Assembly (NCBI GenBank): GCA_026988575.1
Contig: JALSKZ010000057.1
Location: forward strand, 1-45,639
Direction of reading: 5' to 3'
Length of the DNA: 45,639 nucleotides
From: Thermodesulfobacteriales bacterium
Lineage (GTDB): Bacteria > Desulfobacterota > Thermodesulfobacteria > Thermodesulfobacteriales > Thermodesulfatatoraceae
The translations under genes and the position numbers were made by a program. Position 1 is the stretch's first letter; each line of letters starts with the position of its first letter. Below are positions 1-45,639 of the stretch, piece after piece. The notes under the pieces are model-generated. The model saw only the letters and a program-made list of their open reading frames with translations, was not told the DNA's origin and ran no database searches.

Positions 1-1
1 T

Positions 2-829
2 CCCTTAAGGGGCGTGCTTGGCGCCCAGCTCAAGCGTATCTCTTGTGTGGCAAGGCAATTTGAGACGTGCGCGCCATGCCCTTTAAATCAGCATTGCGCC
101 TACGGGTACATATTTGAAACGCCAAGGCCAGCAGATGCTACAAGACTCAAACTTTATCCTTACGTGCCCCACCCCTTTGCCCTAACGCCCCTTTTGCCCT
201 TAAAAGGAAATACCTTTGAACTTGGGCTTACCCTGGTGGGGCGTGGCATCCAGTATTTCCCGCATTTTGTGCTGGCCCTTTCGGCAGCAGGCGATAAGGG
301 CCTTGGGCGCAGGCGGGCCCGGTTTCAAATCGCAGATATAAAAGACCACTTTGGCCACGAGAGCCTTTACCAAAAAGGACAGCTAAAACCCCCTACCATG
401 AAAGAAGAAATCCATGAGGAAGGAGCCTCGCAAATAAAAATCAGGTTTTTGACCCCAACCAGCTTGCGTTTTGAAGGTCACTTGGTGCCGCCCAAAAATT
501 TTGCCTTTCACATACTGGTGCGGAACCTTTTGCGCAGGGTCTCGGCCCTTTCTTATTTTCACGCCGAAAAGGAACTTAATCTTCCCTTTAAAGAGCTCAT
601 TGAAAGGGCTCAGGGGGTAAAAACCGTGGCAAAGCGCCTTTTTCCGCAGGAGATCATTCGCTACTCGGCCCGTAAAGAGACCACCATGCCCTTAAGGGGC
701 TTTGTGGGAGAGGCCCTCTTTGAGGGCGAGCTTTCGCCCTTTATGCCCCTTTTGCGCCTGGGCGAGCTGGTTCACGTGGGCAAAAACACAAGCTTTGGCT
801 TCGGGGCCTACCAAGTCCAGACTGGTTAA
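2..829 (+). CDS. cas6: CRISPR-associated endoribonuclease Cas6, 5' truncated by window edge
   Basis: Cas6-family RAMP protein that cuts pre-crRNA within the repeat. The frame is open from base 2 and already codes PLRGVLGAQLKRISC, the conserved region near the start of the PF10040-type domain, so the true start lies before the window. GTG at 14 is only an internal codon. A cysteine cluster follows (C11, C19, C22 and C28 counted from the GTG; pattern C-x7-C-x2-C-x5-C), then CAYGYIFE, as in zinc-ribbon-bearing Cas6 proteins. The C-terminus has the glycine-rich RAMP loop GKNTSFGFGAYQV. No CRISPR repeats or other cas genes are visible; they could lie upstream of the window. The stop TAA overlaps the ATG at 829 (TAATG). 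Family call is firm; subtype cannot be assigned. Confidence 0.85.
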   Translation, partial: PLRGVLGAQLKRISCVARQFETCAPCPLNQHCAYGYIFETPRPADATRLKLYPYVPHPFALTPLLPLKGNTFELGLTLVGRGIQYFPHFVLALSAAGDKGLGRRRARFQIADIKDHFGHESLYQKGQLKPPTMKEEIHEEGASQIKIRFLTPTSLRFEGHLVPPKNFAFHILVRNLLRRVSALSYFHAEKELNLPFKELIERAQGVKTVAKRLFPQEIIRYSARKETTMPLRGFVGEALFEGELSPFMPLLRLGELVHVGKNTSFGFGAYQVQTG

Positions 830-843
830 TGGAGGTTTGGGAG

Positions 844-1413
844 GTGAAAAGACTTCATTTTCCCTTGGAGAACAAAGAAATATTACAGGAGCTTGAGGCT
901 GGTGAGCTGGTTTGGATCTCTGGTGTCCTATTGGCGGCCAGGGATCAAACACACCGTAAATTATTAAGTCTACTAGAGGAAGAAGCTCCTTTACCTGTCG
1001 ATTTTAAAGGACATTGCCTGTATTACGTTGGTCCCAGTCCTGCACCTCCAGGGAAGATCATAGGGGCGGCGGGGCCCACGACAGCCTATCGGATGGATGC
1101 CTATACTCCTAAGATGTTGGAGCTAGGAGTGGTAGCTACTATGGGAAAAGGTAAAAGGGGGGAAAAGGTAAGGGAGGCTTTGCGTCGGTATGGTGCTGTT
1201 TATCTGGCCACTTTTGGTGGGGCAGGGGCCTATCTTGCGCGTTGTATAAAGGTTTGTACGGTGGTGGCCTTTGCCGAATTAGGTCCGGAGGCTTTATTCA
1301 GTCTTCAAGTAGAGGATTTTCCCGCCGTGGTAATTAATGATACTCAGGGAAGAGATTATTACCAAGAAGCCCAAAGTTATTGGGAAAGGGAGTTAAAAAT
1401 ATGCAAGTCATGA
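844..1413 (+). CDS. Fumarate hydratase class I, beta (C-terminal) subunit
   Basis: Beta subunit of two-subunit, iron-sulfur class I fumarase or a related tartrate dehydratase, interconverting fumarate and malate in the citric acid cycle. The family motifs GPTTAYRMD and MGKGKRG are clear, followed by AVYLATFGGAGAYLA. Length of about 189 aa matches stand-alone beta subunits. I place the start at GTG 844, behind GGAGG at 831-835 with an 8-nt spacer. ATG 829, which overlaps the cas6 stop, is possible but has no ribosome binding site. The alpha subunit carrying the Fe-S cysteines is not adjacent, which is unusual. The 3' end overlaps the next gene by 13 bases, indicating co-translation. Fumarase versus another hydro-lyase cannot be decided here. 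Confidence 0.88.
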   Translation: MKRLHFPLENKEILQELEAGELVWISGVLLAARDQTHRKLLSLLEEEAPLPVDFKGHCLYYVGPSPAPPGKIIGAAGPTTAYRMDAYTPKMLELGVVATMGKGKRGEKVREALRRYGAVYLATFGGAGAYLARCIKVCTVVAFAELGPEALFSLQVEDFPAVVINDTQGRDYYQEAQSYWERELKICKS

Positions 1414-1838
1414 GGCGTGATCTTTTTCTTGATACCAAAGGCTTTTGCGATATACACGATATCACCCCCAAAGTAAGAGATTTCGTCTACGAAAGCGGTC
1501 TGTGGTCCGGACAAGTATTGATTCATGTACCAGGTTCTACAGCGGGAATAACCACCATAGAATTTGAACCAGGGGTGCTTAAAGATTTGTGTGCCGCTTT
1601 AGAAAGAATTGCTCCTCAAGATATCCCTTACGCCCATGATGCCGCCTGGGGCGATGGTAATGGCTTTGCGCATGTACGGGCCGCCTTGTTAAAACCCTCC
1701 TTGGTAATCCCTGTGGCGGGAAGAGAGCTTTTGTTAGGCACCTGGCAACAGATAGTATTGCTAGATTTTGACAATCGTCCTCGCCGACGAAGGATTATTT
1801 TGCAAGTAATGGGAGATTGGACAAACCCTGAGGGATAA
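1401..1838 (+). CDS. YjbQ/UPF0047 family protein
   Basis: Small protein of the YjbQ (UPF0047) family, annotated in many genomes as a secondary thiamine-phosphate synthase on the basis of weak activity; its real role is unsettled. The family core is visible as VPGSTAGITTIE, then HDAAWGDGNGFAHVRAALL and LLLGTWQQIVLLDFD, ending in the usual basic PRRRR segment. The segment read as QHTSAS in E. coli YjbQ is PGSTAG here, so that histidine is absent; I recall this as a recurring subfamily variant. ATG 1401 follows GGGAG (1388-1392) with an 8-nt spacer and overlaps the end of the fumarase beta gene. A strong hairpin follows the stop. Confidence 0.85.
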   Translation: MQVMRRDLFLDTKGFCDIHDITPKVRDFVYESGLWSGQVLIHVPGSTAGITTIEFEPGVLKDLCAALERIAPQDIPYAHDAAWGDGNGFAHVRAALLKPSLVIPVAGRELLLGTWQQIVLLDFDNRPRRRRIILQVMGDWTNPEG

Positions 1839-1840
1839 GC

Positions 1841-1891
1841 CTAGGCAGGCTCTAAAGGGCCTCACAAGAGGCCCTCTAAAAGCCTGCCTAG
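1841..1891. terminator. Long hairpin between convergent genes
   Basis: CTAGGCAGGCT (1841-1851) pairs with AGCCTGCCTAG (1881-1891), and an inner GGGCCTC (1857-1863) pairs with GAGGCCC (1868-1874) around an ACAA loop. The two stems are separated by a short internal loop. It lies between the YjbQ stop and the stop of the small opposite-strand gene (stop codon inside the right arm). There is no clear U-tract on either side, so intrinsic termination is inferred from position and stem strength. Confidence 0.7.
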
Positions 1892-2088
1892 AGTAACTTG
1901 CCGGTGGGGGTCATGTTATCGGGGGGTGGAGTCCCCTTTTCTTTACGGTATTTTTTGCGGGCACATTTTTCAGATTGTTCTCTGTTTTCGCAATAAAGAG
2001 TGATCCAGCCCTGTTTGATAACCTCTGAGTTTCCCTTGAAATTACGAAAAAAACCACAAGAATCTAAAAATTCGCATTTTCCACTCAT
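1888..2088 (-). CDS. Conserved small four-cysteine protein
   Basis: A 66-residue protein of unknown function with cysteines at 5, 11, 33 and 42 and the segments CEFLDSCGFF, GNSEVIKQGW and PPPDNMTPTGKLL. I recall very similar small proteins from many Desulfobacterota, which supports a real gene; the cysteines could bind a metal, but that is inference. It has a strong ribosome binding site (TAAGGAGGG, 6 nt before ATG). It is transcribed away from kdsB, possibly from TATATT (2113-2118) with a weak -35 at 2136-2141, and ends inside the right arm of the convergent hairpin. No signal peptide or membrane segment. Confidence 0.8.
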   Translation of the reverse strand: MSGKCEFLDSCGFFRNFKGNSEVIKQGWITLYCENREQSEKCARKKYRKEKGTPPPDNMTPTGKLL

Positions 2089-2135
2089 AAGCCCTCCTTA
2101 TTTCTCAAGTCTAATATAAATATCGGTTCCTCTTC

Positions 2136-2164
2136 TTGGAACTTAACAAGCGATGGTTTAGACT
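2136..2164 (+). promoter_or_regulatory. Putative sigma-70 promoter for kdsB
   Basis: TTGGAA (2136-2141), 17-nt spacer, TAGACT (2159-2164), 4/6 matches to each consensus hexamer, 40 bases upstream of the kdsB start. On the other strand the same box reads TTCCAA and lies 17 nt from TATATT (2113-2118), which could serve the divergent small gene. Confidence 0.4.
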
Positions 2165-2203
2165 TAATTAAACGGGAAGGAGTAATTTTGGTTAAAGGAG
2201 TTG

Positions 2204-2953
2204 ATGGTGCGCATTATTGGTCTTATTCCGGCCCGCTTTGGTTCTACCCGTTTTCCGGGCAAGCCCTTGGCCTTGTTGAGGGGGCGGCCGATGATCCAAC
2301 ATGTTTACGAAAGGGCCCTAAAGGCCTCTTGTTTGGATTACGTGGCGGTGGCTACAGACGACCAACGTATCAAAGCATGTGTAGAAGCTTTTGGGGGCAA
2401 GGCCCTTATGACTAACCCTAATCATAGCTGCGGCACCGAACGCTTGGCCGAGGCTTGCGATGTTTTACAGCTCTCCAAAGACGACTTGGTAGTTAATATT
2501 CAGGGAGATCAGCCGCTTTTGGCTCCAGAGGTTCTCGAAGAATTAGTACGCCCCCTGCTTTTGGATCCCTCTTTGCCCATGGCCACGGTGGCCAAACCCT
2601 TTGAGAGCCAGGAAGAATGTTTGAACCCTAACAGGGTTAAAGTAGTATTAGACCGTCGGGGTCGGGCCCTTTATTTTTCACGCGCACCCATACCTTTTTA
2701 TCGTCCTCCTGGTAAACGACCAGGATATCTGCGTCATATTGGTATCTATGCTTATCGACGCGCCTTTTTAGATATTTTTGTACGTTTACCCCGGGGAGAG
2801 TTGGAACAGGCTGAAAGTCTTGAACAACTGCGGGCCCTTGAACACGGCTATGCCATAGCCGTCTCCCTTACCCAATACGAATGTCCAGAGGTAGATACTC
2901 CGGAAGACCTCCAAAAGTTAGAAAAGGAAAATAAGTGGTGGGAAACCTCCTAG
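2204..2953 (+). CDS. kdsB: 3-deoxy-manno-octulosonate cytidylyltransferase (CMP-KDO synthetase)
   Basis: Activates KDO with CTP to give CMP-KDO for the lipopolysaccharide inner core, in the cytoplasm. The N-terminal nucleotide-binding signature IPARFGSTRFPGKPL is intact, followed by CGTERLAEA, NIQGDQPLL (metal-binding Asp) and LRHIGIYAYRRAFL, all standard for KdsB. Length of about 249 aa is typical. AAAGGAG ends at 2200, so TTG 2201 is too close; ATG 2204 or GTG 2207 is the start, and GTG 2207 has the better 6-nt spacing. It implies a KDO-containing outer membrane. It stands alone between two hairpins, with no other LPS genes next to it. Confidence 0.95.
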   Translation: MVRIIGLIPARFGSTRFPGKPLALLRGRPMIQHVYERALKASCLDYVAVATDDQRIKACVEAFGGKALMTNPNHSCGTERLAEACDVLQLSKDDLVVNIQGDQPLLAPEVLEELVRPLLLDPSLPMATVAKPFESQEECLNPNRVKVVLDRRGRALYFSRAPIPFYRPPGKRPGYLRHIGIYAYRRAFLDIFVRLPRGELEQAESLEQLRALEHGYAIAVSLTQYECPEVDTPEDLQKLEKENKWWETS

Positions 2954-2971
2954 GGAGGGCCCACCACTTAT
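2931..2971. terminator. Nested hairpin between kdsB and hsp20
   Basis: ATAAGTGGTGGG (2931-2942) pairs perfectly with CCCACCACTTAT (2960-2971), and an inner CCTCC/GGAGG hairpin (2946-2950 with 2954-2958) contains the kdsB stop codon. It separates two convergent genes, so it probably stops transcription from both sides. No U-tract follows on the + strand. Confidence 0.7.
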
Positions 2972-2974
2972 GGC

Positions 2975-3370
2975 TTAAGCCACTTTGATTTCTATCTTGC
3001 GCGGTTTTTCGGATTCTACTTTGGGCAGGAAGATCCTCAAACACCCTGCCTCCATAGAGGCCTCTACCTTGTCCAGATCAAATTCTGGTCCAATGGTAAA
3101 GGCTCGATAATACTCTTTGCCTGTAAGTTCAGCATAAAGAGGTGATACCTCTTCGCCAGGCAGATCATCTATTTCGCCGCGGATCTCCAAAACATTTTCT
3201 TCAATACGCACGTCTACTTTTTCTTTCGAAACCCCAGGCATGTCTGCTACTACAATAAGACCTTCGGCAATTTCATAAATATCTACCGGAGGTACCATGG
3301 GCCGTTCCTTACGTGCTGCTGGTACCTTTTCTTCCCTGGTAGCTAGTTCTTTGGTTTCTTGTTCTGCCAT
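2975..3370 (-). CDS. Small heat shock protein, Hsp20/alpha-crystallin family
   Basis: ATP-independent holdase chaperone of 131 aa. After a polar N-terminal arm of about 25 residues, the alpha-crystallin domain runs from VDIYEIAEGLIVVADMPGV to CLRIFLPK, and the C-terminal tail carries the IEI form of the I-x-I/V motif used for oligomer assembly. The ribosome binding site AAGGGGGTG precedes ATG 3370. It is second in a two-gene operon 26 bases behind another Hsp20 gene. The pair differs strongly in the N-terminal arm, so they probably form distinct oligomers or mixed ones. No CIRCE-type inverted repeat is visible upstream. Confidence 0.93.
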   Translation of the reverse strand: MAEQETKELATREEKVPAARKERPMVPPVDIYEIAEGLIVVADMPGVSKEKVDVRIEENVLEIRGEIDDLPGEEVSPLYAELTGKEYYRAFTIGPEFDLDKVEASMEAGCLRIFLPKVESEKPRKIEIKVA

Positions 3371-3396
3371 AATTAAGCACCCCCTTTCTTAATTTA

Positions 3397-3861
3397 TTAA
3401 TTGGCCTTTACTTGTATACGACGGGGCTTCTTTTCTTCTTTTTTGGCAATTTTTACCTTAATAATTCCATTTTGATAAGAGGCTTCAACTTGATTTGGAT
3501 CAATAGATTCAGGTAAAGATACTACTCTTGTAAAACGGCCACTAAATCTTTCCTGACGATAAAAACGTTCGGGTTCAACCTTTTCAACTTTTAGAGCTTT
3601 AGAGGCATCACGCTCACCACTAATGGATAATAGATTACCTTCTATAGAAAGATCTATCTTTTCTAAGTCTACACCAGGGGCGAAGATATAGACTAATATA
3701 TTGTCATTTGTTTCTCCTATGTTAATTACTGGAAAAGTACCTGTTGCTACCGAACGTATAGGAACAAAAGGCCTGGTCATCTCCATTAGACGATCTAATT
3801 CTTGTTGTAGACGATCAAACTCTCTAAAAGGATCCATCCAAAAGCCCCAGTTAATAGGCAT
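3397..3861 (-). CDS. Small heat shock protein, Hsp20/alpha-crystallin family (first of pair)
   Basis: A 154-residue Hsp20 with the typical bacterial N-terminal arm (WGFWMDPFREFDRLQQELD), an alpha-crystallin domain from about residue 43 (FPVINIGETNDNILVYIFAPGV) to NGIIKVKIAKK, and an IQV C-terminal anchor motif. AAAGGAGG lies 8 nt before ATG 3861. It leads a two-gene operon with the second Hsp20 gene and is divergent from the phosphodiesterase gene at 4026. A candidate promoter lies at 3920-3947. Two paralogous holdases side by side fit a thermophilic lifestyle (inference). Confidence 0.93.
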   Translation of the reverse strand: MPINWGFWMDPFREFDRLQQELDRLMEMTRPFVPIRSVATGTFPVINIGETNDNILVYIFAPGVDLEKIDLSIEGNLLSISGERDASKALKVEKVEPERFYRQERFSGRFTRVVSLPESIDPNQVEASYQNGIIKVKIAKKEEKKPRRIQVKAN

Positions 3862-3919
3862 AGTTTCTACCTCCTTTCTTAAGGAATTTTGTTGTTATAT
3901 GTGACTTTTTTCATTGGGA

Positions 3920-3947
3920 AAGATAAGCATAAGAAACCGCTTGACAA
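3920..3947 (-). promoter_or_regulatory. Putative promoter for the hsp20 pair, overlapping a divergent -35 box
   Basis: On the minus strand TTGTCA (3942-3947) is followed by a 16-nt spacer and TATCTT (3920-3925). The same nine bases, CTTGACAAG on the + strand, contain TTGACA (3941-3946), which could act for the divergent gene at 4026; its -10 (TTTTAG, 3964-3969) is weak. No sigma-32-like CCCCAT box or CIRCE element is present. Confidence 0.4.
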
Positions 3948-4025
3948 GTCCTCTAGTTTTTAATTTTAGGTTTTAAAAAACGAATAAGAGCTATTAATAT
4001 GAGGCGAGCATGAGGAGGGCAAACG

Positions 4026-4517
4026 ATGCTATTGGCCATTGTAAGTGACAGTCATGATGCCATTGCGCATTTGCGCTGGGCTGTAGAGCTGGCCAACCAA
4101 CGCAAGGCCAGGTATCTCCTCCATTGTGGAGATTTAATCTCCCCTTTTATGGTCAAAGAGTTGGCCCTTTTTAGGGGAGAGGTCCATCTTATTTTGGGGA
4201 ACAATCCCGGAGACGTATGGCTTTTAAGCAAACACTGCGCCAAGGAGCCCCATATCCATCTGCACGGCCAGTTCACCTTTGAAAACTTTGACGGCCTCTC
4301 GGTAGCCCTGGTACATTTTCCGGAAATGGCTCAAGGGTTGGCTTTAACGGGCCGTTTTGATCTGGTATGTTGTGGCCATACCCACCTGTTTGAGGTAAAC
4401 CACATCGACCACACGGTGGTCGTAAATCCTGGAGAACTATTGGGTAAGGAAGGGCCTCCTACCATGGCCTTTTTTGATACAGACACACGTGGAGTAGAAA
4501 AGGTGGTATACGCATGA
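4026..4517 (+). CDS. YfcE/MJ0936-type metallophosphodiesterase
   Basis: Calcineurin-like metallophosphoesterase of the small YfcE/MJ0936 family, which hydrolyses phosphodiester model substrates with two metal ions; the physiological substrate is unknown. All metal-ligand motifs are present: D8-x-H10 (SDSHD), G35-D36 (HCGD), N59 (LGNN), H97 (VHFPE) and G117-H118-T119-H120. Length of 163 aa is normal. GAGGAGGG precedes ATG 4026 by 6 nt. The 3' end overlaps the hydantoinase gene as ATGA, so the two are probably translationally coupled. It is the first gene of a + strand run that continues to about 10194. Confidence 0.9.
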   Translation: MLLAIVSDSHDAIAHLRWAVELANQRKARYLLHCGDLISPFMVKELALFRGEVHLILGNNPGDVWLLSKHCAKEPHIHLHGQFTFENFDGLSVALVHFPEMAQGLALTGRFDLVCCGHTHLFEVNHIDHTVVVNPGELLGKEGPPTMAFFDTDTRGVEKVVYA

Positions 4518-6472
4518 GAGTAGCTGTGGATACAGGTGGTACATTTACCGATTTTGTGGCCATACATGAAGGGCGCCTATTAAGCCATAAGGTATCTTCT
4601 ACCCCCAAAGACCCTTCTCAGGCCGTAATGGAGGGATTAAGGGAGCTTGGGATAAAAGCCCCTGATGTCTTGTTGCATGGTACTACCGTGGGCACGAACG
4701 CCTTTTTAACCCGCCGGGGAGCCAAGGTCCTTTTGGTTACTACGGCAGGCTTTGAGGATATCCTCTTTATTGGCCGTCAAAATCGTCCTCGACTTTTTGA
4801 TTTTTGGGTGACCAAGCCGGCACCTATTTTAAAAAGGTCTCAGATAGTAGGGCTTTACGAACGTATGTCCCCTCAGGGCGAGGTCCTGACCCCCCTTTGT
4901 ACCAAGGATCTGGATTTATTGAGAAGACTTCTTGCGGAAGGGCGCTTTGAGGCAGTGGCGGTGAGCTTTTTACACTCCTATGCTAATCCCTTGCACGAAA
5001 GACGGGTCAAGGAACACTTGGCCGAGTTGGGCATTCATGTGTCTATTTCTTCGGAGGTACTACCCGAATTTCGAGAATTCGAACGCACTTCTACCACGAT
5101 ACTCAACGCCTATCTCTTTCCGGTTATAGCACGCTATGTGCAACAATTGAGACGAAAGCTCAAGGGAACAAAGATATTTTTAATGCAATCAAGCGGGGGC
5201 CTAATGCCCATTGAGGCCTTGACGCGGCGTGCTGTGGCTACTTTGCTCTCTGGTCCTGCGGCTGGAGTTTACGGGGCCTATAGCCTGGGACAGATGTTGG
5301 GGGTGTCCAAGCTTATTACGCTGGATATGGGAGGCACTTCCACAGATGTATCCCTATGTAACGGGGGGCCTACATACACCTCAAACTACGAATTAGAGGG
5401 TTACCCAATTTGTCTTAAAATGATTGATATCCACACTATTGGCGCCGGGGGAGGATCTTTGGCCTATTTTGATCGGGCAGGTGCCCTTCGGGTAGGGCCT
5501 CAGAGTGCCGGGGCAGACCCTGGTCCTGTGTGTTACGCCCGTGGGGGCACGCAACCCACAGTGACCGATGCCAATCTGGTTCTGGGGCGTATACTACCCC
5601 ACCGCTTTTTAGGAGGACGTTTGAGTCTGGCTAAAGAGGCGGCGGTTAAGGCCCTGGGTAAATTGGCGGCCCAACACGGTTTTGAGATAGAAGAACTCGC
5701 CCAGGGTATAATACAAATAGTCAATACCAATATGGAACAAGCCATTAAAAAGGTCTCGGTTGATCGAGGGATGGACCCCAAAGACTTTACCTTATTTTGT
5801 TTCGGTGGAGCAGGGGGGCTTCATGCCACGGCCTTGGCCCGTAACTTGCGCATGTCTCAAATCCTCATCCCCAGACTTTCGGGGGTGCTATCGGCCCTAG
5901 GACTCTTGATGGCTAGACCAGCATTTTCGTTTTCCCGTTCGGTGTTTTTCTCTGGCCCCCAGGTAAGCATGGAATACCTTGCCCCTTTGTTGGAAGAGTT
6001 AGCCGAAGAGGCCCTTAGAGAAGTGGCTCGTTACGGGTATAAACGTGAAACCCTCCAGGCCGAAGCCGAGGTGGATTTGCGTTACCAGGGGCAGTCCCAC
6101 GAATTGACCGTACCTTTTGATATGCGCTTTCAGGAGCGGTTCCACCAAATGCACAAGCGTCTTTATGGTTACAGCCTTCCGGTAAGCCCTTTAGAGGCCG
6201 TGGCCGTTAGGGTGCATCTATTTACCGAGCCTCCAACCATTGAGTTACCCAAAATTCAAGGTCAGGTCCTAAAACCCGCTGAGCGAACCCGGGTAATAGT
6301 AGAAGAGACCCAAGAGGAAGATGTAGATGTCTACCGATGGGGATCTTTGCCCCCTGAAGCCGAGCTAAAAGGGCCGGTGATCATAGTGGGCTCATACGCC
6401 ACAGTGTGGGTGGAGCCTGGCTGGCGGGTTTTTACCGATATTTATGGGAATCTCTGGTTAAAAGAGGCCTGA
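4514..6472 (+). CDS. Hydantoinase/oxoprolinase family protein (HyuA-like)
   Basis: ATP-dependent hydantoinase/5-oxoprolinase A-type subunit of 652 aa. The N-terminal ASKHA phosphate motif VDTGGTFTD starts at residue 5, a second phosphate loop LDMGGTSTDVS lies in the middle, and TIGAGGGSLAYFD, SAGADPGPVCYARGG, GRGMDP-like VDRGMDP and CFGGAGGLHA follow in family order. Substrates in the family include N-methylhydantoin, 5-oxoproline and acetone, so the substrate cannot be read from sequence. The usual partner HyuB is absent here; the gene is instead coupled to a phosphodiesterase (ATGA overlap) and followed by scpB after 11 bases. Stand-alone HyuA-like proteins are common in anaerobes, with unknown roles. 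Confidence 0.88.
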   Translation: MRVAVDTGGTFTDFVAIHEGRLLSHKVSSTPKDPSQAVMEGLRELGIKAPDVLLHGTTVGTNAFLTRRGAKVLLVTTAGFEDILFIGRQNRPRLFDFWVTKPAPILKRSQIVGLYERMSPQGEVLTPLCTKDLDLLRRLLAEGRFEAVAVSFLHSYANPLHERRVKEHLAELGIHVSISSEVLPEFREFERTSTTILNAYLFPVIARYVQQLRRKLKGTKIFLMQSSGGLMPIEALTRRAVATLLSGPAAGVYGAYSLGQMLGVSKLITLDMGGTSTDVSLCNGGPTYTSNYELEGYPICLKMIDIHTIGAGGGSLAYFDRAGALRVGPQSAGADPGPVCYARGGTQPTVTDANLVLGRILPHRFLGGRLSLAKEAAVKALGKLAAQHGFEIEELAQGIIQIVNTNMEQAIKKVSVDRGMDPKDFTLFCFGGAGGLHATALARNLRMSQILIPRLSGVLSALGLLMARPAFSFSRSVFFSGPQVSMEYLAPLLEELAEEALREVARYGYKRETLQAEAEVDLRYQGQSHELTVPFDMRFQERFHQMHKRLYGYSLPVSPLEAVAVRVHLFTEPPTIELPKIQGQVLKPAERTRVIVEETQEEDVDVYRWGSLPPEAELKGPVIIVGSYATVWVEPGWRVFTDIYGNLWLKEA

Positions 6473-6483
6473 GGAGAGTCCCT

Positions 6484-7017
6484 GTGAGCCCAAGAGTCCT
6501 GGAAGCCATTATTGAAGCCTTACTTTTTGTGGCTGGAGGTCCTTTGAGCGTTGTCCAGCTTGAAAAAATTATTCCTGAAGCCTCACGGAAAGATATAGAG
6601 GACACCTTGCAATCTCTCGTAATACGTTATCGAGAAAGGGGGGTGGTTCTAAAAAGGGTGGCTGGGGGCTATCGGTTAGAGACCGTACCCGAGGCGGCTC
6701 CTTATATTCAACGTCTGGTTCATGGTTCTCCGCCGAAACTCTCCCGGGCCGCCCTTGAAACACTTGCTATTGTTGCTTACAAACAGCCCATCACCAAGGC
6801 TGAAGTCGAGGCTATACGAGGGGTTGATAGTAGCGGCGCCCTTCGTAATCTCCTTGAAAAAGACCTGATAAAGATTTGTGGGCGAAAGGACATCCCCGGT
6901 CGGCCTATTCTTTATGGCACAACACCTAAGTTTTTGGAAATATTTGGCTTAAAAGATATCTCCGAGCTTCCCAAACTAGAAGAACTGGAGAAAATGCTTG
7001 CCGATGGAGAACATTAG
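6484..7017 (+). CDS. scpB: Segregation and condensation protein B
   Basis: Winged-helix kleisin-associated subunit of the SMC-ScpAB condensin complex. The protein (about 177 aa from GTG 6484) starts with SPRVLEAIIEALLFVAGGPLS, standard for ScpB, and continues with LKRVAGGYRLET, LSRAALETLAIVAYKQPITKAEVEAIRGVDSSG and GRPILYGTTPKFLEIFGL. GAGGAG (6471-6476) lies 7 nt before GTG 6484, which is why I prefer it to longer starts inside hyuA. scpA is not adjacent. The last 14 bases overlap the start of the following hypothetical gene. Confidence 0.95.
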   Translation: MSPRVLEAIIEALLFVAGGPLSVVQLEKIIPEASRKDIEDTLQSLVIRYRERGVVLKRVAGGYRLETVPEAAPYIQRLVHGSPPKLSRAALETLAIVAYKQPITKAEVEAIRGVDSSGALRNLLEKDLIKICGRKDIPGRPILYGTTPKFLEIFGLKDISELPKLEELEKMLADGEH

Positions 7018-7459
7018 AGAAGAAGTAAAAGAAGAAGCCGAAATCATCCGCCATGCCGGGGAGATTCCTGAAGTGGCCTTTTGGAACAGCCTTCATTACC
7101 TAACAGAAGATCCCGAAGGCCCAAAGCTAAAGCTTTTGCCTAAAGAAGAAGAATACCTGAAAAAAGCCGTAATTGAGCGCTATCTGCTTATTATAGAGCG
7201 GGATCTCACTTATGAGAACAAGGGAAAATCCCATTATCGCGGTCTTGAACGGGCCATTACCAATTGGAAGCGCTTAAGCACCTTTGCGGAACGGGAAGGT
7301 TTTGCGCTTGAGCCTTTGCGTAAAAAAGTCTTAGAATGCTTGCAAACTTATCTTAAAAAGCTCTCAGAAAAAGAATTTTTTCAAGAAAAAGAGCAACTTG
7401 AAGAGCTTGCCGGGGTTCTTGGGGCATCTTTTAACGAAAATCAATTTAAGGAGAGCTAA
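7004..7459 (+). CDS. Hypothetical protein, helical, unknown function
   Basis: A 151-residue acidic, charge-rich protein that I do not recognise. It looks mostly helical, with Glu/Lys-rich stretches (EEVKEEAEII near the start, LKKLSEKEFFQEKEQLEELAG near the end) and a more conserved-looking centre (HYLTEDPEGPKLKLLPKEEEYLKK, YLLIIERDLTYENKG). No signal peptide or membrane segment. I chose ATG 7004 over TTG 6998; both lie inside the end of scpB and the ribosome binding site is weak, suggesting coupling to scpB translation. Its stop lies three bases before cutA. The operon position suggests a housekeeping role, but nothing more can be said. Confidence 0.7.
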   Translation: MENIREEVKEEAEIIRHAGEIPEVAFWNSLHYLTEDPEGPKLKLLPKEEEYLKKAVIERYLLIIERDLTYENKGKSHYRGLERAITNWKRLSTFAEREGFALEPLRKKVLECLQTYLKKLSEKEFFQEKEQLEELAGVLGASFNENQFKES

Positions 7460-7461
7460 TC

Positions 7462-7779
7462 ATGGTTTACATGGTCTATGTTACGGCTTCAAATGAAAAC
7501 GAAGCCTTAAGGCTTGCCGAGGGTGTCGTAAAAGAGCGTCTGGCAGCGTGTGCCAATGTATATCCCAGGATCAAATCCGTTTATTGGTGGGAAGAAAAGT
7601 TACAAACCGATGAAGAAGCGGTGGTTATTTTCAAGACAGTCCCTGAAAGGCTCGAAAAATTGATAAAACGTATCAAGGAACTGCACTCTTATGAGTGCCC
7701 TTGTGTCTTGTCCTGGCCGATAGAAAAGGGCCATCAAGACTTCATGGCCTGGGTATTGAAAGAAACCAGTAGCCAATAG
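7462..7779 (+). CDS. cutA: Divalent-cation tolerance protein CutA
   Basis: CutA1-type small trimeric protein (105 aa), linked to divalent metal tolerance in E. coli but of uncertain biochemical function. The family features are visible: VYVTASNENEALRLAEGVVKERLAAC near the N-terminus, SVYWWEEKL, EAVVIFKT, and HSYECPCVLSWPIEKG near the C-terminus. AAGGAGAG before ATG 7462 overlaps the end of the previous gene. CutA proteins from thermophiles are known for very high stability. The next gene starts 10 bases after the stop, behind AGGAGG. Confidence 0.93.
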   Translation: MVYMVYVTASNENEALRLAEGVVKERLAACANVYPRIKSVYWWEEKLQTDEEAVVIFKTVPERLEKLIKRIKELHSYECPCVLSWPIEKGHQDFMAWVLKETSSQ

Positions 7780-7789
7780 GAGGTTAAAA

Positions 7790-9217
7790 ATGTCAAAAAC
7801 AGGTGGAATCTGGTCAAAGTCTTTTTTGGTCCTGGCCCTCTGTATCTTGGTTTCCTGCACCTCTACCGGGGTGCAGACAAACGTGGATACCACTGGGCCT
7901 TCGGCTCAGCAGGTGCTTACTTACAAAGGCCCCAAGGCGCGTATAGCGGTAGCCAGTTTTAAGTGTAAGGCTGCCAAGTGCTCAGGGCAAATTGGGGCCG
8001 GGATTGCCGACATGCTTGCCACCGCCCTTTTCCGCACCGGGCGTTTCATCGTGCTTGAGCGGGGCGAAGGCCTTGAGGCCATCCAAAAAGAACTTGCCTT
8101 GGGGCAGTCTGGTTACGTGCGCCCTGGCGCCGCGCCGCAACCTGGCCAGATGGAAGGGGCAGATATCCTGGTGGTAGGTGCTATTACCGCTTTTGAGCCT
8201 GAGGCCTCGGGTTTTGGGGCAGGCGGCGTGGTGGTGCCTTTTAAGGTGCCTCTTATCGGCGGGGTTAAAGTCAAAAAGAAAGAGGCCTATATCGCGGCTG
8301 ATCTTCGTTTGATAGATGTGCGCACTGGGCGGGTTATAAACGCCACTTCTGTGGAAGGTAAGGCCAGTTCCTGGAATGTTGGGGGGATAGGAGGAGGTAT
8401 ATTTGGAGATGTTGGTCTTGGCGGTGGCCTTGAAGTTTATCGCAACACCCCCATGGAAAAGGCCGTACGCGTGATGCTTTACAACGCAGTTCAGGCCATT
8501 TCCCAGCTTGTGCCTGAGAACTACTACCGCTGGGGTGAAGGCACCCAGGGCTTTAACAAGCCACCTGTGACCCCTAAACCTGCTGCGGCTCCCACCACAC
8601 AGCCTTCTGGGGGAGTTGTCCCGTCAGGAGCCATCCAGGGTGGTGCCAGCACTTTTAGGCCTGGATCAAAAGTCCTTTTTGCCGAGGACTTTTCCGGCTA
8701 TAACATCGGCGATATTCCCAAGAGCCTTTTGATTCGCAAGGGGCAGGTGGAAGTGGCGGCCTTTTCCGGTAAAAAATGGCTAAGGGCCCTTTCGGGCAAT
8801 GTCGAAGCCATCAAAAAAATAGACCTTCCCGAAAACTTCGCCGTGGAATGGAGCGTTTATTTTAGTGGACATTATATTGGTTTGGGGCATGCTATGTTCT
8901 TGGGTTATCCAAGAGACCCCAACAGGCCTGATGTCTTTCACTGGGCTTCTGACTGGGAATATCCGAAATGGAGCGGGCAGTGGATAAAAACCATAAAACT
9001 CAAGCCCAAGATGATTCATCACTTTGCCGTGCAGCAAAAAGACGGCATGATAAGAATCTTTGCTGACGGACACCTGATTTACAAAGAACCAGTAGGCGGC
9101 GGCATCGTGGGGGCCAAACTTCCCAATCGGGACGCCGTAAGCTTTGGCATCTGGGGAGAAAACCCCTCTGAAGGCAGGGAATGCCTAATAACAGACATCA
9201 AGATAACTGCGTATTAA
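7790..9217 (+). CDS. Lipoprotein with CsgG-like domain and C-terminal lectin-like domain
   Basis: A 475-residue predicted lipoprotein: a hydrophobic signal from about residue 11 and lipobox LVSC with acceptor Cys23. Residues about 50-240 resemble CsgG/HfaB, with IAVASFKCKA, IGAGIADMLATALFRTGRFIVLERGE and GADILVVGAI, then a glycine-rich insertion and a helical end. A Pro/Thr/Ala-rich linker (about 253-285) leads to a C-terminal beta-sandwich (about 290-475) like concanavalin-type/LamG family domains: FAEDFSGYNIGD, FAVEWSVYFSG, IRIFADGHLIYK and a closing ITDIKITAY. CsgG family members form outer-membrane secretion pores or act as envelope lipoproteins. The carbohydrate-binding suggestion for the tail is inference. 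AGGAGG precedes ATG 7790. Confidence 0.8.
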   Translation: MSKTGGIWSKSFLVLALCILVSCTSTGVQTNVDTTGPSAQQVLTYKGPKARIAVASFKCKAAKCSGQIGAGIADMLATALFRTGRFIVLERGEGLEAIQKELALGQSGYVRPGAAPQPGQMEGADILVVGAITAFEPEASGFGAGGVVVPFKVPLIGGVKVKKKEAYIAADLRLIDVRTGRVINATSVEGKASSWNVGGIGGGIFGDVGLGGGLEVYRNTPMEKAVRVMLYNAVQAISQLVPENYYRWGEGTQGFNKPPVTPKPAAAPTTQPSGGVVPSGAIQGGASTFRPGSKVLFAEDFSGYNIGDIPKSLLIRKGQVEVAAFSGKKWLRALSGNVEAIKKIDLPENFAVEWSVYFSGHYIGLGHAMFLGYPRDPNRPDVFHWASDWEYPKWSGQWIKTIKLKPKMIHHFAVQQKDGMIRIFADGHLIYKEPVGGGIVGAKLPNRDAVSFGIWGENPSEGRECLITDIKITAY

Positions 9218-9225
9218 AAAATTGG

Positions 9226-9245
9226 GGCGGTGATTTTTCACCGCC
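9226..9245 (+). terminator. Hairpin downstream of the CsgG-like gene
   Basis: GGCGGTGA (9226-9233), TTTT loop, TCACCGCC (9238-9245): an 8-bp perfect stem immediately before the RBS of the next gene. The U-tract is missing (TTATAC follows), so it may be an attenuator or processing stem rather than a full terminator. Confidence 0.4.
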
Positions 9246-9260
9246 TTATACGGAGGTTTT

Positions 9261-9638
9261 ATGGACGAGGCGTTTATTAAATCACTCTTGCCCAGAGAAA
9301 GAATAGACGAATTTTTCGAGGCCTTTTATTTTGGAGAAGAGCCAGCATATTTTCTTGAGTTAGGGCTTCGTGAATGGGCGCCTGAGGCAGGAAAGATTGT
9401 CCTTGAACTCAGGCTTTCGGCAAGGCCTGGGATGTGTCTGGCCTGCAATCTTACCTCAGGGCTCCCTGCGGTTTTCAAGAAACACCCCATTTTGAATCTT
9501 GAGGGCATAGTCCAGGAAATCGCCCAAAAGATTGGTCCCGAGTACCAGGTTCTTTCCTGGGACCTTGGCTGGACAGAACAGATTAACCGCGATCTTCACG
9601 TAATTCCTTTGGTGATAAAAGTGGGAAAGGCAAAATAA
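9261..9638 (+). CDS. Conserved hypothetical protein with CxxC motif
   Basis: A 125-residue soluble protein without a signal peptide. The most family-like part is RPGMCLACNLTSGLPAVF (C59-x2-C62) followed by HPILNLEGIVQEI and a C-terminal INRDLHVIPLVIKV strand. I recall a family of this shape in Desulfobacterota that some databases carry under a misleading homeobox-type name; its function is unknown. The CxxC could bind metal or be redox-active (inference). GGAGG precedes ATG 9261, and a hairpin separates it from the lipoprotein gene upstream. Confidence 0.75.
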   Translation: MDEAFIKSLLPRERIDEFFEAFYFGEEPAYFLELGLREWAPEAGKIVLELRLSARPGMCLACNLTSGLPAVFKKHPILNLEGIVQEIAQKIGPEYQVLSWDLGWTEQINRDLHVIPLVIKVGKAK

Positions 9639-9657
9639 CTTAAAAAGGGAGAAGAAA

Positions 9658-10194
9658 ATGGTCAAAAAAATACTTTTTCTGGTGGCCCTTTTGCTTGTTC
9701 CAGGGCAAGTGCTGGCTTATAACCTTCCTTCCTACAGGGAGCTTTGTAAAAATCTAGTTGATCTTTCCGGCTGGAAGGCCGAAGAGTGTACTGGCCTTAA
9801 CGCCACGAATCCCATGGGAGAGATTGCCTCGGCCACGCGCACCTACACCAGAGATAAACAAGAGCTAAATGTCCAGCTGGTCTTGGGAGCCGCGGCTATG
9901 GCCGCCGCAGGGCCTTTGGCTTATCAACGGTCTTTTGAAATGGATTCTCCTGAGGAATTCATAAGAATTACCACCATAGATGGCTTTCGGGTGGGGATCC
10001 AATATAACAAAAAGACCCATAGCGGTTCAGTGGGCGTGTTTTTGACTGAGCCTCCCAAGACCATGGATCCGGCAAGTATCAGCCAGATGGCCATACTGGT
10101 AGTTGGTTACCAGAATATGGACTGGAAAGAGGCCCTTTCCTGGGCCCAAAAATTTGACTGGAAGTCCCTAAAGGCCGCCATAGGGCATAAATAA
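9658..10194 (+). CDS. Exported hypothetical protein
   Basis: A 178-residue protein with a clear signal peptide (MVKKILFLVALLLVPGQVLA, probable cleavage after Ala20). The mature part has two cysteines (C31 and C44), which could form a disulfide in the periplasm, and no other hydrophobic span long enough for a stable membrane anchor except a short Ala-rich segment near residue 80 (GAAAMAAAG). I do not recognise a domain. It is the last gene of the + strand run, behind GGGAGAAG, and is followed by a strong bidirectional terminator. With the lipoprotein two genes upstream it may belong to an envelope function (inference). Confidence 0.72.
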   Translation: MVKKILFLVALLLVPGQVLAYNLPSYRELCKNLVDLSGWKAEECTGLNATNPMGEIASATRTYTRDKQELNVQLVLGAAAMAAAGPLAYQRSFEMDSPEEFIRITTIDGFRVGIQYNKKTHSGSVGVFLTEPPKTMDPASISQMAILVVGYQNMDWKEALSWAQKFDWKSLKAAIGHK

Positions 10195-10199
10195 AAAAA

Positions 10200-10224
10200 C
10201 GAGGAGGGCCTTTTTCCCTCCTCG
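10200..10224. terminator. Bidirectional intrinsic terminator
   Basis: CGAGGAGGG (10200-10208) pairs with CCCTCCTCG (10216-10224) around a short T-rich loop, flanked by A-run on the left and T-run on the right (GTTTTTATTT). This gives a U-tract on both strands, serving the exported hypothetical (+) and the peroxiredoxin (-). Confidence 0.9.
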
Positions 10225-10231
10225 TTTTTAT

Positions 10232-10837
10232 TTACTCGGCATATTCTACCTTCCATACCTCGTAAACTTTACCAGCCAGAGCCGGATTGGGTTTAAGCGT
10301 GGGTTTCCCCGGACGCCACCCCGCTGGGCAGGCTTCGCCGGGGTGTTCACGCACGTATTGAAAGGCCTGAATCTGACGTATCAGTTCGTCAATATTTCTA
10401 CCTACCGGGGCGTTTAGTACTTCTACGGCCTGGACCACGCCATCGGGGTCTATAATGAAACGGCCACGCAAATTAATGCCTGATTTTTCATCGTAAACAC
10501 CATACAATTGTCCAATTTTGGCCCCTACATCCCAGAGCATGGGATAAGGGATACCTCCTTCTACCATTTTGGAGAGTTCAAGTTCTTGCCATACCTTATG
10601 GCTAAAGACCGTGTCTGTACTGATGGCCAAGACCTCTACACCAAGTTTTTGAAAGTCTGGATAGCGTACCGCTATCGTAGACAACTCTGTAGGTCAAACA
10701 AAGGTGAAATCAGCCGGATAGAAACATACTACCACCCAGCGGCCCCGAAGGTCGGAAAGCTTAATTTTTTTGACCTCCCCTTGGTGATAGGCCTGAGCTT
10801 CAAAATCAGGCGCCACCGTTCCCGGACGAATACACAT
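10232..10837 (-). CDS. Selenocysteine-containing peroxiredoxin (AhpC/2-Cys type), UGA at 10694-10696 read as Sec
   Basis: Thiol- or selenol-dependent peroxidase of the 2-Cys AhpC/Prx1 group, reducing H2O2 and organic peroxides in the cytoplasm. Starting at ATG 10837, behind AGGAGG with a 6-nt spacer, the frame codes 201 residues if codon 48 (TGA, 10696-10694) is read through. Upstream of it are PGTVAPDF and [21 protein letters not shown]; downstream are [29 protein letters not shown] and [12 protein letters not shown]. The TGA falls exactly on the peroxidatic cysteine of F-T-F-V-C-P-T-E. The resolving cysteine is present as C170 ([10 protein letters not shown]), and nothing else in the frame is damaged. 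A SECIS-like hairpin follows the UGA. A conventional caller would report only 10232-10684. A nonsense mutation or base error is the alternative, but the exact position and hairpin argue for selenocysteine. Confidence 0.85.
10655..10682 (-). promoter_or_regulatory. Putative bacterial SECIS element in the peroxiredoxin mRNA
   Basis: In the mRNA, GUCU (10682-10679) pairs with AGAC (10658-10655). After a small 2x1 internal loop, GAUAGCG (10676-10670) pairs with CGCUAUC (10666-10660) around apical GUA. The loop begins 24 nt after the UGA. Bacterial SECIS elements are read by SelB, lie just after the UGA inside the coding region, and have a short apical loop with G (often GU) at its start; this one fits on distance, stem and loop. 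Confidence 0.72.
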
Positions 10838-10889
10838 AGGACACCTCCTATATTTATGGGAGTATTTATAGAAATGAGCTCTAAAAGAG

Positions 10890-10917
10890 AGTATAAGAAA
10901 TTTTGCCTTAATGTCAA
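10890..10917 (-). promoter_or_regulatory. Sigma-70 promoter of the selenoperoxiredoxin gene
   Basis: TTGACA (complement of 10912-10917), 16-nt spacer, TATACT (complement of 10890-10895), about 55 bases upstream of ATG 10837. The -35 box is a perfect consensus match and the -10 a 5/6 match, one of the best promoters in the window. It supports the upstream ATG rather than a start after the UGA. Confidence 0.75.
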
Positions 10918-10933
10918 TTAAAATTAATTCTAA
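10918..10933. promoter_or_regulatory. Fur/PerR-like inverted repeat next to the peroxiredoxin promoter
   Basis: TTAAAATTAATTCTAA is an imperfect 8+8 palindrome (one mismatched pair) directly upstream of the -35 box. It resembles Fur-superfamily boxes of the TTAGAAT-ATTCTAA type, although the half-site spacing differs by one base. A peroxide-responsive PerR-type operator would suit the gene, but AT-rich sequence makes chance matches easy. Confidence 0.3.
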
Positions 10934-10968
10934 TTTAGATCAGAGCTGAAATAATCTCTTTTTAAGAG

Positions 10969-10990
10969 AAGGGCCCTTAAGAGGGCCCTT
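10969..10990 (-). terminator. Terminator-like hairpin after cydB
   Basis: AAGGGCCC (10969-10976), six-base loop, GGGCCCTT (10983-10990). On the minus strand it lies 9 bases after the cydB stop and is followed by CTCTTAAAAAGAG rather than a clean U-tract, so termination is likely but not classic. Confidence 0.6.
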
Positions 10991-10999
10991 GCTTTATAT

Positions 11000-12040
11000 T
11001 TAATAGGCTTCTTCTTCGGAGGCGATAATAGCCGGGGTGATCTTGAAGCTGAAGAGTTTGTAGGCCCAGGTCTGGTAGGCAATGACTAAGGGGACAAAGA
11101 TCAAGGCCACCACGGTCATTACCTTAAGGGTAAGGAGGCTGGAAGAAGAGTTGTAAATAGTTAGCGTAGCTGCTGGGTCGATATTAGAGGGTAGTAAGCG
11201 GGGAAAGAGTCCGATGATACCAAAGGCCACGGAGGAGAGCACGGTAAGACAAGAGGCAAACCAGGCCTTCCACCATGATGCTTTGGCGGCAAAGGCCATG
11301 ATAAGGAGGAGACCCAATAAGGCCAGAAAGGGTACGATTAAGAGTATAGGGGCCTTCAGATAATTTAGCCAAAGGTCTGTGACAAAACCGGAAGTCACGA
11401 AAAAGGCTACCACGGCCAAAAATTCAGCTGCCCAGATCTTGCGGGCTATTTCTCCTGCCCGGCGAGATAGATCTCCTTCGGTTTTGGCCGCAAGCCAAAG
11501 GGCTCCGTGTACCAAAAACATGGTGACAAACATTATCCCGCCAAGGAGTCCATAGGGGTTTAATAAGGTGAATATATTTCCGTGAAAGACACCGTTTTGA
11601 TCTATAGGAATCCCTTTAAATATATTGGCAAAGGCTACACCAAAGAGCAGGGCGGGAATAAAGCTACCAATGAAGAGACAAAAGTCCCAGGTAGCCCGCC
11701 AGAGGGGACTATCTTCTTTATTGCGAAATTCAAAAGATACCCCCCGAACAATAAGGGCAAAGAGAATAAGCAACAACGCAGAGTAAAAGCCACTAAACAT
11801 GACGGCGTAGGTCTTGGGGAAAGCGGCAAAGGTGGCGCCCCCTGCGGTTATAAGCCATACTTCGTTTCCGTCCCATACTGGTCCCATGGCGTTATAGACT
11901 AACCGTCTTTCCAGATCGGTTTTGGTGACAAAGGGCATGAGGGTGCCCAGGCCTAGGTCAAAGCCATCTAGCATGAAGTATACGGCCCAAAGGACCCCCC
12001 AAAGGATAAACCAGATAATTTGGTAGATATTGTGTTCCAT
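11000..12040 (-). CDS. cydB: Cytochrome bd quinol oxidase subunit II
   Basis: Membrane subunit II of cytochrome bd, which with CydA oxidises quinol and reduces O2 to water at high oxygen affinity without proton pumping. The 346-residue protein has eight to nine hydrophobic spans and the family N-terminus WFILWGVLWAVYFMLDGFDLGLG, followed by NAMGPVWDGNEVWLITAGGA and TFAAFPKTYAVMFSGFY. AAAGGAGG precedes ATG 12040. It follows cydA by 13 bases. In an otherwise anaerobic-looking genome this oxidase usually serves oxygen detoxification (inference). No cydX-like small ORF is evident behind it. Confidence 0.96.
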   Translation of the reverse strand: MEHNIYQIIWFILWGVLWAVYFMLDGFDLGLGTLMPFVTKTDLERRLVYNAMGPVWDGNEVWLITAGGATFAAFPKTYAVMFSGFYSALLLILFALIVRGVSFEFRNKEDSPLWRATWDFCLFIGSFIPALLFGVAFANIFKGIPIDQNGVFHGNIFTLLNPYGLLGGIMFVTMFLVHGALWLAAKTEGDLSRRAGEIARKIWAAEFLAVVAFFVTSGFVTDLWLNYLKAPILLIVPFLALLGLLLIMAFAAKASWWKAWFASCLTVLSSVAFGIIGLFPRLLPSNIDPAATLTIYNSSSSLLTLKVMTVVALIFVPLVIAYQTWAYKLFSFKITPAIIASEEEAY

Positions 12041-12053
12041 GGTACCGCCTCCT

Positions 12054-13409
12054 TTAATAAGTGGTTACCGTCTTAGGGAAGACGATTTCCGTTTTAGATG
12101 TGTTTTCGACTTTTTCCGGGCCCTTTCGGGCGTACTTTACCAATAGGTAAATGTCTACCACTCCCAAAAGGGTGTAGAGGATGACAAAGGCGGGCAGGGA
12201 GAACCCTACCTGAAGAGTAGATATCGGAGACACCCCTTGAGAGGTTTTCATAAGGCCATAGACGAGCCAGGGTTGACGGCCTACTTCCGCCACGATCCAG
12301 CCTGCTTCGTGGGCTAGATAAGGCAGGGGGATACACCAAGGTAAGATGCGCAGGAGGAGTCGTTCCTTTTCAATGTTTTGCCTGCGTAAGAAGGCCCAAA
12401 GGCTTAATAAAATGAATAGGGTACCCAGGCCCACCATGAGGCGGAAGGACCAGAAGGTAAGAGATACTGGTGGTCTTTCGTCTTTAGGCCACTCCTTTAG
12501 GCCTTTGATCTCGGCATTAAAAGAATGATGGGCCAGAAAACTCATTAACCCGGGGATGGGAAAGAGGGCGATTTTGTTTCGTTCGTGCTGGTCATCAGGT
12601 ACCAAAAAAAGATACATAGGGGCCCCTTTTTCGGTATGCCAGAGGGCCTCCATGGCCGCCAGTTTGGTCGGCTGTTTTTCTGCTACCTCTGCCCCATGGA
12701 AGTGACCTTCAAAGAGGAGAAGCAGGGAGAAGATTAACGTGAAGATAGAGGCCACCTGGAAGCTCTTTTTGAAGAAGACCACCTCGTTTTTGCGCAGGAG
12801 GTGCCAGGCACAAATGCCTAAGACGAAAAAACCCCCAAGGACAAAGGCGCCAAAGACGGTGTGGAAGAATTCAAGCCAGCCAAAACTATTGGTTACAACC
12901 TGGAAAAAGCTGGTCATTTCTGCCCGACCATTACGGATGGTGTAGCCTACAGGGTGCTGCATCCAGCCGTTGGCCAACAAGATCCACAGGGCAGATATGT
13001 TAGACCCAAGAGCCACCAGCCAAATACAGGCCGCATGCATTTTAGGGGACAATCTATTCCAGCCAAATACCCAAACGGCAATAAAGGTAGACTCGAGGAA
13101 AAAGGCTAAAGTGGCTTCTATAGCCAGCAAGGAACCAAAGATATCCCCTACGTATTCGGAATAGCGTGACCAATTGGTACCAAATTGGAACTCAAGGGTT
13201 ATGCCGGTTACTACACCTAGGGCAAAATTTATCAGAAATAGTTTCCCCCAAAACTTGGCGGCTCGTTTGTAGTCTTCGTCTTTGGTTTTGACGTAAAGGG
13301 TTTCGTAAATAGCCGTGAGTAGGGAGAGCCCCAAGGTTAAGGGAACAAATATAAAATGAAACATTGTGGCCACAGCAAACTGAAGCCTCGATAATAAAAC
13401 GACATCCAT
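12054..13409 (-). CDS. cydA: Cytochrome bd quinol oxidase subunit I
   Basis: Haem-carrying subunit of cytochrome bd oxidase, about 451 aa from ATG 13409. H18 in TMFHFIFVPLTLG aligns with E. coli His19, a haem ligand; LEFQFGTNWSRYSEYVGDIFG, the H of EFFHTVFGAFVLGGF and the GRQPWLVYG motif are all conserved. The Q-loop region (about residues 245-310) appears of the short type. ATG 13409 lies 6 nt behind AAAGGAGG and is preferred to TTG 13415, which is too close. First gene of the cydAB operon; the 400-bp region upstream probably contains its promoter, but I could not pick one with confidence. Confidence 0.96.
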   Translation of the reverse strand: MDVVLLSRLQFAVATMFHFIFVPLTLGLSLLTAIYETLYVKTKDEDYKRAAKFWGKLFLINFALGVVTGITLEFQFGTNWSRYSEYVGDIFGSLLAIEATLAFFLESTFIAVWVFGWNRLSPKMHAACIWLVALGSNISALWILLANGWMQHPVGYTIRNGRAEMTSFFQVVTNSFGWLEFFHTVFGAFVLGGFFVLGICAWHLLRKNEVVFFKKSFQVASIFTLIFSLLLLFEGHFHGAEVAEKQPTKLAAMEALWHTEKGAPMYLFLVPDDQHERNKIALFPIPGLMSFLAHHSFNAEIKGLKEWPKDERPPVSLTFWSFRLMVGLGTLFILLSLWAFLRRQNIEKERLLLRILPWCIPLPYLAHEAGWIVAEVGRQPWLVYGLMKTSQGVSPISTLQVGFSLPAFVILYTLLGVVDIYLLVKYARKGPEKVENTSKTEIVFPKTVTTY

Positions 13410-13415
13410 ACCCAA

Positions 13416-13824
13416 CCTCCTTTGACTAGTCTAAAAACAGACATTTATTAAGAAGAAATCGGAGATAGTTTTATTTTTTTTAAATGAATTAGGGAGGCAA
13501 ACAGTGAAATTTAAATTCATTTGTTTTATTGAATTGCATGGCTCCAAATAATTGATGATTTTTTCTAAATTTGTTATTTTAAGCAAAAAATTATTCTATT
13601 CGATTTTTAAGAATCAAGTATTTCGTATTAGTTAATAAAAATTTTAATATCTTTATTACTGCCAAAATGGTCCCTGTCAAGGTTTATTTTTATGGGCTGC
13701 GGTCTTAAAGCCCTTTGGCCTAGAGACCAAATAGTCATTTATTTTTATTCCTGGTAATGTTAAGAGGCTGTTGATAGCCTGATAGGCAGGGTTGACATAT
13801 TAGGGGAAATGTTGACCTTTAACA
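13416..13824. other. AT-rich divergent intergenic region between cydA and the RNA ligase gene
   Basis: About 410 bases with no convincing long ORF. It holds a 9-bp inverted repeat AAATGAATT/AATTCATTT (13482-13490 with 13514-13522) and a GGTCT/AGACC stem (13701-13705 with 13724-13728) followed by a T-rich stretch. A possible extended -10 promoter for the + strand gene is TTGATA (13773-13778), then TG-A-CATATT (13795-13803). Two GTTGAC copies lie at 13792 and 13812. A 15-codon ORF with a good RBS (GTG 13504 to TAA 13551) may be chance. No redox-regulator site (FNR, Rex) was recognised. Confidence 0.5.
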
Positions 13825-15003
13825 ATGAAGGCTAAAATGTTTGAGCTTGATCTGGAATATCAAAAAAGAGAATTGCGCCGCATTTACGAAGGCGCGCCGT
13901 TTTTGCGTAAGATCCGTTTTGGGCTCCTAGAGAAGGCTTTAGAAGAGGGCAAGATTTTATTTATTGAGGGTGCCGGCCAACCCGCCTTTAGGGTCAAACG
14001 TGATTTTAAAGGACTTTCTGCCGGTACGGTGCTAGCTAAGGATTTTTTCCTCCCTGGTTTTCCCCATATACCCCGTATTTTCTGTCTTAAGACAGGCCTT
14101 GTCCGTTATATGTCTGGGCCTTTTTACGCCGAAGAAAAGATCGAAGGCTATAACGTGCGTTTGGTAAATTTTTTTGGTTCTATTTTGGCCTTTACCCGTC
14201 GAGGATACATATGCCCCTTTGCCACGGATAGATGGCCGGATTTTTTACCTGCTTTACCCACTTTTTTTGCGGAATACCCCGATTACGCCCTTTGTTGTGA
14301 GGTGGCGGGTCCTGAAAACCCCTTTGTTACGGAGTACCCCCCTTATATCAAAGAAGATGTCGCCTTTTTTGTCTTTGATGTAATAGATTTGAAACGCCAG
14401 CGATTTTTACCCCCCGAAGAGAAATATGCCCTTTTGAGACGCTTTGGCTTTCGTACTCCGGAAATTAGCGGTCCTTTTTGGGCTTCAGAGGTGGAGGCCC
14501 TAAAAGAATTGATCCTTAGATACGACCAGGAGGGAAGAGAAGGCTTAGTGTTTAAACCCGTGGGAAAGGGAAGGGTGATTAAATATGTCACTTCGGCCTC
14601 TAATTTGGGCGATTTGCGTGTAGCATTTCCCTTTATTGGAGAACTAGAGGCAAGCTATATTGTGCATCGTTTAGTGCGTCTGGCCTTGGGACGTTGGGAA
14701 CTGGGGCAACCTTTTGACGAATCTTTTTATAAAGACCTTGGGCAGGCCCTGTTTGGAGAGATGAATATCATCCTAGACCGTGTAAAGGCGAAAAAACCCG
14801 TGGAAGAGATTTTTAGGATTAGATTACGCCGAGAAGAGTCTCTAGAAGCTCTTTTAGCACATTTTAGGGCCGCTAGGGTGCGTATTGAGATACACAAGGT
14901 GGAAAAGAAGGGGCGCTACTGGTGTGTAGAATTTGCCAAGATTTATCCCCGCGCAACCAGCTTTTGGGCTAATAAAATAGAAGGTCTTGCCCAAATAGAT
15001 TAA
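13825..15003 (+). CDS. ATP-dependent RNA ligase, Rnl3 family (archaeal Pab1020/MthRnl type)
   Basis: Nucleotidyltransferase that joins or circularises RNA ends through an enzyme-AMP intermediate. Motif I is EEKIEGYNVR with predicted adenylated Lys105. The other motifs follow: E159 (CCEVAGPENP), motif III FFVFDV (181-186), motif IV EGLVFK (239-244) and motif V IKYV with Lys253. The C-terminal 130 residues match the helical dimerisation/tail region known for Pab1020-type ligases (inference from length and order). These ligases are typical of archaea and some thermophilic bacteria; their RNA substrates are not settled. ATG 13825 is used; ATG 13837 behind GAAGG is an alternative. The next gene follows after 42 bases. 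Confidence 0.9.
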   Translation: MKAKMFELDLEYQKRELRRIYEGAPFLRKIRFGLLEKALEEGKILFIEGAGQPAFRVKRDFKGLSAGTVLAKDFFLPGFPHIPRIFCLKTGLVRYMSGPFYAEEKIEGYNVRLVNFFGSILAFTRRGYICPFATDRWPDFLPALPTFFAEYPDYALCCEVAGPENPFVTEYPPYIKEDVAFFVFDVIDLKRQRFLPPEEKYALLRRFGFRTPEISGPFWASEVEALKELILRYDQEGREGLVFKPVGKGRVIKYVTSASNLGDLRVAFPFIGELEASYIVHRLVRLALGRWELGQPFDESFYKDLGQALFGEMNIILDRVKAKKPVEEIFRIRLRREESLEALLAHFRAARVRIEIHKVEKKGRYWCVEFAKIYPRATSFWANKIEGLAQID

Positions 15004-15026
15004 GGCCCCCTAAGGGAAAATTTTTT

Positions 15027-15038
15027 GCTAAATTTAGC
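15027..15038. repeat. 12-bp perfect palindrome before the toroid gene
   Basis: GCTAAATTTAGC lies 7 bases before ATG 15046, where a ribosome binding site would be expected. It may be an operator or translational stem; no Shine-Dalgarno sequence is visible for the gene. Confidence 0.35.
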
Positions 15039-15045
15039 CTTATAG

Positions 15046-15831
15046 ATGACTAAAGTGATCTTGCCCAAAAATAAATTTTTAACCTCTTCTTTAATGAGAG
15101 ATCTTATGTCTTTCCTCAAGGAAAGACATAAAGCATCTGGTGGTTACGCTGCCACGAGGCTTTTACCTGCCACGGTAGAAGACACTTTTCAGGCCCTGGA
15201 TACTCTGCGTTTATTAAACACCCTTAATGGTTTTTCCCAAAGGGTGCTTATTAGTAAGGCCGATAGGGTTTTTTTGCGCCAGAAATGGCAACAGGGAGAT
15301 TTAGGTTTTAAGGGGGCCTATCAAGTCCTCTTGTTACTCTCCTGGACCCAGGACCTCCCTCCTCTCAAAGAGATAAAGGGCTTTATTAGACGAAATTTGT
15401 ATCGTTTTTCTCCCTTAGAGGAATTTTTTTATGGCGAACAGATTTGTCAAAAATTTGGGCTGCCTAGACCCTTTGGCCCTGGTGATCTTCCTCCTTTGTC
15501 ACATACTCCTGTAATAAAAGACTTATTCTTTTGGCTTGCTTTAAATAAGTCCTTTTTCCCGCGTCAAACCAATAAAAAATGGGGGCGTTGGCTGAGGGAG
15601 AGCCAAAACTGTGATGGTGGTTTTGGCTTTAAACCTGGTACCACTTCTTTTATAGATACTACCCGTTACGCTTTGGAGACTTTTAGGCTTTTGGGATTAA
15701 GTCCGCGGGACACAAAGGCCTTAAGAGAGTTTTTGTGGGCGTGTAGAAGGCCTCAAGGGGGGTTTTCGCGACGTCCAGGGGCGGCTCCTTTTTTAGACGC
15801 CACTTGGCATGCCGTAGTATCTATTTTATAG
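15046..15831 (+). CDS. Prenyltransferase/squalene-cyclase-type alpha-toroid repeat protein
   Basis: A 261-residue protein with repeat signatures of the terpenoid-cyclase/protein-prenyltransferase toroid: SQNCDGGFGFKPG then FIDTTRYALETFRLLG (about 190-220), and CRRPQGGFSRRPG then FLDATWHAVVSIL at the very C-terminus. A degenerate earlier repeat, ASGGYAATRLLPATVEDTFQALDTLRLL, lies near residue 30. It is short for a complete toroid enzyme and lacks an obvious DxDD cyclase motif, so catalysis is doubtful; it may be a binding scaffold. It lies between an RNA ligase and a TauE/SafE transporter on the same strand. No ribosome binding site is visible before ATG 15046, so the start is uncertain. Confidence 0.72.
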   Translation: MTKVILPKNKFLTSSLMRDLMSFLKERHKASGGYAATRLLPATVEDTFQALDTLRLLNTLNGFSQRVLISKADRVFLRQKWQQGDLGFKGAYQVLLLLSWTQDLPPLKEIKGFIRRNLYRFSPLEEFFYGEQICQKFGLPRPFGPGDLPPLSHTPVIKDLFFWLALNKSFFPRQTNKKWGRWLRESQNCDGGFGFKPGTTSFIDTTRYALETFRLLGLSPRDTKALREFLWACRRPQGGFSRRPGAAPFLDATWHAVVSIL

Positions 15832-15889
15832 TGTCTTATATGGCCAACTTGGCGTCCAAGAGGGCCGCTTGATATAGGGGCCATGGAAA

Positions 15890-16798
15890 GTGTTTTGGAC
15901 CAAAGTACATTTTTCTGTCTCCGGGGTATATACGTGGTGGTTTTTGCCCCCGCTAGTCACCTTTTTTCTGGCCTTTTTCGGGGCTATGGCCGGAGTTACC
16001 GGGGCTTTTTTATTATTGCCTTTTCAGATTAGTGTGCTGGGATACACGAGTCCGGGAGTTTCGGCCACCAATCTCTGTTATAACCTTTTTGCCATTCCTT
16101 TTACCGTTTGGCGTTATTCCCAAGAAGGGAGGATGCATTGGCCCCTTGCCTTACTCCTTTCGGGGTGCAGTATACCAGGTATATTCTTGGGGTATCTGGC
16201 TCGGGTGAACTTTCTTTCGAATCCGGTATTTTTTCGCCCCTTTGCCGGGCTGGTGCTGTTGTATCTAGCCTATAGATTGGCCCGAAATTTGATTCAACAA
16301 ATACCCAAAAAGGCCCCCAGTCCTAAGGCTGAAGTAAAGACGCTTTGTCTTTCTTGGAAGGCCTTTTCCTTTGAATTTGCAGGTCATACTTATGTTTACG
16401 ACCCCCGCCGGGTAGGTATAGTCTCTTTCCTGGTAGGTATAGCTGGTGGGGCCTATGGGATCGGCGGCGGGGCCATTTTGGCCCCTTATTGCCTGACTAT
16501 ATTGAGGTTACCGGTTTATACCGTGGCCGGGGCCACCCTCTTTGGCACTTTTATTAGTTCGCTAGCCGGTGTGTTCATCTATAGCCTTGGTCTGGCCTCC
16601 CACGGCCTTTCGACTCGTCCAGACTTTATGCTCGGGGCTTTATTCGGTCTGGGAGGGGTACTCGGGGGATACCTTGGGGCCAAGACCCAACGTTTTGTAC
16701 CGGAAAGGCCTATAAAAATAGGTCTTCTGATTATTATAAGTATAGTGGTAATAAAATACCTTTTTGGTCCCTTGGCTGTGCTGATAAGCAAATTTTAA
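15890..16798 (+). CDS. TauE/SafE family membrane transporter
   Basis: Sulfite exporter TauE/SafE (DUF81) family permease of about 302 aa with roughly eight membrane spans in two related halves. The first half has FLAFFGAMAGVTGAFLLLPF and ATNLCYNLFAIPF; the second has FLVGIAGGAYGIGGGAILAP, AGATLFGTFISSLAGV and LGGVLGGYLGAKTQ. Family members move sulfite, sulfoacetate or other organosulfur anions; the substrate cannot be told. Start GTG 15890 lies 9 nt behind AGGGG; an ATG at 15882 is out of frame. A central soluble loop (about residues 140-175) is longer than in small members. In a sulfate or sulfur reducer sulfite export is plausible (inference). Confidence 0.88.
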   Translation: MFWTKVHFSVSGVYTWWFLPPLVTFFLAFFGAMAGVTGAFLLLPFQISVLGYTSPGVSATNLCYNLFAIPFTVWRYSQEGRMHWPLALLLSGCSIPGIFLGYLARVNFLSNPVFFRPFAGLVLLYLAYRLARNLIQQIPKKAPSPKAEVKTLCLSWKAFSFEFAGHTYVYDPRRVGIVSFLVGIAGGAYGIGGGAILAPYCLTILRLPVYTVAGATLFGTFISSLAGVFIYSLGLASHGLSTRPDFMLGALFGLGGVLGGYLGAKTQRFVPERPIKIGLLIIISIVVIKYLFGPLAVLISKF

Positions 16799-16828
16799 AA
16801 ACCTCCCTTACCATGACTATGTTCAAAT

Positions 16829-16897
16829 AATTTCTTAGTACGAAGGTCAAAAATTTCTTAGTAAAAAATTATTATCAAAAAATATTCATTGAATATT
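16829..16897. promoter_or_regulatory. Repeat cluster: 12-bp direct repeat and 17-bp palindrome
   Basis: AATTTCTTAGTA occurs at 16829-16840 and again at 16852-16863, 23 bases apart, followed by the perfect palindrome AATATTCA-T-TGAATATT at 16881-16897. The palindrome resembles ArsR-family operators. It lies in the intergenic region ahead of the gene at 17025 and may regulate it, or mark the end of the transporter gene. Confidence 0.35.
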
Positions 16898-17024
16898 AGC
16901 CCTTCATTTTTGGGCGATTTTGTGTTAAAGAGTCACGATAAGTAATCATAAAATTCCCCCGGGTCCAAATTGTTCGCGGCTTGGCTACATAACCCTTCAG
17001 GTCAAGCATAAAAGGAGGATGTCT

Positions 17025-18863
17025 ATGGCGAAATGGAACCCTGAACGCAGATTGCTCGACCACGAGCATACAAAATTTTGGCAGTACACATTAAAGGACG
17101 TCAAAGAGCCCAACCTCATGAAAGAGGTCTTTCCGTATGACGATGTCCCGTTGGTAGATTTTGATCACAAATTTATTGTTCCTAGTCCTGCCAAGGAGTA
17201 CTGGATTACGGATACCACTTTTAGAGACGGTCAACAGGCCAGGCCTCCCTACACCGTTAATCAAATCGTTACCTTATTTGACTATTTGCACAAACTCAGT
17301 GGACCCAAGGGGGTTATTCGCCAGGCTGAATTTTTTCTCTACACAAAAAAAGACCGCGAGGCCGTAGAACGTTGTCTCTCTTTGGGGTATCGCTTCCCTG
17401 AAATAACGGGTTGGATAAGGGCCCGGGCCGAGGACTTAAAACTTGTCAAGGAGATGGGGCTTAGAGAAACAGGTATCCTTACTTCGTGTTCCGATTACCA
17501 TATTTTTTTAAAACTCAAAAAAGACCGGCGTAAGGCCCTGGAAGATTATTTGGCCATAGTTAAGTCTGCCCTTGACATGGGTATTGTCCCTCGTTGCCAC
17601 TTTGAGGACATTACCCGGGCCGATATCTTTGGTTTTGTGGTCCCCTTTGTCATCGAGTTAATGAAGCTTCGGGAAGAATCGGGCATAGATATAAAAATAA
17701 GGCTTTGTGATACCCTTGGCCTTGGGGTGCCTTACCCAGGGGCAGCACTACCTCGTAGTGTGCCCAAACTAGTTAGGGCCATTATTGAAGAAGCAGGAGC
17801 ACCTGGGGAACTTTTAGAATGGCATGGACACAACGATTTTTACAAAGCCGTTATAAACGCTACTACGGCCTGGCTCTACGGTTGTGCAGCGGTAAATTGT
17901 ACCCTCCTTGGCTATGGGGAACGTACAGGCAATACTCCTTTGGAGGCCATGATCTTTGAGTATATTTCCCTAAGAGGCACTCATGACGGTGTAGATACCA
18001 CCATCATCACCGATATTGCTGAGTATTACCGACGTGAGCTAGGCGATAAAATTCCGCCTAATCAGCCCTTGGTGGGGGCAGAGTTTAATGCTACCAAGGC
18101 CGGGATTCATATTGATGGTATCCTCAAAAATGAGGAGATATACAACCCCTTTAACACCCAAAAATTACTCAAACGTCCCATAGGAATAATCATTACCGAT
18201 AAAAGTGGTACAGCAGGTATAGCTTATTGGATCAATACCCACTTTGGTCTAGAGGGGACGCGCAAGGTAGATAAGCGGCATCCAGGAGTGGCTAAGATCT
18301 ATAAACAGATTATCAAACAGTATGAGGCCGGTCGTATTACCCCTATTTCTAACGAAGAGATGATGCTGTTGGTAAGGCGTTATCTGCCAGAACTATTTAT
18401 TTCTGAATTAGACCGCATGAAACAAAAGGCCTCAGAGTTGTTGGTGAGTCTGGTGGAAGAGCTTACAGAAAAGGAAGAGATCCGCTCTATGGATCCCCAA
18501 AAAATCGTGCCTGTGTTGCGCGAGGTGCTAGAAGAACACCCTTATATACAGTTTGTCTATGTGGTTAACGAGGAAGGAAAGAGAATTACCCCGCTGGTGA
18601 CCCATGTAGAGGACAGGGCCCGCTATGAACACCTGCTAAAAGACGAAGATTATTCTGATAGGCCTTGGTTTATTATGCCTTTTAAGACGGGCAGGGTTTA
18701 CGTAACCGATTTTTATACCTCCAAAGTAACGCAGGCCCTGTGTCTTACCGTAGCAGGGCCAATCCGGAATAAGTATGAAGAAATAGTAGGCGTATTGGGT
18801 ATGGATATACGCTTTCAAGACCTGCTTCGTATGGAAGAAGAAGAAAACAACAGTAATTCATAA
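17025..18863 (+). CDS. Re-citrate synthase/isopropylmalate synthase family enzyme with C-terminal Cache-like domain
   Basis: Acyl-CoA-condensing TIM-barrel enzyme (LeuA/homocitrate/Re-citrate synthase superfamily), 612 aa. The barrel opens with ITDTTFRDGQQARPPYT (about 61-77), has GILTSCSDYHIFLK and PRCHFEDITRADIFGF, and the metal-binding WHGHND (His267, His269). I recall near-identical barrels in clostridia and Desulfobacterota annotated variously as isopropylmalate synthase, Re-citrate synthase or histone-lysine methyltransferase; the last is certainly wrong. Residues about 493-603 form a different domain like Cache/PDC sensors: FVYVVNEEGKRI, YSDRPWF, YVTDFYTS, LTVAGPIRN and IVGVLGMDI. There is no membrane segment, so it would be cytosolic. 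ATG 17019 abuts GGAGG; ATG 17025 has a 6-nt spacer and is chosen. Product (citrate or other) unproven. Confidence 0.8.
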   Translation: MAKWNPERRLLDHEHTKFWQYTLKDVKEPNLMKEVFPYDDVPLVDFDHKFIVPSPAKEYWITDTTFRDGQQARPPYTVNQIVTLFDYLHKLSGPKGVIRQAEFFLYTKKDREAVERCLSLGYRFPEITGWIRARAEDLKLVKEMGLRETGILTSCSDYHIFLKLKKDRRKALEDYLAIVKSALDMGIVPRCHFEDITRADIFGFVVPFVIELMKLREESGIDIKIRLCDTLGLGVPYPGAALPRSVPKLVRAIIEEAGAPGELLEWHGHNDFYKAVINATTAWLYGCAAVNCTLLGYGERTGNTPLEAMIFEYISLRGTHDGVDTTIITDIAEYYRRELGDKIPPNQPLVGAEFNATKAGIHIDGILKNEEIYNPFNTQKLLKRPIGIIITDKSGTAGIAYWINTHFGLEGTRKVDKRHPGVAKIYKQIIKQYEAGRITPISNEEMMLLVRRYLPELFISELDRMKQKASELLVSLVEELTEKEEIRSMDPQKIVPVLREVLEEHPYIQFVYVVNEEGKRITPLVTHVEDRARYEHLLKDEDYSDRPWFIMPFKTGRVYVTDFYTSKVTQALCLTVAGPIRNKYEEIVGVLGMDIRFQDLLRMEEEENNSNS

Positions 18864-18870
18864 ACCTTAC

Positions 18871-18895
18871 GAGGGGCTCTATCATAGAGCCCCTC
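18871..18895. terminator. Perfect convergent hairpin terminator
   Basis: GAGGGGCTCTAT (18871-18882) and ATAGAGCCCCTC (18884-18895) form a perfect 12-bp stem around a single central C (in practice a slightly shorter stem with a wider loop). It sits between the convergent genes ending at 18863 and 18903. No strong U-tract is present on either side. Confidence 0.75.
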
Positions 18896-18902
18896 ATGTA
18901 TT

Positions 18903-20417
18903 TTAGCTGGGTTCGAAAACCTTCTCCTCAAGGCCATTTTGTTCCTGAACCAGGAATTTATACTCCCAAGGGAGAAATTCGTGTTCTTCAATTACCGAAG
19001 TCTCAAAAGAAAAAGTCTTTTCTATTTGTTCAAGAAATTCTATTTCTTCCCCGGTAAGGGCTTCTGCTACTAAGGGATTAACCTTTAAAACTATACATTT
19101 ACCTTTGATATGCGGGCCCATCTTTTCTAGGCGTCGCAGGATTTCGTAGCAAATAGTCCTCCGACTTTTGGTATACCCCTCGCCATGACAGCAAGGACAG
19201 GGTTCAGTAAGTAAATTATAAAGACTGTCTCGTCGGCGTTCGCGGGTCATTTCGACCACACAAAATTCCGACATGGGCCGTATATTTGTCTTAGCTCTAT
19301 CTCTTTTTAGGTATTCCTTTAAGGCCTTATAGACGGCCTCCTTGCTTTCGGGTCTTTCCATATCGATAAAGTCGATAATAATTAGGCCTCCTATGTTACG
19401 CAGGCGGAGCTGATAGGCTATCTCTTTGGCGGCTTCTAGGTTAGTGCGCAATACTGTCTCTTCCAGATCGGCCTTTCCTACATAGCGACCGGTGTTTACG
19501 TCAATGGCTGTGAAGGCTTCGGTAGGTTCAAGCACTATAAACCCCCCTGACTTAAGCCATACCTTTCGTGCCAAAAGTCTAGAGGTCTCTATCTCAATCC
19601 CGTAGGTTTCAAATAAGTCTGGGGGGCCTTCGTGGAGCTTTACACAACCCTTTAAATGAGGGGCAAAGTGGTCCATAAAGGAGAGTATTTTTTGGTACAC
19701 GTCTCGGTTGTCCACGATGAGGGAGGAGACCTCACGAGCCATTAGGTCTCTTACCGCCCGCAGGCTTATGTCTAGCTCTTCGTAAATAAGGGCCGGAGCA
19801 GAGGCCCTTTCGGCCCTTTGACGTATGTCTTGCCAGAGAGAGAGCAAAAAGTCCATCTCGGACTTTATTTCTTCTTCACTTGCTTCCAGCGCTACGGTGC
19901 GTACTATCCAGCCGGTCTCTGGCGGGCGAAATTTTTGTACAATACCGCGAAGCCTTTCTCTTTCGTTTTCCGAGGTTATCTTACGAGAAAGTCCGATGTG
20001 GGCCATGGTGGGCAAAAAGACTAAGTAGCGCCCAGGAAGGGTAATATTGGTAGAAAGCCGGGCCCCTTTATTGCCAACGGGTTCTTTGATTACCTGGACT
20101 AATATTTCTTGACCCCTTTTAAGGACGTCTTCGATGGATCCAAGGTGTATTTGAGAGAGCACTTCGCCAAAGAGCTCTTCACTTTCCAGTAATCGGGGGC
20201 TGATATCTCCTCCGTAAAGGAAAGCCGTACGGGAAAGTCCAATTTCGATAAAGGCCGCGCGCATTCCAGGCAAGACGCGTACTACCCGGCCCTTATAAAT
20301 ATTGCCCACATGCCCCCTTTCGCGAGGTCTCTCTAAATGGAACTCAGCCAGAGAGCCGTTTTCTATCAGGGCTACCCGGGTTTCGTAAGGGGCAAAATTT
20401 ATGAGAAGCTCGGACAT
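18903..20417 (-). CDS. rng: Ribonuclease G/E family endoribonuclease
   Basis: RNase E/G family single-strand endonuclease for rRNA and mRNA maturation, 504 aa, the size of RNase G rather than E. The N-terminal S1-like domain reads VGNIYKGRVVRVLPGMRAAFIEIG; the DNase I-like part has the two catalytic acidic strands AIDVNTGRYVG and GGLIIIDFIDM; the zinc-link appears as TEPCPCCHGEGYT. There is no long disordered degradosome tail. It follows the purine nucleoside phosphorylase gene by four bases, with its ribosome binding site inside the end of that gene, so the two form one operon of nucleic-acid turnover genes. Confidence 0.95.
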   Translation of the reverse strand: MSELLINFAPYETRVALIENGSLAEFHLERPRERGHVGNIYKGRVVRVLPGMRAAFIEIGLSRTAFLYGGDISPRLLESEELFGEVLSQIHLGSIEDVLKRGQEILVQVIKEPVGNKGARLSTNITLPGRYLVFLPTMAHIGLSRKITSENERERLRGIVQKFRPPETGWIVRTVALEASEEEIKSEMDFLLSLWQDIRQRAERASAPALIYEELDISLRAVRDLMAREVSSLIVDNRDVYQKILSFMDHFAPHLKGCVKLHEGPPDLFETYGIEIETSRLLARKVWLKSGGFIVLEPTEAFTAIDVNTGRYVGKADLEETVLRTNLEAAKEIAYQLRLRNIGGLIIIDFIDMERPESKEAVYKALKEYLKRDRAKTNIRPMSEFCVVEMTRERRRDSLYNLLTEPCPCCHGEGYTKSRRTICYEILRRLEKMGPHIKGKCIVLKVNPLVAEALTGEEIEFLEQIEKTFSFETSVIEEHEFLPWEYKFLVQEQNGLEEKVFEPS

Positions 20418-20421
20418 AACT

Positions 20422-21264
20422 CTATAACTCCTCCTCAGGTAAGGCGGCTAAAAAGCGTTCTACAAGAGTGAGTAGTTTTTGTTCTGCGGCCTTGGCTTGA
20501 GAAATGACCTCTTTGAGGAGAATGGGTTGAAAATGGTCTGGATCGTTCACGTTGGCAATGACCGAAAGCCCCAATACCTTCATACCCGCGTGGTTGGCTA
20601 CAATTACTTCTGGCACAGTAGACATGCCCACGGCATCGGCGCCTATTAATCTCAGAAAACGGGTTTCGGCAGGGGTTTCAAGGCTGGGCCCGGGTACGGC
20701 TACATAAACCCCCTCTTGCAATTTGATTTCCATGGAGACTTTCTTTAACAGGTTTATTAGATCAATGCTATAGGCTTGAGAAAGATCAGGGAACCGTGGC
20801 CCCCACTCCTCTATGTTAGGTCCCCTTAAGGGATTTTCGGGGATAAGATTTATATGGTCGCGGATTATCATGATGTCTCCTGGAGAGAAGGACAGATTCA
20901 AGCCTCCGGCAGCGTTGGAGACGATCAGGATCTTGGCCCCGATTCGGCTGAGTACCCGCAAGGGGAAGGTTACTTCCTTTAGACTATAACCCTCGTAATA
21001 GTGAAAACGCCCTTGAAAGGCTACAACATTTTTACCCCCTAGAGAACCTGCTATCAAATACCCTCTATGGCTTTCTACCGTAGAAGAAGGGAAATGGGGG
21101 ATTTCTGTATAAGGAATTTCTAAGATCTTTCGCATGTGTTCCGCTGCACCGGAAAGGCCTGTACCCAAAATGAGCACAAGGGAAGGGGAAAAGGGGAGTT
21201 GTCTCTTTAAGAATTGTCCGGCTTCCTCTACTTTTTGGCGGTATGATTCTATTTGAAACCCCAT
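20422..21264 (-). CDS. Purine-nucleoside phosphorylase (trimeric PNP/MTAP family)
   Basis: Cleaves purine nucleosides with phosphate to free base and ribose-1-phosphate for salvage. The 280-residue protein matches low-molecular-mass trimeric PNPs: LILGTGLSG (phosphate site), HRGYLIAG, FQGRFHYYEGYS, SNAAGGLN, GVYVAVPGPSLETPAETRFLR, and GADAVGMSTVPEVIVANHAGM. The base-contact segment is VIANVNDP, so inosine/guanosine versus methylthioadenosine preference is not certain. AAAGGAG precedes ATG 21264. It is the first gene of the pnp-rng operon and is divergent from the sigma-54 activator at 21381. Confidence 0.92.
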   Translation of the reverse strand: MGFQIESYRQKVEEAGQFLKRQLPFSPSLVLILGTGLSGAAEHMRKILEIPYTEIPHFPSSTVESHRGYLIAGSLGGKNVVAFQGRFHYYEGYSLKEVTFPLRVLSRIGAKILIVSNAAGGLNLSFSPGDIMIIRDHINLIPENPLRGPNIEEWGPRFPDLSQAYSIDLINLLKKVSMEIKLQEGVYVAVPGPSLETPAETRFLRLIGADAVGMSTVPEVIVANHAGMKVLGLSVIANVNDPDHFQPILLKEVISQAKAAEQKLLTLVERFLAALPEEEL

Positions 21265-21380
21265 TTTGTTCTCCTTTGATTTAGTTTGAAAAATTTATTA
21301 TGTTCCTGTTGAGAAAATCTTTGAAAGATGCTTTTAATATTAAATTAACCTTGACCCAAGTTAAATAACAACGGCTAAAC

Positions 21381-22445
21381 TTGCTACGCAAGGGGGGGAC
21401 TCTGAGAGACGATATTTATAATATTGCTCCCCTACGTAATATCGTAGGGGAAAGTCCTTCTATCCGAAAAATCAAAGAACTTATTCTGCAGGTAGCGGAC
21501 ACGGACCTCAGTGTGGTGATTTACGGGGAAAGTGGAGTAGGGAAGGAACTTGTGGCCCGGGCCCTGCATGCCTGTTCGCGTCGATCAAAGGGGCCCTTTT
21601 TGAAGGTCAATTGTGCCGCTATACCTGGCGATTTATTAGAGAGCGAGCTTTTTGGGTATGAGAAGGGGGCTTTTACCGGTGCTGATAGAGAAAAACCCGG
21701 TAAATTTGAACTGGCCAATGGGGGGGTTATTTTTCTCGACGAGATCGGAGATATGCCCCTTTCTCTCCAGGCCAAACTATTGCAGGTATTACAAGACAAT
21801 GAATTTTGCCGTTTAGGGGGCCAACGCGAGATAAAAGTAGACGTCTGGATTATTTCCGCTACTAATCATGACCTCCAGGAAGACTTACAAGACGGACGTT
21901 TCCGTCAAGACCTTTATTATAGATTGAACATCATAAAGATAGTCGTTCCTCCTTTGCGCGAACGGAGGGAAGATATTCCCTTGCTGATCGAACACTTTAC
22001 CCGTATTTATGGGCAACGTTACAACATAGATAATTTCGAAATACCCGCTGAATTGTTGAGCCTTTTCTTAAATTATGATTGGCCTGGAAACGTCAGGGAA
22101 CTAGAAAACTATATAAAAAGGCTTATTGTTCTTCGTGATTTTGACGAAGTAGAAAGAGAGATTCGTCGTCTTTCAGGGGAACCTTTACCCCCCACATCAG
22201 AAAAAGGCCGAGGTATTCATGAAGATTTATTGCAATTGGTGATCCAAGTCTTGAGCGAAGCCGAAAAGGGTAAAGTCTCCTTAAAAGAAGTGAGCAAGAG
22301 GGTCTCTTCTGTAGTGGAGAGAAAGGTAATCGAGAGAGTTTTGGAGCGTACTCAAGGTAATAAACGTCAAGCCGCCAATATATTGGGGATCTCGTACAAG
22401 GCCTTGCTTTATAAGCTTAAGGAATTTGAAGATCTAGAGCTATAA
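21381..22445 (+). CDS. Sigma-54-dependent transcriptional activator without sensory domain
   Basis: AAA+ bacterial enhancer-binding protein of about 354 aa. The AAA+ domain begins almost at once (IVGESPSIRKIKELI), with Walker A GESGVGKE, the sigma-54 contact loop GAFTGA, Walker B VIFLDEIGDM, and the [14 protein letters not shown] segment. A linker and a Fis-type helix-turn-helix (GNKRQAANILGISYKALLYKLK) follow. There is no receiver, PAS or GAF domain, so activity must be controlled by another protein or by expression. The start is uncertain: TTG 21381 is the first plausible codon and has no good ribosome binding site; a G-run lies just inside the frame. It is followed after 11 bases by a sugar epimerase gene. 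Confidence 0.88.
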   Translation: MLRKGGTLRDDIYNIAPLRNIVGESPSIRKIKELILQVADTDLSVVIYGESGVGKELVARALHACSRRSKGPFLKVNCAAIPGDLLESELFGYEKGAFTGADREKPGKFELANGGVIFLDEIGDMPLSLQAKLLQVLQDNEFCRLGGQREIKVDVWIISATNHDLQEDLQDGRFRQDLYYRLNIIKIVVPPLRERREDIPLLIEHFTRIYGQRYNIDNFEIPAELLSLFLNYDWPGNVRELENYIKRLIVLRDFDEVEREIRRLSGEPLPPTSEKGRGIHEDLLQLVIQVLSEAEKGKVSLKEVSKRVSSVVERKVIERVLERTQGNKRQAANILGISYKALLYKLKEFEDLEL

Positions 22446-22456
22446 CGGGGGCTCTT

Positions 22457-23434
22457 ATGGAACGTTTTTTGGTTACTGGTGGAGCTGGTTTTATTGGTTC
22501 TAATATTGTAGAACAATTACTCAGACAAGGACATTTCGTAAGGGTTTTAGACGACTTTTCCAACGGAAAGAGAGAAAATTTGGCCTTTGTACGGGATATA
22601 CCTGGGGCATTAGAGCGTTTTGAATTATGGCCAGGAGACATTTGTCATTATGAGACCTGTTTGCGTGCTTGTGAAGACATAGATTATGTGCTCCATCAGG
22701 CAGCCCTAGGTTCGGTACCCCTTTCCATCGAGGATCCACATACCACCCACCAGGTAAATGCTACAGGCACCCTAAATATCCTGCGGGCTGCCAAGGCGAG
22801 AGGGGTGAAGCGTTTGGTCTATGCGGGTTCCTCTTCTGCTTACGGCGACGAGGAAGAGCAAGAAAAGGTAATCCCCAAGCGCGAAGATTTGCTTCCCTTT
22901 CCTATGTCTCCCTATGCGGCATCTAAACTTGCGGGCGAATATTATTGTCGCGTTTTTGCGCAGCTGTACGGGTTAGAAACGGTGGTCTTGCGCTATTTTA
23001 ACGTATTTGGGCCCCGCCAAGACCCTAAATCCCAATACGCTGCGGTAGTCCCCAAGTTTATAACCTTATTGCTTGCAGACAAGCCCCCCCTTATCTTTGG
23101 TGACGGAGAACAGACCAGAGACTTTATCTATGTTGACGATGTGGTGCAAGCTAATATCAGGGCGTGTCATGCCGGAAAGGAAGTCGTAGGAGAGGTAATT
23201 AACATTGCTGGTGGGCAGAGTATTTCCATAAACAAGCTTTATCGCCTTATTGCCAATATCGTGGGCACCGATATAAGACCTCGCTATCTTCCCCCTCGAC
23301 AAGGGGATATTCGTCATTCCCTTGCTGATATAAGCAAGGCCCGCCAACTCCTTGGTTTTAAGGAGCTGGTAGGCCTTGAGGAGGGGCTTAGACGTACGGT
23401 AGCGTGGTATAAAAATACAGTTTTACCAGATTAA
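22457..23434 (+). CDS. NAD-dependent UDP-sugar 4-epimerase (WbpP/GalE-like)
   Basis: Short-chain (extended) dehydrogenase family sugar-nucleotide epimerase of 325 aa. The NAD motif is VTGGAGFIGSN (6-16), with catalytic S125/S126 (AGSSSAYG), Y153 and K157 (YAASK). The segment QAALGSVPLSIEDPHTTHQV matches the WbpP/TviC group that epimerises UDP-GlcNAc/UDP-GalNAc and often UDP-Glc/UDP-Gal. GalT lies just across the convergent boundary, so a GalE role in the Leloir route is also plausible. Its stop shares the TTAA at 23431-23434 with the opposite-strand receiver gene, leaving no terminator between them. It is probably co-transcribed with the sigma-54 activator. Confidence 0.9.
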   Translation: MERFLVTGGAGFIGSNIVEQLLRQGHFVRVLDDFSNGKRENLAFVRDIPGALERFELWPGDICHYETCLRACEDIDYVLHQAALGSVPLSIEDPHTTHQVNATGTLNILRAAKARGVKRLVYAGSSSAYGDEEEQEKVIPKREDLLPFPMSPYAASKLAGEYYCRVFAQLYGLETVVLRYFNVFGPRQDPKSQYAAVVPKFITLLLADKPPLIFGDGEQTRDFIYVDDVVQANIRACHAGKEVVGEVINIAGGQSISINKLYRLIANIVGTDIRPRYLPPRQGDIRHSLADISKARQLLGFKELVGLEEGLRRTVAWYKNTVLPD

Positions 23435-23805
23435 AAACCCACCTTAGCTAGGTTACGCTTAATAGATTCCTTTAATTCCGTTAGGTCAAAGGACTTGACG
23501 ATGTAGTCATCTGAGGCCCAGGAGGCCAAGTCTTGTTTATATTCCGGATACGCAGAACACAGGATTACAGGCATTTGGGGGTGCTTTTCTTTGATTTGAC
23601 GTAAGACCTCGATACCGTCCATGCCCGGCATGTTTATATCTAAAACGACCACGTCTGGTTTGACTTCTTCTACTAACTCTAGGGCCGCGGGGCCGTCCAT
23701 GGCCGAGTGGACCTCGTAACCCTCCTCTTCTAGCTCTTCTCTATAAAGGAGATGAATGCTTTCTTCGTCATCTACTATGAGGATACGGGGTTTTCTATTG
23801 GGCAT
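23431..23805 (-). CDS. Single-domain response regulator (CheY-like)
   Basis: A 124-residue stand-alone receiver domain with all phosphorylation residues: acidic pair D12/D13 (VDDEES), acceptor D56 (LDINMPG), Ser84 (LCSAY) and Lys104. Lys104 is followed by Ser rather than the usual Pro. With no output domain it must act by protein contact, as CheY or Spo0F do. The ribosome binding site AAGGAGG (8-nt spacer) lies inside the 3' end of galT, and the first 11 bases overlap galT. It is the last gene of the eight-gene operon starting at nifU. No histidine kinase is nearby, so its partner is unknown; a motor role is possible but not shown. Confidence 0.92.
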   Translation of the reverse strand: MPNRKPRILIVDDEESIHLLYREELEEEGYEVHSAMDGPAALELVEEVKPDVVVLDINMPGMDGIEVLRQIKEKHPQMPVILCSAYPEYKQDLASWASDDYIVKSFDLTELKESIKRNLAKVGF

Positions 23806-24823
23806 TTTGGGAACCTCCTTCGGTAAGATTGATTTCTCTCAAAAAGCGGGCTGCATCTTCTGGAGGAGTAGGTGTTATATAAAAGCCTGTGCCCCATTCA
23901 AACCCGGCGATTTGGGTAAGCTTAGGGAGCAATTCGAAGTGCCAATGGTAGTGTTCTAGATAGGGCTCTCTTAGAGGGGCAGTATGTAAGACAAAATTAA
24001 ACGGGCAGCGGGGAATAGCCGCGTTTAACCGGCGAAGGACCTCGGAAAATATTTCGGCCAGGGCGCGAAATTGACGGTCGTCTATGGCTCGAAAGTCCGA
24101 ATGGTGACGTTTGGGAATAATCCATGTTTCAAAGGGTTGACGAGGGGCAAAGGCACATATAGCTACAAATTCGTGGTTTTCACATACTACCCTGGTCCCT
24201 GTTTGTATTTCCTGACGAATGATGTCGCAAAAGATGCAGCGTTCTTTATAGTCATAATAAAGCTTAGAGCCCTTGAGTTCTTGGTTTACGAGATGGGGCA
24301 CAATGGGCAAGGCGATGAGCTGGGAGTGACTATGCTCCAAAGAGGCCCCTGCCGAGCGGCCGAAGTTCTTAAAAATGATTACATAACGGAAGCGTTTGTC
24401 CCGTGAGAGATCCACCATGCGGTCACGATAGGCCCAAAGGACTTGTACGATTCGGTCAGGGGGCATATCAGCCAGGGTTTCGTGGTGGTTAGGAGTCTCC
24501 ACAATGACTTCGTGGGCACCAATACCATTCATCTTGTCGTATATGCCTTCTCCTTCCTTCCAGAGTTCGCCCTCAATGCGTAAGGCAGGAAACTTATTGG
24601 GCACAACGCGTAAAGTCCAGCCAGGGCTATTGGGAGGAGCTTCAGGAGGGCGGCCGTAGGCCAGTACCTCGGGAGGGGTTGTATACTCGTGTCCTGGACA
24701 CAAGGGACAGAAGCCCCCTTTGACTTCTTCTTTGGGGATGACAAAATCCGACGGACGTTTACCTCTTTCCTTAGCAATAATTACCCATCGCCCCACAATA
24801 GGGTCACGTCTTAGTTCTGGCAT
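23795..24823 (-). CDS. galT: Galactose-1-phosphate uridylyltransferase
   Basis: Transfers UMP between UDP-glucose and galactose-1-phosphate in the Leloir pathway; a related ADP-glucose:phosphate role is possible in GalT-like proteins. About 342 aa from ATG 24823, chosen because AGGAGG lies just before it (ATG 24844 has no such site). Zinc-type cysteines C39 and C42 (FCPLCPGHE) and the catalytic HxHxQ motif H164-S-H166-S-Q168 (ASLEHSHSQLIALP) are present, with a second half containing FETWIIPKRHHSDF and EHYHWHFELLP. It lies 8 bases after the GH57 gene in the same operon, suggesting a joint role in glucan or galactose metabolism (inference). Confidence 0.9.
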   Translation of the reverse strand: MPELRRDPIVGRWVIIAKERGKRPSDFVIPKEEVKGGFCPLCPGHEYTTPPEVLAYGRPPEAPPNSPGWTLRVVPNKFPALRIEGELWKEGEGIYDKMNGIGAHEVIVETPNHHETLADMPPDRIVQVLWAYRDRMVDLSRDKRFRYVIIFKNFGRSAGASLEHSHSQLIALPIVPHLVNQELKGSKLYYDYKERCIFCDIIRQEIQTGTRVVCENHEFVAICAFAPRQPFETWIIPKRHHSDFRAIDDRQFRALAEIFSEVLRRLNAAIPRCPFNFVLHTAPLREPYLEHYHWHFELLPKLTQIAGFEWGTGFYITPTPPEDAARFLREINLTEGGSQNAQ

Positions 24824-24831
24824 AGGGCCTC

Positions 24832-26952
24832 CTATACCTGCCACATTATTTGTTCGAATGTTTCATCTGGTACTACAAAGTAGAGCTCGCCCGCCCAGGG
24901 TAGGCGTTCTTTGAGGAGGTCGTTTTGGCCAATTTCTACCCAAAACCTGACTTTTTGGCCGACACTAAACCCAAGACTTTTAAAAGAGAGCCTAACTTCT
25001 AATATGTCCATACAGGCCATTTCTCCTGGGGGGCCTTCCTGGAACAGCTCCTTCCCCTTCTTTATTTTAAGGGCCTGCGGTGGTTCCAAGAAAACCTCTA
25101 CCTCTTCTTCGTTATCCATAAAAAAAATCTTAAACCAAGTCCCAGGTGGCAGCTCCTGACAAGATTTTTCGCGAAAATCCAAGCGCAGATACAGATTATG
25201 TAAATCAAACCCAAAATAAAGGGCCTCGATTAGTTTGGGGCCCAAATACATGGCTTCGCCCATTCCACGCGGAGTAAACTTTCCCGCTCCGCTCCACTCA
25301 AAAAAAGAACTCAGGCGACCATCTATTACAGGTTGGATAAAAGAAGCGGGTTGTTCTTCGGGTTCCACAAGACGGGGGCGTCTTATGGGCTCTTCAAGTA
25401 TGTTTAACCCTTGTAAGCCCAAGGAACAAAGGGCATGCTTCAGATGTCCTCGAAAAAGGCGGTCAAATTCTAGGTCGAATATTGTGGTAAAATGATCACC
25501 AAACCACCAAAACCAGTCACTACCCTCCGCAGCCAAAAGGGCCCTAAGTCCTTGTTCGGGCAATAGCGAGAGGTCTTTTACGAGATTGCGCACCTGCCCC
25601 AGTATAGACCAGGCCTTATTTTCTTCTTCGTGTCCGATCCAGATGTCAAAATTGGCGTTGATCCAAGAGCCGGTATATAGCTCGGCAAAACCCCTTTCTG
25701 GGGGGAATTCAGCCAGGTAATTCCCTATACTTACGGCCCGAAAACCCGAATCTTCTTGGAGTCTTTGGTAAAGGGCCTTAAGAAAGGCTTCGCCTCCATC
25801 AGGATAATATTCCCAAGGGTTTTCTCCGTCTAAAATGAGGCATAGTAAAGGGGGGCGTTTAAGAGAGAGCCCTTGGGCCAAAGACTTCGCCGCCGAAAGG
25901 AGGTCTTCTACGGCCTTTTCAGGGGCCATGGCCCGATAAACAAAACCTATGCGGTCCGAGAGGGCGTGGTGGCGAAAGAAAAAGGCTATGCGTGCCCCGG
26001 CATGTTCTGCCCAATAGGGCTGTAACAGGAGGTGGGGGCCGCTTTGGCCTAGACTGCGGTAAAGGATTTCTTCGTCGGTAGCCAGCCACTGGACTCCTGC
26101 CTCAGCGGCCAGAGGTATTAGCTCCGGACATACCGAGCCCTCTGAAGGCCACATCCCTTGGGGGCGTTGTCCAAATATTCGTTCATGACAAGATAGGGCC
26201 TCTTTTATCTGGAGGCTGGCGTCTTCAGGGTGGGCAAAGCGTGGAGGAAGAGGGGCGTTAGGTAAGTTGCGGCGGGCAAAGTCTGTATCAATGAGCAACG
26301 GGAGTATGGGGTGAAAGGCCGGGCTTGTACTTATTTCGATTTGCCCTTCTGCCTTACGCTTGCGATACAGGGGGAGGAGTCCCTTAAGAATTTCGTGATG
26401 TAGATCCAACAGGGCTAGTTTTTCTTCTTCTGAAAAACCCTGTCCCTTGAGGCGCAATTCTCTGATCAAGGGGTGATTTTTATAGGCAAAGCCGACCCAG
26501 GTGAGGTTAAACCAGACCTGTAGGTCTCTAAAGTCTGCTGTATGAAATTGCTTAAGGGCTTCGCTTACCCCGGAAAAGGCGTTTCCTCTCTTTTGGAGTA
26601 ACCGCCAATACCCTGGATAGGGTTGGATCATGGTTTGCTCATGGGCACAAAAGAAAAACTTGAGTAGAAAAAGTTTTTCTTCGGTATTTAATTCGGCCGC
26701 AGGCTTACGAGAAAGTTCTAGAAAATAATCTGTTCCGCCTGCTAAATAGTGTTCGATTTGGTAGAGGAGGGAAGGGACGAGATTTATCGTAACCTGTACA
26801 TCAGGAAAACCTTCCAAGACCCAGGGCATATCGTAATAGGCCTTAAGGGCGTGAAGCCTTACCCAAGGCAATGCCAGCCAGCCCCTTTCCCAATCCATAT
26901 ACAGGGGCTGATGCATATGCCACAAAAAGGATATATAAACCGGCTGGTCCAT
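24832..26952 (-). CDS. Glycoside hydrolase family 57 protein
   Basis: Retaining alpha-glucan-active enzyme of 706 aa. The GH57 (beta/alpha)7 domain begins with FLWHMHQPLY (His-containing first motif), has the nucleophile motif MWPSEGSV (predicted Glu271) and the acid/base motif LILDGENPWE (predicted Asp375). After about residue 530 a beta-rich C-terminal domain follows (LYLRLDF, WFKIFFMDNEEEVEVFLEP), like those in GH57 amylopullulanase-type proteins. No signal peptide, so it acts in the cytoplasm, probably on glycogen or maltodextrin. The start ATG overlaps the dksA stop (TGATG), so it is translated with that gene. Exact activity (amylase, pullulanase, glucanotransferase) is open. Confidence 0.9.
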   Translation of the reverse strand: MDQPVYISFLWHMHQPLYMDWERGWLALPWVRLHALKAYYDMPWVLEGFPDVQVTINLVPSLLYQIEHYLAGGTDYFLELSRKPAAELNTEEKLFLLKFFFCAHEQTMIQPYPGYWRLLQKRGNAFSGVSEALKQFHTADFRDLQVWFNLTWVGFAYKNHPLIRELRLKGQGFSEEEKLALLDLHHEILKGLLPLYRKRKAEGQIEISTSPAFHPILPLLIDTDFARRNLPNAPLPPRFAHPEDASLQIKEALSCHERIFGQRPQGMWPSEGSVCPELIPLAAEAGVQWLATDEEILYRSLGQSGPHLLLQPYWAEHAGARIAFFFRHHALSDRIGFVYRAMAPEKAVEDLLSAAKSLAQGLSLKRPPLLCLILDGENPWEYYPDGGEAFLKALYQRLQEDSGFRAVSIGNYLAEFPPERGFAELYTGSWINANFDIWIGHEEENKAWSILGQVRNLVKDLSLLPEQGLRALLAAEGSDWFWWFGDHFTTIFDLEFDRLFRGHLKHALCSLGLQGLNILEEPIRRPRLVEPEEQPASFIQPVIDGRLSSFFEWSGAGKFTPRGMGEAMYLGPKLIEALYFGFDLHNLYLRLDFREKSCQELPPGTWFKIFFMDNEEEVEVFLEPPQALKIKKGKELFQEGPPGEMACMDILEVRLSFKSLGFSVGQKVRFWVEIGQNDLLKERLPWAGELYFVVPDETFEQIMWQV

Positions 26953-27314
26953 CAGTCTCCACGTAGTTTTTCTAAGCGCTCTTGTTCTCTCTTACACTGG
27001 ATGCACAGACTGGCCTCTGGTCTGGCCTCCAGACGTTTTTCGTCTATCTTTTCCCCACAGGCCTCACAAAAGCCGTAGGAGCCTTCTTCAATGCGTTTTA
27101 GGGCCTGGTCGATCTTTTTGATCAACTTCCTTTCTCGATCACGTATACGGAGTTCAAAACCCCTTTCGCTCTCAAACGAGGCTTGATCAGTGGGGTCAGG
27201 TAATTTTATTTCTGTGTCTTCTAAACCCCGTACGGTCTTTAAGGCCTCACGGATGAGGCGTTCTTTTTTTTCCAAGAGTAATTGGCGAAAGTGTTCTAGT
27301 TTTTCTGGATCCAT
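26952..27314 (-). CDS. dksA: DksA/TraR-family zinc-finger transcription factor
   Basis: RNA polymerase secondary-channel regulator of 120 aa. An N-terminal helical hairpin (about 1-75, with the tip region around DPTDQASFESERGFE) precedes a C4 zinc finger: CEACGEKI ... CIQCK. The segment ALKRIEEGSYGFCEACGEKI is diagnostic of the family. It is shorter than E. coli DksA (151 aa), as is common in this group. With ppGpp it would adjust rRNA and amino acid promoters (family knowledge). It lies 9 bases behind moaC and overlaps the GH57 gene by one base. Confidence 0.93.
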   Translation of the reverse strand: MDPEKLEHFRQLLLEKKERLIREALKTVRGLEDTEIKLPDPTDQASFESERGFELRIRDRERKLIKKIDQALKRIEEGSYGFCEACGEKIDEKRLEARPEASLCIQCKREQERLEKLRGD

Positions 27315-27323
27315 GGCACCTCC

Positions 27324-27800
27324 TCAGTCTTCTAAAATAATTGTGCCACTTTTACCACCTGATTTTCTGACAAGGCGAATGTCGGTTATTCTTATACCCT
27401 TATCCAAGGCCTTGCACATATCGTAGACGGTCAAAGCCGCTACTGATACCGCGGTCAGCGCTTCCATTTCTACCCCCGTAGGCCCTACTGTTTTGACGCT
27501 GGCCTCAATGTTGAGGCTAAAATCCTTTTTTTCTAAAACTAGATCGACATTTACTACGGAAAGCGATAATGGGTGACAAAGGGGAATAAGATCTCCCACT
27601 TTTTTGGCAGCCATAATTCCGGCAATACGGGCCACAGCGAATAGATCCCCCTTGGGGAGTCTTTGATCTGCCACCGCGTTAAAGGCCTTTTCGCCTAAGA
27701 TGACCCGTGCGCGGGCCACTGCTTCCCGGGCCGTAAGGGGCTTGGTGGAAACATCCACCATGCAGGCCTTTCCCTTTTGATCTAAGTGCGAAAAACTCAT
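27324..27800 (-). CDS. moaC: Cyclic pyranopterin monophosphate synthase
   Basis: Second step of molybdopterin cofactor synthesis, converting the 3',8-cyclo-GTP product of MoaA to cyclic pyranopterin monophosphate. The 158-residue protein has the conserved [48 protein letters not shown] and the C-terminal VRKSGGKSG active-site segments. No other moa or moe genes are adjacent, so the pathway is dispersed. It is embedded between dnaJ (ATG/TGA overlap) and dksA. Molybdo- or tungsto-enzymes such as formate dehydrogenase are common in anaerobic thermophiles, which would need this gene (inference). Confidence 0.96.
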
Positions 27801-28915
27801 GAATTACCTTGTTTCATGCTATTCCACAGACGTTTAAAAAGCCCTTTTTTCTTTTCCGCCTCTATTTGGCCAAATTCGCGTATAAGCTCTTCTTGACGTT
27901 TGGTGATCTTCTTGGGAATTTCTACCTGTATTTTTAAGATCAGATTGCCGCGTCTGTGGCCTCCATATTCAGGCAACCCGTGACCTTCAAGGACTAATGT
28001 TTCTCCAGGCTGTATGCCCGGGGGGATCTTAACCTCTAAATCTCCTTCCAGGGTAGGGACTTCTATCTCTCCCCCTAAAATGGCTTCACTTACAGGTACC
28101 GTTACGGTGAGCCAGAGATCCTTGCCCTGGCGTTGAAATATGTCGTGATCTCTCAAATGGATACGGATGTATAGATCTCCAGGAGGCCCCCCGTAAAGTC
28201 CTCCTTCTCCTTCACCAGGCACCCTGATTACCGAGCCGTCGTCTACTCCTGGGGGGATCTTTATTTTGAGAGTGCGCACAACGTGTTCTTTGCCGGTGCC
28301 TTTACACTGGGGACAAGGGTCGGAAATAAAAGTTCCCAGCCCCTTACAAGTGGGGCAGGTGGTGCTCAAGCGGAAAAAACCCTCCGAGTGCACGATGTAG
28401 CCTCTACCTTTACAGGTAGGACAATATTGGGGGCTGGCCCCTGGGGCCAGGCCACTGCCCTTGCAGGCCTTACATGTCTCATTGCGTTCGACCTGAAGCT
28501 CTATCTCTTTGCCCCGAAGGATATCCTCCAACTCCAGAGAAATATCATACGACAGATCAGCCCCTTTTTGGGGGCGCCGCTCCCGGGCCCTGGTACGAGA
28601 AAATCCACCAAAGCCCCCTAAAAACTCTTCAAATAGGTCCGAGAAGGCGGAAAATATATCTTCTACGTCGGTAAAGCCCCTGTAACCTGTGTCGTGTAGC
28701 CCACGGTGTCCTTGAGCATCATAAATGGCCCTCTTTTGAGGATCGGAGAGGACTTCGTAGGCCTCAGATATTTCTTTGAAGCGTTCTGCGGCCTTTTCAT
28801 CGCCTGGATTGCGGTCAGGATGATATTTTAGGGCCAGGCGACGATAGGCCTTTTTTATTTCTTCCTGGGTGGCGTGGCGTGGTACTCCCAGGATATCGTA
28901 ATAATCCTTCTTCAC
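27797..28915 (-). CDS. dnaJ: Chaperone DnaJ
   Basis: Hsp40 co-chaperone stimulating DnaK ATPase and binding unfolded protein. The 372-residue protein has a complete type I layout: J domain ([15 protein letters not shown] motif in YHPDRNPGD), Gly/Phe-rich linker (about 75-115, [12 protein letters not shown]), zinc domain with four CxxCxGxG repeats ([32 protein letters not shown]), and the C-terminal substrate domains. The start is GTG 28915, overlapping the rpoZ stop as GTGA. dnaK and grpE are not adjacent; the gene is placed between rpoZ and moaC. Confidence 0.96.
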
Positions 28916-29181
28916 GACTGTTTTTCTCCAGGCAGTTTATTCAGATCGATAATTCCCGCCAGGGGGAACTCTTCTACTTCTTCTCCCAGGGCCTTGATGT
29001 TTTCAAAGGTCACTTTACCTGCGGCAATCTCTCGTAACGCCACGATAATTTCTTTGTTGTCACACTCTACTAAGGGTTTGGCCCCCTTACGAAGCTGTTT
29101 TACCCGCTGTATGACAAGGTGAATCAATTTGAAACGGCTGGGTATTTGACGTAAACAATCTTCTACCGTAACTCTGGCCAT
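28912..29181 (-). CDS. rpoZ: DNA-directed RNA polymerase omega subunit
   Basis: Small assembly subunit of RNA polymerase (89 aa), with the family N-terminus [20 protein letters not shown] and the helical [15 protein letters not shown] segment. The C-terminus is longer than the minimal omega and acidic. AAGGGGTG precedes ATG 29181. It lies 27 bases behind the NifU-like gene and overlaps dnaJ by four bases. Omega plus DksA in one operon is notable because both shape the polymerase response to ppGpp in proteobacteria (inference). Confidence 0.92.
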
Positions 29182-29208
29182 GGATAATCACCCCTTTTTA
29201 GCTCTATT

Positions 29209-29433
29209 TTAGGCTACAGCTTCTACGGCCTTTACTTCGGGTACTTCCTTCTTGAGGTAGCGTTCAATGCCCATCTTAAGGGTCATAGTAGACATGGGAC
29301 ACCCTTTGCAAGCTCCCGTAAGTCTTACCTTTACTACCCCTTCTTCGGTTACTTCTACCAATTCTACATCTCCTCCATCGGCTTGGAGCATTGGTCTCAC
29401 CTTATTTAAGGCCTGTTCCACCTCTTCCCGCAT
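29209..29433 (-). CDS. NifU-family Fe-S cluster scaffold protein (C-terminal domain type)
   Basis: A 74-residue stand-alone NifU C-terminal-type domain, assembling or carrying iron-sulfur clusters. It reads [17 protein letters not shown], then the cluster-binding CKGCPMS (C-x2-C), then a helical end. This is the common short form in anaerobes. AGGAGG precedes ATG 29433, and a strong promoter lies at 29469-29497. It leads an eight-gene operon, consistent with constitutive expression of housekeeping functions. Confidence 0.92.
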
Positions 29434-29468
29434 AGGGACCTCCTTTTTTTAAGCGTTTGCTTGGCAGC

Positions 29469-29497
29469 ATTTTAACCGTGCCTTGTCTTTATGCCAA
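29469..29497 (-). promoter_or_regulatory. Sigma-70 promoter of the nifU-rpoZ-dnaJ operon
   Basis: On the minus strand TTGGCA (complement of 29492-29497), 17-nt spacer, TAAAAT (complement of 29469-29474), about 35 bases before the NifU-like start codon. Five of six bases match consensus in each box and the spacing is ideal. Confidence 0.7.
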
Positions 29498-29589
29498 GAT
29501 AAGTTCTTTTTACTCTTTAACAAAGCTTACAATATGCGTTAAAAAGTTTTAAAGCTCTGGTAGCCACATTACTTTTTAGAGGAGGGTCT

Positions 29590-31248
29590 ATGAAAAGCGA
29601 TTTAATAAAAAAAGGTATTGAGCGAGCCCCACATCGATCTTTGCTTAAGGCCTCGGGTTTTACCGATGAAGAATTGCAACGTCCTATAATAGGTATTGCC
29701 AATGCCTTTAACGAGATTGTGCCCGGCCATGTACATCTAAGACAGATAGTGGAGGCCGTAAAGGCTGGTGTACGTATGGCTGGGGGCACGCCCATGGAAT
29801 TTGGGGTCATTGGTGTGTGTGACGGCGTGGCCATGAATCACGACGGGATGAAGTATTCCTTGGTTTCGCGCGAAATTATCGCGGACTCGGTGGAAATAAT
29901 GGCGCGGGCCCATGCCTTTGATGCCTTAGTCTTGGTGCCTAACTGTGACAAAATAGTACCGGGGATGCTAATGGCGGCCCTGCGTCTTGATATCCCGGCC
30001 ATATTTATCTCTGGCGGTCCTATGCTAACCGGCACTTTCAAGGGTAAGCGGGTAAATCTTATCTCGGTTTTTGAGGCCATTGGTCAGGTCAAGAGGGGAG
30101 AAATGAGTGCAGATGATCTCTGCGCTCTTGAGGAGGAGGCCTGCCCCACGTGTGGATCTTGCGCAGGTATGTTTACCGCCAACTCCATGAATTGCCTTAC
30201 AGAGGCCTTAGGCCTTGGTTTACCTGGTCACGGGACGATCCCGGCTGTAAGTTCGGCCCGGATAAGGCTGGCCAAACAGGCCGGGATGAAGATAATAGAG
30301 CTCCTCAAAAAAAAGATTACCCCCCGCAAGATTGCCACCAAAGAGGCCTTTAAAAACGCCATTGCCGTAGATATGGCCTTGGGGTGTTCTACCAATACCG
30401 TGCTCCACCTGCCGGCCATTGCCCGGGAAGCAGGGATCGATTTATCTCTTAAGCTATTTGACGAGATTTCCCGCAAGACCCCCTGCCTTTGTCACTTAAT
30501 CCCGTCTGGGCCCTATAGCTTGGCGGATTTGCACGAAGCAGGAGGTATTCAGGCGGTGATGGCCGAGCTGGCCAAGGCCGGTCTCATTAATAAAAAGGCA
30601 AAGACCGTTACGGGAAAGACGGTGGGAGACAACATAAAAAAGGTTGTGGTAAAGGACTATCAGGTCATTAATCCTATAGATCAGCCCTATAGACCAGAGG
30701 GGGGTATTGCCATCTTATGGGGTAATTTGGCCCCGGAAGGTGCTGTGGTTAAGGCCAGTGCGGTAGCTCCAGAAATGATGCATCACGAAGGACCAGCAAG
30801 AGTCTTTGAGGCAGAAGAGGAGGCCTACGAGGCCATTTTGGCCCAAAAAATCCGCCCTGGAGACGTAATAGTCATTCGCTATGAAGGACCTAAAGGGGGC
30901 CCAGGGATGAGGGAGATGCTGTCGCCCACCTCGGCTATAATCGGTATGGGGCTGGGGCGCTCGGTGGCCCTCCTCACTGATGGGCGCTTTAGTGGAGGTA
31001 CACAGGGGGCATGTGTGGGACATATCTCTCCCGAGGCCGCCGAAGGTGGCCCCATTGCCCTGGTAAAAGAGGGTGATCTCATCGAGATTGACATACCCAA
31101 TCGCCGTCTGGTCCTCAAGGTTGACGAAGGGGAGCTTGAAAAACGGCGCCAAAAATGGACTCCCCCGCAAAAGAAGCTTTCGGGAGTATTGGCCCGCTAC
31201 GCCAAATTGGTGACCTCTGGGGCCAAAGGGGCCGTGTTGGAAGAATAA
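29590..31248 (+). CDS. ilvD: Dihydroxy-acid dehydratase
   Basis: Fe-S hydro-lyase of branched-chain amino acid synthesis, making 2-keto acids from 2,3-dihydroxy acids. The 552-residue protein has [14 protein letters not shown] (Cys119), [19 protein letters not shown] (Cys185, Cys188 and Cys191) and [22 protein letters not shown] near the C-terminus. The segment following NEI reads VPGHVHL, as in E. coli IlvD, rather than the cysteine-containing form of some [2Fe-2S] enzymes. GAGGAGGG lies just before ATG 29590. No ilvBNC genes are adjacent. Its TAA overlaps the ATG of the PfkB kinase gene (TAATG), so the two are probably co-translated although functionally unrelated. Confidence 0.97.
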
Positions 31249-32084
31249 TGCCACGCTATCTGTTGGTCGGACACCTCACACGAGACTTGGTCTCTTGTGG
31301 CTTTCGTTACGGTGGGGCAGTGCTTTACGGCGGGCTTACTGCCCGCCGTTTTGGTTTTGAGACCAAAGTAGTCACCGCCTGTGCCGAACACGACCTTGAT
31401 TTATTATTCCCCGAAATCTCTTTTTTTGTTTTCCCCTCTTCCAGCTCCACTGTGTTTGAAAATATAGAGACGAGCCAAGGGCGTGAACAAATAGTGTGGC
31501 AAAAGGCCCCTCCCCTTGATTTACAAAGGCTTCCTAAAGAGTGGCGCAAGGCAGATATAGTCCACTTGGCCCCTGTGCTAGACGAAATCGACCCGGATTG
31601 CGGCCCACTTTTTGAAACATCGTTTTTGGTAGCCAACCCCCAGGGGTGGTTTAGACAGGTCTTGGCCTCGGGTCACGTGGTCCATAAAAGACCAGACCTT
31701 TCCGCCTGGCCGGTGTTTGAGGCCTTGGTGGTGAGCGAAGAAGACCTCCATAAAGACTTGACCTATCTGCCTCAACTTCGCCAAAAGACTAAACTCTTGG
31801 TGTTGACCCAGGGGGCCAAAGGGGCCTGGTTGTTTTTCAGGAACCAAGAAAAATTCTTTCCTGCCAAACCTCTCCAGCCCAAAGATACTACCGGAGCAGG
31901 GGATATATTGGCCGCGGCCTTTTTTGCTGCTCTCTTTGCTGGCTTTGCCCCGGAAAAGGCCTTGACCCTGGCCATGTGCTTAGCCGCCCTTTCTGTGACC
32001 AGAGAAGGCCTGGCTGGTGTGCCTTCAGTAGTAGAAATCTCTCGCTATTTACAAGAGTTAGGATATAATCCGAAACAATATTAG
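31248..32084 (+). CDS. PfkB-family carbohydrate/nucleoside kinase
   Basis: Ribokinase-like sugar or nucleoside kinase of 278 aa. The N-terminal YLLVGHLTRDL and the GGAVLYGGLTARRFGF segment fit the substrate lid region; the C-terminal anion-hole/catalytic motif is DTTGAGDILAAAFFAAL with the catalytic Asp. The usual GG substrate motif is present but the central region (FPSSSSTVFENIE, APVLDEID) is unlike well-known members, so the substrate (sugar, nucleoside or cofactor precursor) cannot be named. The true start is ATG 31248, sharing one base with the ilvD stop. A 194-bp AT-rich gap follows. Confidence 0.85.
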   Translation: MPRYLLVGHLTRDLVSCGFRYGGAVLYGGLTARRFGFETKVVTACAEHDLDLLFPEISFFVFPSSSSTVFENIETSQGREQIVWQKAPPLDLQRLPKEWRKADIVHLAPVLDEIDPDCGPLFETSFLVANPQGWFRQVLASGHVVHKRPDLSAWPVFEALVVSEEDLHKDLTYLPQLRQKTKLLVLTQGAKGAWLFFRNQEKFFPAKPLQPKDTTGAGDILAAAFFAALFAGFAPEKALTLAMCLAALSVTREGLAGVPSVVEISRYLQELGYNPKQY

Positions 32085-32166
32085 ATAATATTGAGAAAAA
32101 CATGACAAATTTTTGAAAAAACACAATAATTGCCATTAAAGCCAAATATCTAAAAATTTTATCCTG

Positions 32167-32196
32167 TTGACTAAAGCTTTCAGTTTTTGTGATAAA
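32167..32196 (+). promoter_or_regulatory. Putative promoter of the carbonic anhydrase gene
   Basis: TTGACT (32167-32172), 18-nt spacer, GATAAA (32191-32196) preceded by an extended -10 TGT. It gives a leader of about 75 bases, ending in GAGGAGAGGAGG before ATG 32279. Confidence 0.5.
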
Positions 32197-32278
32197 AATC
32201 TAGACTTGAAAAGGGGTGGGGAGGAGAGAGCATTAAGGTGTCATAAAAATATTAAAAAAGAGGAGAGGAGGTAAGTGC

Positions 32279-33031
32279 ATGCGTAAGGTCTTTATGTTGG
32301 TTGTTATGTGTGTCTTTTTAATGTCTGGGATGGTTTTGGCCAGTGGTCATGGAGGCAGTGTAATGTCTCCGGCCAAGGCCCTAGAGAAGATTGTTACAGG
32401 TAATGATCAGTTTGTTAAGAGTCATAAGCCCCATTATTTTGAGCCTTACCAGACTTCGCAGCACCCCTTTGTCACTATGATTACTTGTTCAGATGCCCGT
32501 GTGCAGACTAACGCCCTCTTACCCGATGCCATAGACAAGGTCTTTGTTATCCGTAATATCGGTAACCAGTTGGTGGTTTCTCGTGGTTCCATAGATTACG
32601 GGATCCTTCACTTACACACGCCTATTCTTTTGATCCTCGGACACACCCACTGTGGTGCTGTAAAGGCGGCCATGGGTGATTACAAAGGGGAGACCGAGGG
32701 AATTCGCAACGAACTAGATCATTTACATCTGCCTCTTATGGCCGATACCGGCAAAGGTGATTTTGAATTGCGCTGGCTTAAAAACGTAGAGCGCAATGTG
32801 GACTGGCAGGTGGCTCAGGCCATGAGTTTTTACCCCAACCTGGTTAAGTCTGGTAAGCTTGTGGTCGTGGGGGCTGTTTATGATTTCCTAAACGTTTACG
32901 GTAAGGGTTATGGACGTATGGTTATTATTAACGTAAACGGTGTTACCTGCCCCCAGAAGATACAAAATCACCCGGTACTTAATGATTTGTCTAAGGTAAT
33001 GCGCAAAGTTGTAGTGGGAAGTCATCATTAA
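32279..33031 (+). CDS. Exported beta-class carbonic anhydrase
   Basis: Zinc enzyme interconverting CO2 and bicarbonate, 250 aa. A signal peptide (MRKVFMLVVMCVFLMSGMVLA, cleavage near Ala21) places it in the periplasm. The beta-CA zinc site is complete: C70-S-D72-A-R74 and H122-T-H-C125-G. VFVIRNIGNQL and GSIDYGILHLHTPILLILGHTHCGAV are standard. The C-terminus from about 205 (YDFLNVYGKGYGRMVIINVNG) is the usual final strand. It is a single-gene unit with its own promoter and a strong terminator. In a CO2-fixing or sulfate-reducing thermophile it may speed CO2 supply or buffer the periplasm (inference). Confidence 0.93.
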   Translation: MRKVFMLVVMCVFLMSGMVLASGHGGSVMSPAKALEKIVTGNDQFVKSHKPHYFEPYQTSQHPFVTMITCSDARVQTNALLPDAIDKVFVIRNIGNQLVVSRGSIDYGILHLHTPILLILGHTHCGAVKAAMGDYKGETEGIRNELDHLHLPLMADTGKGDFELRWLKNVERNVDWQVAQAMSFYPNLVKSGKLVVVGAVYDFLNVYGKGYGRMVIINVNGVTCPQKIQNHPVLNDLSKVMRKVVVGSHH

Positions 33032-33070
33032 TGGAGTCGTTCTGAGTTTTCCCACTCCTTTTCAAATTTT

Positions 33071-33110
33071 TAGGGGCCACCTCCACAAGGTGGCCCCTAG
33101 TTGTTTTTTA
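33071..33110 (+). terminator. Intrinsic terminator of the carbonic anhydrase gene
   Basis: TAGGGGCCACCT (33071-33082) pairs perfectly with AGGTGGCCCCTA (33088-33099) around a CCACA loop, followed by GTTGTTTTTTA. A textbook + strand terminator that also sits just beyond the convergent motE stop. Confidence 0.92.
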
Positions 33111-33116
33111 GAACTC

Positions 33117-33680
33117 TTATAACTCCTTGGGAGGTAGTCCCGAGAGGGATTCAGCCAGAGAAGCGGCCTTTTCCGGAGGCATGGAAGAAAGGATACGGGC
33201 CACTTGATCGGTCTTTAGAGCAGACAAGATCTTTATGGCCATATCTTGGTCCATGGCCACCAAAAGTTTGGCCGCTTTAGAAGGCTTCATATTGGCGTAA
33301 GCCCCCACCAACAACTTAAATCGTTTGGTCTTTATGACCTGGATTTCCTTTAATTTGCGTTCAATTTCGTCTTCTAGGGCAGTTAAGGTAGTTAGCCGTT
33401 TATTGACTTGGTCTTGCAATAATTGGAGGTCTTTTTTTTCTTTCTCTATTTTTTGGGCCTCCACCGCGAGGTGCTCTTTTTCGGCCCTTAAGGCCGCAAA
33501 AATTTCTTGAGGACAGTTCATTAAGGCCTGGTCTTTTTTATCTTTTGTGGCCTGGGCCAAGGCCTCTTGGGGCTCAAAGAGAAACCGGTTGGTTTGATAC
33601 AAATAATACAACATACTGCTAAATAATACTTTGGTCCCGGCCAAGATGACCAGGACAGGCACCCACCTAGAGAGTTTCAT
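33117..33680 (-). CDS. motE: MotE-family flagellar chaperone-like protein
   Basis: A 187-residue single-pass membrane protein placed last in the flagellar operon. It has an N-terminal membrane segment (about 8-26), a long coiled coil (about 65-115, rich in Glu/Lys/Gln) and a C-terminal MgtE_N-like domain (about 120-185: YANMKPSKAAKLLVAMDQDMAIKILSALKTD). This is the layout of MotE, which helps stabilise the stator protein MotC in alphaproteobacteria; related FliG-like proteins occur in many flagellar clusters. No signal for a cleaved peptide. It overlaps fliJ by 14 bases. The domain call is good; the exact role is inferred from context. Confidence 0.8.
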   Translation of the reverse strand: MKLSRWVPVLVILAGTKVLFSSMLYYLYQTNRFLFEPQEALAQATKDKKDQALMNCPQEIFAALRAEKEHLAVEAQKIEKEKKDLQLLQDQVNKRLTTLTALEDEIERKLKEIQVIKTKRFKLLVGAYANMKPSKAAKLLVAMDQDMAIKILSALKTDQVARILSSMPPEKAASLAESLSGLPPKEL

Positions 33681-34107
33681 GGCGTTTCCTCCGCATGAGC
33701 ATTAGATCGTCGAGGTTTTTAAATTCCTCCTTCTTGAGGTTTTCCATATATTGCTTCCACGCCTTTTGATAGAGGGCCTCGGCAGTACGCCTTTTTTGGT
33801 AAAGCCTCAAGGCCTTTTCCCTTAAATCTTCCACCTCTTTTTTCTTTTGGACCAAGATTTTTTCTACCTTTAATTTTTCGGCCATGGCCATCTCCAACCC
33901 CCAGGCAAAGTCTTCTAAATCTGCCCCTCTTACGGTTTTCTTCTCCAAAGAGTTATACATTTCTTTGGGGCGTTTGCTTATTTCGACCAAGAGTTTTTCT
34001 ATTTCTTCCACGGCTTGTTGTCCTCGCTGAAAGTCCTCCTGGGCCTTTTTCTCTCGGAGTTCAGATACCCAAAGCAGAGTTTTTAGGGCCTTTGGAGGTC
34101 TTTTCAT
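33667..34107 (-). CDS. fliJ: Flagellar export protein FliJ
   Basis: Coiled-coil stalk of the flagellar type III export ATPase, linking FliI to FlhA. The 146-residue protein is almost entirely helical and charged, with heptad-like Leu/Glu/Lys pattern across both halves and no membrane segment, matching FliJ in size. Sequence conservation in this family is low, so the call rests on length, coiled coil and position between fliI and motE. Its ATG overlaps the fliI stop (ATGA). Confidence 0.88.
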   Translation of the reverse strand: MKRPPKALKTLLWVSELREKKAQEDFQRGQQAVEEIEKLLVEISKRPKEMYNSLEKKTVRGADLEDFAWGLEMAMAEKLKVEKILVQKKKEVEDLREKALRLYQKRRTAEALYQKAWKQYMENLKKEEFKNLDDLMLMRRKRHETL

Positions 34108-35417
34108 TTACCCACCACCTGAAAAAGACGGTCTAAACTGTCTTTTAAATCGGCTTTTTCTTGAATTTCCTGTTGTAAAAATTTTCTTATGGGCTCAATG
34201 AGTTTAAGGGCCTGATCGATTTCCGGATTACTCCCTGCTACATAGGCCCCTATGTTTATAAGGTCTTCGGCCTGACGGTAGATGGCCAGGTAGTGGATTA
34301 ACCTTCGGGCCGCTCGTATCTGGTCTAGGGATACGATGTCGTTCATTACCCTGCTTATACTGGCAAGTACGTCGATGGCCGGGTAATGACCCTGGTGGGC
34401 CAATTCGCGCGAGAGCACAATATGGCCGTCCACAATAGAGCGTACCGCGTCGGCAATAGGTTCGTTAAAATCGTCTCCTTCTACCAGGACCGTATAGAAG
34501 GCGGTTATACTACCTGCTCCCTTTTTGGGCCCTGGCCTCTCCAAAAGACGGGGTAGGGCGGCAAATACCGAGGGTGTATAACCTCTGGCCGTAGGGGGTT
34601 CTCCTATGGCCAGCCCTACTTCCCGACCCGCCATGCAAAAACGGGTAAGGGAGTCCATCATGAGGAGTACATCTAGGCCTTGGTCACGGAAATACTCTGC
34701 TATGGCTGTAGCCAAGTAGGCTCCCCTTATACGTAAAGGGGGAGGTTGGTCGGAGGTGGCCACCACCACCACCGAACGCTTAAGTCCTTCTTCGCCCAGG
34801 TCTCTTTCCAAAAATTCCAGGACCTCCCGGCCCCGTTCGCCTATAAGGGCGATTACGTTCACATCGGCCTTGGTGTGACGGGCCATCATGCCCAAGAGCG
34901 TGCTTTTGCCCACGCCTGAACCAGCCATTATGGCCATTCGTTGACCTTTACCCGGGGTGAGCAAGGCGTTTATAGCCCTGATGCCCACGTCCAAGGGTTC
35001 TGAAATACGACTGCGCTCAAAGGGCTTTAATGGTTCGGCATACAGGGGGTAATAAGACGAAGGTGGGGGTAGGGGTTTGCCGTCAAGGGGGTTGCCCAAG
35101 GCGTCTAGAACGCGGCCCAAAAGGCCATCACCCACGCGTACCCCCGGATCCATTTTCAAAAACACTTTACTGCCTGGCTCCACTCCTCGGGGGTCTCCCA
35201 GAGGTATAAGCAAGACCCGTTCTTCCCGAAAACCTACCGCCTCAGCCAGGATGCTTTCTCCAGAAGGTAAAACTATTTCACAAAGGCCCCCTATGCTTAC
35301 GTTGGGACCTTCGGCCTCTACCACAAGGCCTACCACACGTTTGACCAGGCCACAGACGGTTACTGATTCTACATCTTTTACCGCCGCGATATAGGCAGTA
35401 AGATCAAGGCCTTGCAT
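34104..35417 (-). CDS. fliI: Flagellum-specific ATPase FliI
   Basis: Hexameric ATPase of the flagellar type III export apparatus, 437 aa. Walker A is GSGVGKST in RMAIMAGSGVGKSTLLGMMARH, Walker B LLMMDSLTRF, and the F1-like motifs GERGREVLEFLE and ARGYTPSVFAALPRLLERPG are intact. The N-terminal barrel (VVGLVVEAEGPNVSIGGLCEI) is as in FliI rather than F1 beta. Located between fliH and fliJ, one base after the fliH stop. Confidence 0.97.
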   Translation of the reverse strand: MQGLDLTAYIAAVKDVESVTVCGLVKRVVGLVVEAEGPNVSIGGLCEIVLPSGESILAEAVGFREERVLLIPLGDPRGVEPGSKVFLKMDPGVRVGDGLLGRVLDALGNPLDGKPLPPPSSYYPLYAEPLKPFERSRISEPLDVGIRAINALLTPGKGQRMAIMAGSGVGKSTLLGMMARHTKADVNVIALIGERGREVLEFLERDLGEEGLKRSVVVVATSDQPPPLRIRGAYLATAIAEYFRDQGLDVLLMMDSLTRFCMAGREVGLAIGEPPTARGYTPSVFAALPRLLERPGPKKGAGSITAFYTVLVEGDDFNEPIADAVRSIVDGHIVLSRELAHQGHYPAIDVLASISRVMNDIVSLDQIRAARRLIHYLAIYRQAEDLINIGAYVAGSNPEIDQALKLIEPIRKFLQQEIQEKADLKDSLDRLFQVVGK

Positions 35418-35418
35418 T

Positions 35419-36255
35419 TTAGCCCTCCAGGCGACTCAAAATCTCACGCCATTTGCGCTCGTAAGTGGCGTCAATCAACCCAAAGTCTGTTTCCAATAAA
35501 CACCCTCCTCGGGACACGTTGTCGTCGGGGACGAGGTCAAAGTCTTTGAGTTTGGAAAATTCTACCGACAACTCTTGCATGACCGCTTCCATATACTCTA
35601 TGTCTTCTGGGTTTAGGTGGAGTTTTACCCGCGATTGTTCCACTACGTGGGCCAAGGCCTCGCGGATACAGGCAATAAGCACCTCTGGGCCCTGAGAGAT
35701 CTCGCGGTGAATTACCTTTTCTGCTATGGCTTTGACCAGTTCAAACACCGGTCTTTCTAAAGAAAGCACGTGGTGTTCTATTTCGTTTTCCAGGTTTTCC
35801 AGGAGTCTTTTTAGACGTTTGGCCACCGACTCGTACTGTTGGCGTCCCAATTCTAGGCCGTCTTTTTGTCCCTGAGCAAATCCCTTTTCGTAGGCCTCCT
35901 GTTCTAAAAGGGCCAATTTTTCAGCTACTCCCGGAAGACTTAGGGGATCTATATCTGGGGCAGTATCCGTTTGGGCCTCTGTGCTTGAAGGGGGGTCGTT
36001 TTTTGGGCTTTTAACCTCTGGGAGTGAGTCTACAGCCTGCCCCATACTTTCGGGGCTGGGGGAGGCCTCGGGGAGGATATTTTCGTCAGAGGATGTGTCT
36101 TCTTCTGTCTTCGGCTCGTTTTTGGTCTTTTGACGTGCCTCTTCGGGCAAGAGGTGATATAAGGGGCTAAAGGTCTCTTTGTCTTCCTCTTTAGAAAGGT
36201 CTTCCACGTTTAGGCTATAAAAACGTATTTCTCCACCCTTTATAATCTTAGACAA
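35419..36255 (-). CDS. fliH: Flagellar assembly protein FliH
   Basis: Regulator/stator of the FliI ATPase, 278 aa. The first 115 residues are acidic and low in complexity (Glu/Asp/Ser/Pro), then YEKGFAQGQKDGLELGRQQYE begins the family coiled coil with its small-residue repeats, followed by the C-terminal globular part (KLHLNPEDIEYMEAVM, GGCLLETDFGLIDATYERKWREI), which matches the FliH/YscL C-terminal domain. It is longer than E. coli FliH (235 aa) because of the N-terminal extension. The start overlaps the fliG end by eight bases. Confidence 0.93.
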   Translation of the reverse strand: MSKIIKGGEIRFYSLNVEDLSKEEDKETFSPLYHLLPEEARQKTKNEPKTEEDTSSDENILPEASPSPESMGQAVDSLPEVKSPKNDPPSSTEAQTDTAPDIDPLSLPGVAEKLALLEQEAYEKGFAQGQKDGLELGRQQYESVAKRLKRLLENLENEIEHHVLSLERPVFELVKAIAEKVIHREISQGPEVLIACIREALAHVVEQSRVKLHLNPEDIEYMEAVMQELSVEFSKLKDFDLVPDDNVSRGGCLLETDFGLIDATYERKWREILSRLEG

Positions 36256-37267
36256 ACTCTTCCTCCCCGGCGGTAAGGATAATTTTGCCTTCTTGTTCCA
36301 GACGTTTGGCCACCTTGATGATGTTTTGCTGGGCAGCCTCTACGTCGGAGACCCTTACCGGGCCCATGATTTCCAAGTCTTCCTTTAGGAGCTGGGCCGC
36401 ACGTTCACTCATGTTATTGAAGAATTTTTCACGTAGCTCCTCAGAGGCGGTCTTTAAGGCCAGTTTCAGGTCTTCGGTGGAGATCTCTTTGAGGATGGCC
36501 TGGATGGCGGTGTCGTCTACTTTGAGCAGATCTTCAAAGGTGAACAAGTACTTACGCACCTCTTCGGCAAGGGTGGGGTTTTCTTCCTCCACCGCAGAAA
36601 GGATGTCTTCTTCTAGGTCTCGACCTACATGGGAAAGGATTTCCGCAGCCCTTTCTACTCCTCCGAGTTTGCGGCTAAATGTTCCACCCACGGCTTGTAA
36701 TTCCTCCTCTAGGGCGGTGCTGATTTCCTGGATTATTTCGGGATCTACTTTGTCTAGTTCGGCTATACGGAAGATTACTTCAGAGCGGAGTTTTTCCGGT
36801 AAGACAGCAAGGACTTGACCAGACTTATCTGGATCGAGGTGTACTAAAATAATAGCAATGGTTTGAGGGTGTTCATTGCGCAAAAAGTTGGCAATAGTAC
36901 GTGGATCAAGGCGCCGTAACTTTTCAAAGACTTTGGGGCCCAATTCCTGGCGGATCTCTTCGTATATTTCTTTACCCCTTTCCCCGTAAGCCTTGACCAA
37001 ACTTTCCTGGAGGAATTCGTCCGGAGATACCGAAATATCGGCCAGCAATTCTTTACTTTCTACGTTGGCCTCCTCCAGGACTTTTTTTACTACCTGAGCA
37101 GGGATATACCCCAAGCGTGCCATTTCTATACCGATTCTTTTGATTTCTTCTTCGTTGAGATATTTGTAGACCTCGGCGGTAAATTCCTCACCCATGGTAA
37201 GCAAGAATATAGCGGCCTTTTGTGGACCGGAGAGATTATCAGGGTCTAATTTTTTATACGCTGGCAT
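36248..37267 (-). CDS. fliG: Flagellar motor switch protein FliG
   Basis: Rotor component linking the MS-ring (FliF) to FliM and torque generation with stator proteins, 339 aa. The N-terminal domain begins LSGPQKAAIFLLTMGEE; the middle domain has NFLRNEHPQTIAIILVHLDPDKSGQVL; the C-terminal domain carries the EHPQ-type and charged torque helix region (LKLALKTASEELREKFFNNMSERAAQLLKEDLE). All three domains are present at normal length. Position after fliF, overlapping it by 14 bases, is the usual order. Confidence 0.97.
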   Translation of the reverse strand: MPAYKKLDPDNLSGPQKAAIFLLTMGEEFTAEVYKYLNEEEIKRIGIEMARLGYIPAQVVKKVLEEANVESKELLADISVSPDEFLQESLVKAYGERGKEIYEEIRQELGPKVFEKLRRLDPRTIANFLRNEHPQTIAIILVHLDPDKSGQVLAVLPEKLRSEVIFRIAELDKVDPEIIQEISTALEEELQAVGGTFSRKLGGVERAAEILSHVGRDLEEDILSAVEEENPTLAEEVRKYLFTFEDLLKVDDTAIQAILKEISTEDLKLALKTASEELREKFFNNMSERAAQLLKEDLEIMGPVRVSDVEAAQQNIIKVAKRLEQEGKIILTAGEEEFV

Positions 37268-38852
37268 TCTCCTCGGCCTCCTTAATTATCTTTTTGCGCT
37301 CTTCTTCACTCTCTTCGGCCAGCCACTTTTTGACTAGTATGGCTGCCCTTTCGGGACGGCTCTGGATAATCCCTAGGGCTATTTCTTGCGGTAGTGGTTG
37401 TATTTCTTCGCCCTCTAGTTCGGCTTCTTCACCAGTAGGTAGGGCCTCTTCTAGGGGTTCTTCTGCGGGGGCAAGGCGTTCCAGGAAGGTCTTTAGTATG
37501 GGGCGCACAATCAAGAGCAAGAATAATAATATCAGCAGGAATTCTAACACCGGACGGGTGAACCGGCTGGCGTAGGTATACCACTTGGACTCCTGGGCCA
37601 AAGAAGCCTCGCCTTCAAAGGGTAGGCTTACCACTTCTACCCGGTCTCCCCGATCGGGGTTGTACCCAATGGCCCCCTTTACCAGGCGCTCTACCAAGAT
37701 ACTGGTGTCTTCGGAAGCCTGGGCCTCTCCCTTTTGGGGAGGATGTTTGCCCAATATCGAGGAGTCAAGGAGGACGGCCACGGAAATCCTCTTGATGCTC
37801 CCTGGCTCTAGTTCTTTGTTGCGCGATACCTTGCTTACTTCGTAATTCCGCGTAAGGCTACGTTTATATTCCTTCTCGGTGCGCGAAAGCGTCTTGGTGT
37901 TCCCTTCTACTTTATTGGCCAGGGCCCCTTTTACCCCAGGGACTCCGCTGTTTGTTCCCCCTTCTTTTTGTTCTTCTTGCGACAGTTCGCTGCGGATGGC
38001 CGTACCTTCGGGGTCATAAATTTCTTCTTTGACGGTCTCTTTGGTAAAGTCTACGTCTACGGTTACTTGGGCAATGGCGTGCCCAGGTCCCAGGGCTTGA
38101 GACAAGAGCTGTTCAATCTTCTCTTTATAGGCCTCCTCTAAGTGCTGTTTGTAGGCCAATTGTTCGTTGTTTAATTGTTCTTCGGGAGAAGGGGCGTGGT
38201 AGAGTACGTGTCCTGTAGTATCCACTACGCTTACGTTTTCGGGGTCAAGGCCTGTTACGGCGCTAGAGACTAAATTTACGATCCCTTGGACTTCACTGCG
38301 ACTCAAGGTCATTCCAGGTTTTAACTTTATAAACACAGCGGCCTTGGGTGGTTTTTCTTGGGAAATAAATAGACTCTCCTTGGGCAGGGCCAGGTGTACC
38401 CTTGCTGATTCTACTTCTTTTAGACTCGATATGGTACGCGAAAGTTCCCCTTCCAGGGCCCTCTGATAATTGACCCGTTGCAGGAAATCTGTAGCTCCCA
38501 ACTGGTTCCGATCAAATATTTCAAAGCCTTCTACATGGGGGCCAATAATACCCTTGCTGGCCAGGGTCATGCGTATTTCAGGTACCTTGTCTTTGGGGAC
38601 ATAAATGGCCCTTTCTCCCTTTAGCTTATAGGGGATCTTTTCTTTTTTTAAGAAGTCCACCACCTGGCTCAGGTTTTCCTCGGGGAGTCCTCGGTAAAGG
38701 AGCCCCCATTCCACCCGGTTGGTGTAATAGATGAGGACCAAAAAGCTGGCCAAGACCACGCTAAGAATCCCCAGAGAGGCTATTTTTTGCTCTCGGCTCA
38801 GGTTTTGCCACAGGTCTTTTAATTGTTGGACAATTTCCTTGGGGGTTGGCAT
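37254..38852 (-). CDS. fliF: Flagellar MS-ring protein FliF
   Basis: Forms the MS ring in the inner membrane, 532 aa. TM1 spans about residues 24-42 (IASLGILSVVLASFLVLIYY), then two ring-building motifs with WGLLYRGLPEENLSQV, LGATDFLQRVNYQRALEGEL and ARVHLALPKESLF, a periplasmic beta-rich insertion, TM2 about 430-455 (LEFLLILLFLLLIVRPI), and a C-terminal acidic tail for FliG binding. Length is typical for the group. The next gene, fliG, overlaps its end. Confidence 0.97.
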   Translation of the reverse strand: MPTPKEIVQQLKDLWQNLSREQKIASLGILSVVLASFLVLIYYTNRVEWGLLYRGLPEENLSQVVDFLKKEKIPYKLKGERAIYVPKDKVPEIRMTLASKGIIGPHVEGFEIFDRNQLGATDFLQRVNYQRALEGELSRTISSLKEVESARVHLALPKESLFISQEKPPKAAVFIKLKPGMTLSRSEVQGIVNLVSSAVTGLDPENVSVVDTTGHVLYHAPSPEEQLNNEQLAYKQHLEEAYKEKIEQLLSQALGPGHAIAQVTVDVDFTKETVKEEIYDPEGTAIRSELSQEEQKEGGTNSGVPGVKGALANKVEGNTKTLSRTEKEYKRSLTRNYEVSKVSRNKELEPGSIKRISVAVLLDSSILGKHPPQKGEAQASEDTSILVERLVKGAIGYNPDRGDRVEVVSLPFEGEASLAQESKWYTYASRFTRPVLEFLLILLFLLLIVRPILKTFLERLAPAEEPLEEALPTGEEAELEGEEIQPLPQEIALGIIQSRPERAAILVKKWLAEESEEERKKIIKEAEENASV

Positions 38853-38870
38853 GGGATCGATCTCCTCACT

Positions 38871-39155
38871 TTATAGCTGCATGCGCATTATTTCTTGATA
38901 GGCCTGGAGTATCTTGCTACGTACCTGAAGCAGGAGCTTAAAAGACAATTCAGCCTTGGTGGCTGTAAGCGTAAGTCCTACCAGGTCTGGGTCTTGACCA
39001 GTGGCTACGGCCATTAGTTTTTGAGCCATGGCCTTTTGGTCGTGGTCTACGGCCTTTATTTCTTTACGGATGAGGTCTAAAAAACCTTTTTCCGCCGGGG
39101 CAGGTTTAATAGAAGAGGCCTGTTTGCCCAAAGGGGTATATAGGTTTACCTTCAT
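38871..39155 (-). CDS. fliE: Flagellar hook-basal body complex protein FliE
   Basis: Small (94 aa) protein joining the MS ring to the rod. The C-terminal half LVGLTLTATKAELSFKLLLQ followed by VRSKILQAYQEIMRMQL is the conserved FliE signature, ending at the usual Met-x-Leu. It lies between flgC and fliF, as in most flagellar operons. Confidence 0.94.
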   Translation of the reverse strand: MKVNLYTPLGKQASSIKPAPAEKGFLDLIRKEIKAVDHDQKAMAQKLMAVATGQDPDLVGLTLTATKAELSFKLLLQVRSKILQAYQEIMRMQL

Positions 39156-39166
39156 TTATTACCTCC

Positions 39167-39604
39167 CTAACGCAGTAGATCTAAGGTCTTGAGGGCCAAG
39201 GTCTTGGTAATATTGACCACAGACAGGTTGGCCTGGTAGGCCCGGGAGGCCTCCAGTAATTCGACCATTTCGGTCATTACGTCTACATTGGGGTAGCGCA
39301 CGTATCCTCGGGCATCGGCATCGGGGTGTGCGGGGTCATAGACCTCTCGAAAAGGGCTCTTATCGTCTACAATGGCCACTACTTGGGCACGTAGTAATTT
39401 ATCGCCCAGGGCCTGGCCGAAATTTTTTTCTATCTCTGGAGGTAAGGGAGTAGCGGCTACGATTACGTCTTTGGCCCGGTAGGGGCCACCGTCTAAGGTG
39501 CGGGTTACATTGGCGTTGGCCAGATTCATGGCCGAGACGTCAAGCCTTACCCGTTGGGTAGATAATCCACTGGCGGCTAGACGCAAAGCAGTAATAATTT
39601 TCAT
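39167..39604 (-). CDS. flgC: Flagellar basal-body rod protein FlgC
   Basis: Proximal rod protein, 145 aa, exported by the flagellar type III system. The N-terminal rod signature ALRLAASGLSTQRVRLDVSAMNLANANVTRT and the C-terminal YPNVDVMTEMVELLEASRAYQANLSVVN and TLDLLR segments are diagnostic. The start overlaps the flgB stop (TAATG), and AAGGAGG lies ahead of it. Confidence 0.96.
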   Translation of the reverse strand: MKIITALRLAASGLSTQRVRLDVSAMNLANANVTRTLDGGPYRAKDVIVAATPLPPEIEKNFGQALGDKLLRAQVVAIVDDKSPFREVYDPAHPDADARGYVRYPNVDVMTEMVELLEASRAYQANLSVVNITKTLALKTLDLLR

Positions 39605-40008
39605 TAGCCTTTACCTCCTTCGGTTATGGCGTCTCTTAGAATTTGCAATTCCTTTATCAAGGCCTGGACCGTGGCCTGGTAAAGGATGGTGTTTTCTGTA
39701 AGACGAGCCATTTCTTCTTCCAGAGATACGTTGTTGGGGGTGCCCTCGTCTGGTGGCGACCAGTCCTCTTCTGTAGTGACTGGTGGTTGCCAGGGTTTGG
39801 GTTTTATGTGGCGTGGGTTTGTGGTTACCAGATGGGGTTGCCCTTGCATATAGGCCTGCATAATCCTTTCAAAGGGTAAGACTTTGCGGCGGTAGCCAGG
39901 GGTGTCCACGTTGGCGATATTGGCGGCGATAACGTCATTGCGGCTTAGCCTTAGTTTGAGGCTCTGGGCCACCAGTTGCCAGGTCTTATCGAATAGCTTT
40001 ACGCCCAT
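39604..40008 (-). CDS. flgB: Flagellar basal-body rod protein FlgB
   Basis: Proximal rod protein of 134 aa from ATG 40008, which lies 5 nt behind AAGGAGG; the longer frame to 40074 runs into the preceding gene and is not used. The N-terminal rod motif SLKLRLSRNDVIAANIANVDTPGYRRK is typical, and the C-terminus LTENTILYQATVQALIKELQIL matches the family. First structural gene of the flagellar run, 10 bases behind the sigma-54 regulator. Confidence 0.96.
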   Translation of the reverse strand: MGVKLFDKTWQLVAQSLKLRLSRNDVIAANIANVDTPGYRRKVLPFERIMQAYMQGQPHLVTTNPRHIKPKPWQPPVTTEEDWSPPDEGTPNNVSLEEEMARLTENTILYQATVQALIKELQILRDAITEGGKG

Positions 40009-40018
40009 AGCGCCCTCC

Positions 40019-41329
40019 TTAAAACAGTCCCGCTTCACGGTAGGCTTGGAGTTTGTTCCGTAGGGTACGCACACTTATGCCCAGTATCTCAGCCGCACGG
40101 GTGCGATTCCCCCGGGCCACTTTTAAGGCCTTTAGAATCATCTCGCGCTCTACTTCTTTTAAAGGCCTTATGCCCAGGTCTGTACTAACGCCTCTGGTGC
40201 CCCTGAGTTCCGGGGGGAAGATATCCTGTAGGGTGATTTTGGGCCCGTGGGCCAATAAGACGGCTCGTTCGACAATATTACGAAGTTCGCGCACGTTGCC
40301 AGGCCATGAATATTCCTCTAAGGCCTCCATTACTCCTTTATCAAATCCCGCCAGGGGCCGCTGATATTTTTGGGTAAATTCGTGCAGAAAATGTTGGGCC
40401 AAAAGCCTTATGTCTCCACGACGTTGCCGCAATGGAGGAAGGTTTACAGGGATGACATTTAGACGGAAGTATAAGTCTTCACGGAAATGGCCTGCTTTTA
40501 CCTCTTTTACAATATCGCGGTTGGTAGTGGCCAGGACACGCACATTAATCTTTATAGGGTAGGCCCCACCCACCCGGTCCACCTCTCCCTCCTGTAAGAC
40601 GCGCAGAAACTTGGCCTGTAGCCTGAGGGGCATTTCGGTGACCTCGTCAAGGAGGATGGTCCCCCCGTGGGCTAACTCAAATTTTCCAAGCTTTCGGGTA
40701 AAGGCCCCGGTAAAGGCCCCTTTTTCGTGGCCAAAGAGCTCGCTCTCCAAAAGGTGTTCGGGTAAGGCCGCACAGTTTACAGCTATAAAGGGCCCCCTAG
40801 CCCGGTCACTCTGGTTGTGGATCCAACGGGCAAGCACCTCTTTGCCCGTGCCTGATTCTCCAGTGATGAGTACCGTGGCCTGACTCTTGGCTACGGCCTT
40901 TAATTTGACCAGCAAGGCCTTAAGCTTAGGGTCAACGGTCAAAAAATCCCCCTCGGGTTCTTCTATCAGGGGAGAAACCGTTTCTTTGATAATCTGGGCC
41001 AGTAATGTAGGGTCTGTATCCTTTAGGCGGTAATCTTCGGCCCCTAATTTTATGGCCTCTACGGCTTCGTCCAGGTGAGCCTTCTCCGAGAGGAGAATTA
41101 CCGGAATAAAAGGCGCCAGAGACTGGACCTCTCTTAAAAATTCAAGTCTGCCCAGGCCTTTATTTTCCAAGTCAGCCACAATACAGGCCACAGCCCTTTG
41201 CTGTATCCAGGCCAGGGCCTCTTCTTTACGGCCTACTATTTTTACGTTTAGGCCCTCTTCTCTTACGCGCTGGGCCACCTCGTGTAGGCTTCCCGGTGTC
41301 CCGTTAATAAACACTACCGTAGTAGACAT
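40019..41329 (-). CDS. Sigma-54-dependent flagellar regulator (FlrC/FleR-like) with degenerate receiver
   Basis: NtrC-type activator of 436 aa positioned to control the flagellar genes behind it. The receiver-like domain (about 1-120) keeps the acceptor-position Asp53 (VADLE) and Lys103, but the acidic pair is replaced by Asn9-Gly10 (FINGTP), so normal metal-assisted phosphorylation is unlikely. The AAA+ domain is complete: Walker [15 protein letters not shown], Walker [25 protein letters not shown] Fis-type HTH (GNRTRAAEILGISVRTLRNKLQ) ends it. Its ATG overlaps the TPR gene stop by one base. FlrC/FleR-type proteins usually work with a FlrB/FleS kinase, absent here. Confidence 0.9.
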   Translation of the reverse strand: MSTTVVFINGTPGSLHEVAQRVREEGLNVKIVGRKEEALAWIQQRAVACIVADLENKGLGRLEFLREVQSLAPFIPVILLSEKAHLDEAVEAIKLGAEDYRLKDTDPTLLAQIIKETVSPLIEEPEGDFLTVDPKLKALLVKLKAVAKSQATVLITGESGTGKEVLARWIHNQSDRARGPFIAVNCAALPEHLLESELFGHEKGAFTGAFTRKLGKFELAHGGTILLDEVTEMPLRLQAKFLRVLQEGEVDRVGGAYPIKINVRVLATTNRDIVKEVKAGHFREDLYFRLNVIPVNLPPLRQRRGDIRLLAQHFLHEFTQKYQRPLAGFDKGVMEALEEYSWPGNVRELRNIVERAVLLAHGPKITLQDIFPPELRGTRGVSTDLGIRPLKEVEREMILKALKVARGNRTRAAEILGISVRTLRNKLQAYREAGLF

Positions 41330-43239
41330 TAGTAAATTTCTCCCCTTGCTCTTTCCACCAGGTAAGAAGCCCGAACGAGATCAGAGGCCAATTTCACAAA
41401 GACGGATTTTTCTTGGGGGCCGTTGGCCAAAGAGGTCCAAAGTTTTTGGGCCTCTTTTTCTTCCCCCAGGCGTTCCAGGACTAAGGCCCTAAGCCACAAG
41501 GCCTCTTTATCCTTGGCAGAGACTTTGATTAACAGGACACTGGCCTTTTGGGCTACATTTAATTTGTCTTGGCCCAAGGCCAGCAAGATTAATCTCTTTA
41601 GATAAAGTTGATAATTGACCGCCGTGGATTTGATAATTTTTAAGGCTTCCTCAAGCCTTCCGCCTTTTAACAAGGTGTCAAGATAGATCTTTTGGATCCG
41701 TTTTTTCAGCTGAGCATCAGCAGTGGTAGCAAAGGCCTTATTCATAAAGATAAGGGCCTCGGGATAGTGGCCTTCTCGGTAGAGATAAAATCCTTTGAGG
41801 AATTGATAATAGGGGGAAACAACGCTTTCCGGGAATTTTTGGGCTACGTAGTCAAGGATTTGACAGGCGGTAGAGGGGTCTTGTTTCTCTCCCCTCTGTA
41901 ATAACAAGTCGCTAAGGTTTAAAAGCACGTTGGGTAGCCAAGGGTTAGGTACGCCAAAATCGCGGGCCTTTAAAAGGGCCAAGGTGGCACTGGTGGTGAG
42001 GTTGAGGCCTTGGTAGGCCTGAGAAAGCCAGTAATAGTGTAGCCCACAACGGGCCTTTAAAAAGTCTTTTTTGTGGGCCAGATGAAAATCTATGAGCCCC
42101 AAATAGTCTTTGGCCGCCAAAAAGCGTTGGTCTACCGGGGAAGAGGCCTTACAAAGGCATTGATAAACCTTCGGTAAATAGCGGGACTTAGGATAGCGTT
42201 TCAAAAAACTCCAAATAGAAGCAAGGGCCTTTTCTGGTTGGTGTGCTTCAAGGAGGAGTGTTATCTCCAGGGCATGGGCCTCTTCGGTAAGGGGATTTTG
42301 GGGGTAGTCTTTTTTTAATAGGGCACATATGGCCAACAAGAGACGACGGGTATAAGGAGACTTATGCCCTATCTTTTCTTCGAATATGTAGCGCATGTGG
42401 TAGAGGCGAAATTTGGCAAAGAGGGCCTCTTTGGCCGAAGGCCAAGAGGTATATACCAGTTCGTATAGTCGGCGCGCCTTACGATAATTTTTGTGCTGAA
42501 AATAGGCTTCCGCTATCCTAAACAAGAGGGCAGGGGCCTCTTGCTGGTTGCCCGAATAGTTTAGGTAGGCATATATTTCCTCTTCGGCCTGTTTTAAATT
42601 CCCTTGCTTTAAATGATATAAGGCCAGGTGACGGAGAATAGAGGGTTGATAGCGGTAAAGACGCGGGTGTTCCTCTATAAAAGAAAGATATTTGGTGATC
42701 TTTTCTCCGTTTCGTAAAAGCAAATCTAGGGCTTTGGCCTTTGCCTCCAGAGGACAGCCTTGGGACAATATCTCTTGGGCCAGTGAACAGGCCTTTTCCT
42801 TCAGTTGACGGCGATCATAAATGCAGGCCTCAAGGAGGACAGCCTGGCATTTTTTCTGCCCGGGATACTTTTTCTGCATAAGGCTTACATACATTAAGGC
42901 CTCGTCATAAAGGCCTAATTTGTTGGCGCTTTGGGCCAGCAATAGAAGATCTTCGGCCGGCAAAGAGGTGGTAAGCATAAGGGGTTTTAAGGTGTCTATT
43001 ACTTTCTTATAAGCCCCTTTTTTGTAGTATATCTTGGCACGCAGAGAAGCTGCCTCTACAAGCAAGGAATGGTCTTGACTAAAACGTTTGGGTATCTCTT
43101 CTAAAAGGGCTAGGGCTCTATCAAGATCTCCCTGCTGATATAGTATTTGGGCCTGTTTATACCAGTGCCTTCCCTCTGCCGTACCTGCCAGGGCCGTACC
43201 TCCCCATACGAGATTGAAGATCAAGATTAAGGCCAACAT
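41329..43239 (-). CDS. TPR-repeat protein with N-terminal signal-like segment
   Basis: A 636-residue protein of stacked tetratricopeptide-like repeats from about residue 20 to the end (for example AQILYQQGDLDRALALLEEI, AEAYFQHKNYRKARRLYELV). A hydrophobic N-terminus (LALILIFNLVWGGTALAG) looks like a signal peptide, though it has no basic residue before the hydrophobic core. ATG 43239 is the first start codon after an in-frame stop. The protein probably acts as a periplasmic or envelope-facing scaffold. As first gene of the operon that continues into flrC-like and flgB, it may help flagellum placement or assembly (inference). TPR proteins are too divergent to name. Confidence 0.82.
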   Translation of the reverse strand: MLALILIFNLVWGGTALAGTAEGRHWYKQAQILYQQGDLDRALALLEEIPKRFSQDHSLLVEAASLRAKIYYKKGAYKKVIDTLKPLMLTTSLPAEDLLLLAQSANKLGLYDEALMYVSLMQKKYPGQKKCQAVLLEACIYDRRQLKEKACSLAQEILSQGCPLEAKAKALDLLLRNGEKITKYLSFIEEHPRLYRYQPSILRHLALYHLKQGNLKQAEEEIYAYLNYSGNQQEAPALLFRIAEAYFQHKNYRKARRLYELVYTSWPSAKEALFAKFRLYHMRYIFEEKIGHKSPYTRRLLLAICALLKKDYPQNPLTEEAHALEITLLLEAHQPEKALASIWSFLKRYPKSRYLPKVYQCLCKASSPVDQRFLAAKDYLGLIDFHLAHKKDFLKARCGLHYYWLSQAYQGLNLTTSATLALLKARDFGVPNPWLPNVLLNLSDLLLQRGEKQDPSTACQILDYVAQKFPESVVSPYYQFLKGFYLYREGHYPEALIFMNKAFATTADAQLKKRIQKIYLDTLLKGGRLEEALKIIKSTAVNYQLYLKRLILLALGQDKLNVAQKASVLLIKVSAKDKEALWLRALVLERLGEEKEAQKLWTSLANGPQEKSVFVKLASDLVRASYLVERARGEIY

Positions 43240-43253
43240 CGCCTTGGGTGATG

Positions 43254-43270
43254 TAGCAAACCATATGCCC
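43254..43270 (-). promoter_or_regulatory. Sigma-54 (-24/-12) promoter upstream of the flagellar operon
   Basis: On the minus strand GGGCATATGGTTTGCTA matches the sigma-54 consensus tGGCAc-N5-TTGCt with the invariant GG and GC separated by exactly 10 bases. The predicted start of transcription is near 43244, only about five bases before ATG 43239, so the mRNA would be almost leaderless. The operon encodes its own sigma-54 activator. No other promoter is obvious in the 140-bp gap. Confidence 0.6.
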
Positions 43271-43380
43271 AGAAGAAGAGGATAAGGGAAAGGTCTTTAA
43301 GTCGAGGAAAACCTAGGCCGCTTTAACAAAATGCCGGGGCTAGGGCGTCGAAGTTTTGACAGATGATTTAACTCACGCGG

Positions 43381-44781
43381 TTAGGTCTTTTGGCGAGGGG
43401 TGAATATCTTTTGTTTTTTCATCTTCTCAATGAGAGTGGTGCGGTTTATATGTAAGAGCTTGGCGGCTCTATTTTTTACCCATCCGGTCTTGTCCAGGGC
43501 CTTTAAGATAAGGCGTTTTTCAAATTCACTGACTAACTTGGGAAGATTTATACCCTCCTCAGGTATCTCTACGTCCTCTAGAGGGACAAAGGCCCTTTCC
43601 TCGATACTGCCTCGGATATATTCGGGTATGTCGGCTTTGGTAATGGTTTCTTCTTCCGCCAGGATGACCATCCGCTCAATGACGTTTTCTAACTCCCGTA
43701 CGTTGCCTGGCCAATCGTGGCGTAAAAGTAAATCCAGGGCCTCTGGTTCGATGCCTTGTATGTCACGTCTTTTTTGTTGGTTAAATTTTTGGATGAAGTG
43801 GTTTACTAAGAGGGGAATATCGTCTTTTCGTTCTCTAAGAGGTGGTAGATATATGGGGATTACATTCAAACGATAGTATAGATCCTCTCGAAAATTTTTC
43901 TTTTGTACCTCTTCTTCTAGATTTTTATTGGTAGCGGCAATGATGCGTATATCTATGGAGATAGTGTGTGTGCCCCCCACCCGTTCTATAGTCTTTTCTT
44001 GCAAGACCCGCAGCAGTTTTACCTGGAGCTTGGGACTCATTTCGGCTATTTCGTCCAGGAATATGGTCCCCCCGTGGGCCAATTCAAAGCGCCCCAAGCG
44101 TGTCTTTATGGCCCCGGTAAAGGCCCCTTTTTCGTGGCCGAAGAGCTCGCTCTCCAAAAGCTCTTCGGGTATAGCACCACAGTTTACCGGGACAAAGGGT
44201 CCTTTCCTTCGGGAACTGGCTTGATGTATGGCCCGCGCCACAAGTTCCTTACCGGTACCTGACTCTCCTAGTATCAATACCGTAGAATCCGTATCGGCCA
44301 CCCGCTCAATCAGGGAGAAGACACGTTTCATAGGGACACTTTTGCCGATAATTTCTCCGTAACCCTGTTCTTTCCAGAGTTGTTTGCGGAGATATTCGTT
44401 TTCCCGTCGGAGACGCCTGGTATCCAGGGCCTTTTCCAAGACCAAGAGTATCTCATCTCGGCGTAAGGGCTTGGTTAGATAGTCATAGGCCCCTTTTTTA
44501 ATGGCCTCTACCGCACTTTTGATGCTTCCGTGGCCGGTAAGGATAATACATACCGTCTCTTGCGCATGGTTTACCACATAGTCCAAGACCTCCATGCCTG
44601 TAAGGCGCGGCATGGAAAGATCAGTAATAACAATGTCGTAAAAATTGTGCTCTAATTTTTTGATCCCCTCTTCGCCGTCAAAGGCCACTTCCGTATGGTA
44701 GCCGGCCTCCTGTAATATCTCCTGGAGTACCTCCGCTTCCACAGGATTATCCTCTACTACGAGCACTATTTCGTTGGCCAT
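43381..44781 (-). CDS. NtrC-family sigma-54-dependent response regulator
   Basis: Phosphorylation-dependent enhancer-binding protein of 466 aa. The receiver is complete: E10-D11 acidic pair (VVEDNP), acceptor D54 (ITDLSMP), T82 and K104 (LTKP). The AAA+ domain has Walker [15 protein letters not shown], Walker [10 protein letters not shown] and [14 protein letters not shown]; the C-terminus carries a Fis-type HTH ([21 protein letters not shown]). ATG 44781, with AGGGGG just before it, is preferred to ATG 44793. No kinase gene is adjacent, so the signal is unknown. A promoter with TTGACA lies upstream, next to an 18-bp palindrome that may be an autoregulatory site. Confidence 0.92.
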
Positions 44782-44798
44782 GGTCCCCCTCATCTTGC

Positions 44799-44816
44799 TT
44801 TTTAGCAGGCTAAAAA
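44799..44816. promoter_or_regulatory. 18-bp palindrome upstream of the NtrC-family gene
   Basis: TTTTTAGC-AG-GCTAAAAA (44799-44806 and 44809-44816) is a perfect inverted repeat overlapping the predicted -10 box of the NtrC-family promoter. It could be a repressor or autoregulation site; a chance AT-rich palindrome is the alternative. Confidence 0.35.
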
Positions 44817-44843
44817 ATACCTTTATTTAAAAAAGGGTGTCAA
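44814..44843 (-). promoter_or_regulatory. Putative sigma-70 promoter of the NtrC-family gene
   Basis: Minus-strand TTGACA (complement of 44838-44843), 18-nt spacer, TATTTT (complement of 44814-44819), about 33 bases upstream of the start codon. The -35 box is a perfect match; the -10 box is moderate. Confidence 0.5.
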
Positions 44844-44882
44844 ATATTTTCTGTCATAAATTTGACGCCAAGGAGGAAAATT

Positions 44883-45639
44883 TTGCCTACACCTGTACCC
44901 CCATTGCCGTTACTCTATTTAGATTTTGTTAAATTTAGCTTACAAGAGGATTTGGGACACGGAGATATCTCCACCGACACCCTGGTCCCTCCCGATTTAA
45001 GGGGCCAAGCCCTCTTAAAGGCCAAAGAAAGATTGATCATTTGCGGTCTCACCGTGGCCGAACAGGTATTCTACCAAGTGGATAACCAACTACGCTTTGA
45101 ATATCTCTGCGGCGATGGCGAACAGTTAGAACCCGGCATGGTGGCCGCCAGGATTTCTGGATCTGTTAATTCCATTCTAAAGGCCGAACGGGTGGCCCTA
45201 AACTTTGTTCAGCACCTCTCGGGCATAGCTACTTATGTGAGATGCTTTGTAGAAAAAGTCAAAGACCTTGGGGTGCGGTTGGTGGATACCCGAAAGACCC
45301 TTCCCGGGTTTAGGGTGCTTGAAAAATATGCCGTACGGGTGGGAGGGGCGGCCAATCATCGTTTTGGGCTCTCAGACGGGGTGCTTATTAAAGATAACCA
45401 CATTAAGGCCTGTGGTTCGGTAACCAAAGCGGTGGAACGAGCGCGGCAAAACTTGCCTCACGTCTATCGAGTAGAGGTGGAAGTAAGAAATTTAGAGGAA
45501 CTAGAAGAGGCCTTGGAGGCCGGGGCAGAGGCCATCTTATTGGACAATATGGATGTTCAAACCCTCCGTAAGGCGGTAAAGATGGCCAGAAAAAAGAGGC
45601 CCCAAGTGCTTTTAGAGGCCTCGGGGGGGATTGACCTAG
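44883..45639 (+). CDS. nadC: Nicotinate-nucleotide pyrophosphorylase (quinolinate phosphoribosyltransferase), 3' truncated
   Basis: Makes nicotinate mononucleotide from quinolinate and PRPP in de novo NAD synthesis. The gene runs off the window; 252 codons are visible. The N-terminal part has LQEDLGHGDISTDTLV, and the active-site region reads NFVQHLSGIATYV, RLVDTRKTLPGFRVLEKYAV (catalytic and PRPP-binding Arg/Lys) and GGAANHRFGLSDGVLIKDNHI, followed by EVEVRNLEEL and LLDNMD, all standard for NadC. The start is TTG 44883, 6 nt behind AGGAGG (44871-44876). Only the last 30 or so residues are missing. It is divergent from the NtrC-family gene. Confidence 0.95.
   Translation, partial: MPTPVPPLPLLYLDFVKFSLQEDLGHGDISTDTLVPPDLRGQALLKAKERLIICGLTVAEQVFYQVDNQLRFEYLCGDGEQLEPGMVAARISGSVNSILKAERVALNFVQHLSGIATYVRCFVEKVKDLGVRLVDTRKTLPGFRVLEKYAVRVGGAANHRFGLSDGVLIKDNHIKACGSVTKAVERARQNLPHVYRVEVEVRNLEELEEALEAGAEAILLDNMDVQTLRKAVKMARKKRPQVLLEASGGIDL

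Follow-up and report, generated by a model that had tools for sequence, protein, structure and literature searches.

The window, a stretch of 45,639 nucleotides from a Thermodesulfobacteriales bacterium, carries the open reading frame of interest on the plus strand at positions 17025 to 18863. It encodes a putative Re-citrate synthase of about 612 amino acids, in which an acyl-CoA-condensing barrel of the HMGL type is followed by a C-terminal Cache/PDC domain. The longest reading starts at the ATG at 17019 and yields 614 amino acids, and that from the ATG at 17025 yields 612. A Shine-Dalgarno-like AGGAGG, read directly from the sequence at 17013 to 17018 (+), abuts the first of these codons but precedes the second by 6 nt. 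Because of this spacing we prefer the start at 17025, the one given in the preliminary description; residue numbers are counted from the ATG at 17019. A terminator-like hairpin lies directly 3′ of the stop codon (18871 to 18895, +), and the downstream neighbor is a convergent RNase E/G gene. Given these two features, the gene seems to stand alone and appears monocistronic.

A Pfam search places the HMGL-like (DRE-TIM) catalytic barrel at residues 63 to 335 (17205 to 18023, +; E = 2.7e-32), and conservation and Foldseek agree with this assignment. The motifs that had first drawn attention to this half of the protein, DTTFRDGQQ and HGHND, are present at residues 65 to 73 and 269 to 273, respectively. 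The metal-site residues D70, H269, H271, and N305 are invariant across 136 tailed sequences, and R69 of the active site is likewise kept. Foldseek matches the barrel to homocitrate and isopropylmalate synthases, that is, to the HMGL-type fold and not to that of PF00285, the ordinary citrate synthase. The barrel is followed by a helical region with weak likeness to HCS_D2 (residues 336 to 462; 18024 to 18404, +), a connecting helix seen in the AlphaFold2 model (residues 463 to 483; 18405 to 18467, +), and the Cache/PDC domain (residues 485 to 607; 18471 to 18839, +), which was delimited by HMM searches, AlphaFold2, and Foldseek.

The fusion of an acyl-CoA-condensing barrel to a Cache tail, proposed from the motifs YSDRPWF, YVTDFYTS, LTVAGPI, and IVGVLGMDI, all of which we located, is borne out by profile and structure searches. 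PF22673 (MCP-like_PDC_1) matches residues 498 to 602 with 61.6 bits against a cutoff of 27 (E = 1.1e-16), while dCache_1 scores 41 bits, slightly below its cutoff of 45. Among 65 diverse aligned relatives, PF22673 is matched in all 65 (E ≤ 0.001) and dCache_1 in 64. AlphaFold2 models residues 458 to 614 with a pLDDT of 87.7 and a pTM of 0.83, including a long N-terminal helix, as is characteristic of Cache domains. The best solved Foldseek match of the tail is the sensor domain of KinD (E = 2.8e-9), one entry of which is a pyruvate complex; further matches are all receptors, among them PctA and isoleucine- or leucine-bound Tlp3 from Campylobacter. An HMM search found LeuA_dimer (PF08502) in none of the 65 relatives, and this result, together with a fold search that returns Cache sensors, rules out the ordinary LeuA regulatory domain as the identity of the tail. 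A local gene fusion or assembly artifact is also ruled out, as independent genomes hold more than 130 intact relatives with the tail.

No membrane segment was detected in residues 455 to 614, where the maximum 19-residue hydropathy is 0.76, as the preliminary description had anticipated. The usual setting of Cache domains, outside the cytoplasm between membrane helices and with a signaling output domain, is not that of the window protein; this setting is their usual context and no requirement of the fold. On the profile matches and the predicted model, we regard the tail as a genuine Cache domain, predicted to be cytosolic. KinD, PctA, and Tlp3 share with it the fold, the PF22673/dCache_1 sequence, and the R, W, F/Y, Y, and D pocket positions. 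Their Cache domains, however, are extracytoplasmic parts of membrane receptors, whereas that of the window protein would be cytosolic, single, and attached to a metabolic enzyme. In receptors, the N-terminal helix of the Cache domain is a continuation of the membrane helix, and a 2016 survey states that Cache domains had until then been found exclusively in proteins with output signaling domains (PMC4822843). Another genome of the same order (G012; L146:1560-2975, -) encodes a 472-amino-acid MCP signaling protein with a C-terminal Cache domain that is 29% identical to the window tail. This protein has no evident membrane segment on reading its sequence; it is likely a second cytosolic Cache setting and possibly a relative of the tail.

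The preliminary description had placed the enzyme with either the Re-citrate synthases or the isopropylmalate synthases; genome content and operons support the former assignment and speak against the latter. Rather than a citrate synthase, the protein could in principle be a synthase of isopropylmalate, citramalate, or homocitrate whose regulatory tail is unusual, as it belongs to the same superfamily and its best NCBIfam model is the NifV homocitrate synthase (TIGR02660). We consider this very improbable. The NifV score is 149.8 bits against a cutoff of 462.9, and the LeuA and CimA models also fall far below their cutoffs. Moreover, the roles of LeuA, CimA, and NifV already appear to be filled, since the same genome has separate LeuA (L145) and CimA genes, with LeuA_dimer and above the NCBIfam cutoffs, as well as a NifV-like paralog. 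It also encodes aconitase, NADP-isocitrate dehydrogenase, and LeuB. By contrast, PF00285 was found in none of the 41 genomes of the order, in a search whose control recovered it from 13 of 14 known genomes. Of 296 genomes in the phylum, 117 have only the Re-type enzyme and 136 only PF00285; 30 have both and 13 neither. The two citrate synthases are thus largely mutually exclusive (odds ratio, 0.025), although the Fisher P value of 6e-38 is overstated because the genomes are related and not independent.

Gene neighborhoods point in the same direction. Aconitase and/or isocitrate dehydrogenase genes lie directly downstream on the same strand in 18 of 84 loci, which come from several phyla, and representatives of these neighbors pass or approach the NCBIfam cutoffs for the two enzymes. 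Among the neighboring large subunits, some belong to the aconitase/isopropylmalate-dehydratase type, and that of Desulfovibrio matches a “hydratase” model; the partner dehydrogenase in these loci is nevertheless isocitrate dehydrogenase, not LeuB. A Brocadia ortholog, tailless and 61% identical, adjoins succinyl-CoA ligase genes, as does a candidate from Kuenenia that is 55.1% identical to the Clostridium kluyveri enzyme (PMC8027424). Thermodesulfatator indicus has a Re-citrate synthase homolog, and labeling suggests that it synthesizes 2-oxoglutarate in the oxidative direction (PMC12743299). The locus of a Thermodesulfatator sp. encodes a tailed protein 80% identical to that of the window.

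The computed masses of Syntrophaceae homologs are 70.8 to 72.8 kDa for tailed proteins and about 53 kDa for a tailless one. The Re-citrate synthase of Syntrophus aciditrophicus (SYN_02536) is reportedly a tetramer of tagged subunits of about 72.9 kDa; it is also said to contain roughly one Ca2+ per subunit and to be strict for acetyl-CoA and oxaloacetate. Because this mass fits the tailed Syntrophaceae proteins, the S. aciditrophicus enzyme is probably tailed, and if the reported value is right, one tailed member is already a proven Re-citrate synthase. The Re-citrate synthases of C. kluyveri and S. aciditrophicus share with the window protein the HMGL-type barrel, which is unrelated to ordinary citrate synthase, and the same genomic role; the C. 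kluyveri enzyme, which is about 450 amino acids long, is not known to have a Cache domain. From genome content and operons, the window enzyme is most likely a Re-citrate synthase.

Several observations on gene content stand beside this assignment. One Candidatus Brocadia genome (G327; L110) has an ordinary citrate synthase in addition to its Re-type gene. The only aconitase-family (PF00330) gene found in the window's own genome is an aconitase (L178; G000:C65:4984-6186). No separate LeuC was seen there despite the presence of LeuA and LeuB, which may reflect an assembly gap or a missed gene. Near the Re-type gene (84 loci, L032 to L115), aspS is present in 39 loci and hisS in 25; this neighborhood is conserved among relatives and absent beside the window gene.

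We assessed the distribution of the gene and its tail in genomes of the order, the phylum, and other bacteria outside the Clostridia. The full-length gene is present in 37 of the 41 genomes of the order, at 65 to 100% identity, and the remaining four, mostly less complete assemblies, are matched by paralogs alone. Within the phylum it occurs in 147 of 296 genomes, and the tail is missing in just three copies (G053, G070, and G271; all three sequences were read), not counting two matches truncated at the ends of contigs (G161 and G275). In Nitrospirota, all 26 full-length copies carry the tail, and five other genomes have fragments or an unclear match. Planctomycetota orthologs differ from the window protein in that all of those examined have no Cache domain. 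Tailed loci were found in Thermodesulfobacteriota, Nitrospirota, Spirochaetota, Elusimicrobiota, Lentisphaerota, Omnitrophota, Fibrobacterota, Margulisiibacteriota, Auribacterota, and Armatimonadota. The fusion is widespread and old, common to bacteria of about ten phyla and not confined to the window's genome, a point that the preliminary description does not make.

The tree of the enzyme core implies at least three changes between tailed and tailless states, compared with a mean of 11.5 in 500 shuffles, none of which was as low. Its starred branches force just one such change, so that repeated independent acquisition of the tail is not required; with the root and several branches unsure, the tree does not distinguish gain from loss or fix the number of events. 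Identities to the window protein correlate between tail and core at 0.87, which indicates that the tail is inherited together with the enzyme. The tailless Planctomycetota orthologs and the three tailless copies in the phylum itself indicate that it is dispensable for the reaction.

To locate the strongest constraint within the tail, we ranked conservation over its 122 positions in 58 representatives. W550, S568, D596, G520, and L574 are invariant and F551, T577, R548, and Y566 nearly so, and W550, F551, S568, D596, R548, and Y566 all fall within the 16 most conserved positions. Five of these residues align with pocket positions of PctA. R548, W550, and F551, which form the segment R548-P-W550-F551 (18660 to 18671, +), correspond to R126, W128, and Y129 (PMC10104139). 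Y566 of Y566-T-S568 (18714 to 18722, +) corresponds to Y144, and D596 (18804 to 18806, +) to D173 (PMC11245519); S568 lies outside the motif positions. In PctA, R126 contacts the ligand carboxyl, Y129 is structural, and D173 is critical in the amino-acid motif (PMC10104139, PMC11245519). R548 also aligns with the arginine of KinD ADRSFF. The window tail thus keeps five of the six positions of the dCache_1AA motif (Y121, R126, W128, Y129, Y144, and D173). The sixth, Y121, is E543 in the window protein and variable in the family, and we accordingly rejected membership in dCache_1AA.

This pattern bears on what the tail does. It might be a Cache-fold module that has lost sensing and serves in oligomerization or stability. 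The nonconserved Y121-equivalent position, the tailless orthologs, and a tail with no known ligand would all fit such a role, and PAS and Cache domains are often dimerization domains (PMC8694187). The strongest constraint, however, includes the ligand-pocket positions R548, W550, F551, Y566, and D596, and we judge a purely structural module unlikely. The tail might instead anchor or recruit the enzyme to a partner such as aconitase, rather than sense a small molecule, in keeping with the frequent adjacency of aconitase and isocitrate dehydrogenase genes. The conserved residues nonetheless sit at pocket positions, and tailed enzymes also occur without such gene neighbors, as in the window, making recruitment a highly improbable explanation. 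Constraint on the pocket positions favors a ligand that bears a carboxylate, perhaps together with an amino group. From these alignments, we infer a pocket of the carboxylate/amino-acid type and predict a small carboxylate or an amino acid as the ligand.

We thus think it probable that the protein is a Re-citrate synthase whose cytosolic Cache tail acts as a metabolite-binding allosteric sensor. The enzyme would be the only recognizable citrate synthase of its genome, condensing oxaloacetate and acetyl-CoA to citrate, which would head the oxidative branch to 2-oxoglutarate and on to glutamate. A helix connects its barrel to the Cache domain, which would sit where relatives in the leucine pathway have the LeuA allosteric domain. 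As to the ligand, the direction of its effect, and the route of the signal, we can only infer. The domain would most likely bind a small metabolite, the best guesses being an amino acid, glutamate for instance, or else a 2-oxo acid. The signal may alter enzyme activity by way of the connecting helix or of contacts between subunits, and helix 463-483, which continues the helices of the enzyme itself in the model, is a plausible path for it. The proposal of an allosteric “lid” is unsupported because domain placement is unreliable in the AlphaFold2 monomer model, in which domain orientation is uncertain (pTM, 0.70). A broader suggestion, that a cytosolic Cache domain is the direct allosteric domain of a central-carbon enzyme and gives feedback on citrate synthesis in a large share of anaerobic bacteria, with an amino acid, perhaps glutamate, as a possible effector, is plausible and falls a little short of probable.

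Comparable architectures exist in the same superfamily. LeuA and CimA follow the same plan, an acyl-CoA-condensing barrel and then a C-terminal regulatory domain, but their LeuA_dimer domain (PF08502) is unrelated in fold. Sulfolobus homocitrate synthase likewise combines the barrel with a C-terminal RAM domain, to judge by the title of entry 6ktq (dRAM), and the RAM fold is unrelated to Cache. Both the kind of enzyme and the kind of domain are known. In the open-license literature, we found no paper on a fusion of Cache with a citrate synthase or HMGL barrel or on a cytosolic Cache domain, and none on the regulation of Re-citrate synthase; the fusion would show in domain databases.

In many strict anaerobes, glutamate synthesis is fed by Re-citrate synthase, and the fusion suggests that entry into the citric acid cycle is controlled in an undescribed way. 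Should the tail be an effector domain, the role of Cache domains would extend to the direct regulation of intracellular enzymes, and the isopropylmalate/homocitrate synthase superfamily would have a further, unrelated C-terminal regulator beside LeuA_dimer and RAM. In that case, the tail could also serve as a marker for Re-citrate synthase genes, which automated annotation often labels homocitrate or isopropylmalate synthases (PMC12016533).

Elsewhere in the window, a gene at 13825 to 15003 (+) encodes an archaeal-type (Pab1020-like) RNA ligase with a Lig_C domain, beside a prenyltransferase-fold protein. A gene at 12054 to 13415 (-) encodes cytochrome bd oxidase subunit I, although the order is largely anaerobic.
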